A DNA stretch of 64,000 nucleotides from an uncultured Pseudokineococcus sp. Lineage in GTDB: Bacteria; Actinomycetota; Actinomycetes; Actinomycetales; Quadrisphaeraceae. The stretch spans positions 1 through 64,000 of the forward strand of contig NZ_CANMAA010000006.1 in the NCBI RefSeq assembly GCF_947495735.1. Direction: 5' to 3'. Both the position numbers and the translations under genes were made by a program. A model generated the notes under the pieces. The model was not told where the DNA came from. It did no database searches and saw nothing but the letters and a program-made list of their open reading frames with translations. Shown one piece after another: positions 1 to 64,000 of the stretch; the stretch's first letter is position 1, and the number at the start of each line of letters is the position of its first letter.

Positions 1-27
1 GTCCATCACGGCAGTGAACCTGACCAT
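1..27 (-). other. possible start of a further minus-strand gene (edge)
   Basis: On the minus strand an ATG at position 27 is preceded by a GGGGAC stretch and stays open for nine codons to the window edge. It could be the first codons of a gene downstream of the chelatase. Nine codons are too few to judge, so this is only a pointer for whoever holds the adjoining sequence. Confidence 0.15.
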
Positions 28-79
28 CGCCGTCCCCTGGTGGCTTCGGCTGTTGCGACCACCGCGAGGATCCGGGCAG

Positions 80-95
80 GGCCGTCCGGACGGCC
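80..95. repeat. 16-bp perfect palindrome downstream of the chelatase
   Basis: GGCCGTCC directly abuts its reverse complement GGACGGCC. It lies 20 bases beyond the stop codon of the minus-strand chelatase gene. It could be a weak terminator stem or a protein-binding site; there is no T tract. Confidence 0.3.
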
Positions 96-114
96 AGGGG
101 GCGGAGGGCAGCGC

Positions 115-873
115 TCAGACGGGCAGGGCCGCGGCGGCGTCGAAGCGCGACCAGACGGCCGCCAGCACCCGGGGCTCCAGCGCGCCGTCGGGCGCGGTGA
201 GCAGGGGCTCGGAGACGGCGTCGGCGCCGACCCCGGCGAGCCGGTCGTGGAAGAAGCCGGGCCCGAGCAGGTAGGAGGCCACCAGGACGCGCCGGGCGCC
301 CCGCTCGCGCAGGGCCGCGACGGCGTCCGGGACGCGGGGCTGCGCCGCCGCCCCGTAGCCCACGACGACCTCGCCGTCGTGGCGGGTCCGCAGCGCTGCG
401 GCCACGCGCTCGACGTCGGGGGCGGCGCGCGGGTCGCTCGACCCGGCGGCCGCGAGCACGACGGCGTCCCCGGGGAGCGCGCCGGCCTCGGCGAGCCGGT
501 CGGCGAGCACCTCGTCGAGCAGCGGGTGGGGGCCCAGGGGCCCGGCCGAGACCGCCCGAGACCACGGGGCCACGGCGCGCGCCACGTCGGAGCCCACGTG
601 GTGCCCGGCGGACAGCAGCACCGGCACGACCACCACGCCGCGCTCGGGCGCGTGCTGGGCGACGACGTCGGCCACGGTCGGCGGCTGCACGTCGACGAAG
701 GCGGCGCGCACGGCCGTGCCCGGACGGGCGCGCGACAGCGCGTCCACCAGCGCCCCGACGGTGCGCCGCCCCCGCGGCCCCCGCGTGCCGTGGGCGCACA
801 GCACGAGCAGCGGTGCCGAGCCGCCGGGCGACGGCGTGCTCGGGGGCGGCGGCGTCGCGCTCTGCTCGTCCAC
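115..873 (-). CDS. CbiX-type sirohydrochlorin chelatase family protein
   Basis: Predicted CbiX/SirB-family chelatase, which inserts a metal into sirohydrochlorin for siroheme or cobalamin synthesis; 252 aa. The N-terminal half carries the family's AHGTR motif (His28) and a strand ending in SAGHH (His91/His92), the likely metal-handling histidines. The C-terminal half repeats the fold with a GSSDP motif but lacks these histidines, as is usual for the long two-lobed form. The GTG at 873 was chosen because the frame upstream is Arg/Ala-rich noise. CACGAT lies 6 bases before it and no Shine-Dalgarno sequence is visible, so the message may be leaderless. The substrate metal cannot be told from sequence. 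Confidence 0.8.
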   Translation of the reverse strand: MDEQSATPPPPSTPSPGGSAPLLVLCAHGTRGPRGRRTVGALVDALSRARPGTAVRAAFVDVQPPTVADVVAQHAPERGVVVVPVLLSAGHHVGSDVARAVAPWSRAVSAGPLGPHPLLDEVLADRLAEAGALPGDAVVLAAAGSSDPRAAPDVERVAAALRTRHDGEVVVGYGAAAQPRVPDAVAALRERGARRVLVASYLLGPGFFHDRLAGVGADAVSEPLLTAPDGALEPRVLAAVWSRFDAAAALPV

Positions 874-1205
874 GCACCGATCGTGGCACCTCGCGCGCGA
901 CGGCGTCGCCCCGCCCCGGCGCCCCGGCGCAGCCCGCTCGCCGGGCACCGAGCCCCGCCGGACCTCCCCGCGCGCGTGCTGCGCGCGCCGGCACCGCCCC
1001 GGCGTGCCGGAGACCGCCGCACCGAGGGACAGCACCGCCCGGAGACCCCGACGTCCCCGTCGTCGTCCTGCTCCGGGACCGCCCCGCCGGGAGCGCCCCG
1101 CCCGGGACCACCCTCCCTGGGAGCGCCCTGGGCGCAGCCTGCGCCTTCGCCCCGCCGGGCGCGCCGATCACGACGGCGCCGCGCGCTGCTGCGAGGATCG
1201 CCGGC
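874..1205. other. intergenic region between divergent genes
   Basis: 332 bases separate the chelatase (-) and the membrane-protein gene (+). The sequence is very GC-rich, with short repeats of GGGAGCGCCC near 1090-1130 and a GAGGAT hexamer at about 1193-1198 that could serve the downstream gene as ribosome-binding site or -10 element. I see no coding signal. Confidence 0.5.
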
Positions 1206-1736
1206 ATGAGCACTCCTGACGACAGCACCCGGCGCCCCGTGGCCGGCGACCCCGACCTCTCCGCGCACGGCGCCGCGCCCGCCGACGGCCCCGCCACCAC
1301 CACCGACCTCGACCGCGACGACGACGTCCTCCTCGTCGAGGAGGACCGCCGGCGCGAGCGCGGCGGCTCCGCCGGCCCCGGTCTGGCCCTGTCCGGCCTG
1401 CTCACCGGCCTGCTGGCCCTCTTCCTCGCCGGGACGGAGTCCGCTGTCCGCGAGTGCACGCCCGACCCGGTCGGCGTCACCGCCAGCGGGGTCGACGGGT
1501 ACCTCACCGCCCTGCTGCTCGCCGTCGTCGCCGTCGTCCTGTCGGCCGTCGGCGTGGCGCTCTCGCGGGAGGCGCGCTGGGGCGCGTCCGTCGGCGTCGC
1601 CGGCGTCGTGGTCGGCGTCCTCGTGGTCGTGGTGTGGCTGCTGTCGGTGTGGCTGCTGGCCGCCGACCCCGTCGACCTCGCCACGGTGACCTCGCAGGAG
1701 GCGACCTTCCCGCTGCAGGGCGTCGGCTGCGCCTGA
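1206..1736 (+). CDS. small hydrophobic membrane protein, unknown function
   Basis: 176 aa. Residues 1-55 are acidic and polar and probably cytoplasmic. They are followed by three hydrophobic segments: about 57-75 (GLALSGLLTGLLALF), about 97-117, and about 125-150 (VVGVLVVVVWLLSVWLLA). Two cysteines lie outside the membrane segments, one after the first segment and one as the penultimate residue, and could form a disulfide. I do not recognise a family. The ATG at 1206 has GAGGA 9 bases upstream. A strong hairpin follows the stop, so this is probably a single-gene unit. Confidence 0.75.
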   Translation: MSTPDDSTRRPVAGDPDLSAHGAAPADGPATTTDLDRDDDVLLVEEDRRRERGGSAGPGLALSGLLTGLLALFLAGTESAVRECTPDPVGVTASGVDGYLTALLLAVVAVVLSAVGVALSREARWGASVGVAGVVVGVLVVVVWLLSVWLLAADPVDLATVTSQEATFPLQGVGCA

Positions 1737-1754
1737 CCCGCCCGACCCTCGGCG

Positions 1755-1793
1755 ACGAGGCCCCCGCGACGCACGTCGTCGCGGGGGCCTCGT
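1755..1793 (+). terminator. terminator after membrane-protein gene
   Basis: A 16-bp perfect stem (1755-1770 with 1778-1793, core AGGCCCCCGCGAC) closes a 7-base loop. There is no T tract, as is normal for actinobacterial I-shaped terminators. Confidence 0.8.
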
Positions 1794-1886
1794 GCGTCGG
1801 GGCTCCTGCGCGTCGGGGGTGCTGCGCGTCGGGGGGCTCGCCCGCCGGGGCAGGCGGGAGCCCGCCGCGGACCGAGGAGCCGCAGC

Positions 1887-1950
1887 GGCCCGCCCGGCCC
1901 GCCCGGCCCGCCCGGCCCGCCCGGGCCCGCCCGGCCCGCCCGGCCCGCCC
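1887..1950. repeat. 9-bp tandem repeat, seven units
   Basis: Seven consecutive copies of GGCCCGCCC; the fifth carries one extra G. The tract lies in the gap before the NYN-like gene, preceded at about 1795-1845 by looser repeats of CTGCGCGTCGGGG. It is most likely a non-coding, slippage-prone tract; the extra base breaks any shared reading frame. Confidence 0.85.
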
Positions 1951-1984
1951 GGCGCGGCGGGGCGAGGGCGCTCGGGGTGGGAGC

Positions 1985-2707
1985 ATGCGGCGCGTGGGAC
2001 TGGGTGGAGCGCCGGGCGAGTGGGCCGACTACGAGTGGGTGCGGCTCGCCGACCTGCCGCAGGCCCGGGACGGGCGGGCGGCCGGTGCCGCGGCGGGAGT
2101 CGCACCCGACGGGCCCCGGCGCCGGGGGCGGGTGCGGCGGTCCGCGACGAGCGCCCCGGCACCCGCGCCCGACCCGCTGGGCGCGGCCGTCTGCGCGTGG
2201 CTCGACCGAGACCCGCTGTGGGGCGAGGGACCGGGCACCCGGGTGCTGCTGGCCGACCTCGACAACCTGCGAGCCGGGCCCGTGCGCTGGCGCGCGCGCA
2301 TGGCCGTGGTGGTCGGGCTGGCGCGCCAGGCCGACGTCGTGGGCATCTCGGGCCAGCACGGCGCGGCCGAGCGCGCCGCCCCGCACCTCGGGGAGTGGGC
2401 GGAGGTCGTGCGCGCCGTCGACGACGGCAGCGACCTCGCCGACCACGAGCTGCTCGACGTCGCCGCGTCGGTGCCGGCGGAGGCGGAGCCCCTGCGCGTG
2501 GTCGTGATGAGCAACGACAACATCTTCGCCGACCTCGCCGACCGGGGCCGCCTCGTCGTCGCCTCCCCGGGGGCGGACGCCCTCAGCGAGCGGCTCGACG
2601 GCGCCGCTGCCGACGTCGTCGACCTCGCCGCCCTCGAGGGCGCGATGGCCGCGGAGCTGGCCGCCGCCCTCGAGGCCGACGACGCCGAGGAGACCGGGGC
2701 GGGCTGA
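1985..2707 (+). CDS. NYN/PIN-like domain protein, orphan
   Basis: 240 aa. Residues 1-85 are low-complexity and Arg/Ala/Pro-rich. From residue 86 there is a compact fold: a beta strand ending in LLADLDNL (Asp91, Asp93, Asn94), a middle acidic block DDGSDLADHELLD (146-158), and a strand followed by SNDNIFADLADRG (176-188). This order of D-x-D-N, D-x-x-D-x-x-L and S-x-D-x-x-F resembles the metal-binding core of NYN/PIN ribonucleases. If correct, it would cut or bind RNA. The ATG at 1985 has only a weak GGGTGGGAG upstream. The nuclease role is inference; no database match was made. Confidence 0.6.
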   Translation: MRRVGLGGAPGEWADYEWVRLADLPQARDGRAAGAAAGVAPDGPRRRGRVRRSATSAPAPAPDPLGAAVCAWLDRDPLWGEGPGTRVLLADLDNLRAGPVRWRARMAVVVGLARQADVVGISGQHGAAERAAPHLGEWAEVVRAVDDGSDLADHELLDVAASVPAEAEPLRVVVMSNDNIFADLADRGRLVVASPGADALSERLDGAAADVVDLAALEGAMAAELAAALEADDAEETGAG

Positions 2708-2713
2708 GCCCGC

Positions 2714-4003
2714 TCAGCGCACCTCGGCCAGCAGGCGCTGCAGCCGGCCCACGCCCTCGACGAGGTCGTCGTCGCCGAGGGCGTACGACAGGCGCAGGTA
2801 GCCGCTGGGCCCGAAGGCCTCGCCCGGGACCACCGCCACCTCCGCCTCGGCCAGCACGACCTCGGCGAGCTCGGCGGACGTCGTGGGGGTGCGCCCCCGC
2901 AGCTCGCGCCCGAGCAGGCCCTGCACGCTGGGGTAGGCGTAGAAGGCCCCCTGCGGCATCGGGCAGACCACGCCGTCGATCTCGCGGAGCATCGAGACCA
3001 TCGTGCGGCGCCGGCGGTCGAACGCCTCGCGCATCGACGCGACGGCCGACAGGTCGCTGGTCAGCGCCTCCACCGCGGCGCGCTGGGAGACGTTGGCCAC
3101 GTTCGACGTCAGGTGGGACTGCAGGTTGGTCGCGGCCCGCACCACGTCGAGGGGGCCGGCCAGCCACCCCACCCGCCAGCCCGTCATCGCGTAGGTCTTC
3201 GCGACGCCGTTCAGCACGACGCACGTGTCGGCGAGCTCGGGCACGAGGACCGGCATCGACGGCGCCGTGGCGCCGTCGTAGACGAGGTGCTCGTAGATCT
3301 CGTCCGTCACGACCCAGACGCCGTGCTCCAGCGCCCAGCGGCCGATCGCCTCCACCTGCTCGGGCGGGTAGACGGCGCCGGTGGGGTTGGAGGGCGAGCA
3401 GAAGAGCAGGACCTTGGTACGCGGGGTGCGCGCCGCCTCGAGCTGCTCGACGGTGACCAGGTAGCCGGCGTCCTCGCCCGCGAAGACCTCCACCGGCACG
3501 CCGCCGGCCAGGCGGACCGCCTCCGGGTAGGTCGTCCAGTACGGCGCGGGCAGGAGCACCTCGTCACCCGGGTCCAGCAGCGTGGCGAAAGCCGTGTACA
3601 CCGCCTGCTTGCCGCCGTTGGTGACGAGCACCTGCGCGGGGTCCAGCTCGAGCCCGGAGTCACGCGCCGTCTTGGCGACGACCGCCGCCCGCAGGTCGGG
3701 GAGCCCCGCGGCCGGGGTGTAGCGGTGGTTGGCGGGCTCCCGCGCGGCGGCGGCGGCCGCCTCGACGACGGGTGCCGGCGTCGGGAAGTCCGGCTCGCCC
3801 GCCCCGAAGCCGATCACCGGGCGGCCCTGCGCCTTGAGGGCCTTGGCCCGGGCGTCCACGGCGAGGGTCGCCGACTCGGCGATGCCGCCGACCCGGGCGG
3901 ACACGCGGGCCGCGGGGCCCCGGGGGGTGTCGCGGGGGGTGTCGCGCGGGGTGCCGCTCTGGGCTGCGGGGGAGGCGTCGGGGGCGGCGGTCTCGTCGGT
4001 CAC
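2714..4003 (-). CDS. aspC: pyridoxal-phosphate aminotransferase class I/II (aspartate aminotransferase-like)
   Basis: 429 aa, fold-type I aminotransferase; probably transfers the amino group between aspartate and 2-oxoglutarate. Visible motifs are [11 protein letters not shown] (95-105), SNPTG with Asn206, TDEIYEHL with Asp234 and Tyr237, the PLP lysine in [14 protein letters not shown] (Lys269), and Arg near the C-terminus in YLRLSYA. Residues 1-35 form a non-conserved tail with the repeat [12 protein letters not shown] from a 12-bp DNA repeat. The GTG at 4003 has GGAGGA 10 bases upstream. The same neighbour precedes tRNA-Trp and secE in other actinobacteria. Exact substrate is inferred. Confidence 0.85.
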
Positions 4004-4091
4004 GCGCGCGATCCTCCCACCGCGGACCCGGCCGGGGCCGGGTCCGCCCGCTCCGCGGACCGGCGCGCGCAGCCGCGCCCGAGGGGCGGGG

Positions 4092-4122
4092 TTCGACGGC
4101 GGCAGGCGCAGCCGCGTACAGT
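4092..4122 (+). promoter_or_regulatory. candidate promoter of tRNA-Trp/secE
   Basis: TTCGAC at 4092-4097 and TACAGT at 4117-4122 with a 19-base spacer. TACAGT also serves as the -10 of the rplM promoter in this window. The spacer is long, so confidence is moderate. Confidence 0.4.
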
Positions 4123-4193
4123 GACCGACGGCAGCACAGGTGCGCCGTCCGCCATCCCCGCCGGGGTGGTCGTCGGCGCGCCGCAGCGGCCGA

Positions 4194-4266
4194 AGGGCAG
4201 TGGCGCAATTGGTAGCGCACCGGTCTCCAAAACCGGCGGTTGTGGGTTCGAGTCCCTCCTGCCCTG
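4194..4266 (+). tRNA. tRNA-Trp (anticodon CCA)
   Basis: A cloverleaf folds with 7-bp acceptor stem AGGGCAG/CTGCCCT, an AATTGGTAG D-loop, anticodon stem CCGGT/ACCGG with loop CTCCAAA, and a TTCGAGT T-loop; discriminator G. The CCA end is not encoded. The T-stem GTGGG/CCCTC contains a T-T mismatch at its second pair. Position before secE is the standard actinobacterial arrangement. Confidence 0.95.
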
Positions 4267-4392
4267 CGGACGCCGTCCCCCCGGGGGGCGGCGAGGCAGC
4301 CGAGCGGTCCGGCGCGGTGGGGCGCCCAGCGGGGCGCCGTCGCGCGGGCCGCTGCGGCGCACCCGATCCCGAGACCCGAGGCAGGAGCCCCT

Positions 4393-4701
4393 GTGACGCA
4401 CGCCGATGCGGCCGACGCCCCACGTCCTGGTGGAGGCGCTCCCGGTGACAGCGGCTCCGGCGGCGGCTCCTCGCCCGTCCGCGGTGGCGGCGCCGACCGG
4501 GCCCCCGGCGTGGGCGCCCGCCTGGTGCGCTTCCTGCGCGAGGTGTGGGCCGAGCTCAGCAAGGTCGTCCGCCCGACGCGACGCGAGCTCCTCACCTACA
4601 CCGCGGTGGTGCTCGTCTTCGTGGCCGTCGTGATGCTCTACGTGTCCGCCCTGGACTTCGTCTTCGGGCGCGCCGTCCTCTGGGTCTTCGGCGGCGGCTG
4701 A
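4393..4701 (+). CDS. secE: preprotein translocase subunit SecE
   Basis: 102 aa. SecE clamps the two halves of SecY in the membrane. Residues 1-40 are a Gly/Ser/Pro-rich cytoplasmic tail. An amphipathic helix follows ([20 protein letters not shown], 44-63), then one transmembrane helix at about 67-91 ([20 protein letters not shown]), the single-helix form expected in actinobacteria. The GTG at 4393 has GCAGGAG 6 bases upstream. It is followed by nusG, the usual partner. Confidence 0.93.
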
Positions 4702-4794
4702 GCCGCACCGGACCCCGTCCGACCCGAGACCCCCGCGGGCGCGCAGCGCCGACGCGCGCCCCCCCGCCCAGCACGCCGGAAGGCAGGCCCACCC

Positions 4795-5643
4795 GTGACC
4801 GAGCAGCAGACCGAGCAGCAGCCCGACCCCGCGCTCGACGCAGCCCTCGACCGGGAGGTCGAGACCGACGTCGCCCCGGACGTCACGCAGGACGCGGGCA
4901 CCGGCGCCGGGCAGGGCGAGGACGCCGTCGCGCAGGACGAGGACGCCGTCGCGCAGGACAGGGAGCGGGTGGACGTCGGCGACGGCGCCGTCGGCCCGGT
5001 GGACGTGGACGCCTCCGACGAGGAGGGCGACCCGGTCGAGGAGTTCAAGGCGGCGCTGCGCCGTGAGCCGGGCGACTGGTACGTCATCCACTCCTACGCG
5101 GGCTACGAGAACCGCGTGAAGGCGAACCTCGAGAACCGCATCACCAGCCTCAACATGGAGGACTACATCTACGGGATCGAGGTCCCCATGGAGGAGGTGA
5201 CGGAGATCAAGAACGGCCAGCGCAAGCTGGTCCGCCGCGTCCGGATCCCCGGCTACGTCCTCGTCCGCATGGACCTCACCGACGAGTCGTGGGGCGCCGT
5301 CCGGCACACGCCGGGCGTCACGGGCTTCGTCGGCCACACCCACCAGCCGGTGCCGCTGAGCCTCGACGAGGTGTTCTCCATGCTGGCGCCGACGATCGCG
5401 CCGAAGGAGCAGCGCGCAGGCGCCTCCGGCGGCGGCGAGGGCGGCGGCGCGCAGCCGGCGCGCACCACCGAGGTCGACTTCGAGGTCGGCGAGTCGGTCA
5501 CCGTCATGGAGCCGCCCTTCGAGACGCTCCCGGCGACGATCACCGAGATCAACGCGGACGCCCAGAAGCTCAAGGTCCTCGTGTCCATCTTCGGCCGCGA
5601 GACGCCCGTCGAGCTGGCGTTCAACCAGGTCGCCAAGCTCTGA
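4795..5643 (+). CDS. nusG: transcription termination/antitermination protein NusG
   Basis: 282 aa. NusG binds the RNA polymerase clamp and couples transcription to Rho or the ribosome. Residues 1-92 are an acidic, disordered extension. The NGN domain starts at about 94 ([20 protein letters not shown]) and includes the [13 protein letters not shown] segment. The C-terminal KOW domain is [21 protein letters not shown] 21-bp segment in the extension is exactly duplicated. The GTG at 4795 follows GGAAGG. The family is about 180 aa in E. coli; long acidic N-tails are known in actinobacteria. Confidence 0.95.
4918..4959 (+). repeat. 21-bp exact tandem duplication inside nusG
   Basis: Two adjacent identical copies (4918-4938 and 4939-4959) encode EDAVAQD twice in the acidic N-terminal extension of NusG. 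The unit is a multiple of three, so the frame is kept. Confidence 0.9.
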
Positions 5644-5766
5644 CGACCCCCGGCAGGCCGGCGCCCCGCGGCGCCCGCCGCCGGCACCAGACCCCCGGCG
5701 GCGAGTCAGCGCCGCCGGCGCCCGCGGCCCCCGAGGTCCCGGGCACCTGCGAGAGAAGGACGTGCC

Positions 5767-6198
5767 ATGCCCCCCAAGAAGAGGGTCTCCGGACTCATCA
5801 AGCTCCAGATCAAGGCCGGCGCCGCGACGCCGGCCCCGCCGATCGGCCCCGCGCTGGGCCAGCACGGCGTGAACATCATGGAGTTCTGCAAGGCCTACAA
5901 CGCCGCGACGGAGTCCCAGCGCGGCAACGTGGTCCCGGTCGAGATCACGGTGTACGAGGACCGCTCGTTCACCTTCATCACCAAGACGCCGCCGGCCGCC
6001 GAGCTCATCAAGAAGGCCGCGGGCGTCGACAAGGGCTCCCCGACCCCCCACACCGCGAAGGTCGCCAACCTGACGGCCGAGCAGGTCCGGGCCATCGCCG
6101 AGCAGAAGCTCGAGGACCTCAACGCCAACGACGTCGAGGCGGCGAGCAAGATCATCGCCGGCACCGCGCGCTCGATGGGCATCACGGTCCAGGGCTGA
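5767..6198 (+). CDS. rplK: 50S ribosomal protein L11
   Basis: 143 aa, normal length. L11 forms the GTPase-associated centre on 23S rRNA and is the thiostrepton target with that rRNA. The N-terminal [20 protein letters not shown] carries the conserved proline loop, and [12 protein letters not shown] follows. The C-terminal rRNA-binding domain ends at SMGITVQG. The ATG has AGAAGGA 6 bases upstream. It is followed by rplA after 155 bases, forming the L11 operon. Confidence 0.97.
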
Positions 6199-6353
6199 CC
6201 CGCTCCTCCCGGCGCCCCTCGGGGCACCGACCGCACCACCAGTGGCAGGGCCCGCGCTGGCTCGCCGACCACGACTCCCACCCGAAGGGCTCCCGGACTC
6301 CTCCGGTCGCCCGCCCCACCGCGGCCCCGCGCCGCGAGATGCGAGGAGCTGAC

Positions 6354-7067
6354 ATGCGCAGCAAGAAGTACCGCGCCGCCGTCGAGAAGATCGACGAGAC
6401 CCGCCTGTACGCGCCGCTCGACGCCGTGCGCCTGGCGCGCGAGACGTCCACGACGTCCTACGCCGGCACCGTCGAGGTCGCCATGCGGCTCGGCGTCGAC
6501 CCCCGCAAGGCCGACCAGATCGTGCGCGGCACGGTCAACCTGCCCCACGGCACGGGCAAGACGGCCCGCGTCCTCGTCTTCGCGACCGGCGACCGCGCCG
6601 CGCAGGCCGAGGCGGCCGGCGCGGACGTCGTCGGCGGCGACGAGCTGATCGAGCGCGTCCAGGGCGGCTTCCTGGACTTCGACGCGGCCGTGGCCACGCC
6701 GGACCTCATGGGCAAGGTCGGCCGGCTGGGCCGCGTGCTGGGCCCCCGCGGGCTCATGCCCAACCCGCGCACCGGCACGGTGACGATGGACGTGGCCAAG
6801 GCGGTCTCGGACATCAAGGGCGGCCGCATCGAGTTCCGCGTCGACAAGCACTCCAACCTGCACTTCGTCGTGGGGAAGACCTCCTTCACCGACGAGCAGC
6901 TGGTGCAGAACTACGGCGCGGCGCTGGAGGAGGTGCTGCGGCTCAAGCCGTCGGCGTCCAAGGGCCGCTACATCGCCAAGGCCGTCATGACCACGACGAT
7001 GGGCCCGGGCATCCCGCTCGACGCCTCCCGCACGCGCGACCTCCTGGAGGAGACCCCCGCGGTCTGA
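6354..7067 (+). CDS. rplA: 50S ribosomal protein L1
   Basis: 237 aa. L1 forms the mobile stalk at the E site and in many bacteria represses its own operon. Motifs seen are [16 protein letters not shown], the conserved [20 protein letters not shown] loop, and [10 protein letters not shown]. The ATG at 6354 was preferred over an in-frame ATG at 6339 because GAGGAG lies at the correct distance before it and the protein begins with the family's MRSKKYR. A strong terminator follows. Confidence 0.97.
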
Positions 7068-7078
7068 CGCACCTGCCC

Positions 7079-7115
7079 ACGAGCCCCCGTCCCGGTCCCC
7101 GGGGCGGGGGCTCGT
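7079..7115 (+). terminator. terminator of the rplK-rplA unit
   Basis: A 15-bp stem (7079-7093 with 7101-7115, one G-T pair) with a 7-base loop, 11 bases after the rplA stop. It separates this unit from the rplJ promoter. Confidence 0.85.
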
Positions 7116-7178
7116 CGCGTCCCGGCCCGCGCGCGCCCGGTTCTCGTGCGCACGGGGCCGCCGGGCGGTGGAGGGGAT

Positions 7179-7207
7179 TTGGCGCTCCTCCGCGCGTCGC
7201 CTAGGCT
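7179..7207 (+). promoter_or_regulatory. rplJ-rplL promoter
   Basis: TTGGCG at 7179-7184 and TAGGCT at 7202-7207, spacer exactly 17. Transcription would start near 7214, immediately before the L10 leader. The infA promoter uses the same TAGGCT -10. Confidence 0.7.
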
Positions 7208-7213
7208 GCCCAC

Positions 7214-7447
7214 GACCGAAGACCGCCGGTCGCCGTCCGCTCGCGGACGGCGCCAAGGTCCCGCGACCGACGCGGGTGCCGGCGCAGGTGCCAGCTCCTC
7301 CCGCCGTCACCCCCTGGGGTGCGGCGCCCCGAGCCCCGTGCGCCGTGCGCCGGGGCTCTCGTCGTCCCCGGGCCCGAGCCGTCGGGAGCCCGCTCGTCGG
7401 GGTCTCGACGGCGGTGGTGACCACCCACCCACCCCGGAAGGAGGGCC
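7214..7447 (+). ncRNA. ribosomal L10 leader (cis-regulatory RNA)
   Basis: About 230 bases between the promoter and rplJ. The block ACCGAAGACCGCCGGT (7215-7230) resembles the conserved binding element of L10 leaders. A 9-bp hairpin with CTCG loop follows (7231-7252), and GAGCCCC/GGGGCTC (7331-7337 with 7352-7358) could be the attenuator stem. Known role: the L10-L12 complex binds the leader and represses its own synthesis. The fold was judged by eye. Confidence 0.65.
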
Positions 7448-8050
7448 ATGGCGAAGCCCGAGAAGGAAGCGGCGGTCGCCGAGCTCGCGGAGCGCTTCCG
7501 CGGCTCGAACGCCGCCGTGCTGACCGAGTACCGCGGGCTCAGCGTCGCGCAGCTCAAGCGGCTGCGCCGCGTGCTGGGCGACGACGTGACGTACGCGGTC
7601 TCCAAGAACACCCTCACGAAGATCGCGGCGTCCCAGGCGGGCGTCGACGCGTTCGACGCCGACCTCAAGGGCCCCACGGCCATCGCGTTCATCAGCGGTG
7701 ACCCCGTGGAGGCCGCGAAGGGCCTGCGCGACTTCGCGAAGGAGAACCCGCAGCTCGTCATCAAGGCGGGTCTGCTCGACGGGCGCGCGATGAGCGCGGC
7801 CGAGATCGGCCAGCTCGCGGACCTCGAGTCCCGCGAGGTGCTGCTCGCCAAGACCGCCGGCGCTCTCAAGGCCACGCTGTCGCGGGGCGCCTACGTCCTC
7901 GCGGCGCCGCTGTCCAAGGCCGTCCGGACGGTCGAGGCCCTGCGCGTCGAGCGCGAGGCCCAGGGCGGCCCCGCCGCCGCGGACGAGGCTCCGGCCGACG
8001 CCGCACCCGCGGACGAGGCCTCGGCCGAGCCCGCTCCCGCGGACGCCTGA
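7448..8050 (+). CDS. rplJ: 50S ribosomal protein L10
   Basis: 200 aa; the base of the L7/L12 stalk. The N-terminal domain is typical: [38 protein letters not shown]. The C-terminal helix that binds L12 dimers is followed by a tail of [15 protein letters not shown] repeats not needed for the fold (residues about 175-200). The ATG has an excellent GGAAGGAGGG upstream. It is preceded by the leader RNA through which it is probably autoregulated, and followed by rplL. Confidence 0.97.
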
Positions 8051-8071
8051 GCCGCACCCGGAGCGTGCGGC
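8051..8071 (+). terminator. small hairpin between rplJ and rplL
   Basis: A 7-bp stem GCCGCAC/GTGCGGC with a 7-base loop begins directly after the rplJ stop. It may act as an attenuator or RNA processing site; L12 is needed in several copies per L10, so the two genes often differ in output. Confidence 0.4.
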
Positions 8072-8188
8072 CCCGCCGCCCGCTCCGCCGCCCCCCGGGG
8101 CGAGCACCGCACCAGCACGCCCACCGAACCCGCCCCACCAGGCCCGCCGAGAGCGCGGGCCGGGCACCGACCTGAGAGGAACGCCCCC

Positions 8189-8575
8189 ATGGCGAAGCTC
8201 AGCACCGACGAGCTGCTCGACGCGTTCAAGGAGCTCACGCTCATCGAGCTCTCCGACTTCGTGAAGAAGTTCGAGGAGACCTTCGACGTCACCGCCGCGG
8301 CCCCCGTGGCCGTGGCCGGCGGCGGCGCCGCCGGTGGCGCGCCCGCCGAGGCCGAGGAGGAGAAGACGGAGTTCGACGTCGTCCTCGAGGCGGCCGGCGA
8401 CAAGAAGATCCAGGTCATCAAGGAGGTCCGCGCTCTCACGAGCCTGGGCCTCAAGGAGGCCAAGGACCTCGTCGACGGCGCTCCCAAGAACGTCCTCGAG
8501 GGCGTGGCCAAGGACGCTGCCGACGCCGCGAAGACCCAGCTCGAGGGCGCCGGCGCCACCGTCACCGTCAAGTGA
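8189..8575 (+). CDS. rplL: 50S ribosomal protein L7/L12
   Basis: 128 aa, normal length. L12 dimers on L10 recruit and activate the translational GTPases. It shows the N-terminal dimerisation helices ([20 protein letters not shown]), an Ala/Gly hinge ([15 protein letters not shown]) and the C-terminal domain [26 protein letters not shown] lies 8 bases before the ATG. A 17-bp terminator stem follows. Confidence 0.97.
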
Positions 8576-8624
8576 CCTGACCCGCCGACGCGCCGCTGAG
8601 GCGGGGCGCCGACGGGAGCACGAC

Positions 8625-8673
8625 CGCCGAGGGGCGGGAGCAGCGGCAGCGCCGCGGCTCCCGCCCCTCGGCG
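8625..8673 (+). terminator. terminator after rplL
   Basis: A 17-bp perfect stem (8625-8641 with 8657-8673, core CGAGGGGCGGGAG) and a 15-base loop, 50 bases after the rplL stop. Confidence 0.85.
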
Positions 8674-8827
8674 CGTCCGGCCGCGGCGAGCGGGGGACCG
8701 GTCCCCGGCGACGGCGCGGCGGGCTTGACCGCGGCGCCGCCCTCGGCGAGAGTGCGGACGCATCCAGCCCCGCGGAGCCGTCTCGTGCGCCCGCCGCGGC
8801 CCGCGACGACGACGTCGACGGCGCCGG

Positions 8828-8858
8828 TTGGACACGCGAGCCTGCCTGCGGCTACTCT
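8828..8858 (+). promoter_or_regulatory. candidate rpoB promoter
   Basis: TTGGAC at 8828-8833 and TACTCT at 8853-8858 with a 19-base spacer, giving a leader of about 120 bases before the TTG start. A second TTGACC (8725-8730) lacks a good -10. The rest of the 411-base gap after rplL holds only the terminator above. Confidence 0.45.
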
Positions 8859-8986
8859 CGCGATTTCGCCCTGTCCTGTGCCGACCCCTCAGATGCCCGC
8901 GTCCCCTGGTGACGTGCCGGTGGGGCGCGGTCGGAAGCGCCCAGGACGGCGACCGATCCGCCCGCAGGCACGTGGAAGGACCCCTC

Positions 8987-11900
8987 TTGGCCGTCTCGCG
9001 CACAGCGTCTGACTCCACCACCCCCAGCTCCGCCGCACGCCGCATCTCCTTCGCCAAGATCGACGAGCCCCTCGACGTCCCCGACCTGCTCGCCCTCCAG
9101 ACCGAGAACTTCGACTGGCTGCTGGGCAACGACCGCTGGCAGGCCCGCGTGGCCACCGCGCTCGAGCAGGGCCGGCAGGACGTGCCCACCAGCTCCGGCC
9201 TCGAGGAGATCTTCGAGGAGATCTCCCCCATCGAGGACTTCTCGGGCTCCATGTCGCTGTCCTTCCGCGACCACCGCTTCGAGCCTCCGAAGTACTCCCT
9301 CGAGGAGTGCAAGGAGCGCGACATGACCTACGCCGCGCCCCTGTTCGTGACGGCCGAGTTCATGAACGCCACCACGGGCGAGATCAAGAGCCAGACGGTC
9401 TTCATGGGCGACTTCCCGCTCATGACCGACCGCGGCACGTTCGTCATCAACGGCACCGAGCGCGTCGTCGTGTCCCAGCTGGTCCGCTCGCCGGGCGTGT
9501 ACTTCGAGCGTTCCGTCGACAAGCTGTCCGACAAGGACGTCTACACCGCCAAGGTCATCCCCTCGCGCGGCGCCTGGCTCGAGTTCGAGGTGGACAAGCG
9601 CGACACCGTCGGCGTCCGCGTCGACCGCAAGCGCAAGCAGTCCGTCACGGTGCTGCTCAAGGCCCTGGGCTGGAGCGAGGCGCGGATCCTCGAGGAGTTC
9701 GGCGACTTCGAGTCGATCCGCACGACGCTGGAGAAGGACGGCGCGCAGACCACCGACGACGCGCTGCTCGACATCTACCGCAAGCTGCGCCCGGGCGAGC
9801 CGCCCACGCGCGAGGCCGCGCAGACGCTGCTCGAGAACCTGTACTTCAACCCGAAGCGCTACGACTTGGCCAAGGTCGGTCGCTACAAGCTCAACAAGAA
9901 GCTCGGGATGTCGGAGCCGCTGTCCGACGGCGTGCTGTCCGTCGACGACATCGCGGCCACCGTGCGCCTGCTGGTCACGCTGCACGCCGGCGGCGCGACC
10001 ATGCCGGGCGTGGGCGAGGACGGCTCGGCGACCGAGGTACGCGTCGAGGTCGACGACATCGACCACTTCGGCAACCGCCGCCTGCGCAGCGTCGGCGAGC
10101 TCATCCAGAACCAGGTCCGCACGGGCCTGTCCCGGATGGAGCGCGTCGTGCGCGAGCGCATGACGACCCAGGACGTCGAGGCCATCACGCCGCAGACGCT
10201 CATCAACATCCGCCCCGTCGTGGCCTCCATCAAGGAGTTCTTCGGGACGAGCCAGCTGAGCCAGTTCATGGACCAGACCAACCCGCTGGCGGGGCTGACG
10301 CACAAGCGCCGTCTCTCCGCGCTGGGCCCCGGCGGTCTGTCCCGCGACCGCGCCGGCATGGACGTGCGCGACGTCCACCCGTCGCACTACGGCCGCATGT
10401 GCCCGATCGAGACGCCGGAGGGCCCGAACATCGGCCTGATCGGCTCGCTGTCGAGCTACGGCCGCATCAACGCCTTCGGGTTCGTCGAGACGCCGTACCG
10501 CAAGGTCGCCGACGGGGTCGTCTCGGACGACGTCCTCTACCTCACCGCGGACGACGAGGACGACGTCGTCATCGCCCAGGCGAACGCGCCGCTGACGGAG
10601 GACAAGCGCTTCGCCGAGGCCCGCGTCCTCGTGCGCAGCCGCGGCGGCGAGGCCGAGTTCGTGCCGGCCGACGAGGTCGACTTCATGGACGTCTCGCCGC
10701 GCCAGATGGTCTCCGTGGCCACCGCGATGATCCCGTTCCTGGAGCACGACGACGTCAACCGCGCGCTCATGGGCTCGAACATGCAGCGCCAGGCCGTGCC
10801 GCTCGTCAAGGCCGAGGCCCCCCTCGTGGGCACCGGCATGGAGCGCCACGCGGCCGTCGACGCCGGCGACGTCATCGTCGCGGTGAAGCCGGGCGCGGTC
10901 ACCGACGTCTCCGCCGACGCGGTCGTCGTGAGCAACGACGACGGCTCCTCGAACACCTACCGGCTGGCCAAGTTCACGCGCTCGAACCAGGGCACGTCGT
11001 ACAACCAGCGCGTGGTCGTGGACGAGGGCGTGCACGTGGAGGCGGGCGACGTCCTCGCGGACGGGCCGTCGACCGACAACGGCGAGCTCGCGCTCGGCAA
11101 GAACCTGCTCGTGGCCTTCATGTCCTGGGAGGGCCACAACTTCGAGGACGCGATCATCCTGTCGCAGCGGATCGTGCAGGACGACGTCCTGTCCTCGATC
11201 CACATCGAGGAGCACGAGGTCGACGCCCGCGACACCAAGCTGGGCGCCGAGGAGATCACGCGGGACATCCCGAACGTCTCCGAGGAGGTCCTCGCCGACC
11301 TCGACGAGCGCGGCATCATCCGCATCGGCGCCGAGGTCGTCCCGGGCGACGTCCTCGTCGGCAAGGTCACGCCCAAGGGCGAGACCGAGCTCACCCCCGA
11401 GGAGCGCCTGCTGCGCGCGATCTTCGGCGAGAAGGCGCGCGAGGTGCGCGACACCTCGCTGAAGGTGCCCCACGGCGAGACCGGCACCGTCATCGGGGTC
11501 AAGGTCTTCGACCGCGACGAGGGCGACGAGCTGCCCCCGGGCGTCAACCAGCTCGTGCGCGTCTACACGGCCCAGCGGCGCAAGATCACGGACGGCGACA
11601 AGCTGGCCGGCCGCCACGGCAACAAGGGCGTCATCTCCAAGATCCTGCCGGTCGAGGACATGCCGTTCCTCGAGGACGGCACGCCGGTCGACATCGTGCT
11701 CAACCCGCTCGGCGTGCCGGGCCGGATGAACGTCGGCCAGGTGCTCGAGCTGCACCTCGGCTGGATCGCCTCCCGCGGGTGGCAGGTCGAGGGGACGCCC
11801 GACTGGGCGAAGACCCTGCCCGAGGCCGCCTGGAGCGCCGAGGCGCGCACGAACGTCGCGTCGCCGGTCTTCGACGGCGCGTCGGAGGACGAGATCACGG

Positions 11901-12472
11901 GTCTGCTCGGCTCGACCATCCCGAACCGCGACGGGGTCCGCCTCGTCGACGGCACGGGCAAGGCGCGGCTGTTCGACGGCCGCTCCGGCGAGCCGTTCCC
12001 GGAGCCGGTGTCGGTGGGCTACCAGTACATCCTGAAGCTCCACCACCTCGTCGACGACAAGATCCACGCCCGCTCGACGGGCCCCTACTCGATGATCACG
12101 CAGCAGCCGCTGGGCGGTAAGGCCCAGTTCGGCGGTCAGCGGTTCGGCGAGATGGAGGTGTGGGCCCTCGAGGCCTACGGCGCGGCGTACGCGCTCCAGG
12201 AGCTGCTGACGATCAAGTCCGACGACGTGCTGGGCCGCGTGAAGGTCTACGAGGCCATCGTCAAGGGCGAGAACATCCCCGAGCCCGGCATCCCCGAGTC
12301 CTTCAAGGTGCTCATCAAGGAGATGCAGTCGCTCTGCCTGAACGTCGAGGTCCTCTCGGCGGACGGCACGATGATCGAGATGCGCGACTCGGACGACGAC
12401 GTCTTCCGAGCGGCCGAGGAGCTCGGCATCGACCTGTCGCGGCGCGAGCCGAGCAGCGTCGAGGAGGTCTGA
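8987..12472 (+). CDS. rpoB: DNA-directed RNA polymerase beta subunit
   Basis: 1161 aa, normal actinobacterial size. The beta subunit forms half of the catalytic cleft. The TTG at 8987 was chosen because GGAAGGA sits 7 bases upstream and the protein then begins LAVSRTAS, followed by the conserved [20 protein letters not shown]. The rifampicin pocket (about 420-455: [29 protein letters not shown]) has the unmutated Asp, His and Ser, so no rifampicin-resistance change is visible. [14 protein letters not shown] marks the catalytic-side lobe. A 16-bp hairpin separates it from rpoC. Confidence 0.98.
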
Positions 12473-12476
12473 GCCG

Positions 12477-12513
12477 GCGTCCGGCGCGCGCTCCCGCAGC
12501 GCGCGCCGGACGC
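12477..12513 (+). terminator. strong hairpin between rpoB and rpoC
   Basis: A 16-bp perfect stem (12477-12492 with 12498-12513) with a 5-base loop starts 5 bases after the rpoB stop. It looks like a terminator, yet the two genes are normally co-transcribed, so it may be a partial terminator, a processing site or an mRNA-stabilising element. Confidence 0.65.
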
Positions 12514-12619
12514 CCCCGCACGCCGCTCCCGGCGGTCGGTCCGCGCCCTGGCGGGCGCACCGGCCGGCGGGGGAGCGGCGCCCCGATCCACCACCCTTCA
12601 CGCGAGAGAAGGACACCCC

Positions 12620-16525
<3,906 letters not shown>

Positions 16526-16528
16526 CCC

Positions 16529-16586
16529 GCTGCGGCGGTCGGGCTCGCGCCCGACCGCTGCGGCGGTCGGGCTCGCGCCCGACCGC
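16529..16586 (+). terminator. tandemly duplicated terminator after rpoC
   Basis: A 28-bp unit is repeated exactly (16529-16556 and 16557-16584). Each copy folds into a 10-bp stem GCGGTCGGGC/GCCCGACCGC with a TCGC tetraloop (16535-16558 and 16563-16586). The first hairpin begins 10 bases after the stop. Two back-to-back terminators should insulate rpoBC from the str operon. Confidence 0.85.
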
Positions 16587-16652
16587 CGCGGCGTCCGGGC
16601 CGGGGCGCTCCTGCGGGGGAGCCCCGGTCCCGTCCCGTCCGGCGCCCCGTCT

Positions 16653-16682
16653 TTGACGGTGCGCGGGGCGGGCGCCTATCCT
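16653..16682 (+). promoter_or_regulatory. str operon promoter (rpsL)
   Basis: TTGACG at 16653-16658 and TATCCT at 16677-16682 with an 18-base spacer, a near-consensus housekeeping promoter. Transcription would start near 16689, leaving a leader of about 240 bases before rpsL in which I see no clear riboswitch. Confidence 0.75.
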
Positions 16683-16930
16683 CGTGAGGACGTCCGGTGA
16701 CCCGGGTGCTCACGCGCGCCCCGCGAGCGGTCTCACGGCTGCTCCCGGGCAGCGCGAGGCCGCAGCTCCACGAGCCGCAGCCGGCGAGGACAGATCAAGA
16801 CACGCCCGGGCGCGGGGGTGGGCGGGAGCCCAGCACCCCGAGGCCGGACGCCGCGCTCGCGCGGCACACCGCACGAGAGCCGCCTGCCCAGGGCGGCGGC
16901 CCAGCACAGACGACAGACGGAGATGCACCG

Positions 16931-17304
<374 letters not shown>

Positions 17305-17305
<1 letters not shown>

Positions 17306-17775
17306 TGCCTCGCAAGGGCCCGGCCCCGAAGAGGCCGCTCGTGATCGACCCCGTCTACGGCTCCCCGCTGGTCACCCAGCTGGTGAACAAGGTCCTGGTG
17401 GACGGCAAGAAGTCCACCGCCGAGCGCATCGTGTACGGCGCGCTCGAGGGCGCTCGCGCCAAGACGGGCAACGACCCGGTCATCGCGCTCAAGCGCGCGC
17501 TCGACAACGTCAAGCCCGCCCTCGAGGTCCGCAGCCGCCGCGTCGGCGGTGCGACCTACCAGGTGCCCGTCGAGGTCCGCGCGGGCCGCTCGACGACGCT
17601 GGCCCTGCGCTGGCTCGTCGGCTACTCCAAGGCCCGTCGTGAGAAGACCATGACGGAGCGCCTGATGAACGAGATCCTCGACGCCAGCAACGGCCTCGGT
17701 GCCGCGGTGAAGCGCCGTGAGGACACGCACAAGATGGCCGAGTCCAACAAGGCCTTCGCGCACTACCGCTGGTGA
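17305..17775 (+). CDS. rpsG: 30S ribosomal protein S7
   Basis: 156 aa, the standard length. S7 nucleates assembly of the small-subunit head and lies at the E site. Motifs: [49 protein letters not shown] and the C-terminal [15 protein letters not shown]. The ATG overlaps the rpsL stop. A long hairpin follows before fusA. In E. coli S7 represses the str operon; whether that holds here is unknown. Confidence 0.98.
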
Positions 17776-17782
17776 GCCGGTG

Positions 17783-17815
17783 GCGCGCGGCGGGGGAGAC
17801 CCTCCCGTCGCGCGC
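17783..17815 (+). terminator. hairpin between rpsG and fusA
   Basis: A 14-bp stem with two G-T pairs (17783-17796 with 17802-17815) and a 5-base loop, 8 bases after the rpsG stop. It may be a partial terminator or a processing site inside the str operon. Confidence 0.5.
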
Positions 17816-17889
17816 CCGCTCCCGCGCAGCGACCCCTCACCGAAGGGTCGCCCCCACCGCTCCACGACCCAGGGAAGAGGCAGCGCCTA

Positions 17890-19998
<2,109 letters not shown>

Positions 19999-20019
19999 CC
20001 CCCCGGTCCTGACGGACCA

Positions 20020-20045
20020 GCGCCGGCGCCTCCGGGCGCCGGCGC
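20020..20045 (+). terminator. hairpin between fusA and tuf
   Basis: An 11-bp perfect stem GCGCCGGCGCC/GGCGCCGGCGC with TCCG tetraloop, 22 bases after the fusA stop. A smaller CCGCCC-type stem follows. Possible partial terminator or processing site that lets EF-Tu be made in excess. Confidence 0.55.
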
Positions 20046-20112
20046 GCCCCGCCCGGGGCGGCAGCAGCCAGCACCACCGAAGACCACGCCAGAGACATCC
20101 CAGGAGGACCCA

Positions 20113-21306
20113 GTGGCGAAGGCCAAGTTCGAGCGGACCAAGCCGCACGTCAACATCGGCACCATCGGTCACATCGACCACGGCAAGACGACGCTGACCG
20201 CGGCGATCACCAAGGTGCTGCACGACAAGTACCCGAACCTGAACCAGGCGTCGGCCTTCGACTCGATCGACAAGGCGCCCGAGGAGAAGGCTCGCGGCAT
20301 CACGATCTCCATCGCGCACGTCGAGTACCAGACCGAGGCGCGCCACTACGCCCACGTCGACTGCCCGGGTCACGCCGACTACATCAAGAACATGATCACC
20401 GGCGCGGCGCAGATGGACGGCGCGATCCTCGTGGTGGCCGCGACCGACGGCCCCATGCCCCAGACGCGCGAGCACGTCCTCCTGGCCCGCCAGGTCAACG
20501 TGCCCTACATCGTCGTCGCGCTGAACAAGAGCGACATGGTGGACGACGAGGAGATCCTCGAGCTCGTCGAGATGGAGGTCCGCGAGCTGCTGACCTCCTA
20601 CGACTTCCCGGGCGACGACGTCCCGGTCGTCCGCGTGTCGGCGCTCAAGGCCCTCGAGGGCGACGCCGAGTGGAGCAACAAGCTCATGGAGCTCATGGAC
20701 GCCGTCGACACGGCGATCCCCGAGCCCGAGCGCGACGTCGACCAGCCGTTCCTCATGCCGGTCGAGGACGTCTTCACGATCACCGGTCGCGGCACCGTCG
20801 TCACGGGTCGCGTCGAGCGCGGCATCGTCAACGTGAACGAGGACGTCGAGATCGTCGGCATCAAGGAGACGAAGACCAAGACGACCGTCACGGGCGTCGA
20901 GATGTTCCGCAAGCTCCTCGACGAGGCGCGCGCGGGTGAGAACGTCGGTCTGCTGCTGCGCGGCATCAAGCGCGAGGACGTCGAGCGCGGGCAGGTCATC
21001 TGCAAGCCGAACTCGATCGTCCCGCACACGGAGTTCGAGGCGTCCGTCTACATCCTGTCCAAGGACGAGGGCGGCCGGCACAACCCCTTCTACTCCAACT
21101 ACCGTCCGCAGTTCTACTTCCGGACGACCGACGTCACCGGCGTCATCGAGCTGCCCGAGGGCACCGAGATGGTCATGCCCGGCGACAACACGGACATGAA
21201 GGTGAACCTCATCCAGCCGGTGGCCATGGAGCAGGGTCTGCGCTTCACGATCCGCGAGGGCGGGCGCACCGTCGGCGCCGGTCAGGTGACCTCGATCACC
21301 CAGTGA
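20113..21306 (+). CDS. tuf: elongation factor Tu
   Basis: 397 aa; carries aminoacyl-tRNA to the ribosome as a GTP complex. Motifs: [17 protein letters not shown] (P loop), [15 protein letters not shown] (switch I), [20 protein letters not shown] and [11 protein letters not shown]. Domain II starts at about 210 ([20 protein letters not shown]). The GTG follows AGGAGG. A single tuf copy is visible here. It ends in a very strong terminator. Confidence 0.98.
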
Positions 21307-21370
21307 CACCCCGCCCTCCGGGGCGGTCCGGTCACGCGGTCAGACCCTCGGGTCGGGCCGCCTGATCACC

Positions 21371-21407
21371 AGCAGGGGCCCGCGCGCTCGTCGCGCGGGC
21401 CCCTGCT
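21371..21407 (+). terminator. terminator of the str operon
   Basis: A 16-bp perfect stem (21371-21386 with 21392-21407) with CTCGT loop, 64 bases after tuf. A smaller CCCCG/CGGGG hairpin lies just after the stop at about 21309-21327. Confidence 0.88.
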
Positions 21408-21471
21408 GCATGCTGGAGGGCCGGGTCGCCGGGTCGCCGCAGGTGCGGCCGGGGGAGTGGGGCCGGGGCGA

Positions 21472-21502
21472 TTGGCCAAGGCCGGGGGCCCTCTGGCAGA
21501 CT
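21472..21502 (+). promoter_or_regulatory. candidate S10 operon promoter and leader
   Basis: TTGGCC at 21472-21477 and CAGACT at 21497-21502, spacer 19. The remaining leader to 21831 is about 320 bases long, with purine-rich and inverted segments such as GGAGGTCTCCTCC near 21647-21659. No ORF of its own is convincing there. S10 operons in other bacteria are regulated by L4 through the leader; not testable here. Confidence 0.45.
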
Positions 21503-21831
21503 GCACCAGTTGATCCGCGCAGGCTCATGCCCGCGTGCCGCCATCCCGGGTCCTCCTGGGGGTCGAGCGGCGGCCGCACGAGCGGCGCCGGACTCCTGAT
21601 CCGGAACAGCACGACGCACGCAGATCCACAGCACGACCACGCACACGGAGGTCTCCTCCGGCCAGACCCCCGGGTCGGGTGAGGAGCGAGACCGACCCGC
21701 TCGCGAACTGCGCGACACGCCCGACCTCGGGGGTCGGAGCGGGACGCGGTGCGGGCACGGCGGGTCGGGCCCGCGCCGCGGGCCGGCCCGCAGGACCTCA
21801 GCGGTACGACGGAGAGAGAGATCGCGACGCC

Positions 21832-22140
21832 ATGGCGGGACAGAAGATCCGCATCCGGCTCAAGTCCTACGACCACGAGGTCATCGACAGCTCGGCGCGC
21901 AAGATCGTCGACACGGTGACCCGCGCTGGTGCGACGGTCGTGGGCCCGGTGCCGCTTCCGACGGAGAAGAACACGTTCTGCGTGATCCGCTCTCCGCACA
22001 AGTACAAGGACAGCCGCGAGCACTTCGAGATGCGCACGCACAAGCGGCTCATCGACATCATCGACCCCACGCCGAAGGCGGTCGACTCGCTCATGCGAAT
22101 CGACCTGCCGGCGGACGTGAACATCGAGATCAAGCTCTGA
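21832..22140 (+). CDS. rpsJ: 30S ribosomal protein S10
   Basis: 102 aa, first gene of the S10 operon. S10 sits in the small-subunit head and also binds NusB in antitermination. Motifs: [19 protein letters not shown], the tetracycline-loop region [20 protein letters not shown] with [16 protein letters not shown], and the end DVNIEIKL. The frame is open far upstream, but the ATG at 21832 matches the family start and follows GGAGAGAGAG. Confidence 0.98.
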
Positions 22141-22154
22141 GGACTGCTGACGCC

Positions 22155-22829
22155 ATGACCACCACCACTCCTGACCAGCGCGTCGTCGCGGGTCTGCTGG
22201 GGTCCAAGCTGGGGATGACCCAGGTCTGGGACGCCGACGGGCGACTCGTGCCCGTGACCGTCGTCCAGGCCGCGCCGAACGTCGTGACCCAGGTGCGCAC
22301 CCCCGAGACCGACGGCTACGCCGCCGTGCAGCTCGCCGCCGGCGCCGTCGACCCCCGCCGCGTGACCAAGCCGCTGACGGGCCACTTCGCCAAGGCCGGT
22401 GTCACGCCGCGCCGCCACCTCGTCGAGATCCGCACCTCCGACGCCGCCGGGTTCACGGCCGGCCAGGAGGTCACCGCGGAGATCTTCTCGGCGGGGCAGG
22501 TCGTCGACGTCGTCGGCACCACCAAGGGCAAGGGCACCGCCGGCGTCATGAAGCGCCACGGCTTCCACGGCGTCGGCGCCTCCCACGGCGCGCACCGCAA
22601 CCACCGCAAGCCGGGGTCCATCGGCGGGTGCGCCACGCCGGGCCGCGTCTTCAAGGGCATGAAGATGGCGGGCCGCATGGGGCACGTACGCCAGACGACC
22701 CAGAACCTGACGGTCCACTCGGTCGACACCGAGAAGGGCCTGATCCTGATCAAGGGCGCTCTGCCCGGCCCCACGGGCGGCGTCGTCCTCGTGCGGACGC
22801 CGGCCAAGGCGATCGCGAAGGAGGCCTGA
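22155..22829 (+). CDS. rplC: 50S ribosomal protein L3
   Basis: 224 aa. An early 23S rRNA-binding assembly protein whose tip reaches the peptidyl transferase centre. Shows [21 protein letters not shown], the methylation-site region [16 protein letters not shown], and [20 protein letters not shown]. It starts 14 bases after rpsJ. GAGGA at the rpsJ stop serves as ribosome-binding site. Confidence 0.97.
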
Positions 22830-22833
22830 GCCG

Positions 22834-23541
22834 ATGACCACGACCACCGACAGCACGGCCGTCGGCGCCGCGCCGACGACGCGCACCGTCGACGTCCACG
22901 ACGCGGCGGGTGCCGTCACCGGCACCGTCGAGCTCCCGGGCGCGGTGTTCGACGTGACGTCGAACGTCCCGCTCATCCACCAGGTCGTCGTCGCGCAGCT
23001 CGCCGCGGCGCGCCAGGGCACCCACTCCACCAAGACGCGCGGCGACGTGCGCGGTGGTGGCAAGAAGCCCTTCCGCCAGAAGGGCACCGGCCGCGCCCGC
23101 CAGGGCTCGACCCGCGCGCCCCAGTTCGCCGGCGGTGGCGTGGTGCACGGCCCGCAGCCGCGGGACTACGCGCAGCGGACGCCCAAGAAGATGAAGGCGG
23201 CCGCCCTCCGGGGAGCGCTGTCCGACCGCGCGCGCCACGACCGCGTCCACGTCCTGTCCTCGGTCGTGGAGGGCGCGCCCTCCACCCGGGCCGGGCTGGC
23301 CGCCATCCGCGCGCTGCCGGGCACCGGCGGTCGCGAGGGCTTCCTCGTGGTCCTGGACCGCGCGGACGAGACCGCGTGGCTGAGCCTGCGCAACGTCCCG
23401 GAGGTCCACCTCCTGCGGGCCGACCAGCTGAACACCTACGACGTGCTGTGCAGCGACGACGTCGTCTTCACGACGGCGGCGCTGCAGGCGTTCCTCGGCG
23501 GCTCGCGTGCCGCCACGGCCGAGAGCGAGGGCGAGGCGTGA
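22834..23541 (+). CDS. rplD: 50S ribosomal protein L4
   Basis: 235 aa. Binds 23S rRNA domain I, and its extended loop lines the exit tunnel ([42 protein letters not shown]). An extra segment of about 25 aa precedes the usual VDVHDAAG start. AAGGAGG lies in the end of rplC. The stop overlaps the rplW start by 4 bases (GTGA). Confidence 0.97.
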
Positions 23542-23906
23542 GCGAGGCAGGCACGACGACGGCCGCGGAGACGACGAGCGACCCGGCGCAGGCCGGCACG
23601 CTGTCCGCGCGCTTCGGCAAGGACCCCCGCGACGTGCTCCTCGGGCCGGTGGTCTCCGAGAAGAGCTACTCCCTGCTCGACGAGGGCAAGTACACGTTCC
23701 TCGTGGACCCGCGCGCGAACAAGACGGAGATCCGCATCGCCGTCGAGCGCGTGTTCGGGGTCAAGGTGACCGGGGTCAACACGATCAACCGCCAGGGCAA
23801 GGCTCGCCGCACGCGGGGAGGGACGGGGCGCCGCAAGGACACCAAGCGCGCCGTCGTGACCCTCCGCGAGGGCGACACCATCGACATCTTCGGCACCACG
23901 GCCTGA
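23538..23906 (+). CDS. rplW: 50S ribosomal protein L23
   Basis: 122 aa. L23 rings the tunnel exit and docks trigger factor and SRP. The core begins at [20 protein letters not shown]; residues 1-28 are a polar Thr/Ala extension. Also visible are [19 protein letters not shown] and [15 protein letters not shown]. The GTG at 23538 overlaps the rplD stop, which decides the start. Confidence 0.95.
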
Positions 23907-23933
23907 GCCGGCGCCACAGAAGAGGACTGAAGC

Positions 23934-24770
23934 ATGGGAATCCGCAAGTACAAGCCGACGACGCCGGGCCGACGCGGCTCGTCCGTCGCCGACTTCGTCG
24001 AGATCACGCGGTCCACGCCGGAGAAGTCGCTGGTGCGCCCCCTGCCCAAGAAGGGCGGGCGCAACAGCAGCGGCCGGATCACGACGCGCCACCAGGGCGG
24101 CGGGCACAAGCGCGCCTACCGGGTGGTCGACTTCCGTCGTCACGACAAGGACGGCGTGCCCGCCAAGGTGGCGCACATCGAGTACGACCCGAACCGCACG
24201 GCGCGCATCGCGCTCCTGCACTACGTGGACGGCGAGAAGCGCTACATCATCGCGCCGACGCGCCTGAAGCAGGGTGACGTGGTGGAGAACGGGCCGGGCG
24301 CGGACATCCGTCCGGGCAACAACCTCCCGCTGCGCAACATCCCGGTCGGCACGGTGGTGCACGCCATCGAGCTCCGCCCGGGTGGCGGCGCGAAGATCGC
24401 CCGCTCGGCCGGCACCTCGGTGCAGCTCGTGGCGCGCGAGGGGGGCAACGCCCAGCTGCGCATGCCCTCCGGCGAGATCCGCAACGTCGACGTGCGCTGC
24501 CGCGCCACCGTCGGCGAGGTCGGCAACGCCGAGCAGTCGAACATCAACTGGGGCAAGGCCGGGCGCATGCGCTGGAAGGGCCGTCGGCCCACCGTGCGCG
24601 GTGTCGCCATGAACCCGATCGACCACCCGCACGGTGGTGGTGAGGGCAAGACCTCGGGCGGTCGCCACCCGGTGAGCCCCTGGGGCCAGGCCGAGGGCCG
24701 CACGCGGCGCCCGGGCAAGCCCAGCGACAAGCAGATCGTCCGCCGGCGCCGCACCGGCAAGAAGCGCTGA
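23934..24770 (+). CDS. rplB: 50S ribosomal protein L2
   Basis: 278 aa, the normal size; needed for subunit association and peptidyl transfer. Motifs: [40 protein letters not shown], and the catalytic-region loop [15 protein letters not shown] with the conserved histidine. The ATG follows AGAAGAGGA. It lies 27 bases after rplW. Confidence 0.98.
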
Positions 24771-24781
24771 GGAGACCGGAC

Positions 24782-25063
24782 ATGCCGCGCAGCCTGAAGA
24801 AGGGCCCGTTCGTCGACGACCACCTGCAGAAGAAGGTGGACGTGCAGAACGAGAAGGGCACCAAGAACGTCATCAAGACCTGGTCCCGGCGCTCCGTCGT
24901 CACCCCGGACTTCCTGGGCCACACGTTCGCCGTGCACGACGGGCGCAAGCACGTCCCGGTCTTCGTCACCGAGGCGATGGTCGGCCACAAGCTCGGGGAG
25001 TTCGCTCCCACGCGGACGTTCCGCGGCCACGTGAAGGACGACCGCAAGGCTCGTCGTCGCTGA
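24782..25063 (+). CDS. rpsS: 30S ribosomal protein S19
   Basis: 93 aa. Binds 16S rRNA in the head near the A site, with S13. Starts [19 protein letters not shown] and contains [19 protein letters not shown] and [22 protein letters not shown] in the rplB stop region supplies the ribosome-binding site; the gap to rplB is 11 bases. Confidence 0.98.
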
Positions 25064-25140
25064 CCTCCGGGTCGGCGGCGAGCCCTCACGGGCAGCACTC
25101 GTGGAACTGAAGGCGTAGAGGAAGAGAAGGCAGGACAGCG

Positions 25141-25533
25141 ATGGAAGCCATGGCGAAGGCGCGCTACGTGCGCGTCACGCCCCAGAAGGCCCGACGCGTC
25201 GTCGACCTCGTCCGCGGCCGGCGTGCGGGCGATGCGCTCGCCGTGCTCGAGTTCGCCCCCCAGGCGGCGAGCGAGCCGGTGCGCAAGGTCGTGCAGAGCG
25301 CGATCGCGAACGCTCGCGTCAAGGCCGACCAGGCCGGCGAGGCGTTCGACGAGAAGACGCTCGTCGTCTCGGCGGCCTACGTGGACGAGGGCCCGACGAT
25401 GAAGCGGTTCCGCCCGCGCGCCCAGGGTCGCGCGGCGCGCATCAACAAGCGCACCAGCCACATCACCGTGGTGGTCGCGCCGACGCCGGCGCGCGCCGCC
25501 GCGACGACCTCGACGACGGGGAGGAGCTCCTAG
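25141..25533 (+). CDS. rplV: 50S ribosomal protein L22
   Basis: 130 aa. Its beta hairpin lines the exit tunnel at the macrolide site. Core: [52 protein letters not shown]. The C-terminal 17 residues are an Ala/Thr/Ser tail. The ATG at 25141 (MEAMAK) was preferred over the in-frame ATG at 25150 because actinobacterial L22 usually starts ME-A. The stop TAG overlaps the rpsC GTG by one base. Confidence 0.96.
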
Positions 25534-26351
25534 TGGGCCAGAAGGTCAACCCGCACGGCTTCCGGCTGGGCATCACCACCGAGCACCGCTCGCGGTGGTT
25601 CGCCGACTCGACGAAGGCGGGCCAGCGCTACCGCGACTACGTGGGCGAGGACGTCTCGATCCGCAAGCTCATGTCCACGGGCATGGAGCGCGCCGGCATC
25701 GCCAAGGTCGACATCGAGCGCACCCGCGACCGCGTCCGCGTGGACATCCACACGGCGCGCCCGGGCATCGTCATCGGTCGCCGCGGCGCCGAGGCGGACC
25801 GCCTGCGCGGCGAGCTCGAGAAGCTCACCGGCAAGCAGGTGCAGCTCAACATCCTCGAGGTCAAGAACCCCGAGACGGACGCGCAGCTGGTCGCCCAGGG
25901 CATCGCCGAGCAGCTCGCCAGCCGCGTGGCCTGGCGCCGCGCCATGCGCAAGGGCATGCAGACGGCGACGCGCGCGGGCGCCAAGGGCATCCGCGTGCAG
26001 TGCGCCGGCCGTCTGGGCGGCGCCGAGATGAGCCGCTCGGAGTTCTACCGCGAGGGCCGTGTGCCCCTGCACACGCTCCGCGCCAACATCGACTACGGCA
26101 CCTACGAGGCCAAGACGACCTTCGGTCGCATCGGCGTCAAGGTGTGGATCTACAAGGGCGACCTCACGAGCCGCGAGCTGGCGCAGCAGCAGGCCAACGC
26201 TCCGCGTGGTCCCCGCGGCCCGGGCGGGCCCCGCGCCGAGCGCCCCGCCCGCGGGCGTCGTCCCGGCAGCGACGGCCCCCCGGCGTCGGCTCCGGCCACG
26301 GACGCCGGTGCCGCGCCGCAGGCCGTCGCGAACCCCGGAACGGAGGGCTGA
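25533..26351 (+). CDS. rpsC: 30S ribosomal protein S3
   Basis: 272 aa. Lies at the mRNA entry channel. The KH domain contains [20 protein letters not shown], and the second domain runs through [20 protein letters not shown]. Residues about 218-272 are a Pro/Arg/Ala-rich tail absent from E. coli S3 but common in actinobacteria. The GTG start is coupled to rplV (TAGTG). Confidence 0.97.
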
Positions 26352-26354
26352 GGC

Positions 26355-26774
26355 GTGCTCGTCCCGCGCAGGCTGAAGCACCGCAAGCAGCACCACCCCA
26401 GGCGCACCGGCGCCGCCAAGGGCGGCACCGCGATCGCCTTCGGCGACTACGGCATCCAGGCGCTCGAGCCGGCGTACGTCACCAACCGGCAGATCGAGTC
26501 CGCCCGCATCGCCATGACCCGCTACATGAAGCGCGGCGGGAAGGTGTGGATCAACATCTACCCGGACCGCCCGATCACGAAGAAGCCCGCCGAGACCCGC
26601 ATGGGCTCCGGCAAGGGCTCGCCGGAGTGGTGGGTCGCGAACGTCAAGCCGGGCCGGATGATGTTCGAGCTGTCCGGCGTCCCGGAGGACGTGGCCCGCG
26701 AGGCCATGCGCCTCGCCATCCACAAGCTGCCGATGAAGTGCCGCTTCGTCGTGCGCGAGGGGAGTGACTTCTGA
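26355..26774 (+). CDS. rplP: 50S ribosomal protein L16
   Basis: 139 aa, standard length. Contacts the tRNA elbow near the A site. Starts [18 protein letters not shown], with [20 protein letters not shown] and the final [13 protein letters not shown]. The GTG at 26355 lies 4 bases after the rpsC stop with GGAGGG upstream. Its stop overlaps the rpmC start (TGATG). Confidence 0.97.
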
Positions 26775-27025
26775 TGGCCGTCGGCAGCGAGGACCTGGCT
26801 CCCGCGAAGCTCCGCGACAAGGACTCCGACCAGCTGGTCGAGGAGCTGCGCCGCGCGAAGGAGGAGCTCTTCAACCTCCGCTTCCAGTCGGCCACCGGCC
26901 AGCTGGAGAACCACACGCGGCTGCGCGCCGTCCGCCGCGACATCGCGCGCATCTACACGGTGATGCGCGAGCAGGAGCTCGGCATCATCAGCGCCCCGGC
27001 CACCGGGGGAGGCAGCAGTGAGTGA
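26774..27025 (+). CDS. rpmC: 50S ribosomal protein L29
   Basis: 83 aa; a helical hairpin near the tunnel exit. The core is [20 protein letters not shown] followed by [20 protein letters not shown] and the basic [14 protein letters not shown]. About 8 residues of N-tail and a short Gly/Ser tail are extra. The ATG is coupled to rplP; its end overlaps rpsQ by 8 bases. Confidence 0.96.
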
Positions 27026-27338
27026 GGACGCAGTGAGCACGAGCGAGACGACGAGCGCGGCGGAGGCCGAGGGCTCGCAGACGAGCGGGCGCGGCTACCG
27101 CAAGACGCGCCTGGGCGTGGTCAGCAGCGACAAGATGGACAAGACCGTCGTCGTCGTCGTCGAGGACCGCGTCAAGCACCCGCTCTACGGCAAGGTCATC
27201 CGCCGGTCGAGCAAGGTCAAGGCGCACGACGAGACGAACGCCTGCGGCATCGGGGACCGGGTGCGGATCGCGGAGACGCGGCCGCTGTCGGCCACGAAGC
27301 GCTGGCGCGTCGTCGAGGTGCTCGAGAAGGCCGTCTGA
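27018..27338 (+). CDS. rpsQ: 30S ribosomal protein S17
   Basis: 106 aa. Binds 16S rRNA in the 5' domain. The OB-fold core begins at [20 protein letters not shown] and includes [20 protein letters not shown] and [20 protein letters not shown]. Residues 1-28 are a Ser/Thr/Glu-rich extension. The GTG at 27018 was chosen by the overlap with rpmC and a preceding GGGGGAGG; a GTG at 27033 is possible. Confidence 0.93.
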
Positions 27339-27342
27339 CACC

Positions 27343-27382
27343 GCGGCGGGCCGATCTCCTCCCGGGGACGTCGGCCCGCCGC
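27343..27382 (+). terminator. hairpin at the S10/spc junction
   Basis: A 12-bp perfect stem GCGGCGGGCCGA/TCGGCCCGCCGC with a 16-base loop, 4 bases after the rpsQ stop. It probably ends or attenuates the S10 transcript before rplN. Confidence 0.65.
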
Positions 27383-27474
27383 AGGCACCACCCAGCACCC
27401 CAAGCACGCTTTCCCAGAAGTCCGTTCCGCCAGGCTCGGTGCGAGAACCGGCGCGACGACAGGAGTGTCGAACA

Positions 27475-27843
27475 GTGATCCAGCAGGAGTCGCGGCTCAA
27501 GGTCGCCGACAACACGGGTGCCAAGGAGATCCTCTGCATCCGGGTGCTCGGCGGCTCCGGCCGCCGGTACGCCGGCATCGGAGACGTCATCGTGGCGACC
27601 GTGAAGGACGCCATCCCCGGTGGCAACGTCAAGAGGGGCGAGGTCGTCAAGGCGGTCGTCGTCCGCACCCGCAAGGAGCGCCGTCGTCCCGACGGCTCGT
27701 ACATCCGCTTCGACGAGAACGCCGCAGTGATCCTCAAGGCCGACGGCGACCCCCGCGGCACGCGCATCTTCGGCCCGGTGGGCCGCGAGCTGCGCGACAA
27801 GCGCTTCATGCGGATCGTCTCGCTGGCCCCGGAGGTGCTCTGA
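27475..27843 (+). CDS. rplN: 50S ribosomal protein L14
   Basis: 122 aa, exactly the family length. Forms an intersubunit bridge and is the RsfS docking site. Starts [20 protein letters not shown], with [20 protein letters not shown] and the end [12 protein letters not shown]. The GTG at 27475 has AGGAG 9 bases upstream; an upstream in-frame GTG would add an Arg-rich piece with no homology. First gene of the spc operon. Confidence 0.97.
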
Positions 27844-27844
27844 C

Positions 27845-28204
27845 ATGCCGAAGCTGAAGATCAAGAAGGGCGACCTCGTCCAGGTCATCTCCGGCGCCAC
27901 GCAGGCGCGGGGCGGTGACCGGGGCAAGCAGGGTCGCGTCATCGCGGTGATCCCCGAGCGCCAGCGCGTGCTGGTCGAGGGCGTCAACCGCATCACCAAG
28001 CACGTCAAGGCCGGCGCCGGGCGCGGCTCGGGCGGCCGCGAGACCGTCGAGGCCCCCATCCACATCAGCAACGTGCAGGTGGTGGACCCCGAGACCGGTC
28101 GGCCCACGAGGGTCGGCGTGCGCACCGAGACGACCGAGCGCGACGGGCGGACCGTCACCACGCGCGTCCGCGTGGCCAAGCGCTCCGGCAAGGACATCGC
28201 ATGA
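27845..28204 (+). CDS. rplX: 50S ribosomal protein L24
   Basis: 119 aa. Assembly initiator at the tunnel exit. The KOW motif is [20 protein letters not shown], followed by [20 protein letters not shown] and HIKNVQ-like [15 protein letters not shown]. One base separates it from rplN; GGAGG lies in the end of rplN. The stop overlaps rplE by 4 bases. Confidence 0.96.
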
Positions 28205-28791
28205 GTGAGACCACCACCGAGCTCGCGACCGACGCCTCGGGCGCGCAGCTGCCCCGCCTGAAGGCCCGCTACCGCGCGGACATCGCCCCGGCGCTGCGCG
28301 AGCAGTTCGGCTACCCGAACGTCATGCAGATCCCCGGCCTGGTCAAGGTCGTGGTGAACATGGGCGTGGGCGAGGCCGCTCGCGACTCCAAGCTCATCGA
28401 CGGAGCCGTCCGCGACCTGACCACCATCACCGGCCAGAAGCCGCAGGTGACCCGGGCGCGCAAGTCCATCGCGCAGTTCAAGCTGCGCGAGGGCATGCCG
28501 ATCGGCTGCCACACCACGCTGCGCGGTGACCGCATGTGGGAGTTCCTCGACCGGCTCGTGTCGCTGGCGCTGCCCCGGATCCGCGACTTCCGCGGCCTGT
28601 CGCCCAAGCAGTTCGACGGGCGCGGCAACTACACGTTCGGCCTCACGGAGCAGTCGATGTTCCACGAGATCGACCAGGACCGCATCGACCGCGTGCGCGG
28701 CATGGACGTCACCGTGGTGACGACGGCCCGGAACGACGACGAGGGCCGGGCGCTGCTGCGCCAGCTCGGCTTCCCCTTCAAGGAGGACTGA
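28201..28791 (+). CDS. rplE: 50S ribosomal protein L5
   Basis: 196 aa. Binds 5S rRNA and contacts P-site tRNA. Shows [60 protein letters not shown] and [20 protein letters not shown]. About 18 residues of polar N-tail are extra. The ATG overlaps rplX (ATGA). Confidence 0.97.
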
Positions 28792-28792
28792 C

Positions 28793-28978
28793 ATGGCGAA
28801 GACCGCCCTCATCAACAAGGCCGCCCGCAAGCCGAAGTTCGCCGTCCGCGCGTACACGCGCTGCCAGCGCTGCGGCCGCCCGCACTCGGTCTACCGCAAG
28901 TTCGGCCTGTGCCGGATCTGCCTGCGCGAGATGGCCCACCGCGGCGAGCTCCCGGGCATCACCAAGAGCTCCTGGTGA
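28793..28978 (+). CDS. rpsZ: 30S ribosomal protein S14 type Z (zinc form)
   Basis: 61 aa, the short zinc-binding S14. Cys24-x2-Cys27 and Cys40-x2-Cys43 form the ribbon ([20 protein letters not shown]). AAGGAGG precedes the ATG, one base after rplE. Actinobacteria often carry a second, zinc-free S14 elsewhere, made under zinc limitation; none is in this window. Confidence 0.97.
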
Positions 28979-28983
28979 GCTCC

Positions 28984-29006
28984 CGCCCCCGGCGTCGCCG
29001 GGGGCG
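28984..29006 (+). terminator. hairpin between rpsZ and rpsH
   Basis: A 9-bp perfect stem CGCCCCCGG/CCGGGGGCG with a 5-base loop, directly after the rpsZ stop, in a 178-base gap. Possible attenuator or processing site in the spc operon. Confidence 0.5.
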
Positions 29007-29156
29007 CGCCGGCGCGCCGCAGCCCGCGGTCGCCGGCGCCTGCACCACCTGAGTCCCACGACAGCGCCGGTCCACCGGACCGGCACGGACGCCTCAGGTC
29101 CGCCCCCGCTCCGGCGGGTGCGCGGAAACCGAGGTGAGGAAGGGCGGACGAGCCCG

Positions 29157-29555
29157 ATGACGATGACCGACCCGATCGCGGACATGCTCACGCGCCTGCG
29201 GAACGCCAACTCGGCGTACCACGACGACGTGACCATGCCCTACAGCAAGCTCAAGCAGCGGATCGCCGAGATCCTCCAGGCCGAGGGCTACATCGCCGGC
29301 TGGGCCGTGGAGGACGCCGAGGTGGGGCGCAAGCTCACCCTCGAGCTCAAGTTCGGCCCGAACCGCGAGCGCTCCATCGCCGGCGTCCGGCGGGTCAGCA
29401 AGCCGGGCCTGCGCGTGTACGCGAAGTCGACCAACCTGCCCCGGGTCCTGGGCGGCCTGGGCGTGGCGATCTTGTCCACGTCCTCCGGCCTCCTCACGGA
29501 CCGGCAGGCCACGAAGCAGGGCGTGGGCGGGGAAGTCCTCGCCTACGTCTGGTAA
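29157..29555 (+). CDS. rpsH: 30S ribosomal protein S8
   Basis: 132 aa. Central-domain assembly protein; in E. coli it represses the spc operon. Shows [40 protein letters not shown], and the C-terminal [20 protein letters not shown]. The ATG at 29157 gives MTMTDP; an ATG two codons later is equally possible. GAGGAAGG lies somewhat far upstream. Confidence 0.96.
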
Positions 29556-29572
29556 GGGCGGAGGAGGAACGC

Positions 29573-30112
29573 ATGTCCCGCATCGGCAGACTGCCCATCG
29601 ACGTCCCCGCCGGCGTCGACATCAGCATCGACGGCCAGGACGTCGTCGTGAAGGGCCCTCGGGGCACCCTCACGCACACGATCCCCGGACCCATCTCGGT
29701 GGGTCGCGGCGAGTCCGGGGCCCTCGAGGTCACCCGGCCCGACGACGAGCGGACCAACCGCTCGCTCCACGGCCTCACCCGCTCGCTGCTGGCCAACATG
29801 GTCACCGGCGTGACGAGCGGCTACGAGAAGAAGCTCGAGATCGTGGGCACCGGGTACCGCGTGCAGGCGCGCGGCGGCTCCCTCGAGTTCGCGCTCGGCT
29901 TCAGCCACCCGGTCGTCATCGCGGCGCCCGAGGGCATCACCTTCACGGTCGAGGCCCCGACCCGCTTCTCGGTGCAGGGCATCGACAAGCAGCTGGTCGG
30001 CGAGGTCTCCGCCAACATCCGCAAGCTGCGCAAGCCCGACCCCTACAAGGGCAAGGGCGTCCGCTACGCGGGCGAGCAGGTCCGGCGCAAGGTCGGAAAG
30101 GCAGGTAAGTGA
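29573..30112 (+). CDS. rplF: 50S ribosomal protein L6
   Basis: 179 aa. Two-domain protein near the factor-binding site. Starts [20 protein letters not shown], contains [20 protein letters not shown], and ends with the signature [32 protein letters not shown] precedes the ATG. Its stop overlaps the candidate rplR GTG. Confidence 0.97.
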
Positions 30113-30507
30113 TGGCACGCAGGTCTCCCTACCGCGGGGTCACGGCGGTCCGCGGCACCGGTACCACCGCCGCGCGCGGCCGTCGCCACCTGCGCGTCCG
30201 CAAGAAGGTCTCCGGCACTGCGGCGCGTCCTCGCCTCGTGGTCAACCGGTCCACGCGGCACGTGTTCGTGCAGGTCGTGGACGACACCGTCGGCCGGACC
30301 CTGGCCAGCGCGTCGACCATGGAGGCGGACCTCCGCGTCCTGGACGGCGACAAGACGGCCAAGGCCCGCCGCGTCGGCGAGCTGGTGGCCGAGCGCGCCC
30401 GTGCCGCGGGCGTCGAGGCCGTGGTCTTCGACCGCGGCGGTAACCGCTACCACGGCCGTGTGGCCGCTGTGGCCGACGGCGCCCGCGAGGGCGGGCTCGC
30501 CGTCTGA
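30112..30507 (+). CDS. rplR: 50S ribosomal protein L18
   Basis: 131 aa. Binds 5S rRNA with L5. Shows [35 protein letters not shown] and [20 protein letters not shown]. The ATG at 30112 shares one base with the rplF stop; a GTG one codon earlier (30109) is an alternative with the same ribosome-binding site GGAAAGGCAGG. Confidence 0.96.
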
Positions 30508-30558
30508 GCCGGCTCCCCGCCGCCTGACGCGAGACACGAGAGAGAGAAGAGACCAGAC

Positions 30559-31182
30559 ATGCCTGGACCCCAGCGCCGCGGCGCCGGCACCGGCACCGGC
30601 ACGGGCGGCCCCGGCGGGAACGACCGCCGGGGCGGCCGTGACGGCCGCCGTGGCGAGCCCGCGGACCGCAGCCAGTTCCTCGAGCGCGTGGTGACCATCA
30701 ACCGCGTCTCCAAGGTCGTCAAGGGCGGACGCCGCTTCAGCTTCACCGCGCTGGTCGTGGTGGGCGACGGCGACGGCACCGTCGGCGTCGGCTACGGCAA
30801 GGCGAAGGAGGTGCCCGCGGCGATCGCCAAGGGCGTGGAGGAGGCCAAGAAGGCGTTCTTCCGCGTCCCGCGCGCCCAGGGCACGATCCCGCACCCGATC
30901 ACGGGTGAGGCCGCAGCGGGCGTCGTCCTGCTGCGCCCGGCCTCGCCGGGTACCGGTGTCATCGCCGGTGGCCCGGTGCGCGCCGTGCTCGAGTGCGCGG
31001 GCGTGCACGACGTCCTCACCAAGTCGCTCGGCTCGAGCAACGCCATCAACATCGTCCACGCGACGGTGGCGGCCCTGAAGGGCCTCGAGCGCCCCGAGTC
31101 CGTCGCGGCGCGCCGCGGCAAGACGCTCGAGGAGGTCGCCCCGGCGGCCCTCGTGCGGGCGATGTCGGGGACGGCGTCCTGA
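30559..31182 (+). CDS. rpsE: 30S ribosomal protein S5
   Basis: 207 aa. Lies at the mRNA entry; affects accuracy. The double-stranded RNA-binding-like domain is [20 protein letters not shown], followed by [20 protein letters not shown] and [20 protein letters not shown]. Residues 1-35 are a Gly/Arg/Thr-rich extension ([13 protein letters not shown]). The stop overlaps rpmD by one base. Confidence 0.97.
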
Positions 31183-31364
31183 TGGCGCGGCTGAAGGTGA
31201 CCCAGACCCGCTCCAAGATCGGCGGGAAGCAGAACCAGCGCGACACGCTGCGCAGCCTCGGGCTCCGGCGGATCGGTGACGTCGTCGTCAAGGACGACCG
31301 TCCCGAGATCCGCGGGATGGTCTCGACGGTCTCGCACCTCGTGTCGTTCGAGGAGGTCGACTGA
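31182..31364 (+). CDS. rpmD: 50S ribosomal protein L30
   Basis: 60 aa, the standard length. Starts [20 protein letters not shown], then [20 protein letters not shown] and a final [11 protein letters not shown]. The ATG is coupled to rpsE (TGATG). GTG/GGGG-rich sequence upstream gives only a weak ribosome-binding site, consistent with coupling. Confidence 0.97.
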
Positions 31365-31366
31365 CC

Positions 31367-31837
31367 ATGGCTGACGAGACCACCGGCTCGCGGGGCCACG
31401 CCCTGCGCGTCCACCACCTGCGCCCCGCCCCCGGGGCCAAGACCGCGCGCACCCGCGTCGGTCGCGGTGAGGGCAGCAAGGGCAAGACCGCCGGTCGCGG
31501 CACCAAGGGCACGAAGGCCCGCTACCAGGTGCCCGCGGGCTTCGAGGGCGGGCAGACGCCGCTGCACATGCGTCTGCCCAAGCTCCGCGGCTTCAAGAAC
31601 CCCTTCGGCACGACCTACCAGGTCGTGAACCTGGACCGGCTCTCCGAGCTGTTCCCCCAGGGCGGGACCGTGGGCGTCGACGAGCTCGTCGCCGCCGGCG
31701 CCGTCCGCAAGAACGAGAAGGTCAAGGTCCTGGGCCAGGGCAGCGCCGACGTCGCGCTGCAGGTCACGGCCCACGCGTTCTCGGCCTCCGCGGTGGAGAA
31801 GATCGCCGCCGCGGGCGGGAGCACCAGCACCCTCTGA
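31367..31837 (+). CDS. rplO: 50S ribosomal protein L15
   Basis: 156 aa. Late assembly protein. Shows [40 protein letters not shown] and [26 protein letters not shown] lies in the end of rpmD. A strong terminator follows, so secY has its own promoter or relies on readthrough. Confidence 0.97.
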
Positions 31838-31843
31838 ACCACC

Positions 31844-31879
31844 CGACGCCCCGCCGCCCACCAGGGTGGCGGGGCGTCG
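31844..31879 (+). terminator. terminator after rplO
   Basis: A 16-bp stem with one G-T pair (31844-31859 with 31864-31879) and an ACCA loop, 6 bases after the rplO stop. The remaining gap to secY (31880-32108) contains TTGTCC at 31961 and TAGTGT at 31988-31993; at 21 bases the spacing is too long to call a promoter with confidence. Confidence 0.8.
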
Positions 31880-32108
31880 TGCTACCGCCCCCGGGGCGGG
31901 CGGGGCGGTGCCGTGGCGCCGCCCGGCCCGTCGTCCGCGCGGAGCGCGCGCCCGCCCGGGTTGTCCCGAGCGGGCGCGCCGCGCGGGTAGTGTCCTTCCC
32001 CGGCGCTCCCTGCGAGGCGGGGCGGCGGCCCACCTGACCGCACCGACCCCCGTCGCCGTCCCGGCCTCGGGCTCGGCGACCGCCCGAGCCGGGCGATCTG
32101 GAGGAGAC

Positions 32109-33404
32109 GTGCTCAGCGCATTCGTGCGGGCCTTCCGCACGCCGGACCTGCGGCGCAAGCTGCTCTTCACCGCAGGCATCATGGCGATCTTCCGGCTGGG
32201 CTCCTTCGTCCCCGTGCCGGGTGTCAGCTACGCGAACGTCCAGCAGTGCCTGTCGACATCGGCGTCGTCCAACGACCTGCTGGGCCTGGTGAACCTCTTC
32301 AGCGGGGGAGCGCTGCTGCAGCTCTCCGTCTTCGCGCTGGGGATCATGCCGTACATCACGGCGAGCATCATCACGCAGCTGCTCACCGTCGTGATCCCCC
32401 GCTTCGAGGAGCTGAAGAAGGAGGGGCAGTCCGGCCAGGCGAAGCTCACGCAGTACACGCGCTACCTGACGATCGCCCTGGCCGTCCTGCAGTCCTCCAC
32501 CTACATCGCCGTGGCGCGCGCGGGCCAGCTCTTCCCCGGGTGCGCCGCCGAGATCATCCCGGACGACTCCGTGGTGACGATCGTGCTGATGGTCATCACG
32601 ATGACGGCGGGCACCGGGCTCATCATGTGGATGGGGGAGCTCATCACCGAGCGGGGCGTCGGCAACGGCATGTCGCTGCTCATCTTCACGTCGATCGCGG
32701 CGACGTTCCCCGGCCAGCTGTGGAGCATCGGCCAGAGCCAGAGCCTCGGCGTGATGGCGATCGTCATCGCCGTCGGCCTCGTCATCGTGGCCCTCGTGGT
32801 CTTCGTGGAGCAGTCCCAGCGCCGGGTGCCGGTCCAGTACGCCAAGCGCATGGTCGGGCGCCGGATGTACGGCGGCACGAGCACCTACATCCCGATCAAG
32901 GTCAACATGGCCGGCGTCATCCCGGTCATCTTCGCCTCGTCGCTGCTGTACCTGCCGGCGCTGGTCGCGCAGTTCAACGACCCGCAGTCCGGCTGGGTGC
33001 AGTGGGTGAACGGCAACCTGGTGCAGGGCGACAGCGCGGCCTACATCATCACGTACATCGCGCTCATCATCTTCTTCACCTACTTCTACGTCGGGATCAC
33101 GTTCAACCCGGACGAGGTCAGCGACAACATCAAGCGCGTCGGCGGGTTCATCCCCGGTGTGCGCGCCGGCCGTCCGACGGCCGAGTACCTCGACTACGTC
33201 CTGACCCGCATCACGCTGCCCGGGGCCATCTACCTCGGCTTCGTCGCCCTCATCCCGCTCATCGCCCTCGTGCTGGTCGACGCCACGCAGAACTTCCCGT
33301 TCGGCGGGACGTCGATCCTCATCGTCGTCGGTGTCGGCCTCGAGACGGTGAAGCAGATCGAGAGCCAGCTCCAGCAGCGCAACTACGAGGGGTTCCTTCG
33401 ATGA
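32109..33404 (+). CDS. secY: preprotein translocase subunit SecY
   Basis: 431 aa, ten transmembrane helices expected; the protein-conducting channel with SecE. Starts VLSAFVRAFRTPDLRRKLLF with the first helix at about 18-37. Shows the plug region, PYITASIITQLLTVVIPRFE, and the cytoplasmic loop QSQRRVPVQYAKRMVGRRMY that docks SecA and ribosomes. The GTG at 32109 has GGAGGA 4 bases upstream. The stop overlaps adk (ATGA). Confidence 0.97.
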   Translation: MLSAFVRAFRTPDLRRKLLFTAGIMAIFRLGSFVPVPGVSYANVQQCLSTSASSNDLLGLVNLFSGGALLQLSVFALGIMPYITASIITQLLTVVIPRFEELKKEGQSGQAKLTQYTRYLTIALAVLQSSTYIAVARAGQLFPGCAAEIIPDDSVVTIVLMVITMTAGTGLIMWMGELITERGVGNGMSLLIFTSIAATFPGQLWSIGQSQSLGVMAIVIAVGLVIVALVVFVEQSQRRVPVQYAKRMVGRRMYGGTSTYIPIKVNMAGVIPVIFASSLLYLPALVAQFNDPQSGWVQWVNGNLVQGDSAAYIITYIALIIFFTYFYVGITFNPDEVSDNIKRVGGFIPGVRAGRPTAEYLDYVLTRITLPGAIYLGFVALIPLIALVLVDATQNFPFGGTSILIVVGVGLETVKQIESQLQQRNYEGFLR

Positions 33405-33961
33405 GGCTCGTCCTCCTGGGCCCGCCGGGAGCCGGCAAGGGCACGCAGGCCGCCCGCCTGGCCGCCGAGCTGGACGTCCCGGCCATCTCCACCGGCGACA
33501 TCTTCCGCGCGAACGTCACCGAGGGGACCGAGCTCGGGCGCACGGCGAAGCAGTACATGGACGAGGGCGAGTACGTGCCCGACGAGGTGACGAACGCGAT
33601 GGTGCGCGACCGGCTGCGGGCCGACGACGCCCGGGACGGCTTCCTCCTCGACGGCTACCCCCGCACCCCCGCCCAGGTCGAGGAGCTCGACCTGATGCTG
33701 GGCGAGGCGGGCGTCGACGCCGTCGTGCAGCTGACCGTGGACACCGAGGAGGTCGTCGCGCGCCTGGCCCAGAGGGCCACGGAGCAGCAGCGCTCGGACG
33801 ACGGGGAGGCGGTCCAGCGCCACCGCCTGGAGGTCTACGAGGAGCAGACGGCGCCCTTGGTCGATGTCTACGACCGTCGCGGGCTGCTGCGCCCGGTGGA
33901 CGGCATGGGCGCCGTGCCCGCGGTGACCGCCCGCATCCTCGCGGCGCTGGACCGGGGCTGA
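33401..33961 (+). CDS. adk: adenylate kinase, short form
   Basis: 186 aa. Converts AMP and ATP to two ADP. Walker A is LLGPPGAGKGTQAARL; AISTGDIFRANV and FLLDGYPRTPAQ line the AMP site. The LID is the short type: after QLTVDTEEVVARL there is no zinc or long insert, only QRSDDGEAVQRHRLEVYEEQ, as is usual in actinobacteria. The ATG overlaps secY; map follows 4 bases later, giving a secY-adk-map unit. Confidence 0.97.
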   Translation: MRLVLLGPPGAGKGTQAARLAAELDVPAISTGDIFRANVTEGTELGRTAKQYMDEGEYVPDEVTNAMVRDRLRADDARDGFLLDGYPRTPAQVEELDLMLGEAGVDAVVQLTVDTEEVVARLAQRATEQQRSDDGEAVQRHRLEVYEEQTAPLVDVYDRRGLLRPVDGMGAVPAVTARILAALDRG

Positions 33962-33965
33962 TCCC

Positions 33966-34796
33966 GTGGGTCTCCTGCGGCGCGAGCGCATCGAGTGGAA
34001 GACCCCCGAGCAGGTGCGGCTGATGCGCCGCGCGGGCCTGGTCGTGGCGGACGCCCTCGAGGCCGTCCGGGACGCGGTGGCACCGGGGGTCACGACGGGG
34101 CAGCTGGACGCGGTGGCGGAGCGGGTCATCCGCGGCGCCGGCGCGGAGCCGTCCTTCCTCGGCTACCAGGGCTTCCCGGCCTCGCTCTGCGTCTCGGTCA
34201 ACGAGGAGGTCGTCCACGGCATCCCGGGGGAGCGGGTGCTGCGCGACGGCGACGTCGTGTCCGTGGACTGCGGAGCCGTGGTGGGCGGCTGGCACGGGGA
34301 CGCGGCGTTCAGCGCCGTGGTCGACGGCGGTGGTGGCGCGGTCGACCCGGAGGACCTCGCGCTGGTCGAGGCGACCGAGGCCTCGATGTGGGCCGGCCTG
34401 GCCGCCCTCGCGACGGCCGAGCGCCTCGGAGAGGTCGGCGCGGCCGTCGAGGACGCCGTGGGGGGGCGCTACGGCATCGTCGAGGGCTACGTCGGCCACG
34501 GCATCGGCACGGCGATGCACCAGCCGCCGGAGGTCCTGAACCACCGCTCCCGCGACCGGGGCCCGCGCGTGCGCCCGGGGCTGTGCGTGGCGGTGGAGCC
34601 GATGGTCGCCCGCGGCGGCGCGGAGACCGACGTGCTCGAGGACGACTGGACCGTCGTGACCACCGACGGCTCCCGCGCCGCGCACTGGGAGAGCACGGTG
34701 GCCGTCCACGAGGGCGGCCTCTGGGTGCTGACCGCGCGTGACGGCGGGGCCGCGGGGCTCGCGCGCCACGGCGTCGTCGCCGCCCCGCTGGACTGA
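33966..34796 (+). CDS. map: methionine aminopeptidase type I
   Basis: 276 aa, M24 metallopeptidase that removes the initiator methionine. Metal ligands are in place: Asp in SVDCGAVVGGWHGDAAF (two Asp), His in VGHGIGTAMHQPP, Glu in CVAVEPMVARGG and Glu in HWESTVAVHEGG. The substrate-side FLGYQGFPASLCVSVNEEVV is typical. The GTG at 33966 is 4 bases after adk. Without the N-terminal SH3-binding extension of some mycobacterial MetAPs. Confidence 0.95.
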   Translation: MGLLRRERIEWKTPEQVRLMRRAGLVVADALEAVRDAVAPGVTTGQLDAVAERVIRGAGAEPSFLGYQGFPASLCVSVNEEVVHGIPGERVLRDGDVVSVDCGAVVGGWHGDAAFSAVVDGGGGAVDPEDLALVEATEASMWAGLAALATAERLGEVGAAVEDAVGGRYGIVEGYVGHGIGTAMHQPPEVLNHRSRDRGPRVRPGLCVAVEPMVARGGAETDVLEDDWTVVTTDGSRAAHWESTVAVHEGGLWVLTARDGGAAGLARHGVVAAPLD

Positions 34797-34811
34797 CGGG
34801 CGCACCGGCCC

Positions 34812-34841
34812 CGTCGTCCGGGCGATCCGCACCGGACGACG
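34812..34841 (+). terminator. terminator of secY-adk-map
   Basis: A 10-bp perfect stem CGTCGTCCGG/CCGGACGACG with a 10-base loop, 15 bases after map. Confidence 0.7.
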
Positions 34842-34842
34842 A

Positions 34843-34872
34843 TTTCGCGTCGGCGCCCCCCTCGCGTAGGCT
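34843..34872 (+). promoter_or_regulatory. infA promoter
   Basis: TTTCGC at 34843-34848 and TAGGCT at 34867-34872, spacer 18. The leader of about 170 bases holds a CCCCCGG/CCGGGGG hairpin at 34941-34958. Confidence 0.55.
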
Positions 34873-35051
34873 GGCCCGTCGGTGCACGAGCGCGCTCGCA
34901 CGCCCACGTCCTCGCCCCGCGGCTGGTTCGGCGAGGAGGTCCCCCGGCACGCCGGGGGGTGGGCTCTCTCACGCGCGCGAGGAGCACCGGACACCGGTTA
35001 ACGACTGCGACGGGTGGCGCCTGCGGGCGCGCCCGCACCGAGCGGAGGGCA

Positions 35052-35273
35052 ATGGCCAAGAAGGACGGGGTCATCGAGATCGAGGGCGCTGTGGTGGAGG
35101 CGCTGCCGAACGCCATGTTCCGCGTGGAGCTGTCGAACGGCCACAAGGTCCTCGCGCACATCTCGGGGAAGATGCGCCAGCACTACATCCGGATCCTCCC
35201 GGAGGACCGCGTGGTGGTGGAGCTGAGCCCCTACGACCTCACCCGCGGCCGCATCGTCTACCGCTACAAGTGA
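35052..35273 (+). CDS. infA: translation initiation factor IF-1
   Basis: 73 aa, exact family length. Single S1-like OB fold covering the A site during initiation: [40 protein letters not shown], and the end [19 protein letters not shown] lies 3 bases before the ATG. It starts the alpha operon (infA-rpmJ-rpsM-rpsK-rpsD-rpoA-rplQ). Confidence 0.98.
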
Positions 35274-35448
35274 TCCGGCGGCACCACCCGCAGCACCGCA
35301 CCACCGCCCACCCGCGGAGCCCGTGGCCCGGCGGGGGTGCGCCACGTCCCGCGGGACGGTCCGTCCCAGCGCTCGCGCCGGCGGTCCGGCCCACCGAGCC
35401 CCACGAGCACCGGCGGACCCGAGGCGGGTCCGGCGGTGGAGGACAGCG

Positions 35449-35562
35449 ATGAAGGTCAAGCCGAGCGTCAAGAAGGTCTGCGACAAGTGCAAGGTGATCC
35501 GCCGCAACGGCCGGGTCATGGTCATCTGCGAGAACCTGCGCCACAAGCAGCGCCAGGGCTGA
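35449..35562 (+). CDS. rpmJ: 50S ribosomal protein L36 (zinc form)
   Basis: 37 aa. Cys11-x2-Cys14, Cys27 and His32 bind zinc ([20 protein letters not shown]). GGAGGA precedes the ATG. The gap from infA (175 bases) contains a GTCCCGCGGGAC palindrome but no gene. Confidence 0.98.
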
Positions 35563-35647
35563 TCGCAGCCGGCGCCCGCGCACCAGCGGGCACCGGCACC
35601 GCAGCACCCGACCCCTGCGCCTCCTCTCCAGGAGGCCAGGACGTCAC

Positions 35648-35667
35648 CCCCCGCCCGGAGGCGGGGG
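35648..35667 (+). terminator. hairpin between rpmJ and rpsM
   Basis: An 8-bp stem CCCCCGCC/GGCGGGGG with a CGGA tetraloop, followed by CCCGCC/GGCGGG. A possible attenuator or processing site in the alpha operon. Confidence 0.4.
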
Positions 35668-35728
35668 ACCCGCCTCGCGGCGGGACGGTGCTGCCCCACA
35701 CCTCCGGCTGAGCACCAGGAGCACCGCG

Positions 35729-36109
35729 ATGGCACGCATCGTCGGCGTCGACCTCCCCCGCGACAAGCGGCTCGAGGTCGCGCTCACGTACATCTTCGGC
35801 GTCGGGCGCACCCGCGCCCTCGAGACGCTCGCGGCGACGGGCGTCAGCCCCGACCTGCGCGTCAAGGACATGACCGAGGACGACCAGGTCAAGATCCGCG
35901 ACCACATCGAGTCGGCCTACCAGGTGGAGGGCGACCTCCGCCGCGAGGTGGCCGCCGACATCCGCCGCAAGGTCGAGATCGGCTGCTACGCGGGTCTGCG
36001 GCACCGCCGGGGCCTGCCGGTGCGCGGTCAGCGCACCAAGACGAACGCGCGCACCCGCAAGGGCCCGAAGCGCACGGTCGCCGGCAAGAAGAAGGTCGCC
36101 CGCAAGTAG
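35729..36109 (+). CDS. rpsM: 30S ribosomal protein S13
   Basis: 126 aa. Head protein that bridges to the large subunit and touches the P-site t[43 protein letters not shown], and the C-terminal [25 protein letters not shown] lies 8 bases before the ATG. A perfect palindrome starts on the last base of its stop codon. Confidence 0.98.
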
Positions 36110-36126
36110 GGCCGACCGGTCGGCCC
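36109..36126 (+). repeat. 18-bp perfect palindrome between rpsM and rpsK
   Basis: GGGCCGACC directly abuts GGTCGGCCC. The core GACCGGTC recurs in the groES-groEL gap palindrome at 59998-60015. It may be a binding site or fold in RNA with a strained loop. Confidence 0.6.
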
Positions 36127-36272
36127 CGGGCCACGCCCCGGTGGCCGGCCAGCTCCGCCCCGTGCGCCGCAGCGCGCGGGGCGACGGCTCCCAGACCCGC
36201 ACCGGCAGGTGACCGCGGCAGCAGCCGCGGCACCCCGGCCAGCTCGCCCCACGTCCAGGAGAGAACCAGCCA

Positions 36273-36680
36273 ATGCCCCCCAAGACCCGCTCGGCCGGCG
36301 GCGCACGCCGCACGCGCCGCAAGGAGAAGAAGAACGTCTCCTTCGGCCAGGCCCACATCAAGAGCACGTTCAACAACACCATCGTCTCGATCACGGACCC
36401 CACGGGTGCGGTGATCTCCTGGGCCTCCGCGGGCCAGGTCGGCTTCAAGGGCTCGCGCAAGTCGACCCCCTTCGCCGCGCAGATGGCCGCCGAGGCCGCC
36501 GCCCGCCGCGCGCAGGAGCACGGCATGCGCAAGGTCGACGTCTTCGTCAAGGGCCCGGGCTCGGGCCGCGAGACCGCCATCCGCTCGCTGCAGGCCACCG
36601 GCCTCGAGGTGGGCACCATCCAGGACGTGACCCCGCAGGCGCACAACGGCTGCCGTCCGTCCAAGCGCCGGCGCGTCTGA
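36273..36680 (+). CDS. rpsK: 30S ribosomal protein S11
   Basis: 135 aa. Platform protein near the mRNA exit. Motifs: [40 protein letters not shown], and the signature end [26 protein letters not shown] precedes the ATG. Confidence 0.98.
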
Positions 36681-36718
36681 CCGCGGCCAGCAGCGAGACG
36701 AAGGAGACCTGACACCAC

Positions 36719-37345
36719 ATGGCGCGTTACACCGGGCCTGACTGCAAGCGTTGCCGCCGCGAGAAGCAGAAGCTGTACCTGAAGGGCAGCAAGTGCGACT
36801 CCGGCAAGTGCCCCATCGAGATCCGTCCGTACCCGCCGGGCGAGCACGGCCGCGGGCGCACCAAGGACAGCGAGTACCTGCTGCAGATGCGTGAGAAGCA
36901 GAAGTGCGCGCGCATCTACGGCGTCCTCGAGAAGCAGTTCCGCGGCTACTACGAGGAGGCGCAGGGGCGCGCCGGGCGCACCGGCGAGACCCTGCTCGAG
37001 ATCCTCGAGCTTCGCCTCGACAACGTCGTGTACCGCGCGGGCTTCGCCAAGTCGCGCGACGCCGCCCGCCAGGCGGTCCGCCACGGGCACATCCGGGTGA
37101 ACGGCCAGAAGGTCGACATCCCGAGCGCCCGCGTGTCGCCGAACGACATCATCGAGGTGCGCGAGAAGTCGCTCGAGATGACGCCGTTCGTGGTCGCCCG
37201 CGCCGAGCTCGAGGGCAAGACCACGCCCGCGTGGCTCGAGGTGCAGGCCGACCGCATGCGCGCCCTGGTGCACGGGGTCCCCGCCCGTGCGGCCATCGAC
37301 GTGCAGGTGCAGGAGCAGCTCATCGTCGAGTACTACTCGAAGTGA
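36719..37345 (+). CDS. rpsD: 30S ribosomal protein S4 (four-cysteine form)
   Basis: 208 aa. Primary 16S rRNA binder. The N-terminus keeps Cys9, Cys12, Cys26 and Cys31 ([22 protein letters not shown]), the zinc-binding C+ form; many actinobacterial S4 proteins have lost these. The S4 RNA-binding domain is [20 protein letters not shown] with [28 protein letters not shown] precedes the ATG. Confidence 0.97.
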
Positions 37346-37374
37346 TGCTCCACCCGGTCGTCTAGGACTACCGA

Positions 37375-37407
37375 GGGCCGGTCCTCGCCGCGTGCGAGGG
37401 CCGGCCC
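37375..37407 (+). terminator. hairpin between rpsD and rpoA
   Basis: A 14-bp stem with one G-T pair (37375-37388 with 37394-37407) and a CGCGT loop, 29 bases after rpsD. Terminator-like but inside the alpha operon. Confidence 0.6.
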
Positions 37408-37520
37408 GCACCCGCGCCGGTCGACCACGACCGCGCGGGGGCCGGCGGGCGCTCGCGCGCCCGGGCCGGTCGCGCCCCACTGGGGTCATATGGCGGACCC
37501 CGCGCCCGGAAGGACACCCC

Positions 37521-38537
37521 GTGCTCATCGCACAGCGCCCCACGCTCACCGAGGACCGCGTCGCCGACCGCCGCTCGCGGTTCACCATCGAGCCGCTCGA
37601 GCCCGGCTTCGGCTACACGCTCGGCAACTCCCTGCGCCGCACGCTGCTCTCGTCGATCCCCGGTGCGGCGGTCACGAGCATCCGCATCGACGGCGTGCTG
37701 CACGAGTTCTCCACGATCCCCGGGGTCAAGGAGGACGTCACCGAGATCATCCTCAACGTCAAGAGCCTCGTCGTCTCCAGCGAGCACGACGAGCCGGTGA
37801 CGATGTACCTGCGCAAGCAGGGCCCGGGCGAGGTCACCGCCGCGGACATCGCGCCCCCAGCGGGCGTCGAGGTCGCCGACACCGGTCTGCACATCGCCAC
37901 GCTGAACGAGAACGGCCGGCTCGAGATGGAGCTGACCGTCGAGCGCGGCCGCGGGTACGTCTCGGCGGCGCAGAACAAGTCCGGCGACGCCGAGATCGGC
38001 CGCATCCCGGTCGACTCGATCTACTCGCCGGTGCTCAAGGTCACGTACAAGGTCGAGGCCACCCGCGTCGAGCAGCGCACCGACTTCGACCGGCTCGTGG
38101 TCGACGTGGAGACCAAGCCGTCCACCGTGCCGGCGGACGCCATGGCCTCGGCGGGCAAGACGCTCGTCGAGCTCTTCGGCCTGGCCCGCGAGCTCAACGT
38201 CGAGGCCGAGGGCATCGACATGGGCCCCTCGCCGACCGACGCCGCGCTGGCCGCCGACCTGGCGCTGCCGATCGAGGACCTGGACCTGACGGTCCGGAGC
38301 TACAACTGCCTCAAGCGCGAGGGCATCCACTCGGTCGGCGAGCTCACCGCCCGCAGCGAGGCCGACCTGCTGGACATCCGCAACTTCGGCGCGAAGTCCA
38401 TCGACGAGGTGAAGGTCAAGCTCGGCACCATGGGCCTGCAGCTCAAGGACAGCCCGCCCGGGTTCGACCCGAGCGCCGCCCTCGAGGCCATGGAGGAGGA
38501 CGACGACACGTCGTTCGCCGAGGACGAGCAGTACTGA
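37521..38537 (+). CDS. rpoA: DNA-directed RNA polymerase alpha subunit
   Basis: 338 aa. The N-terminal domain ([37 protein letters not shown]) dimerises and assembles beta/beta'. The C-terminal domain starts at about 250 ([20 protein letters not shown]) and binds UP elements and activators; [17 protein letters not shown] is the helix-hairpin-helix. The GTG at 37521 has GGAAGGA 8 bases upstream and matches the family start. Confidence 0.98.
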
Positions 38538-38580
38538 CCACCCGCACGAGCTTCCCGTACGGCCCACCTGAGGAGACACC

Positions 38581-39300
38581 ATGCCCACCCCCACCAAGGG
38601 CCCGCGGCTCGGCGGCGGTCCGGACCACGAGCGGCTGATCCTGGCCAACCTGGCCACGCAGCTGTTCGAGCACCGCAGCATCACGACCACGCAGGCCAAG
38701 GCGAAGCGGCTCCGGCCCTTCGCCGAGCGCCTCATCACGTTCGCCAAGCGCGGTGACCTCGCGTCGCGGCGTCGCGTGATGACGGTCGTGCGCGACAAGA
38801 CCGTCGTGCACGAGCTCTTCACCGACATCGCCCCGCAGATGGTGCAGCGCGACGGCGGGTACACCCGCACGACGAAGATCGGCCCCCGCAAGGGCGACAA
38901 CGCCCCCATGGTGGTCATCGAGCTGGTGACCGAGCCCGTCTCGGCGCGCCAGGACGTCGTCCGCGAGGCCAGCGCCGCCACCGGTCGCGCGTCGCGTGAC
39001 GCCGCCCGCGCCAGCGCCGCCGAGGCGGCCGACGTGCCGGCCGAGCAGCTCGGGGACGACGACGCCGCGGCGGTCTCCGCCGCGAGCGCCGAGGACTCGG
39101 CCGCGCAGGCCGAGGACGCGGCGGGCCGCGCCGACACCGAGGGCGCGGGCGACGCGACGGCCGACGCCGAGACGGCTGCCGGCGACGCGGACGCGCTGGC
39201 CCCCGGATCCTCCGACGCGCAGGACGCCGACGCGGCGGCCGACGCCGCCGACGAGGTCACCACGGCGTCCGAGGACGCCGAGAAGGACAGCCGCAGCTGA
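38581..39300 (+). CDS. rplQ: 50S ribosomal protein L17 with long acidic tail
   Basis: 239 aa, about twice the usual length. Residues 1-121 are a complete L17: [60 protein letters not shown]. Residues about 125-239 are almost only Ala, Asp, Glu, Ser, Thr and Gly, disordered and strongly negative. The base use of the tail matches the rest, so it is native. GAGGAGA precedes the ATG. Last gene of the alpha operon. Confidence 0.96.
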
Positions 39301-39313
39301 CCGAGGACCGCGT

Positions 39314-39354
39314 GCGAGAGCCCGTCACCCCTGCTGGGGGAGGCGGGCTCTCGC
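39314..39354 (+). terminator. terminator after rplQ
   Basis: An 11-bp perfect stem GCGAGAGCCCG/CGGGCTCTCGC (39314-39324 with 39344-39354) extended inward by shorter CCCC/GGGG pairs. It lies over an upstream GTG of the truA frame, which argues against that GTG as start. Confidence 0.8.
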
Positions 39355-39398
39355 CGTTCCCGGGGCCGCCTCGAGGACCGGGCGAGGGGCTCCTGCGG

Positions 39399-40277
39399 GT
39401 GCGCCTCGACCTGGCCTACGACGGGGCGGGCTTCGCGGGCTGGGCGGCGCAGCCGGGTCTGCGCACGGTCGAGGGGGAGCTGTCCCGGGCGCTGGGGCGG
39501 GTCCTGCGCGTCCCGGCCCCGCGCGTGGTGGTGGCGGGCCGGACGGACGCCGGCGTCTCCGCCCGCGGCCAGGTCGTGCACGTGGACGTCCCCGTCGCGG
39601 CGTGGGAGGCGCTGCCCGGCCGAGCGGTCGGGCGCGCGGACGCGCCCGCCCCGGCCGCGTCGCTGCTGCGGCGGCTGGCCGGCGCCCTGCCCGAGGACGT
39701 CGTCGCCCGGGGCGCGCGCCCGGCCCCGGAGGGCTTCGACGCCCGCTTCGGGGCGCTGCGGCGCCGCTACGCCTACCGGGTGGTCGACGACCCCGCGGCG
39801 CGGGACCCCCTGCGGCGGCGCGAGGTGCTCGTCGTGCGGCGGCGCCTCGACGAGGCGGCGATGGCGCGAGCCGTGGCGCCGCTGCTCGGCGAGCACGACT
39901 GGCTCCCGTTCTGCCGCCCGCGCGAGGGCGCGAGCACGGTGCGGACGCTGCTGCGCCTGGGCTGGTCGCGGCGGGACGACGGCGTGCTCGTGGCCGACGT
40001 CGAGGCGGACGCCTTCTGCCACCACATGGTGCGGTCGCTCGTGGGCGCGAGCCTGGCCGTGGGGGAGGGGCGCCGGGACGAGGGCTGGCCCGCCCGCGTG
40101 CTGGCGGCCGGGGTGCGCGACCCGGCCGTGGCCGTCGTCCCCGCGCACGGCCTGGTGCTCGAGGAGGTCGTCTACCCGCCCGACGGGGAGCTGGCCGCCC
40201 AGGCGCGCCGTGCGCGGGTGCACCGGGGGACGCCGGGCGCGCGACCGGGCGCGGCGGATGGCAGGGTCGAGCCATGA
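39399..40277 (+). CDS. truA: tRNA pseudouridine synthase A
   Basis: 292 aa. Makes pseudouridine at positions 38-40 of tRNA. The catalytic Asp is in VVVAGRTDAGVSARGQVVH. Also visible: VRLDLAYDGAGFAGWAAQPG, RFGALRRRYAYRVVDD and DAFCHHMVRSLVGASLAVGEG. The GTG at 39399 was chosen because it starts the conserved VRLDLAYDG strand with GAGGGGC upstream; a GTG at 39312 would run through the terminator. The stop overlaps the next gene (ATGA). Confidence 0.95.
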   Translation: MRLDLAYDGAGFAGWAAQPGLRTVEGELSRALGRVLRVPAPRVVVAGRTDAGVSARGQVVHVDVPVAAWEALPGRAVGRADAPAPAASLLRRLAGALPEDVVARGARPAPEGFDARFGALRRRYAYRVVDDPAARDPLRRREVLVVRRRLDEAAMARAVAPLLGEHDWLPFCRPREGASTVRTLLRLGWSRRDDGVLVADVEADAFCHHMVRSLVGASLAVGEGRRDEGWPARVLAAGVRDPAVAVVPAHGLVLEEVVYPPDGELAAQARRARVHRGTPGARPGAADGRVEP

Positions 40278-40870
40278 GCACGACACCTGATGACTCCAGC
40301 GCCGTCGGCGACGACGTCTACCAGCCCGACGGCGGCGGGGTGGGCGACGCCGCGGTGGAGCCCGACATCCGCGACTACGACGACGAGAACAGCCTCGGCA
40401 CCCTGACGCAGGACGAGGCGCTCGACCAGGGGTACTCCCCGCCCGAGCGCCCCCGCGAGATGGGCCGGTTCGGCGAGACGCTCGAGGAGCAGCGCGAGGG
40501 CGAGAGCCTCGACCAGCGCCTCGCCGAGGAGGTCCCGGACCCGGCCATGGCGGTCCCGGACCCGCTGGCCGAGGACCCGGGACCCGTGCGCCACGACGCC
40601 GAGATGTCGACCGGCATCAGCGAGGACGCGCTCGACGAGCCGCTGCCCGGCACCGAGGCCGACCTGGACACCGACGGCGAGCTCCTCGACGACCAGGTGG
40701 GCGACGTGCGCGCGGGCCGGCTCGTGAGCCCGTCCGGCGGCATCGGGCCGGACACCGAGAAGGACGAGGTGGCCCGCGACGCCGGCATCGCCGGCGGGGC
40801 GGCCGGGGCCGAGGAGGCCGCCGTGCACGTCGTGGACGCGGACGAGGCGCCCGGGCTCTCCACCCCCTGA
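40274..40870 (+). CDS. DUF5709-type acidic protein
   Basis: 198 aa, very acidic and probably largely disordered. It has the hallmarks of the actinobacterial DUF5709 family: TLTQDEALDQGYSPPERPRE (44-63), EGESLDQRLAEEVPD, RAGRLVSPSGG, and AGIAGGAAGAEEAAVHVVD near the end. No function is known. It is translationally coupled to truA and closed off by a terminator. No catalytic residues or membrane segments are visible. Confidence 0.8.
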   Translation: MSTTPDDSSAVGDDVYQPDGGGVGDAAVEPDIRDYDDENSLGTLTQDEALDQGYSPPERPREMGRFGETLEEQREGESLDQRLAEEVPDPAMAVPDPLAEDPGPVRHDAEMSTGISEDALDEPLPGTEADLDTDGELLDDQVGDVRAGRLVSPSGGIGPDTEKDEVARDAGIAGGAAGAEEAAVHVVDADEAPGLSTP

Positions 40871-40910
40871 CGCCCGACGACCACCCCCCGCCACGGGGGC
40901 AGCACGACAC

Positions 40911-40946
40911 CGGGCGTCCCCGGGGCTCTCGCCCCGGGGACGCCCG
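40911..40946 (+). terminator. terminator after DUF5709 gene
   Basis: A 16-bp perfect stem (40911-40926 with 40931-40946) with TCTC tetraloop. Confidence 0.9.
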
Positions 40947-40983
40947 TGCTTCGGGAGACTCGTGCGCTGGGACACTCGCGCGC

Positions 40984-42696
40984 ATGGGCCACGTCGAGCT
41001 GAACCGGGTGAGCCTCGCGCTGCCCGACGGGCGGCCGCTCCTGCACGAGGTCTCCTTCCGGGTGGGTGAGGGCTCCACCACCGCGCTCGTGGGCCCGAAC
41101 GGCGTCGGCAAGACGACGCTGCTGCGGGTCGTGGCCGGTGGCGTGATCCCCGACGCCGGGGCGGTGACGCGCTCCGGCGGCCTCGCGGTCCTGAGCCAGG
41201 ACGTGGGGCGCGCCGGCCCCGGCCCCGGTGGCGAGCAGCGGGTCGTCCGCGACCTGCTCGTGGAGACCTCGCCGGCGCGGCTGTGCGACGCGCTGCTCGA
41301 GCTGGACGCCGCCGAGCTGGCGGTGATGGAGGTCGACGACGAGCCGAGCCAGATGCGGTACGCGCAGGCGCTGGTGGACGCGGGGGAGGCCGGGGCCTAC
41401 GAGGTGGAGGTCGCCTGGGACGCCCTCACCCGGGCAGCCCTCGGGATCCCCTACGAGCGCTGCCGCTGGCGCTCCCTCGCCGAGCTCTCGGGCGGCCAGG
41501 CCAAGCGGCTGGCCGTGGAGGCGCTCCTGCGGGGGCCGGACGAGGTGCTCGTGCTCGACGAGCCGGACAACTCCCTCGACGTCCCCGCCAAGCGCTGGCT
41601 CGAGGCGGCGCTGTCGTCCTCGCCGAAGACGGTGCTGTTCGTCAGCCACGACCGCGAGCTGCTCGCCCGGACGGCGTCGTCGGTGGTCGCGCTCGAGCCC
41701 GGTCCGCGTGGAGCCGTGGCCTGGGTCCACGGAGCCGGGTTCGGCACCTGGCACGCCGCCCGGGAGGCGCGCACGGCGCGGCTCGAGGAGCTGCGGCGCC
41801 GCTGGGACGAGGAGCACGTCCAGCTCCGCGCGCTCGTGGTCTCCCTGAGGCAGCGGGCCACCTTCAACGACGGCATGTCCTCGCGGTACCAGGCGGCCCT
41901 CACCCGCCTGGCCCGCTTCGAGGAGGAGGGCCCCCCGCCCGAGCCGCCCCAGCAGCGGGCGCTGCGCCTGCGCCTGCGCGGCGGGCGCACCGGGCGGCGC
42001 GCCGTCGTGCTGGACCAGCTGGCCGTCCCGGACCTGCTGCTCCCCGCCGACGCCGAGATCTGGTTCGGCGACCGGGTGGCGCTGCTGGGGCCGAACGGGT
42101 CCGGCAAGTCCTCGCTCCTGCGGCTGCTCGCCGCGGGCGGCACCGAACCGGGGCCCGAGCACGCGCCCGCCACCTCCGACGTCCCGGTCGAACCGGTGCC
42201 GCACACGGGCACGGCCCGGCTCGGCGCCCGCGTGGTGCCGGGCTGGTTCTCCCAGCGCCACCGCGGCCCGGAGGTCCCCGGACGCGAGGCCGGGGGGAGG
42301 GGGCCGACGCTGCTGGAGGTCCTGCACCGCGGGGACGGCGCGCGAGCCGGCCTGGGCCGGGAGGGGGCGAGCCGCGCCCTGGACCGCTACGGCCTCGCCG
42401 GGGCCGCGGAGCAGACGGCGGCCGAGCTCTCCGGCGGCCAGCGGGCGCGCTTCCGGGTGCTGCTCCTGGAGCTCTCCGGCGCGACGCTGCTCCTGCTCGA
42501 CGAGCCCACCGACGACCTGGACCTGGAGTCGGCGGAGGCGCTGGAGTCCGCGCTGGCGGACTTCGAGGGGACCGTCGTCGCGGTCACGCACGACCGCTGG
42601 TTCGCCCGCGGGTTCGACCGCTTCCTCGTGCTCGGCGCGGACGGGCGCCTCGTGGAGGTGGCCGAGCCGGTCTGGGAGCCCCTGCCGGCGCGCTGA
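40984..42696 (+). CDS. ABC-F family ATPase
   Basis: 570 aa with two ATP-binding cassettes and no membrane segment. Cassette 1: Walker A GPNGVGKTTLL (about 37-47), signature ELSGGQAKRL (about 167), Walker B VLVLDEPDNSLDV. Cassette 2: GPNGSGKSSLLRLLA (about 369), ELSGGQRARF (about 481), LLLLDEPTDDLDLES. The linker (about 260-345) is charged and helical, as in ABC-F proteins that act on the ribosomal E site. It could be a translation factor or an antibiotic-resistance ABC-F; sequence alone does not decide. The ATG at 40984 begins at the domain; no ribosome-binding site is seen, and GACACT 7 bases upstream hints at a leaderless start. Confidence 0.85.
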   Translation: MGHVELNRVSLALPDGRPLLHEVSFRVGEGSTTALVGPNGVGKTTLLRVVAGGVIPDAGAVTRSGGLAVLSQDVGRAGPGPGGEQRVVRDLLVETSPARLCDALLELDAAELAVMEVDDEPSQMRYAQALVDAGEAGAYEVEVAWDALTRAALGIPYERCRWRSLAELSGGQAKRLAVEALLRGPDEVLVLDEPDNSLDVPAKRWLEAALSSSPKTVLFVSHDRELLARTASSVVALEPGPRGAVAWVHGAGFGTWHAAREARTARLEELRRRWDEEHVQLRALVVSLRQRATFNDGMSSRYQAALTRLARFEEEGPPPEPPQQRALRLRLRGGRTGRRAVVLDQLAVPDLLLPADAEIWFGDRVALLGPNGSGKSSLLRLLAAGGTEPGPEHAPATSDVPVEPVPHTGTARLGARVVPGWFSQRHRGPEVPGREAGGRGPTLLEVLHRGDGARAGLGREGASRALDRYGLAGAAEQTAAELSGGQRARFRVLLLELSGATLLLLDEPTDDLDLESAEALESALADFEGTVVAVTHDRWFARGFDRFLVLGADGRLVEVAEPVWEPLPAR

Positions 42697-42745
42697 GCGC
42701 CGGGCGGCCGCCGGGCGCGGTGACCCGGGTGGGACGGGAGCCGCT

Positions 42746-42774
42746 TTGACCGGCGCGGCGCCCTTCCGTACAGT
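42746..42774 (+). promoter_or_regulatory. rplM-rpsI promoter
   Basis: TTGACC at 42746-42751 and TACAGT at 42769-42774 with a 17-base spacer, close to consensus. Start expected near 42781. Confidence 0.75.
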
Positions 42775-42780
42775 CGACGC

Positions 42781-42933
42781 GAGTTCCGGGACGTGCCATG
42801 CCCTGCGGCAGCCACGTCCGCCTCGTCGGGTGACGACCGCGGTGGAGACACCGCGCGGCGTGCACGACGAGCCCCGGACGAAGCAGCCCGGACCCAGGCC
42901 GTGGACGACCCCGACAGGACGAAGGCAACGACC
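42781..42933 (+). promoter_or_regulatory. structured leader of rplM
   Basis: The 150-base leader has two hairpins: GGACGTG/CACGTCC (42789-42795 with 42813-42819, 17-base loop) and GCGGTG/CACCGC with a GAGA (GNRA-type) tetraloop (42839-42854). It could be an autoregulatory target for L13; this is inference from position. Confidence 0.4.
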
Positions 42934-43377
42934 GTGCGCACGTTCTCCCCCAAGCCCGCTGACGTCGAGCGCCGCTGGCTCGTCATCGACGCCAATGACG
43001 TCGTGCTCGGCCGGCTCGCCACCCACGCCGCCTCGCTGCTGCGCGGCAAGCACAAGACCGTGTACGCCCCGCACGTCGACACGGGTGACTTCGTGGTCAT
43101 CATCAACGCCGACAAGGTGGCGCTCACCGGCAGCAAGCGCGAGCAGAAGATCGCCTACCGCCACTCCGGCTACCCGGGCGGCCTCAAGGCGACCTCCTAC
43201 ACCGAGCTCCTCGAGAAGGACCCGGAGAAGGCCGTCGAGAAGGCGGTCCGGGGCATGCTCCCCAAGACGACTCTCGGGCGAGCGATGATCAAGAAGCTCA
43301 AGGTCTACTCCGGCCCGTCGCACCCGCACGGCGCCCAGCAGCCGCAGCCCTTCCAGATCACCCAGGTCGCGCAGTAG
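42934..43377 (+). CDS. rplM: 50S ribosomal protein L13
   Basis: 147 aa, standard length. Starts [20 protein letters not shown], then [20 protein letters not shown] and [40 protein letters not shown]. The GTG at 42934 matches the family start; upstream in-frame codons are low-complexity leader. Followed by rpsI, the invariant partner. Confidence 0.97.
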
Positions 43378-43420
43378 TCCCCTCGCGCCCGGCCCCCGAA
43401 CCCGCTCCCGAGGAGAACCC

Positions 43421-43933
43421 GTGACCGTCCAGACCGACAGCACCGAGATCCAGGACGGCGGCCTCGACACCACCGTCGAGGACGACGCCCCCAGCAGCTA
43501 CACCAGCGAGTCCGCAGCCACCGTCGGCGGTGGCCAGGGGATCGTGGCCCCGTCCATGGCCACCGGCCGCCGCAAGCAGGCCGTGGCGCGCGTGCGCATC
43601 TTCCCCGGCACGGGCCAGTACCTGATCAACGGCCGCGACCTCGCGACCTACTTCCCGAACAAGGTCCACCAGCAGCTCGTCAACGACCCGTTCACGGTCA
43701 CCGAGCTGCAGGGCCGCTTCGACGTCGTCGCCAACATCGACGGCGGCGGGACCTCCGGCCAGGCCGGAGCGCTGCGGCTCGGCATCGCCCGCTCGCTCAA
43801 CGCGGTCGACGTCGAGGCCAACCGCGCCGTGCTGAAGAAGGCCGGCTTCCTGACCCGCGACGCGCGGGTCAAGGAGCGCAAGAAGGCCGGGCTCAAGAAG
43901 GCCCGCAAGGCGCCCCAGTACTCCAAGCGCTGA
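43421..43933 (+). CDS. rpsI: 30S ribosomal protein S9
   Basis: 170 aa. Its C-terminal tail reaches the P-site tRNA. The core starts at about 47: [40 protein letters not shown], and ends [16 protein letters not shown]. Residues 1-45 are an acidic Ser/Thr extension. GAGGAGAA lies before the GTG at 43421. Confidence 0.96.
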
Positions 43934-43972
43934 CCCGGCGCCGGGCCCGCCCGGCACCGCGACGCGTCGCAC

Positions 43973-44004
43973 CGAAGCCCCGGGGCCTGCGCCCCGGGGC
44001 TTCG
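43973..44004 (+). terminator. terminator after rpsI
   Basis: A 14-bp perfect stem CGAAGCCCCGGGGC/GCCCCGGGGCTTCG with CTGC tetraloop. Confidence 0.88.
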
Positions 44005-44091
44005 CCGCGTCCGGGAGCTCCTGCTCCCGCCCGCCGCCCGCTCCCGCGCCGCCCACGGCGCGGGCCCACCAGCGACCACACGGAGGACCCA

Positions 44092-45447
44092 GTGGCCAGG
44101 CTCTTCGGCACCGACGGGGTGCGGGGCGTCGCGAACGTCGCCGTCACCGCCGAGCTCGCGCTGGACCTGTCGGTGGCGGCGGCGCACGTGCTCGCGGACA
44201 TCGGGGCGTTCGCCGGGCACCGGCCGCGCGCTGTCGTCGGGCGCGACCCGCGGGCGTCGGGGGAGTTCCTCGCCGCCGCGGTGACCGCGGGTCTGGCGAG
44301 CGCCGGGGTCGACGTCGACGACGTCGGCGTCGTGCCCACGCCCGCCGTCGCGGCGATCGTGGCCGCCACCGGGGCCGACCTGGGCGTGGTGCTGTCCGCC
44401 TCGCACAACCCGATGGCCGACAACGGCATCAAGTTCTTCGCCCGCGGCGGGCACAAGCTGCCCGACGACGTCGAGGACGCGATCGAGCGGCGCGTCGGCG
44501 AGACGTGGGCCCGCCCCACCGGCCCCGGCGTCGGCCGGGTCCGTCGCGACGACGAGGCGGGGCCCGCCTGGGCGCGCGCCCTCGGCGAGGCGGTGCCCCA
44601 CCGCCTCGACGGCCTGCGCGTCGTCGTGGACTGCGCCCACGGCGCGGCCAGCGCCCTGGGGCCGCTGGCCCTGGCCTCCGCCGGTGCGGACGTCGTGGTC
44701 GTCGGCGCCTCGCCCGACGGGGTGAACATCAACGACGGCGTGGGGTCGACGCACCCCGCGGGCCTGCAGGCGGCGGTCGTCGAGCACGGCGCGGACGTCG
44801 GGGTCGCCTACGACGGCGACGCGGACCGGTGCCTCGCGGTGGACGCCACGGGGGCGCTCGTGGACGGCGACCAGATCATGGGCGTGCTGGCGCTCGCGCT
44901 GCACGAGCGCGGCGAGCTGCGCGGGGACGTCCTCGTGACCACGGTGATGAGCAACCTCGGCCTCGTCCTCGCGATGGAGGGCGCCGGCATCCGCTGCGAG
45001 CGCACCGCCGTGGGCGACCGGTACGTGCTCGAGGCGATGCGCCGCGGCGGCTACGCGCTCGGCGGCGAGCAGTCCGGGCACCTGCTGCTGCTCGACCACG
45101 CGACGACGGGCGACGGCGTCCTGACCTCGCTGCACCTGCTCGCCCGCGTCGCCCAGACCGGTCGTCCGCTCGCCGAGCTCGCCGCGGCCATCCCGCGCCT
45201 GCCGCAGGTGCTGGTGAACGTGCCCGGGGTCGACCGCTCGGCCGCGGGCACGGACCCGGGCGTGCGCGACGCGGTGGAGGCGGCCGAGGCCGAGCTCGGC
45301 GAGACCGGCCGGGTGCTGCTGCGCCCCTCGGGCACCGAGCCGCTGGTGCGCGTGATGGTCGAGGCGCCGAGCGCCGAGACCGCCCAGGCCGTGGCCGACC
45401 GCCTGGCCGACGTCGTCCGCCGCCGCCTGGCGCTGCGCGAGGACTGA
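44092..45447 (+). CDS. glmM: phosphoglucosamine mutase
   Basis: 451 aa. Converts glucosamine-6-phosphate to glucosamine-1-phosphate for UDP-GlcNAc and peptidoglycan. Active-site serine in [18 protein letters not shown] (about 102), metal loop [13 protein letters not shown], sugar loop [11 protein letters not shown] and phosphate loop [14 protein letters not shown]. The GTG at 44092 follows CGGAGGA and gives [11 protein letters not shown]. glmS, the previous pathway step, lies 2.2 kb downstream. Confidence 0.97.
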
Positions 45448-45526
45448 CGGCGCCGACCGCCGCGCGGGGACGGGTGGGCCGAGAACTCGCTGGTCGCAGG
45501 GCGGCGTCGGCGCCATCCTGCACCCC

Positions 45527-46606
45527 GTGCACGTGACGACCTGCTCCGCGGACGACCCCGCCTTCCTCGCCGGCGGCTTCAGCGCCTGGCACGCGGCCCT
45601 CGAGGCGGGCCGCCACCACGACCTCCCCTCGGCAGCGCCCTGGCCCGCGGCGCAGGCGCGCGCCGAGCTGGCGCACCCCGTCTCGTGGGAGCACGGGGCC
45701 GCCTTGTCGGCGGTGGGGTCCGGCGCCGTCGTCGGCGCCGCCCGCGCGGACCTGCCGCAGCGGGACAACCGCGACGTCGTCTTCGTGGACCTGGCCGTGC
45801 CCGGCCCCCACCGCCGCCGCGGCACCGGCACGGCGCTCCTGCGGGCCGTCTGCGACCTGGCCGAGGCCGAGGGGCGCCCGAGGCTGCTGACCGAGGTGGC
45901 CGTGCCGCTGGGGGCCGACGTCGCCCGGTGGCCGGGCACCGCGTTCGCCGCCCGGTCCGGGTTCTCGCTCGGCGTCGCCGACGTCCGCCGCGAGCTGCCC
46001 CTGCCCCCCGACGCCGGGCTCCTGGCCGGCCTGCGGGCGGGCGCCGCGCCCCTCGCGGCCGGCTACCGCTGGGGGGTGGTCCGCGGCACCCCCAGCCGTC
46101 GCGACGCCGCCGCGATGGCGGAGCTCTCCTCGCGGATGCTCTCCGAGGCCCCGCAGGACGACCTCGTCCTTCAGCCCGAGGACGTCGACGCCGGCAGGGT
46201 CCTGGAGGAGCACGGGCGCTCGCAGGCCCTGCGGCGCACGACGTGGGTCGCCCTGGCCCGCGCCCTCGACGGGACGACGGCGGGCTACTCCGTCCTCGTG
46301 CGCAGCGAGCACGAGCCCGGCGTCCTGCACCAGTGGGACACGCTCGTGCTGCCCGAGCACCGCGGGCACCGCCTCGGCCTGCTGCTCAAGGTCGACTGCC
46401 TCGCGCGGGCGCTCGCCGACGGGGAGGCCGAGGGGTGGGCGGGGGACCTGCGGGCGGTGCGGACGTACAACGCCGCCAGCAACGCCCCGATGATCGCCGT
46501 CAACGAGGCCATGGGGTTCCGCCCCGTCGAGCTCCTGCACGAGATGCAGGCCGAGGTCGCGGACGTGCGCGCGGCGCTGGCCGGTCGGGCCGCGGCGCGC
46601 GGCTGA
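45527..46606 (+). CDS. two-domain GNAT acetyltransferase
   Basis: 359 aa with two GNAT-like halves. Half 1 has the acetyl-CoA loop VPGPHRRRGTGTALLRAVCD (about 91-110). Half 2 has VLPEHRGHRLGLLLKVDCLA (about 280) and the final RTYNAASNAPMIAVNEAMGF. The double fold resembles mycothiol synthase or Eis-type proteins, but I cannot name the substrate. The GTG at 45527 lacks a ribosome-binding site and has CATCCT 7 bases upstream, suggesting a leaderless message. It converges on coaA with only 3 bases between stops. Confidence 0.75.
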   Translation: MHVTTCSADDPAFLAGGFSAWHAALEAGRHHDLPSAAPWPAAQARAELAHPVSWEHGAALSAVGSGAVVGAARADLPQRDNRDVVFVDLAVPGPHRRRGTGTALLRAVCDLAEAEGRPRLLTEVAVPLGADVARWPGTAFAARSGFSLGVADVRRELPLPPDAGLLAGLRAGAAPLAAGYRWGVVRGTPSRRDAAAMAELSSRMLSEAPQDDLVLQPEDVDAGRVLEEHGRSQALRRTTWVALARALDGTTAGYSVLVRSEHEPGVLHQWDTLVLPEHRGHRLGLLLKVDCLARALADGEAEGWAGDLRAVRTYNAASNAPMIAVNEAMGFRPVELLHEMQAEVADVRAALAGRAAARG

Positions 46607-46609
46607 GCG

Positions 46610-47551
46610 TCAGACCTTCCGCAGCCGCACGCGGCGGACCGTGTGGTCGGCGTCCTTGGTGAGCACGAGGGACGCGCGCCCGCGGGTGGGCTGGACGTTC
46701 TCGACGAGGTTCGGCTCGTTGACCGCGCCCCAGATCTCCAGGGCCAGGGCGGTCGCCTGCTCGTCGGTGAGGTCCGCGAACCGGCGGAAGTAGGACTCCG
46801 GGCGGCTGAAGGCGGTCTCCCGCAGCCGCAGGAAGCGCTCGACGTACCAGCTGCGGACGTCGGGGGTCCGCGCGTCGACGTAGATCGTGAAGTCGAAGAA
46901 GTCGCCGACGGCGAGCCCCTGGCGCCCGTCGGCGCGGGGGCGGGCGGGCTGCAGGACGTTGAGCCCCTCGACGAGCAGGACGTCGGGCCGCCGGACGACG
47001 ACCTGGGCCCCCGGGACGATGTCGTACACGAGGTGGCTGTAGAGCGGGGCGCGGACCTCCTCGGCCCCGGACTTGACCGCCTGGACGAAGCGCAGCAGCG
47101 CGCGCCGGTCGTAGGACTCGGGGAACCCCTTGCGCTGGAGCAGTCCCCGGCGCTCGAGCTCGGCGTTGGGGTGCAGGAAGCCGTCGGTGGTCACGAGCTC
47201 GACGCGGGGCGTGCTGGGCCAGCGCGCGAGCAGCTCGCGCAGCACGCGGGCCGTCGTGGACTTGCCCACGGCCACCGACCCCGCCACGCCGACGACGAAG
47301 GGCGTGGGCGCCGTCCGCTCGCCGAGGAAGGCCGCGCGCGCCGCGTGCAGCGCTCGGGCGGCCTCGACGTAGAGCTCGACGAGGCGCGAGAGCGGCAGGT
47401 AGACCTCCTGGACCTCGGCGAGGTCGATCGGCTCGCCCAGGCCGGCCAGGCTCTCCAGGTCCTCCTCCGCCAGCTGCAGCGGGGTCGCGGGCGCGAGGGC
47501 GCTCCAGGCGTCCCGGTCGAGCTCGACGTACGGGGAGGAGTCGGCGGCCAC
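46610..47551 (-). CDS. coaA: pantothenate kinase, type I
   Basis: 313 aa. Phosphorylates pantothenate, the first step to coenzyme A. P loop [20 protein letters not shown], the [20 protein letters not shown] segment, [15 protein letters not shown], and the C-terminal [14 protein letters not shown]. This is the feedback-regulated prokaryotic type, not CoaX. The GTG at 47551 has no clear ribosome-binding site. It is divergent from glmS, with 87 bases between the starts. Confidence 0.96.
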
Positions 47552-47625
47552 GGGCGTCGATGGTGCCAGGCGCCCGCGGGTCGCCCGCGGGTGCGTCGCG
47601 GAGCGGGGGCCGGACGCGGCGCACC

Positions 47626-47631
47626 TACGCT
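47626..47631 (+). promoter_or_regulatory. glmS -10 element, leaderless start
   Basis: TACGCT ends 7 bases before the glmS ATG, and no Shine-Dalgarno sequence exists. Transcription would begin at or next to the A of the ATG. No clear -35 is visible. Confidence 0.5.
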
Positions 47632-47638
47632 GGCGCCC

Positions 47639-49525
47639 ATGTGCGGGATCGTGGGGTACGTCGGGTCAGCGGGCACCGGGAAGGCGCTGGAGGTCGTCGT
47701 CGACGGCCTCGCCCGCCTGGAGTACCGGGGCTACGACTCCGCGGGCGTCGCCCTCGTGGGCGCCGACGGGCTGGCGACGCGCAAGAAGGCGGGCAAGCTC
47801 GCCAACCTGCGGGCCCTGCTCGACGCGGCTCCGATGCAGGAGGCGTCCACCGGCATCGGGCACACCCGCTGGGCGACCCACGGCGGGCCGACCGACGCCA
47901 ACGCCCACCCCCACCTCGCGGGCGCCGGCGAGGACGAGGTCGCCGTCATCCACAACGGCATCATCGAGAACTTCGCCGCCCTGCGCGCCGAGCTCGAGGC
48001 GGACGGCGTCGAGCTGGCCTCGGAGACCGACACCGAGGCGGCCGCGCACGTCCTCGCCGGCCAGCTCGTCGCCGTGCGCGCCGAGGGGCTGACGGGCGGC
48101 GCCGGGCTGACCGAGGCGATGCGCCGCACGTGCCGCCTCCTCGAGGGGGCCTTCACGCTCCTGGCCGTGCGGGCGGGCGACCCGAGCACGGTCGTGGGCG
48201 CGCGGCGGAGCTCGCCGCTCGTCGTGGGCCTCGGCGACGGCGAGACCTTCCTCGGCTCGGACGTGGCGGCCTTCATCTCCCGGACCCGCTCGGCCCTGGC
48301 CCTCGGCCAGGACGAGGTCGTGACCATCACGGCGGACGGCGCCTCCATCACGACCTTCGACGGCGAGCCCGTCGAGGGCTCGCCCTTCCACGTCGACTGG
48401 GACGTCGAGGCCGCGGAGAAGGGCGGCTACCCCTCGTTCATGGCCAAGGAGATCGACGAGCAGCCGCGCGCGGTCGCCGACACCCTCCTGGGTCGCAGCG
48501 ACGCCGAGGGCCGCCTGGTGCTCGACGAGGTGCGCATCTCCACCGACGAGCTCGCCGCGGTCGACAAGGTCGTCGTGATCTCCTGCGGCACGTCGTCCTA
48601 CGCCGGCCAGGTGGCCAAGTACGCGATCGAGCACTGGTGCCGGATCCCCGTCGAGGTCGAGTACGCGCACGAGTTCCGCTACCGCGACCCCGTGGTCGAC
48701 GCCCGCACGCTGGTGGTCTCGATCTCCCAGTCCGGGGAGACGATGGACACGCTGATGGCCGTGCGCCACGCCCGTGAGCTCGGCGCCCGCACGGTCTCCA
48801 TCTGCAACACCAACGGCGCGACGATCCCCCGCGAGTCCGACGCCGTGCTGTACACCCACGCCGGCCCCGAGGTCGCCGTCGCGTCGACCAAGGCGTTCCT
48901 GGCCCAGATCACCGCGTGCTACCTGCTGGGGCTCTACCTCGGGTCGCTCAAGGGGACGGCCTCGGCGGCCCTGGTCAAGGACGTCCTCGACGAGCTGCAC
49001 GCCATGCCGGAGAAGATCCAGACGGTCCTCGACGGCCTGGAGCGCGTGCGCGAGATCGCCCGCTTCATGGCCGACTCCCGCTCCGTGCTGTTCCTCGGCC
49101 GGCACGTGGGCTACCCCGTGGCGCTCGAGGGCGCGCTGAAGCTCAAGGAGCTCGCCTACATCCACGCCGAGGGCTTCGCCGCCGGCGAGCTCAAGCACGG
49201 GCCGATCGCGCTCATCGACGCCGGGCAGCCCGTCTTCGTCGTCGTCCCGCCGCCGAGCAGCCCGCACGGCCTGCACGGCAAGGTCGTCTCCAACATCCAG
49301 GAGATCCGCGCCCGCGGCGCCCGCACCCTCGTCATCGCCGAGGAGGGCGACGAGGGCGTGGCGCCCTACGCGGAGGAGGTCATCCGGGTGCCGGCGTGCC
49401 CGCCGCTGCTGATGCCGCTGCTGACCGTCGTCCCGCTGCAGGTCTTCGCCGCCGAGCTCGCCACGGCCAAGGGGCTCGACGTCGACCAGCCGCGCAACCT
49501 CGCCAAGTCCGTCACGGTCGAGTGA
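47639..49525 (+). CDS. glmS: glutamine-fructose-6-phosphate aminotransferase
   Basis: 628 aa. Makes glucosamine-6-phosphate from fructose-6-phosphate and glutamine. Cys2 of [10 protein letters not shown] is the glutaminase nucleophile; [10 protein letters not shown] and [12 protein letters not shown] belong to that domain. The two SIS domains show [31 protein letters not shown] and [20 protein letters not shown]. The end [13 protein letters not shown] is canonical. No glmS ribozyme is present upstream, as expected outside Firmicutes. acpS follows 7 bases after the stop. Confidence 0.98.
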
Positions 49526-49532
49526 GCCGGCC

Positions 49533-50060
49533 GTGACGCCTCCCGCGCCCGGCGGTGGTCCGGTCGGCCCCGGAGCCGGGGGAGGCGTCGTCGGCGTGGG
49601 CGTCGACGTGGTGGGGATCGAGCGGTTCGCCGCGGTGCTGGCGCGCGGGGGCGCCCTGCGCGCGCGGCTCTTCGACCCCGACGAGGCCGACCTGCCGGTG
49701 CGCTCGCTGGCGGCGCGCTTCGCCGCCAAGGAGGCCCTCGCCAAGGCGCTCGGTGCCCCGCCGGGGCTGCGCTGGCGCGACGCCCGCGTGCGCCGGGGCG
49801 ACCACGGCGCCCCCTGGCTGGAGCTGCGGGGAGGCGTGGCGCTGCGCGCCGCCGAGCTGGGCGTCGGGGCGGTGCACCTCTCGCTCAGCCACGACGCCGG
49901 CATCGCCACGGCGTTCGTCGTCGCCGAGCGCGCCCCGGCCACCGCTCTCCCGCCGGCCGCCCCCGCCCCCGGACCGCCGTCGCGTCCGGCGCCGCCCGTC
50001 CCCGGTGCGCCGCCCGCTGCTCCGGGCCGCCCGCACCCCGACCCGACGCACCCGTCCTGA
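49533..50060 (+). CDS. acpS: holo-[acyl-carrier-protein] synthase
   Basis: 175 aa. Transfers phosphopantetheine from CoA to ACP. Magnesium-site Asp in [27 protein letters not shown] with the conserved Glu, and the final strand [19 protein letters not shown]. Residues 1-18 and about 130-175 are extra; the C-terminal tail is Pro/Ala-rich and probably disordered. The GTG at 49533 has a weak ribosome-binding site, and the gene is likely coupled to glmS. Confidence 0.93.
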
Positions 50061-50133
50061 CCGGCTCGGGCTGACCGGCCCGAGCTGACCCGCCCGTCCC
50101 GACCCCGCCCGCCCCGAGCCCGAGGAGCCCCGC

Positions 50134-51663
50134 GTGACCAGCGCCCACGCCGTCGACGCCGTCCGCGCCGCCGAGGAGTCCGCCGCCGCCGACCTGCCCG
50201 AGGGGCTGGCGACGCTCGTCGGACGGGCCAGCGCGGCCCTGGCCCGCGTCGTCGGCGGCCAGCTGCGCGACGTCGCGGGCAGCGTCTACGGCGCCCGGCT
50301 GGTGCTCCTGGTCGGCTCGGGCACCAACGGGGGCGACGCCCTGCACGCCGGGGCGCTGCTGGCGCGGCGCGGCGCGGCGGTCACCGCCCTGCTGGCCGCG
50401 GGCCGGGCGCACGGGCCGGGGCTGGTGGCGCTGCGCGCCGCCGGCGGCCGCGTGCTCGAGGACGGCGCGGGCGCGCGGGGACGGGCCGCCGTCGCCGGGG
50501 CGGACGTGGTCGTCGACGGGCTGCTCGGCGTCGGGGGACGTCCCGGGCTGGCCGGGGACGCCGCCGCGCTCGCGGGCGCCGCGGCCAGGGCCCGGGCCCG
50601 CGTGGTCGCGGTGGACGTGCCCAGCGGCGTCGACGTCACGACGGGCGCCGTGCCGCCGCCCGCGGAGCCGGGCGGGGCCTCGGCCGTCCGCGCCGACGTG
50701 ACCGTCACCTTCGGCACCGCCAAGCCCTGCCTGCTGCTGCCGCCGGCGTCGGCGCTCGCGGGTCGCGTCGTGGTCGCCCCGATCGGGCTGGCGGAGGACG
50801 ACCTCGGCGACCCCGTCGTCGAGCGCCTCGGCGCCGCCGAGCTCGCGGCCCGATGGCCGCGCCCGCACGGCGAGAGCGACAAGTACTCCCGCGGCGTCCT
50901 CGGCGTGGTCGCCGGCGGGGCCACGTACACGGGGGCGGCGGTGCTCTCCACCGGCGCCGCCGTGCGCGCCGGGGCGGGGATGGTCCGCTACCTCGGTCCG
51001 GTGCCGCCGACCGACCTCGTGCGCGCCCGCTGGCCGGAGGTCGTGCCCGGCCCCGGCCGGGTGCAGGCGTGGCTGCTGGGCCCCGGCGTCGACCCCGACG
51101 ACGAGGGCCAGGGGGAGCACGTGCGCGAGGCTCTCGCCCAGGACGTGCCGTGCGTCGTGGACGCGGGGGCGCTCCCGGCGCTCGTGACCGCCCTCGACGA
51201 GGGGGAGCGGGGCACGGGCAGCACGCTCGTCGTCCCGCACGCCGGGGAGCTGGTCCGCTTCCTCGGCCTGCTGGGGCACGAGTGCGACCGCGAGGACGTG
51301 GTCGCCCGCCCGCTCGAGCTAGCCCAGCGCGCCGCCGACCTCTCGGGCGTCGTGGTCCTCCTGAAGGGGTCGACGACGCTCGTCGTCGCCCCGGGGACCG
51401 ACGGGTCTCGCCTGCCGGTGCGGGCGCAGGCGGACGGGACGCCGTGGCTGGCGACGGCGGGCAGCGGCGACGTCCTCGCGGGGGTCGTCGGCGCGCTGGC
51501 CGCCCTCGGCCTCGCCGCGCGGGACGCCGGCTCGCTCGGGGCGGCCGTGCACGGCCTCGCCGCGCACGCCGCCTCCGGAGGCGGCCCGCTGCACGCCGAG
51601 GCCGTCCTGCACGCGCTGCCCGAGGTCGTCACGGCGCTGCTCGAGGACGTCCCCCGGGCCTGA
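50134..51663 (+). CDS. nnr: bifunctional NAD(P)H-hydrate epimerase/dehydratase
   Basis: 509 aa. Repairs hydrated NADH and NADPH. The N-terminal YjeF epimerase half has LVGSGTNGGDALHAGALLAR (about 65) and VDVPSGVDVTTGAV. The C-terminal ADP-dependent dehydratase half, a ribokinase-like fold, has LLGPGVDPDD, VPHAGELVRFLG and the anion hole TAGSGDVLAGVVGAL. The GTG at 50134 follows CGAGGAG. It is the usual neighbour of acpS and alr. Confidence 0.95.
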   Translation: MTSAHAVDAVRAAEESAAADLPEGLATLVGRASAALARVVGGQLRDVAGSVYGARLVLLVGSGTNGGDALHAGALLARRGAAVTALLAAGRAHGPGLVALRAAGGRVLEDGAGARGRAAVAGADVVVDGLLGVGGRPGLAGDAAALAGAAARARARVVAVDVPSGVDVTTGAVPPPAEPGGASAVRADVTVTFGTAKPCLLLPPASALAGRVVVAPIGLAEDDLGDPVVERLGAAELAARWPRPHGESDKYSRGVLGVVAGGATYTGAAVLSTGAAVRAGAGMVRYLGPVPPTDLVRARWPEVVPGPGRVQAWLLGPGVDPDDEGQGEHVREALAQDVPCVVDAGALPALVTALDEGERGTGSTLVVPHAGELVRFLGLLGHECDREDVVARPLELAQRAADLSGVVVLLKGSTTLVVAPGTDGSRLPVRAQADGTPWLATAGSGDVLAGVVGALAALGLAARDAGSLGAAVHGLAAHAASGGGPLHAEAVLHALPEVVTALLEDVPRA

Positions 51664-51926
51664 CGCGCCGGGACCGGCGAAGGGCGCACGGGGCGGCGGC
51701 GCACCGCGTCGGGGAGCCGGCGGGACCGGGCCGGCGCCGCGTCGGACAGGGAGGGCGGCCACCGGGGGCGCCGCGGCGGCGGCCCCGGCGACCCCGGGGC
51801 CGGGGCGTCCCACGGTGGCGACGTGCGGCCCGTCGGGGGCGCCGCGCCGCAGGAGCCGAGACGACCGAGGTGGCGGAGCAGGGCGTGGTGGCTGCCGCCG
51901 GGAGCCCGGTGCGAGACTGGGCGGCG

Positions 51927-53231
51927 ATGAACGAGCCCGCGGTGGAGCCCGCCGGAACGCACGCCGCCCCGGCCGGCGACGTCCTCCCCGGCGACGTCGT
52001 GCCCGGCGGCGTCCTCCCCGCCCGGGCGGTGGTGGACCTGGACGCCGTGGCCGCCAACACCGGCGTCCTGCGCGAGCGCGCGGGCGGCGCCGCGGTGATG
52101 GCCGTCGTCAAGGCCGACGGCTACGGGCACGGGATGGTCCCCGCGGCGCTCGCCGCGCTCGCCGGCGGCGCCACCTGGCTGGGGGTGGCCCACCTCGCCG
52201 AGGCGCTGGAGCTGCGCGCCGCGGGCGTCCACGCCCCGGTGCTCGCCTGGCTCGTGGTGCCCGGGCAGGACCTGGCCCCCGCCGTGGCCGCCGGCGTCGA
52301 CGTCTCCGCCTCGGCGGTCTGGGCCCTCGAGGCGCTCGCGGACGCCGCGCGCCGCAGCGGGCGCACCGCCCGCGTCCACCTCAAGGTCGACACGGGGCTG
52401 TCGCGCGGCGGCGCCACGGCGGACGACTGGCCCGCGCTCGTGCGCGCCGCCGCCGCGGCGCAGGCCGAGGGCGCGGTCGAGGTCGTGGCCGTGTGGTCGC
52501 ACCTGGCCTCGGCCGACGACGAGGCCTCCGACGACCTGACGCTGCGGCAGGTCGAGCGCCTCTCCGACGCCGTCGAGGTGGCGGCGCGCTGCGGCGTCCG
52601 CCCCTCGCTGCGGCACCTCGCGGCGTCCTCGGGGGTGCTGGCCCACCCGGCCGCCCACCTCGACCTCGTGCGCCCCGGCGTGGCCGTCTACGGCGTCTCG
52701 CCCGCGCCGCAGCGCTTCTCGGCCGCCGACGTCGGGCTGGTCCCGGCCATGTCGCTGCGGGCTCGCCTGGCGCTGGTCAAGGAGGTCGGCGCCGGGGAGG
52801 GCGTCTCCTACGGCCACTCCCACGTCACCGGCGCCCGCACCCGTCTCGCGCTGGTCCCGCTGGGGTACGGCGACGGGCTGCCGCGGCACGCCAGCGGCCG
52901 CGGCCCCGTGGCGCTCGCGGGGCGGCGGTACGCCGTCGCCGGGCGGGTGTGCATGGACCAGGTCGTGCTCGACCTCGGCGACGACGAGGCCGCCCGCGCC
53001 GCCCGCGCCGGGGACGAGGTCGAGGTCTTCGGGTCGGGCGCGGACGGCGGTCCCACCGCCCAGGACTGGGCGGACGCCGCCGGGACCATCGCCTACGAGG
53101 TCGTCACCCGCATCGGGGCGCGGGTGCCCCGCGTCCACGTCGGCGCCGTCGCCGAGCAGCACGGCCTCGCGCCCGCCCGGCGACCGTCCCCCGTCCCCGC
53201 CCCCTCCCGCGGAGCCGGAGGCGTGCGGTGA
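51927..53231 (+). CDS. alr: alanine racemase
   Basis: 434 aa. Makes D-alanine for peptidoglycan. PLP lysine in AVVKADGYGHGMVPAAL (about 55), KVDTGLSRGG, and the catalytic tyrosine in EGVSYGHSHVTG. VAGRVCMDQVVLDLG is also conserved. N-terminal residues 1-30 and a C-terminal Pro-rich tail are extra. The ATG at 51927 has GAGACT 8 bases upstream and no ribosome-binding site, so it may be leaderless. The 263-base gap before it holds no gene that I can support. Confidence 0.95.
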   Translation: MNEPAVEPAGTHAAPAGDVLPGDVVPGGVLPARAVVDLDAVAANTGVLRERAGGAAVMAVVKADGYGHGMVPAALAALAGGATWLGVAHLAEALELRAAGVHAPVLAWLVVPGQDLAPAVAAGVDVSASAVWALEALADAARRSGRTARVHLKVDTGLSRGGATADDWPALVRAAAAAQAEGAVEVVAVWSHLASADDEASDDLTLRQVERLSDAVEVAARCGVRPSLRHLAASSGVLAHPAAHLDLVRPGVAVYGVSPAPQRFSAADVGLVPAMSLRARLALVKEVGAGEGVSYGHSHVTGARTRLALVPLGYGDGLPRHASGRGPVALAGRRYAVAGRVCMDQVVLDLGDDEAARAARAGDEVEVFGSGADGGPTAQDWADAAGTIAYEVVTRIGARVPRVHVGAVAEQHGLAPARRPSPVPAPSRGAGGVR

Positions 53232-54376
53232 CGAGCGGGGACAACCTGCGCCTGCTCCACCTCGGCGCGGGCCTCGCGGCCGCGGGCGCGGGGGCCCTCC
53301 TCGGGCTGGGTGCCGAGCGGCTCGCCGTCGGCCGCCCCCTGCTGCCCGGCCGGCGCCCGCCCCGGCGCGAGGTGCCGCTGGGCTCGCTGTCGGGCCGGCG
53401 GGTGGTCGTCCGCGCCGGGGACGGCACCGAGCTGCACGTGGAGGTGGACGACCTGCCCGAGGCCGAGCGCGCCGCCGCGGAGGCCGAGCGCCGCCCGACG
53501 GTCGTCCTCAGCCACGGCTACGGGCTGAACCTCGACTTCTGGCACGTCCAGCGCCTCGCCCTGCGCGGCCGCTACCGCCTGGTGCTGTGGGACCAGCGGG
53601 GCCACGGCCGCTCCGAGCGCGGGCCGAAGGGGTCGGCGACGATCGACCAGGTCGGCGAGGACCTCGAGGACGTCATCGCGGCGACCTGCCCGGAGGGTCC
53701 CCTCGTCCTGCTCGGGCACTCGATGGGCGGCATGGCCGTCATGGCGCTGGCGTCGCGGCGCCCCGACCTCGTCGCCGAGCGCGTCGTCGGGACGGCGCTG
53801 ATCGCCACCAGCGCCGGCGGCATGGACACCAACGACTTCGGCCTCGCGGCCCTGGCGCCGCTCCTGCACCGGTTCGCCCCCACCGCGCTCGGCCTGCTGA
53901 GCCGGCAGGCGGCCCTGGTGGAGCGCACCCGCGCGCTCGGCGGCGACCTGGAGTCGGTGCTGGTGCGGCACTGGTCCTACGCCTCCCCGGTGCCCCAGGA
54001 CCTCGTCGACTTCACCGCGCACATGATCGCCGGCACGAGCGTGGCGGTCATCGACGACTTCTTCCCGGCCTTCGCCCTGCACGACAAGGCCGAGGCGCTC
54101 GAGGCCCTGTCCGGCGGGGAGGTGCTCGTGCTCGTCGGCGACGGCGACCTGCTGACGCCGCCCTCCTACAGCGAGGACATCCTGCGGCGGCTGCCGACGG
54201 CCGAGTACGTGCTCGTCCGCGACGGCGGGCACCTGGTGCCGCTGGAGCACCCCGAGGTCGTGCAGGACGCCGTCGAGCACCTCCTCGCGCGCGCCGCCCG
54301 CGTGGTCGAGCACGACCGTGCGCAGGCGGTCGCCGAGACCGCGCAGGACGCCCTCCCCGAGGGGGGCGCGGGGTGA
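53228..54376 (+). CDS. alpha/beta-hydrolase fold protein
   Basis: 382 aa. An N-terminal hydrophobic helix (LRLLHLGAGLAAAGAGALLG, about 7-26) suggests a membrane anchor or signal. The hydrolase core has VVLSHGYGLNLDFW, LVLWDQRGHGRSERG, the nucleophile elbow LLGHSMGGMAVMAL, Asp in VLVGDGDLLTPP and His in VRDGGHLVPLEHP, a full catalytic triad. The substrate is unknown; a lipase or esterase is likely. Both ends overlap neighbours by 4 bases (alr, tsaE), a common arrangement in actinobacteria. Confidence 0.9.
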   Translation: MTSGDNLRLLHLGAGLAAAGAGALLGLGAERLAVGRPLLPGRRPPRREVPLGSLSGRRVVVRAGDGTELHVEVDDLPEAERAAAEAERRPTVVLSHGYGLNLDFWHVQRLALRGRYRLVLWDQRGHGRSERGPKGSATIDQVGEDLEDVIAATCPEGPLVLLGHSMGGMAVMALASRRPDLVAERVVGTALIATSAGGMDTNDFGLAALAPLLHRFAPTALGLLSRQAALVERTRALGGDLESVLVRHWSYASPVPQDLVDFTAHMIAGTSVAVIDDFFPAFALHDKAEALEALSGGEVLVLVGDGDLLTPPSYSEDILRRLPTAEYVLVRDGGHLVPLEHPEVVQDAVEHLLARAARVVEHDRAQAVAETAQDALPEGGAG

Positions 54377-54906
54377 GCGACCGGGGCGAGCTCGTGCTCG
54401 AGATCCCCTCTGCGGCAGCGATGGACGACCTCGGGCGCCGGCTCGGACGCCTGCTGCGCGGCGGCGACCTCCTCGTCCTGTCCGGGGACCTCGGCGCCGG
54501 GAAGACCACGCTCGTGAAGGGCCTGGGGGAGGGGATGGGCGTGCGCGGCCCGATCACGTCCCCGACGTTCGTCATCGCGCGCGTGCACCCCTCGCTGGTC
54601 GGCGGCCCCGCGCTGGTGCACGCCGACGCCTACCGCCTGCAGGGCGCGCTCGAGCTCGACGACCTCGACCTGGACGCCGACGCCGGCTCCTCCGTCGTGG
54701 TCGTCGAGTGGGGCCGCGGGCTCGTCGAGCAGCTCGCCGGCGACCGCCTCGAGGTGGACCTGCACCGCGAGGACGGCGACCCGTCCTCGCTCGCGAGCCC
54801 CGCGCCCGCCGACGCCGGTGAGGTCGACGAGCACCGCACCGCCGTCCTGCGCGGCGTGGGGCAGCGGTGGGCCGACGTCGGTGCGCTCTTGGGCGTCGAC
54901 GGCTGA
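54373..54906 (+). CDS. tsaE: tRNA t6A biosynthesis ATPase TsaE
   Basis: 177 aa. ATPase that cycles the TsaB-TsaD complex for N6-threonylcarbamoyl-adenosine in tRNA. Walker A LSGDLGAGKTTLVKGLG (about 35-51), TSPTFVIARVH, DAYRL and the Trp-containing VVVVEWGRGL. The GTG overlaps the hydrolase stop. The C-terminal tail is acidic. Confidence 0.94.
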   Translation: MSDRGELVLEIPSAAAMDDLGRRLGRLLRGGDLLVLSGDLGAGKTTLVKGLGEGMGVRGPITSPTFVIARVHPSLVGGPALVHADAYRLQGALELDDLDLDADAGSSVVVVEWGRGLVEQLAGDRLEVDLHREDGDPSSLASPAPADAGEVDEHRTAVLRGVGQRWADVGALLGVDG

Positions 54907-54998
54907 CACCGGCCCCGCGCCCCGGTGGCGCAGGACCTGGCGGTGGTCCTGCCCGACGGCGTCCGTGAGGCGCGGCGAGCCGCGCCCGCCGCCCGACC

Positions 54999-55004
54999 TA
55001 CCCT
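54999..55004 (+). promoter_or_regulatory. tsaB -10 element, leaderless start
   Basis: TACCCT ends 6 bases before the tsaB GTG with no Shine-Dalgarno sequence. This suggests a second promoter inside the cluster and a leaderless message. Confidence 0.5.
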
Positions 55005-55010
55005 GGGCGC

Positions 55011-55757
55011 GTGCTGCTGGCCCTCGACACCTCCGCCGTCGCGAGCGCGGCGCTGCTGGACGGCGGCCGCGTCGTCGCCGCGCGCACGTCGACCGACCCG
55101 CGCCGGCACGCCGAGCTGCTGCAGCCGATGGTGGCCGCCGTCCTCGCCGAGGCGGGCGCCTCCCGCGGTGACCTGGAGGCCGTGGCCGTCGGCGTCGGCC
55201 CGGGGCCCTACACGGGGCTGCGGGTGGGCTTGGCCGCCGCGCAGACGACCGGCCTCGCGCTCGGCCTGCCGGTGCACGGCGTCTGCAGCCTGGACGCGCT
55301 CGCCCGCGCGGCCGCCGACGCGCTGGCGGCCGACGGCGTCGGGGTGCCCGGGCGCTTCGGCGTCGCCACCGACGCGCGTCGGCGCGAGGTGTACTGGGGC
55401 GCCTACGAGCTCGGCCCGCAGGGGCTGCGGCGCACGGGGGGCCCGGGCGTGGGGGCGGCCTCCGACGTCGCCGGCGAGGCCCCGCTCTGGCTCGGGCGCG
55501 GGGTGCGCCTGTACGGGGAGCACCTGCCCGCCGTCCCCGGGACCGCGCGGGAGGCCCTGCTCGACCCCGGTGCCGCCGCGCTCGGCGTCGTGGCCGCCGA
55601 CGCGCTCGCGGGGCGCGGCGCGACGCCGCTCGTGCCGGTGGAGCCGCTGTACCTGCGCCGGCCCGACGCCGTCGCGACCGCCGACCGCCTGCCGCCGCCG
55701 GCGCCGGCGCCCGTGCGCGCCCCGGCCCGCGACTCGGCCGCCGGAGCCCGGCGGTGA
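55011..55757 (+). CDS. tsaB: tRNA t6A biosynthesis protein TsaB
   Basis: 248 aa; inactive paralogue that dimerises with TsaD. Starts VLLALDTSAVASAALLDGGR; VAVGVGPGPYTGLRVGLAAA is the signature segment. The ASKHA fold is kept, but the TsaD metal histidines are absent, as expected. The GTG at 55011 lies 104 bases after tsaE. It overlaps rimI by 4 bases. Confidence 0.95.
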   Translation: MLLALDTSAVASAALLDGGRVVAARTSTDPRRHAELLQPMVAAVLAEAGASRGDLEAVAVGVGPGPYTGLRVGLAAAQTTGLALGLPVHGVCSLDALARAAADALAADGVGVPGRFGVATDARRREVYWGAYELGPQGLRRTGGPGVGAASDVAGEAPLWLGRGVRLYGEHLPAVPGTAREALLDPGAAALGVVAADALAGRGATPLVPVEPLYLRRPDAVATADRLPPPAPAPVRAPARDSAAGARR

Positions 55758-56344
55758 CGTCGCCCGCGGCCGGCACGAGCGCACCTGCCTGCGGCTGGGA
55801 GCTGGCGCCGATGCGCTGGTGGGACGTCGCCGACGTCGCGCGCCTGGAGGCCGACGTCTTCGGCCCCACCGCGTGGAGCGCGGAGCTGTTCTGGTCGGAG
55901 CTGGCGGCGGCCGGCCGCGCGTTCTGGACGGCGCGGTCGGCGACCGGGGAGCTGCTGGGCTACGCCGGAGCGGCCTCGGCGGGGGCCGACGCCGACGTGC
56001 AGACGATCGCCACGGCGCCCGCCGCGCGGGGGCGGGGGCTCGGCGACGCCCTGCTGCGGGCCTGCGAGGAGCACGCCGAGCGGCTCGGCGCCACGGCCCT
56101 GCTCCTGGAGGTCGAGGCCGGCAACGCGCCCGCCGTGCGGCTGTACGAGCGCCACGGCTTCGAGCGGCTGGCCCGGCGACGGGACTACTACGGGCCGGGC
56201 GCCGACGCCCTGGTGATGCGCCGCCGCGTCGAGCACGACCCGATCGCCCTCGAGCCGGGCACCGGCGACCCCGGCGCCCCCGCCGCTCTCATCGCCCCCG
56301 CCGCCCCCATCGCCCCGAGAGCCCCAGGAGCCCCGACCGCATGA
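55754..56344 (+). CDS. rimI: ribosomal protein S18-alanine N-acetyltransferase-like protein
   Basis: 196 aa GNAT. The acetyl-CoA loop is [20 protein letters not shown] (about 91-110), followed by [20 protein letters not shown] and [14 protein letters not shown], typical for RimI. The first 14 and last 45 residues are extra; the tail carries [14 protein letters not shown] repeats. The GTG overlaps tsaB and the end overlaps the DedA gene. In actinobacteria RimI sits in the tsa cluster. Confidence 0.92.
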
Positions 56345-57036
56345 GCCCTCTCGTCCTGCTCCGGGCGGCCGGGGAGGAGGTGGGCGTCGACCAGGCGGTC
56401 GGCGGACTCACCGGCCTGTCCGGCGCCCTCGCGCGCTTCATCGCGGCCATCGGCGAGCCCGGCGTCTTCGTCGCCACGGTGCTGGAGACGGTGGTGCCCC
56501 CGGTCCCCAGCGAGGTGACGCTGCCGCTGGCGGGCTTCATCGCCGCGCAGGGCGGCATGAGCCTGGTCCTCGCGCTGGTCGCCGCCACGCTGGGCTCGCT
56601 CGTCGGCGCCCTCGCGCTGTACTGGCTGGGTCGGGCCTTCGGGGAGGCCCGCGCCGTGGCGTGGATGGCGCGGGTGCCCCTGGTCGACCGCGAGGAGGTC
56701 GAGCACGCCGTCGGCTGGTTCCACCGCCACGGCTCGGCGTCGGTCTTCGTCGGGCGGCTCGTGCCCGGCGTGCGCAGCCTCGTGTCGATCCCCGCGGGCG
56801 CCACGCGCATGTCCCTGCCGCGCTTCTGCCTGCTCACCGCCGCGGGGTCGCTGCTGTGGAACGCGTTCCTCGTGGGCGGCGGCTACGCGCTCGGGTCGCA
56901 GTTCGAGCGGGTGGAGCAGTACGCCCAGTACATCGACTACGCCGTCATCGCGGTGCTCGTCGTCCTGCTCGCCTGGTTCGTGCGCAGCCGGGTGCAGCGG
57001 GCCCGCCGGCACCGCGACGTGAGGGAGGCGCTGTGA
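56341..57036 (+). CDS. DedA/VTT-family membrane protein
   Basis: 231 aa. Re-entrant and transmembrane segments typical of the DedA (SNARE-associated/VTT) family: [20 protein letters not shown], the [14 protein letters not shown] segment, [20 protein letters not shown] and a final helix [15 protein letters not shown]. Family members move or flip polyprenyl- or phospholipids. It is inserted between rimI and tsaD and coupled to both by 4-base overlaps. Confidence 0.93.
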
Positions 57037-58172
57037 GCGCGGCAGACCCGGGCACCGGCTCGCGGACGGCGGTCCCCCAGGGGGGCGGGGCGCGGCTGCT
57101 CCAGCCCGGCCGGCGCCCGGCGCCCGGGATCGAGCCGCTGGTCCTCGGCATCGAGACGTCCTGCGACGAGACGGGTGTCGGCCTGGTCCGGGGCACGACC
57201 CTGCTGGCCGACGCCGTCGCCAGCAGCGTCGAGGAGCACGCGCGCTTCGGCGGCGTCGTGCCCGAGGTGGCCAGCCGCGCCCACCTCGAGGCGATGGTCC
57301 CGACCATCACCCGCGCGTGCGAGGACGCCGGCGTCACGCTCGCCGACGTCGACGCGGTGGCGGTGACGGCCGGCCCGGGCCTCGCCGGCGCGCTGCTCGT
57401 GGGGGTCGGCGCCGCCAAGGCGCTCGCCTGGGCCCTCGACGTGCCGCTCTACGGGGTCAACCACCTCGACGCGCACGTCGCCGTCTGCGTCCTCGACGGC
57501 GGGCCGATGCCCACCCCCTGCGCGGCGCTGCTGGTCTCGGGCGGCCACACGTCGCTGCTGCACGTGGTCGACATCGCGAGCGACGTCCGCCTGCTCGGCG
57601 AGACCGTCGACGACGCCGCGGGGGAGGCCTTCGACAAGACGGCGCGCCTGCTGGGCCTGCCCTACCCCGGGGGCCCGTCCATCGACGCGGCCGCCCGCGA
57701 GGGCGACCCGACCGCCATCGCCTTCCCGCGCGGGCTGACGTCAGCTCGCGACCTGCAGCGGCACCGCTTCGACTTCTCCTTCTCGGGCCTGAAGACGGCC
57801 GTCGCCCGGTGGGTCCGCGCGTGCGAGGCCTCGGGGCGCCCGGTGCCGGTGGCCGACGTCGCGGCGTCCTTCCAGGAGGCGGTGGCCGACGTCCTCACCC
57901 GCAAGGCCGTCGACGCCTGCCGGGAGAACGGGCTCGAGCACCTCATGCTCGGCGGCGGCGTCTCCGCGAACGGGCGGCTCCGGGAGCTGCTCGCCGAGCG
58001 CTGCGAGGCCGCGGGGATCGCGCTGCGGGTGCCGCGGCTGCGCCTGTGCACCGACAACGGCGCCATGGTCGCCGCGCTCGGCGCCCAGGTGGTGGCCCGG
58101 GGGCTGGCGCCGTCCGGGCCCGAGCTCGGCGGCGACTCCTCCCTGCCCGTCGGGACGATCCTGGTCCCCTGA
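57033..58172 (+). CDS. tsaD: tRNA N6-adenosine threonylcarbamoyltransferase TsaD
   Basis: 379 aa. Final enzyme of t6A synthesis. ASKHA motifs [19 protein letters not shown] and [14 protein letters not shown]; metal histidines in NHLDAHVAV. Also [13 protein letters not shown] and [15 protein letters not shown]. About 34 residues before VLGIETS are extra. The GTG overlaps the DedA stop (GTGA). It converges on the methyltransferase gene with 47 bases between; no terminator hairpin is visible there. Confidence 0.97.
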
Positions 58173-58219
58173 GGGTCGCGGCGACGCCTGGGCTCGTCCC
58201 GTGGCTGCGCCGGGGGCGG

Positions 58220-59443
58220 TCAGACGGCGATCGGGCGCGGGAGCGCGCGGCAGATCAGCGCGCTCTGGCGGCCGGCGACGCGGGTGAGGACGAGGACGGC
58301 CTCCTCGGGGCCCTCGAGCCGCAGGCGCCGGCGCAGCTCCTCGGGCTCGACCGCGGTGCCGCGCTTCTTGATCGTCAGGCGCCCGACGCCGCGCTCGCGC
58401 AGGCGCGCCCGCAGCGGCTTGAGCCCGAACGGCATCACCTCGTCGACGACGTAGCCGGTCGCCGACGGCAGCTCCAGGTGGCGGTCGGCGGTGACGTAGG
58501 CGATCGAGGGGTCGACGAGCCGGCCGTCGAGCGCCGCGACGACGGCCCCCACGAGGCCGGCCCGCACGACGGCGCCGTCCGGCTCGTAGAGGAAGCCGCC
58601 CACCGGGCCGACCGGGGGCGCCGTCGCGGCGAACGGGTCGGCGGCGTCGTCGACGACCGCCGCGGCGCCGCCGCGCACCACCACGGCGCTGCGCCGCACC
58701 CCGGGGCGCGCCAGGGGGCCGCTCCACAGGGCCGCCTCGACGACGTCGCCGTCGACGGAGGTCCACTGGCACTCCCACGCGCCGCCCGGGCCGGTGGGCA
58801 CGAGGTCGTGGTCGATCCCGGGCGCGGTCTTGACGCCGACGGGCAGGCGCTCGGCGAGGTCGACGGCGAAGGACAGCGGAGGGCTGGCGCGCCGCGGGTC
58901 CAGGACGCGGCGGCCGGCGGCGTCCCGGCGCGCCGGGTCGAGCCAGACGCCGTCCACGCCCGTGAGGTCGGTCGCGACGACGTCCTCGCAGCGCACGGCG
59001 GCGGCCGGGAAGCGCCGCAGGTTGGCGGCGGCCACCGCGGCGGTCGGCTCGTCGCGGTCGACGGCGAGGACGCCGAGCCCCAGCCCGGCCAGCGCCAGGG
59101 CGTCCCCGCCGATGCCGCACCCGAGGTCGGCCACCCGCCGCACGTCGGCGGCGGCGAAGCGCCGCGCGTGCCGCGCGGCGACCTCCAGGCGCGTGGCCTG
59201 CTCCAAGCCCGCTGCGGTGAAGAGCATGTCGTCGGCGAAGGGGCCGAACTTGGCGACGGCCCGGGCGCGCAGGCGGCTCTGGGTCAGGGCGCCGGCCACG
59301 AGGGCGGGGTCGTGGCCCTCCGCGCGCAGCCGCGCCCCCAGCGCCAGGCCCGCCGCCTCCTCGTAGGGGGGCAGGGCGTCCAGCAGGGCCAGGCCCTCCG
59401 GCGCCAGCACGGCGGCGAGGCCGGCGACGGCGGGATCCTCCAC
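58220..59443 (-). CDS. class I SAM-dependent methyltransferase with THUMP-like C-terminal domain
   Basis: 407 aa. The SAM-binding core has [20 protein letters not shown] (about 118-137), a following acidic VLAVDRDEP and VWLDPARRD as catalytic-type motif. The C-terminal [20 protein letters not shown] is the THUMP-like part of this actinobacterial family. It probably modifies RNA; the substrate is unknown. The GTG at 59443 was preferred over one at 59485, which lies beside the CIRCE element. GACGAT 7 bases upstream again suggests a leaderless start. Confidence 0.82.
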
Positions 59444-59489
59444 GCCGCGGATCGTCGCACGCCGGACGACGCGGGCTCCCCCCACCGTG

Positions 59490-59516
59490 CTGGCACTCGG
59501 ATTGACCGAGTGCTAA
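59490..59516 (+). promoter_or_regulatory. CIRCE operator (HrcA binding)
   Basis: The right arm GAGTGCTAA (59508-59516) matches the consensus 9/9 and the left arm CTGGCACTC (59490-59498) 7/9, with the standard 9-base spacer. HrcA bound here represses groESL until heat stress. Confidence 0.92.
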
Positions 59517-59531
59517 CCACCGTCCTAGAGT
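59502..59531 (+). promoter_or_regulatory. groESL promoter
   Basis: TTGACC at 59502-59507 lies inside the CIRCE spacer, and TAGAGT at 59526-59531 follows with an 18-base gap. HrcA binding would cover the -35 directly. Confidence 0.8.
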
Positions 59532-59639
59532 CGCGCACGGCGAGACGGCAGGACCCGGCCGACCCCCGCGACGGCGGACGGCTCCCGCTGCACCGCCTGC
59601 CCCCGTCACGTGAACCACCACGAAGGAGAGGTCCGCACA

Positions 59640-61764
<2,125 letters not shown>

Positions 61765-61809
61765 TCCACCGCTGACGCGCCTCCCCGGCTCCGGGGCGGC
61801 GCGCGCGTG

Positions 61810-61847
61810 ACGAGGGCCCCGGGCGGCACGCCGCCCGGGGCCCTCGT
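61810..61847 (+). terminator. terminator after groEL
   Basis: A 17-bp perfect stem (61810-61826 with 61831-61847) with CACG tetraloop. Confidence 0.88.
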
Positions 61848-61894
61848 GCTCCCGGCCCGGCCGCCTCGCGCGGTCGAGGCGTCCAGGGTGCGCA

Positions 61895-61929
61895 GAAGGC
61901 CCCGCACCCTGGTCGGGTGCGGGGCCTTC
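61895..61929 (-). terminator. terminator after whiB3
   Basis: A 15-bp perfect stem (61895-61909 with 61915-61929) with a 5-base loop in the gap between the convergent groEL and whiB3 genes. As the nearer of two hairpins to whiB3, it most likely ends that transcript; it could act both ways. Confidence 0.75.
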
Positions 61930-62006
61930 GTGGTGCTGAGCGCTGCGGCGCCGGAGAGCGAGCCCCCCTCAGAGACGGTGCGCGGACGCCGAGCTCGGGG
62001 AGGTGG

Positions 62007-62315
62007 TCAGCTCGCGAGGGGGAGCACGCGGGCCGCGCTGCGACGGCGCGTGTACTCGGCCTCGCGCTCGTCCTCGGTCATGCCGCCCCACACGCCGTAG
62101 GGCTCGCGGACGGCGAGGGCGTGCTCCTTGCAGGACTGGATGACGGGGCAGCTGGCGCAGATGGCCTTGGCGGCGTTGTCGCGGTTGCGACGGCTCGGGC
62201 CGCGCTCGCCCTCCGGGTGGAAGAACAGGGTGTCGTCCGCCTCGCGGCAGGCGCCCTGCATCTGCCACTCCCAGAGGTCGGCGACGGGTCCGGGGAGGCG
62301 CGAGATCTCAGCCAT
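62007..62315 (-). CDS. whiB3: WhiB-family iron-sulfur regulator (WhiB3/WhiD type)
   Basis: 102 aa. Four cluster cysteines: Cys23, Cys53, Cys56, Cys62 (CREADDTLFFHPEGERG, ICASCPVIQSC), then the turn YGVWGGM (73-79) and a basic C-terminal stretch. The start ISRLPGPVADLWEWQMQGAC closely resembles mycobacterial WhiB3 and Streptomyces WhiD, and the position next to groEL fits both genomes. WhiD is needed for spore maturation; WhiB3 senses redox state. It binds sigma factor region 4. GCAGGAG precedes the ATG. Confidence 0.95.
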   Translation of the reverse strand: MAEISRLPGPVADLWEWQMQGACREADDTLFFHPEGERGPSRRNRDNAAKAICASCPVIQSCKEHALAVREPYGVWGGMTEDEREAEYTRRRSAARVLPLAS

Positions 62316-62401
62316 GGGTGCTCCTGCGGTTCGTGCCCTGAGGGGGGCGGTGCGGTGAGCGCCTCGCTGGTGTCAGCGGCGGCGCCGTGTCGATGTGCAG
62401 G

Positions 62402-62430
62402 ACGCTACAACCGATCCAGAAGTTGTTCAA
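62402..62430 (-). promoter_or_regulatory. whiB3 promoter
   Basis: On the minus strand TTGAAC (62425-62430) and TAGCGT (62402-62407) are spaced by 17 bases. The start would fall near 62395, giving an 80-base leader. The -35 overlaps a TTGTTCA repeat. Confidence 0.7.
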
Positions 62431-62449
62431 GGACCTGCTGGCGCGGATC

Positions 62450-62461
62450 TGAACTTGTTCA
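62450..62461. promoter_or_regulatory. 12-bp palindrome TGAACTTGTTCA, candidate operator
   Basis: A perfect palindrome 19 bases upstream of the whiB3 -35. Its half TTGTTCA recurs at 62423-62429 over the -35, 32 bases away or three helical turns, same strand. The spacing suggests two sites for one dimeric regulator. Confidence 0.5.
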
Positions 62462-62671
62462 CCGAGCCGTCACGGCCTGTGCAGGAGCGCGCCAGGCGCG
62501 AGCGGGGCGCGGTGCCGACTGGCCGGCGGAGGCCGCCGCCGCCAGCATGGGGTCGTGCCCGCCTCCGCTCCCGCCCCCCGTGCCGAGGGGGACGTCGTGG
62601 GGCGACGATCCGACGACGACGCGAGACCCCCTGCGCGGCAGCGCCTCCGGAGTCGGCGCGAGGAGGTCCGG

Positions 62672-63667
62672 GTGGACTCCCAGGACGACAGCACGGCCGC
62701 GCTCGCGCCCGTGACGGCCCAGGACGGGGCGCCGACCCTGAAGGTCGCCGCCGTGGCGCGGCGCCTCGGCGTCGCCCCGGCGACGCTGCGCACCTGGGCG
62801 CGGCGCTACGACCTGGGTCCGTCGGCCCACACCGCCGGCGCGCACCGCCAGTACTCCCTCGAGGACCTCGACCGCCTCATGGTGATGCGGCGGATGACGC
62901 TGGAGGGCTACTCGCCCGCGGAGGCGGCCCGGGTGGCCGTGCAGACGTCCGGGACCACGAGCGCGGGGCCCGCGGCTCGCGCCCCCGAGCCCGCCCGGGC
63001 GCGGGAGGTGCAGCCGCCGGCCGAGCCCGGTCCGGCGCTGCGCGCGACCAGTCCCTCGGTGCGCTCGCTCGCGCGGGCGGCGATGGCCCTGCAGGCCGGC
63101 GAGTGCGGTCGCCAGCTCGAGGCGAGCACCGCGGTGAGCGGTGTCGTGGAGACGTGGACCGGGCTCGCCCGGCCGGTGCTGCAGGCCCTGGCCGACCGGG
63201 TCGGCGCCGTCGCGCCCGGGCGCTCGCCCGGCGCCCTGCTCGAGTCGGCGGTCATGGCCGCCCTGCGCGGCGTCGCCGACGCCGAGCCCGTCAGCGGTCC
63301 GAGCGTGCTCGTGGTCCGCCCGTGCGTGCCGGCCGAGGGCGCCGCGCGGGCGACTCCCGACGGCCCGACCGGGGACCTGCTCTCCCACGTCGTCGCCGCC
63401 GCGCTGCGCGAGGAGGGGGCGGACAGCTCCGTCCTCCCGGGGGCGCACCCGGCCGAGCGCGTCGCCGCGGTCGCCGAGCAGGTGGACGCCGCCGTCCTGG
63501 TCGTCGTCTCGGACGCCGCCGTCGGGAGCGCGGCCGCCGCCGAGACGGGGCGCCTGGTGGACCCCGACGGGCTGCGCGTGCTGCTCGTCGGCCGGGGGTG
63601 GGGGGACGGCGCACCCGCGCCGGTGGTCCCCGACCTCGGCGACGTCGTCGCGGCCGCCCTCGCCTGA
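62672..63667 (+). CDS. MerR-family regulator with degenerate B12-binding-like domain
   Basis: 331 aa. Residues 23-90 are a MerR winged helix: LKVAAVARRLGVAPATLRTW, AGAHRQYSLEDLDRLMVMRR. A Pro/Ala linker (91-127) leads to a helical bundle (128-205) and a Rossmann-like end (209-330), the layout of CarH/LitR light- or B12-sensing regulators. The cofactor motifs are missing: the bundle has LLES where EH is expected, and GPTGDLL replaces the E/D-x-H-x-x-G histidine loop. It therefore probably senses something else. The GTG at 62672 has AGGAGG 5 bases upstream, better than the GTG at 62555. Confidence 0.75.
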   Translation: MDSQDDSTAALAPVTAQDGAPTLKVAAVARRLGVAPATLRTWARRYDLGPSAHTAGAHRQYSLEDLDRLMVMRRMTLEGYSPAEAARVAVQTSGTTSAGPAARAPEPARAREVQPPAEPGPALRATSPSVRSLARAAMALQAGECGRQLEASTAVSGVVETWTGLARPVLQALADRVGAVAPGRSPGALLESAVMAALRGVADAEPVSGPSVLVVRPCVPAEGAARATPDGPTGDLLSHVVAAALREEGADSSVLPGAHPAERVAAVAEQVDAAVLVVVSDAAVGSAAAAETGRLVDPDGLRVLLVGRGWGDGAPAPVVPDLGDVVAAALA

Positions 63668-63698
63668 TCGGCGGCGGCGGTCGCCGCGGCGCCGCCGA
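63668..63698 (+). terminator. terminator after the MerR gene
   Basis: A 9-bp perfect stem TCGGCGGCG/CGCCGCCGA directly after the stop, extended inward by GCGG/CCGC. The rest of the gap to 63898 has a 6-bp GCTCCG/CGGAGC hairpin at 63761-63781 but no promoter that I can name. Confidence 0.65.
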
Positions 63699-63898
63699 GC
63701 GCACCGCGACCCGCCTCGCGCCCTCCGCGGCCCCCGCCCGACCCGTCCGGGGCGCCGGCTGCTCCGAACCCGGTCCGGAGCCTGTGGACGACGCCTGCGG
63801 CGGTCGTGCCTGCTGGGGTTCCCTCAGGTCTCGGTGCCCTCCTGCCGATCACCAGGGCAGACAGGCCGCGACCGCGGTCACACCACCCGGAGGTTCGC

Positions 63899-64000
63899 GT
63901 GTCCACCGTGCTCGTCTGCGACGACGTCCTGCCCGTGCGGGAGTCGCTCCGCCGCCAGGTCGGCTCCATCCCCGGCGTCAGCCGCACCGCGGGCGCCGCC
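63899..64000 (+). CDS. bldM: response regulator, N-terminal part (BldM-like), cut by window edge
   Basis: 34 codons, then the window ends. VSTVLVCDDVLPVRESLRRQ is the first strand and helix of a receiver domain, with the acidic pair Asp8-Asp9. The sequence VLVCDD...RE-x-LRR-x-V...PGV-x-R is strongly like Streptomyces BldM, an orphan developmental regulator, and bldM neighbours whiD there. The GTG at 63899 has GGAGG 5 bases upstream. The phosphorylation Asp and DNA-binding domain lie outside the window. Confidence 0.7.
   Translation, partial: MSTVLVCDDVLPVRESLRRQVGSIPGVSRTAGAA

Follow-up and report, generated by a model that had tools for sequence, protein, structure and literature searches.

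Organization of the locus

The DNA analysed here, referred to below as the window, is the 64,000-nucleotide stretch at positions 1 to 64,000 of contig NZ_CANMAA010000006.1 from an uncultured Pseudokineococcus sp. On its plus strand lies an open reading frame at 1985-2707, which encodes the motifs quoted in the first-pass annotation. As that annotation had stated, the frame is flanked by a gene for a small protein (1206-1736), for which only a sub-threshold match to DUF4190 was obtained, and by a convergent gene for a class I/II aminotransferase (2714-4003), beyond which lie tRNA-Trp, secE and nusG. The GC contents at the three codon positions are 0.88/0.57/0.95 within the gene, a pattern typical of coding sequence, versus 0.93/0.82/0.71 in the same frame upstream. 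When the window gene was compared with its relative L002, codons 76-216, which make up the core, were found to be under purifying selection (dN 0.063, dS 0.422). Together with the open frame, the encoded motifs and the relatives found in other genomes, these properties bear out the reality of the gene. The region from 1 to 2000 is 81% GC, and CCCGCCCGG-type repeats occur at 1890-1960, just 5' of the gene.

The first-pass annotation had begun the protein at the ATG at 1985, which the comparison of 16 loci does not favor. In all 16, an in-frame ATG or GTG is located immediately 5' of the conserved GLG (GN in L013), while the ATG three codons upstream is in frame in just nine. The gene most likely starts at GTG 1994 and thus occupies 1994-2707 on the plus strand, encoding a protein of 237 amino acids, in agreement with the codon-position GC and with alignments A1 and A3; a start three codons earlier stays conceivable for the nine loci with the upstream ATG in frame. 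All residues are numbered below from GTG 1994, so that Asp91 and Asp178 of the first-pass annotation become Asp88 and Asp175. The second codon is GGA in 21 of the 35 members with glycine at that position, against 32 of 518 glycines beyond codon 20; because the sequences are related, no conclusion is drawn from this excess.

A conserved −10-like element upstream of the start codon

Seven nucleotides 5' of the start codon, at 1978-1986 on the plus strand, the sequence TGGGAGCAT (TGnGANNNT) resembles an extended −10 promoter element. Of the 36 family loci, which are mutually related sequences, 34 have an ANNNT box 5-8 nt 5' of the start and two, L126 and L127, lack it at this distance; for L013 the distance was taken from a GTG two codons further upstream. 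The background frequency of ANNNT, determined 15-109 nt upstream, is 0.0135 per offset. At the TGn positions before the box, which were not used in selecting the 34 loci, 27 of these have the T and 32 the G, and at least one member bearing the element was found in 8 of the 9 families represented. No conserved −35 element was detected among the 34 loci. The ATG at 1985 overlaps this box, consisting of its last two bases and the next G.

In Mycobacterium smegmatis, ANNNT is reported between −6 and −13 in 79% of promoters, and leaderless transcripts are reported to account for 24% (PMC6448022). So short a distance between the ANNNT box and the start codon in nearly all loci suggests a leaderless mRNA, and one beginning at GTG 1994 would be the simplest reading. 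The case shows that an apparent ATG start can belong to the −10-like element of a probably leaderless gene.

The possibility that the first codons are under additional synonymous constraint throughout the family was considered and rejected, since no general effect was found across genera and significance was reached in one genus only. This is genus g2, which we take to be Kineococcus, where, at positions of identical residue, the codons vary at 2 of 13 positions in the N-terminal motif versus 69 of 116 in the core (Fisher p 0.003), or at 2 of 15 versus 67 of 127 when four members are used (p 0.005). The corresponding counts are 3 of 12 versus 52 of 114 in the genus of the window (p 0.23) and 5 of 7 versus 58 of 83 in f14 (p 1.0), neither being significant.

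An unnamed protein family of Actinomycetes

Relatives of the window protein were detected at E≤1e-3 in 16 of 39 genomes searched, including that of the window itself, two of the matches being weak (5e-5 and 1e-3). Strong matches in profile searches, both of which again counted the genome of the window, scored at least 235 bits in the order (28 of 396 genomes) and at least 151 bits in the class (9 of 394 genomes). Weaker matches of 41 bits or less were found in six more genomes in the order search and in ten in the class search, and in both searches each genome gave a single match. Within the taxonomic family of the window, 12 of 13 genomes have the gene, the one without it being 76% complete. 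The window protein shares 76% identity with its counterpart in P. marinus (L018) and 77% with that of an uncultured Pseudokineococcus (L019).

Alignment A3 consists of 36 distinct family members. Among the positions counted, G4, E14, W15, D88, D90, N91, R93, R102, R111, G120, R127, D150, S173, N174, D175 and F178 are invariant in all 36, and D147 is conserved in 35. The description of the protein as an orphan was thus partly right: its neighborhood in the genus of the window is uninformative, but the protein itself has relatives, the family counting no fewer than 36 distinct members.

The statement that the protein fits no named family held up. Not one of the 36 members matches Pfam NYN (PF01936) at E≤1, and the genome of the window has no match to this model at E≤1e-3. 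The commonest Pfam match, KH_PARP14_2, occurs in 4 of the 36 (best E 5.7e-4); HDPD follows with 3 members and the histone-H1-like HC2 with 2. NCBIfam gave just scattered matches to 23 models, each in one or two of the 36 members, the best of which we read as low-complexity or H1-like models; the scattered matches to both collections are taken as chance or low complexity. No family name was obtained from Pfam, NCBIfam, PADLOC (window protein only) or PHROGs (three members). A sequence search of the PDB gave a best E of 0.77 for the single protein and no match for a 16-member profile, and scans of viral contigs and of plasmids, one each, revealed no relative. Among the literature listed, no title or opening of an abstract describes the family, which does not establish its absence from print, and no paper was found that pairs an NYN domain-containing protein with Kineococcus.

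The N-terminal motif and the variable linker

The extreme N-terminus of the protein is conserved as MGLG…(Y)EW. This motif, MGLGGAPGEWADYEWVRL, comprises residues 1-18 (1994-2047, plus strand), has low predicted order and is a possible docking motif. G4, E14 and W15 are found in 36 of 36 members, M1 in 35, and G2 and L3 in 34. The full members examined (165-327 bits) bear the motif, with the variants LEW in L048 and IEW in L124, while the weak family matches show none in the stretch scanned. The motif is followed by a variable Arg/Pro/Ala-rich linker at about residues 19-56 (2048-2161, plus strand). With gaps counted, the mean frequency of the majority residue is 0.75 for residues 1-18 and 0.73 for residues 81-217 versus 0.22 for columns 19-55. 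The distance from the first EW to the core ranges from 25 to 98 residues among the 36 members, and the linker lacks purifying selection between the window gene and L002 (dN 0.767 versus dS 0.799). The Arg/Pro-rich head noted in the first-pass annotation is therefore present as a stretch of sequence, but it is the unconserved linker, the conserved parts being residues 1-18 and 81-217.

In structural models the pLDDT of the N-terminal ten-residue blocks rose from 43/44 with 16 sequences to 60/69 with 36 sequences. This conserved tag may dock the NYN protein to some partner. At the opposite end of the protein, the member L020 (5001-5801) carries a long lysine/alanine-rich tail resembling histone H1, possibly nucleic-acid-binding; two members match histone-H1-like models, the second being probably L123, as guessed from its length.

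Assignment to the NYN fold

The region of residues 81-217 (2234-2644, plus strand) was identified as an NYN (PIN-like) domain by AlphaFold2 modeling, fold matches and a profile match. The mean pLDDT was 83.1 for the model built with 16 sequences and 88.1 for that built with 36, and the ten-residue blocks of the catalytic domain scored 89-98 and 93-98, respectively. When the first model was compared with known structures using VIA-align 2, the best matches were the NYN domains of MARF1 (5yaa, Z 12.1; 6fdl, Z 10.7) and VPA0982 (2qip, Z 10.0), the next entry scoring 7.7. The second model gave 11.9 and 10.7 for MARF1 and 9.9 for VPA0982, followed by 7.8. With either model, the first three ranks are thus held by NYN domains, and a gap of about 2 Z units separates them from the following entry in the list, in agreement with the NYN/PIN fold that had been proposed from the motifs.

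Foldseek also placed MARF1 first, weakly, with E of 2.7e-3 and 4.9e-3 (probability 1.00) and TM scores of 0.41-0.44 by query and 0.61-0.67 by target; no match reached E 0.001. Non-NYN proteins, Rossmann and others, appear from rank 4 (E 8.7e-3 and 8.8e-3), and VPA0982 is absent among the best 50 Foldseek matches listed. Solved structures of YacP, Regnase and SMG6 are likewise absent from the fold matches listed (50 per list), which is no evidence against kinship.

The family profile was also compared with Pfam-NYN domains of related genomes; the 55 Pfam matches listed had yielded 28 domains, 24 of which were used. The hhalign probability was 89.1% (E 2.3e-6), versus at most 0.4% for the eleven controls, all of them randomized versions (ten column-shuffled profiles and one reversed profile); with 36 members it rose to 91.6% (E 8.3e-7). 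A bridging protein, L129, is found by the family profile at E 7.2e-9 and also passes the Pfam NYN cut-off (31.4 versus 24.2 bits, best stretch 52 residues). Sub-threshold matches to Pfam NYN were obtained for L128, L049 and L068, and none for L015. Both sequence comparison and modeling support the assignment of the protein as a stand-alone NYN-domain (PIN-like) member of an unnamed actinobacterial subfamily. The family is a genuine unnamed NYN subfamily of Actinomycetes, carried by some actinobacteria.

The predicted active site

In NYN enzymes, a cluster of aspartates holds a divalent metal ion and single-stranded RNA is cut. D88, D150 and D175, found in 36 of 36 members, align with D7, D71 and D96, the three aspartates invariant among the 24 Pfam-NYN domains, in line with the order of NYN metal ligands that had been suggested from the window sequence; D90, N91 and D147 lie near them in sequence. 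One position differs from the S-x-D-x-D-F motif read from relatives, the second acidic residue being replaced by Ile in 35 members and by Val in one; the same position is also not invariant among the 24 Pfam-NYN domains. In the model, D88 ends the strand 82-88, D147 and D150 are located at the start of the helix 148-158, and D175 lies just after the strand 167-172, a placement corresponding to the expected edge of the sheet. From the alignment and the place of these residues in the predicted fold, we infer that they cluster, and the active site is probably intact. For MARF1, an acidic patch of D358, D426, D427 and D452 is reported, and double replacement of D426 and D427 is reported to reduce activity strongly (PMC6294520); for a CRISPR-associated NYN protein, D13A, a change of its first aspartate, is reported to abolish cleavage (PMC11346440).

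Gene neighborhood

The order of protein genes around the gene is kept in two congeners, L051 (the same place as L019) and L052. Of the 23 loci compared, only those from the genus of the window show the order aminotransferase/secE/nusG; L058 and L061 have an aminotransferase close to the gene, though a distant one (28%). Since contexts differ outside this genus, the neighborhood was mostly rejected as a guide to function.

One recurrent neighbor was found in genus g2. In 6 of 6 genomes searched (L054-L057, L101 and L102), a gene for an ABC-F-like ATPase, matching ABC_tran twice and ABC_tran_Xtn below threshold, lies directly 3', the two genes overlapping by 4 nt or standing 7 nt apart as judged by match ends. 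In a seventh genome, L053, such a gene is located about 0.8 kb downstream. Overall the link holds in 7 of 31 loci; the 31 include L067 and L068, which hold only distant relatives and have no ABC-F match; L066 gave a distant ABC match only (31%), and the best ABC-F match in the genome of the window is on another contig. The adjacency is a weak lead to ribosome-linked cleavage. As a separate observation, 8 of 31 loci (L053-L057, L059, L101 and L102) have a divergent gene of about 75 codons just 5' of the NYN gene, adjoining a DUF3043 gene; no Pfam match was obtained for the copy tested, that of L056.

Proposed function and alternative readings

We consider it probable that the gene encodes a metal-dependent NYN endoribonuclease with an N-terminal docking motif and its own promoter. 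D88, D150 and D175, aided by D90, N91 and D147, would bind Mg2+ or Mn2+, and the metal-bound site would cleave single-stranded RNA endonucleolytically, as in MARF1, while RNA binding would fall to the invariant arginines R93, R102, R111 and R127. The conserved MGLG…(Y)EW motif, tethered to the catalytic domain by the flexible linker, would either dock to a partner or fold back on the enzyme. Transcription from an extended −10-type promoter of its own would yield a leaderless mRNA, and the product would probably be a housekeeping factor of RNA processing or decay. Should ribonuclease activity be demonstrated and a docking partner identified, the protein would be a further RNA-decay or RNA-processing factor for these actinobacteria. 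A role as a protein-only RNase P replacing the RNA-based enzyme was also considered, but the genome encodes an RNase P RNA (RF00010, 270.3 bits), which speaks against it.

A more specialized role would be that of a ribosome-associated endonuclease like Rae1/YacP of Bacillus, in which the NYN domain would cut mRNA on stalled or paused ribosomes while the N-terminal motif docks it to the ribosome itself or to a factor bound there; to this we give a small but appreciable chance. According to PMC12320835, the A site of the ribosome is where Rae1 attacks mRNA, and no match to PF05991 (YacP) was found in the 13 genomes of family f1 searched. The ABC-F-like neighbor in g2 points in the same direction, but the link extends to 7 of 31 loci only, that of the window not among them, and none of the 36 members matches PF05991 itself at E≤1. 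Extended further, the protein could be a new actinobacterial ribosome-coupled mRNA endonuclease that takes the role of Rae1 where no YacP is detectable, the MGLG…(Y)EW tail serving as a tag read by the ribosome or the ABC-F factor and the leaderless mRNA being possibly autoregulated at its conserved 5' end; the chance that all of this is correct appears slim. There is also a small chance that the NYN domain is catalytically weak or dead, and that the protein merely binds RNA or another protein. The Ile or Val at the second acidic position of S-x-D-x-D-F and the divergence of the family beyond the reach of the Pfam NYN model are both consistent with such a loss, against which stands the conservation of the three Pfam-NYN-invariant aspartates together with D90 and N91 in every member, and of D147 in all except one.

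It is very unlikely that the protein is a PIN-type toxin of a toxin-antitoxin or defense module, even though it is small, has a PIN-like fold and is accompanied in some loci by the small divergent gene described above. A comparison of 22 loci, with gene calling confined to partners of at least 70 codons, showed none shared by all, which leaves room for a smaller antitoxin, and no PADLOC model matches the window protein. The single match per genome, the presence of the gene in nearly all genomes of the family of the window, and the lack of relatives in the viral-contig and plasmid scans likewise argue against a toxin. A Rossmann-type dehydrogenase or a sugar-isomerase-like (SIS) domain in place of a nuclease appears extremely improbable. 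A weak Pfam SIS match (E 0.23) was obtained, and many Rossmann oxidoreductases stand lower in the fold lists, some near MARF1 in Foldseek E-value; the SIS match, however, is below the cut-off and limited to 1 of 36 members, while NYN domains outrank every other entry listed by VIA-align 2 and the NYN profile match lies well above its shuffled controls.

Comparison with known NYN proteins

The best fold match is the NYN domain of MARF1 (PDB 5yaa and 6fdl), to which 135 and 137 residues were aligned at 3.0 and 3.4 A and in which the acidic patch follows the equivalent order. MARF1 is reported to be a metal-dependent endoribonuclease (PMC6294520), the activity by analogy with which RNA cleavage is predicted for the present family. 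The two differ in sequence, with 15-17% identity to the window protein, and in architecture, MARF1 being described as a large protein that also carries RRM and LOTUS domains, whereas a single domain and a short N-terminal motif are found here. VPA0982 of Vibrio (PDB 2qip), an uncharacterized bacterial NYN protein, is similar over 130 residues at 3.4 A (Z 10.0), with 16% identity; its conserved site is reported to consist of D14, D92 and D115 (PMC11346440).

Rae1/YacP (PF05991), reported as a bacterial NYN endoribonuclease, is a possible functional analogue that differs in sequence, no family member matching its model. In the genome of the window no PF05991 match was found at E≤1e-3, and 3 of 39 genomes have one. 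The Pfam NYN (PF01936) proteins of related actinobacteria share with the family the profile-profile match and the same three invariant aspartates, and differ in having S-x-D-x-D-F where S-N-D-x-I-F is found here. The proteins described here form a coherent NYN subfamily that escapes the Pfam and NCBIfam models used in the searches; its catalytic residues can be predicted, and its terminal motif is strictly conserved. Compared with these known systems, the subfamily is new as a variant and ordinary in kind, that of the NYN-type nucleases.
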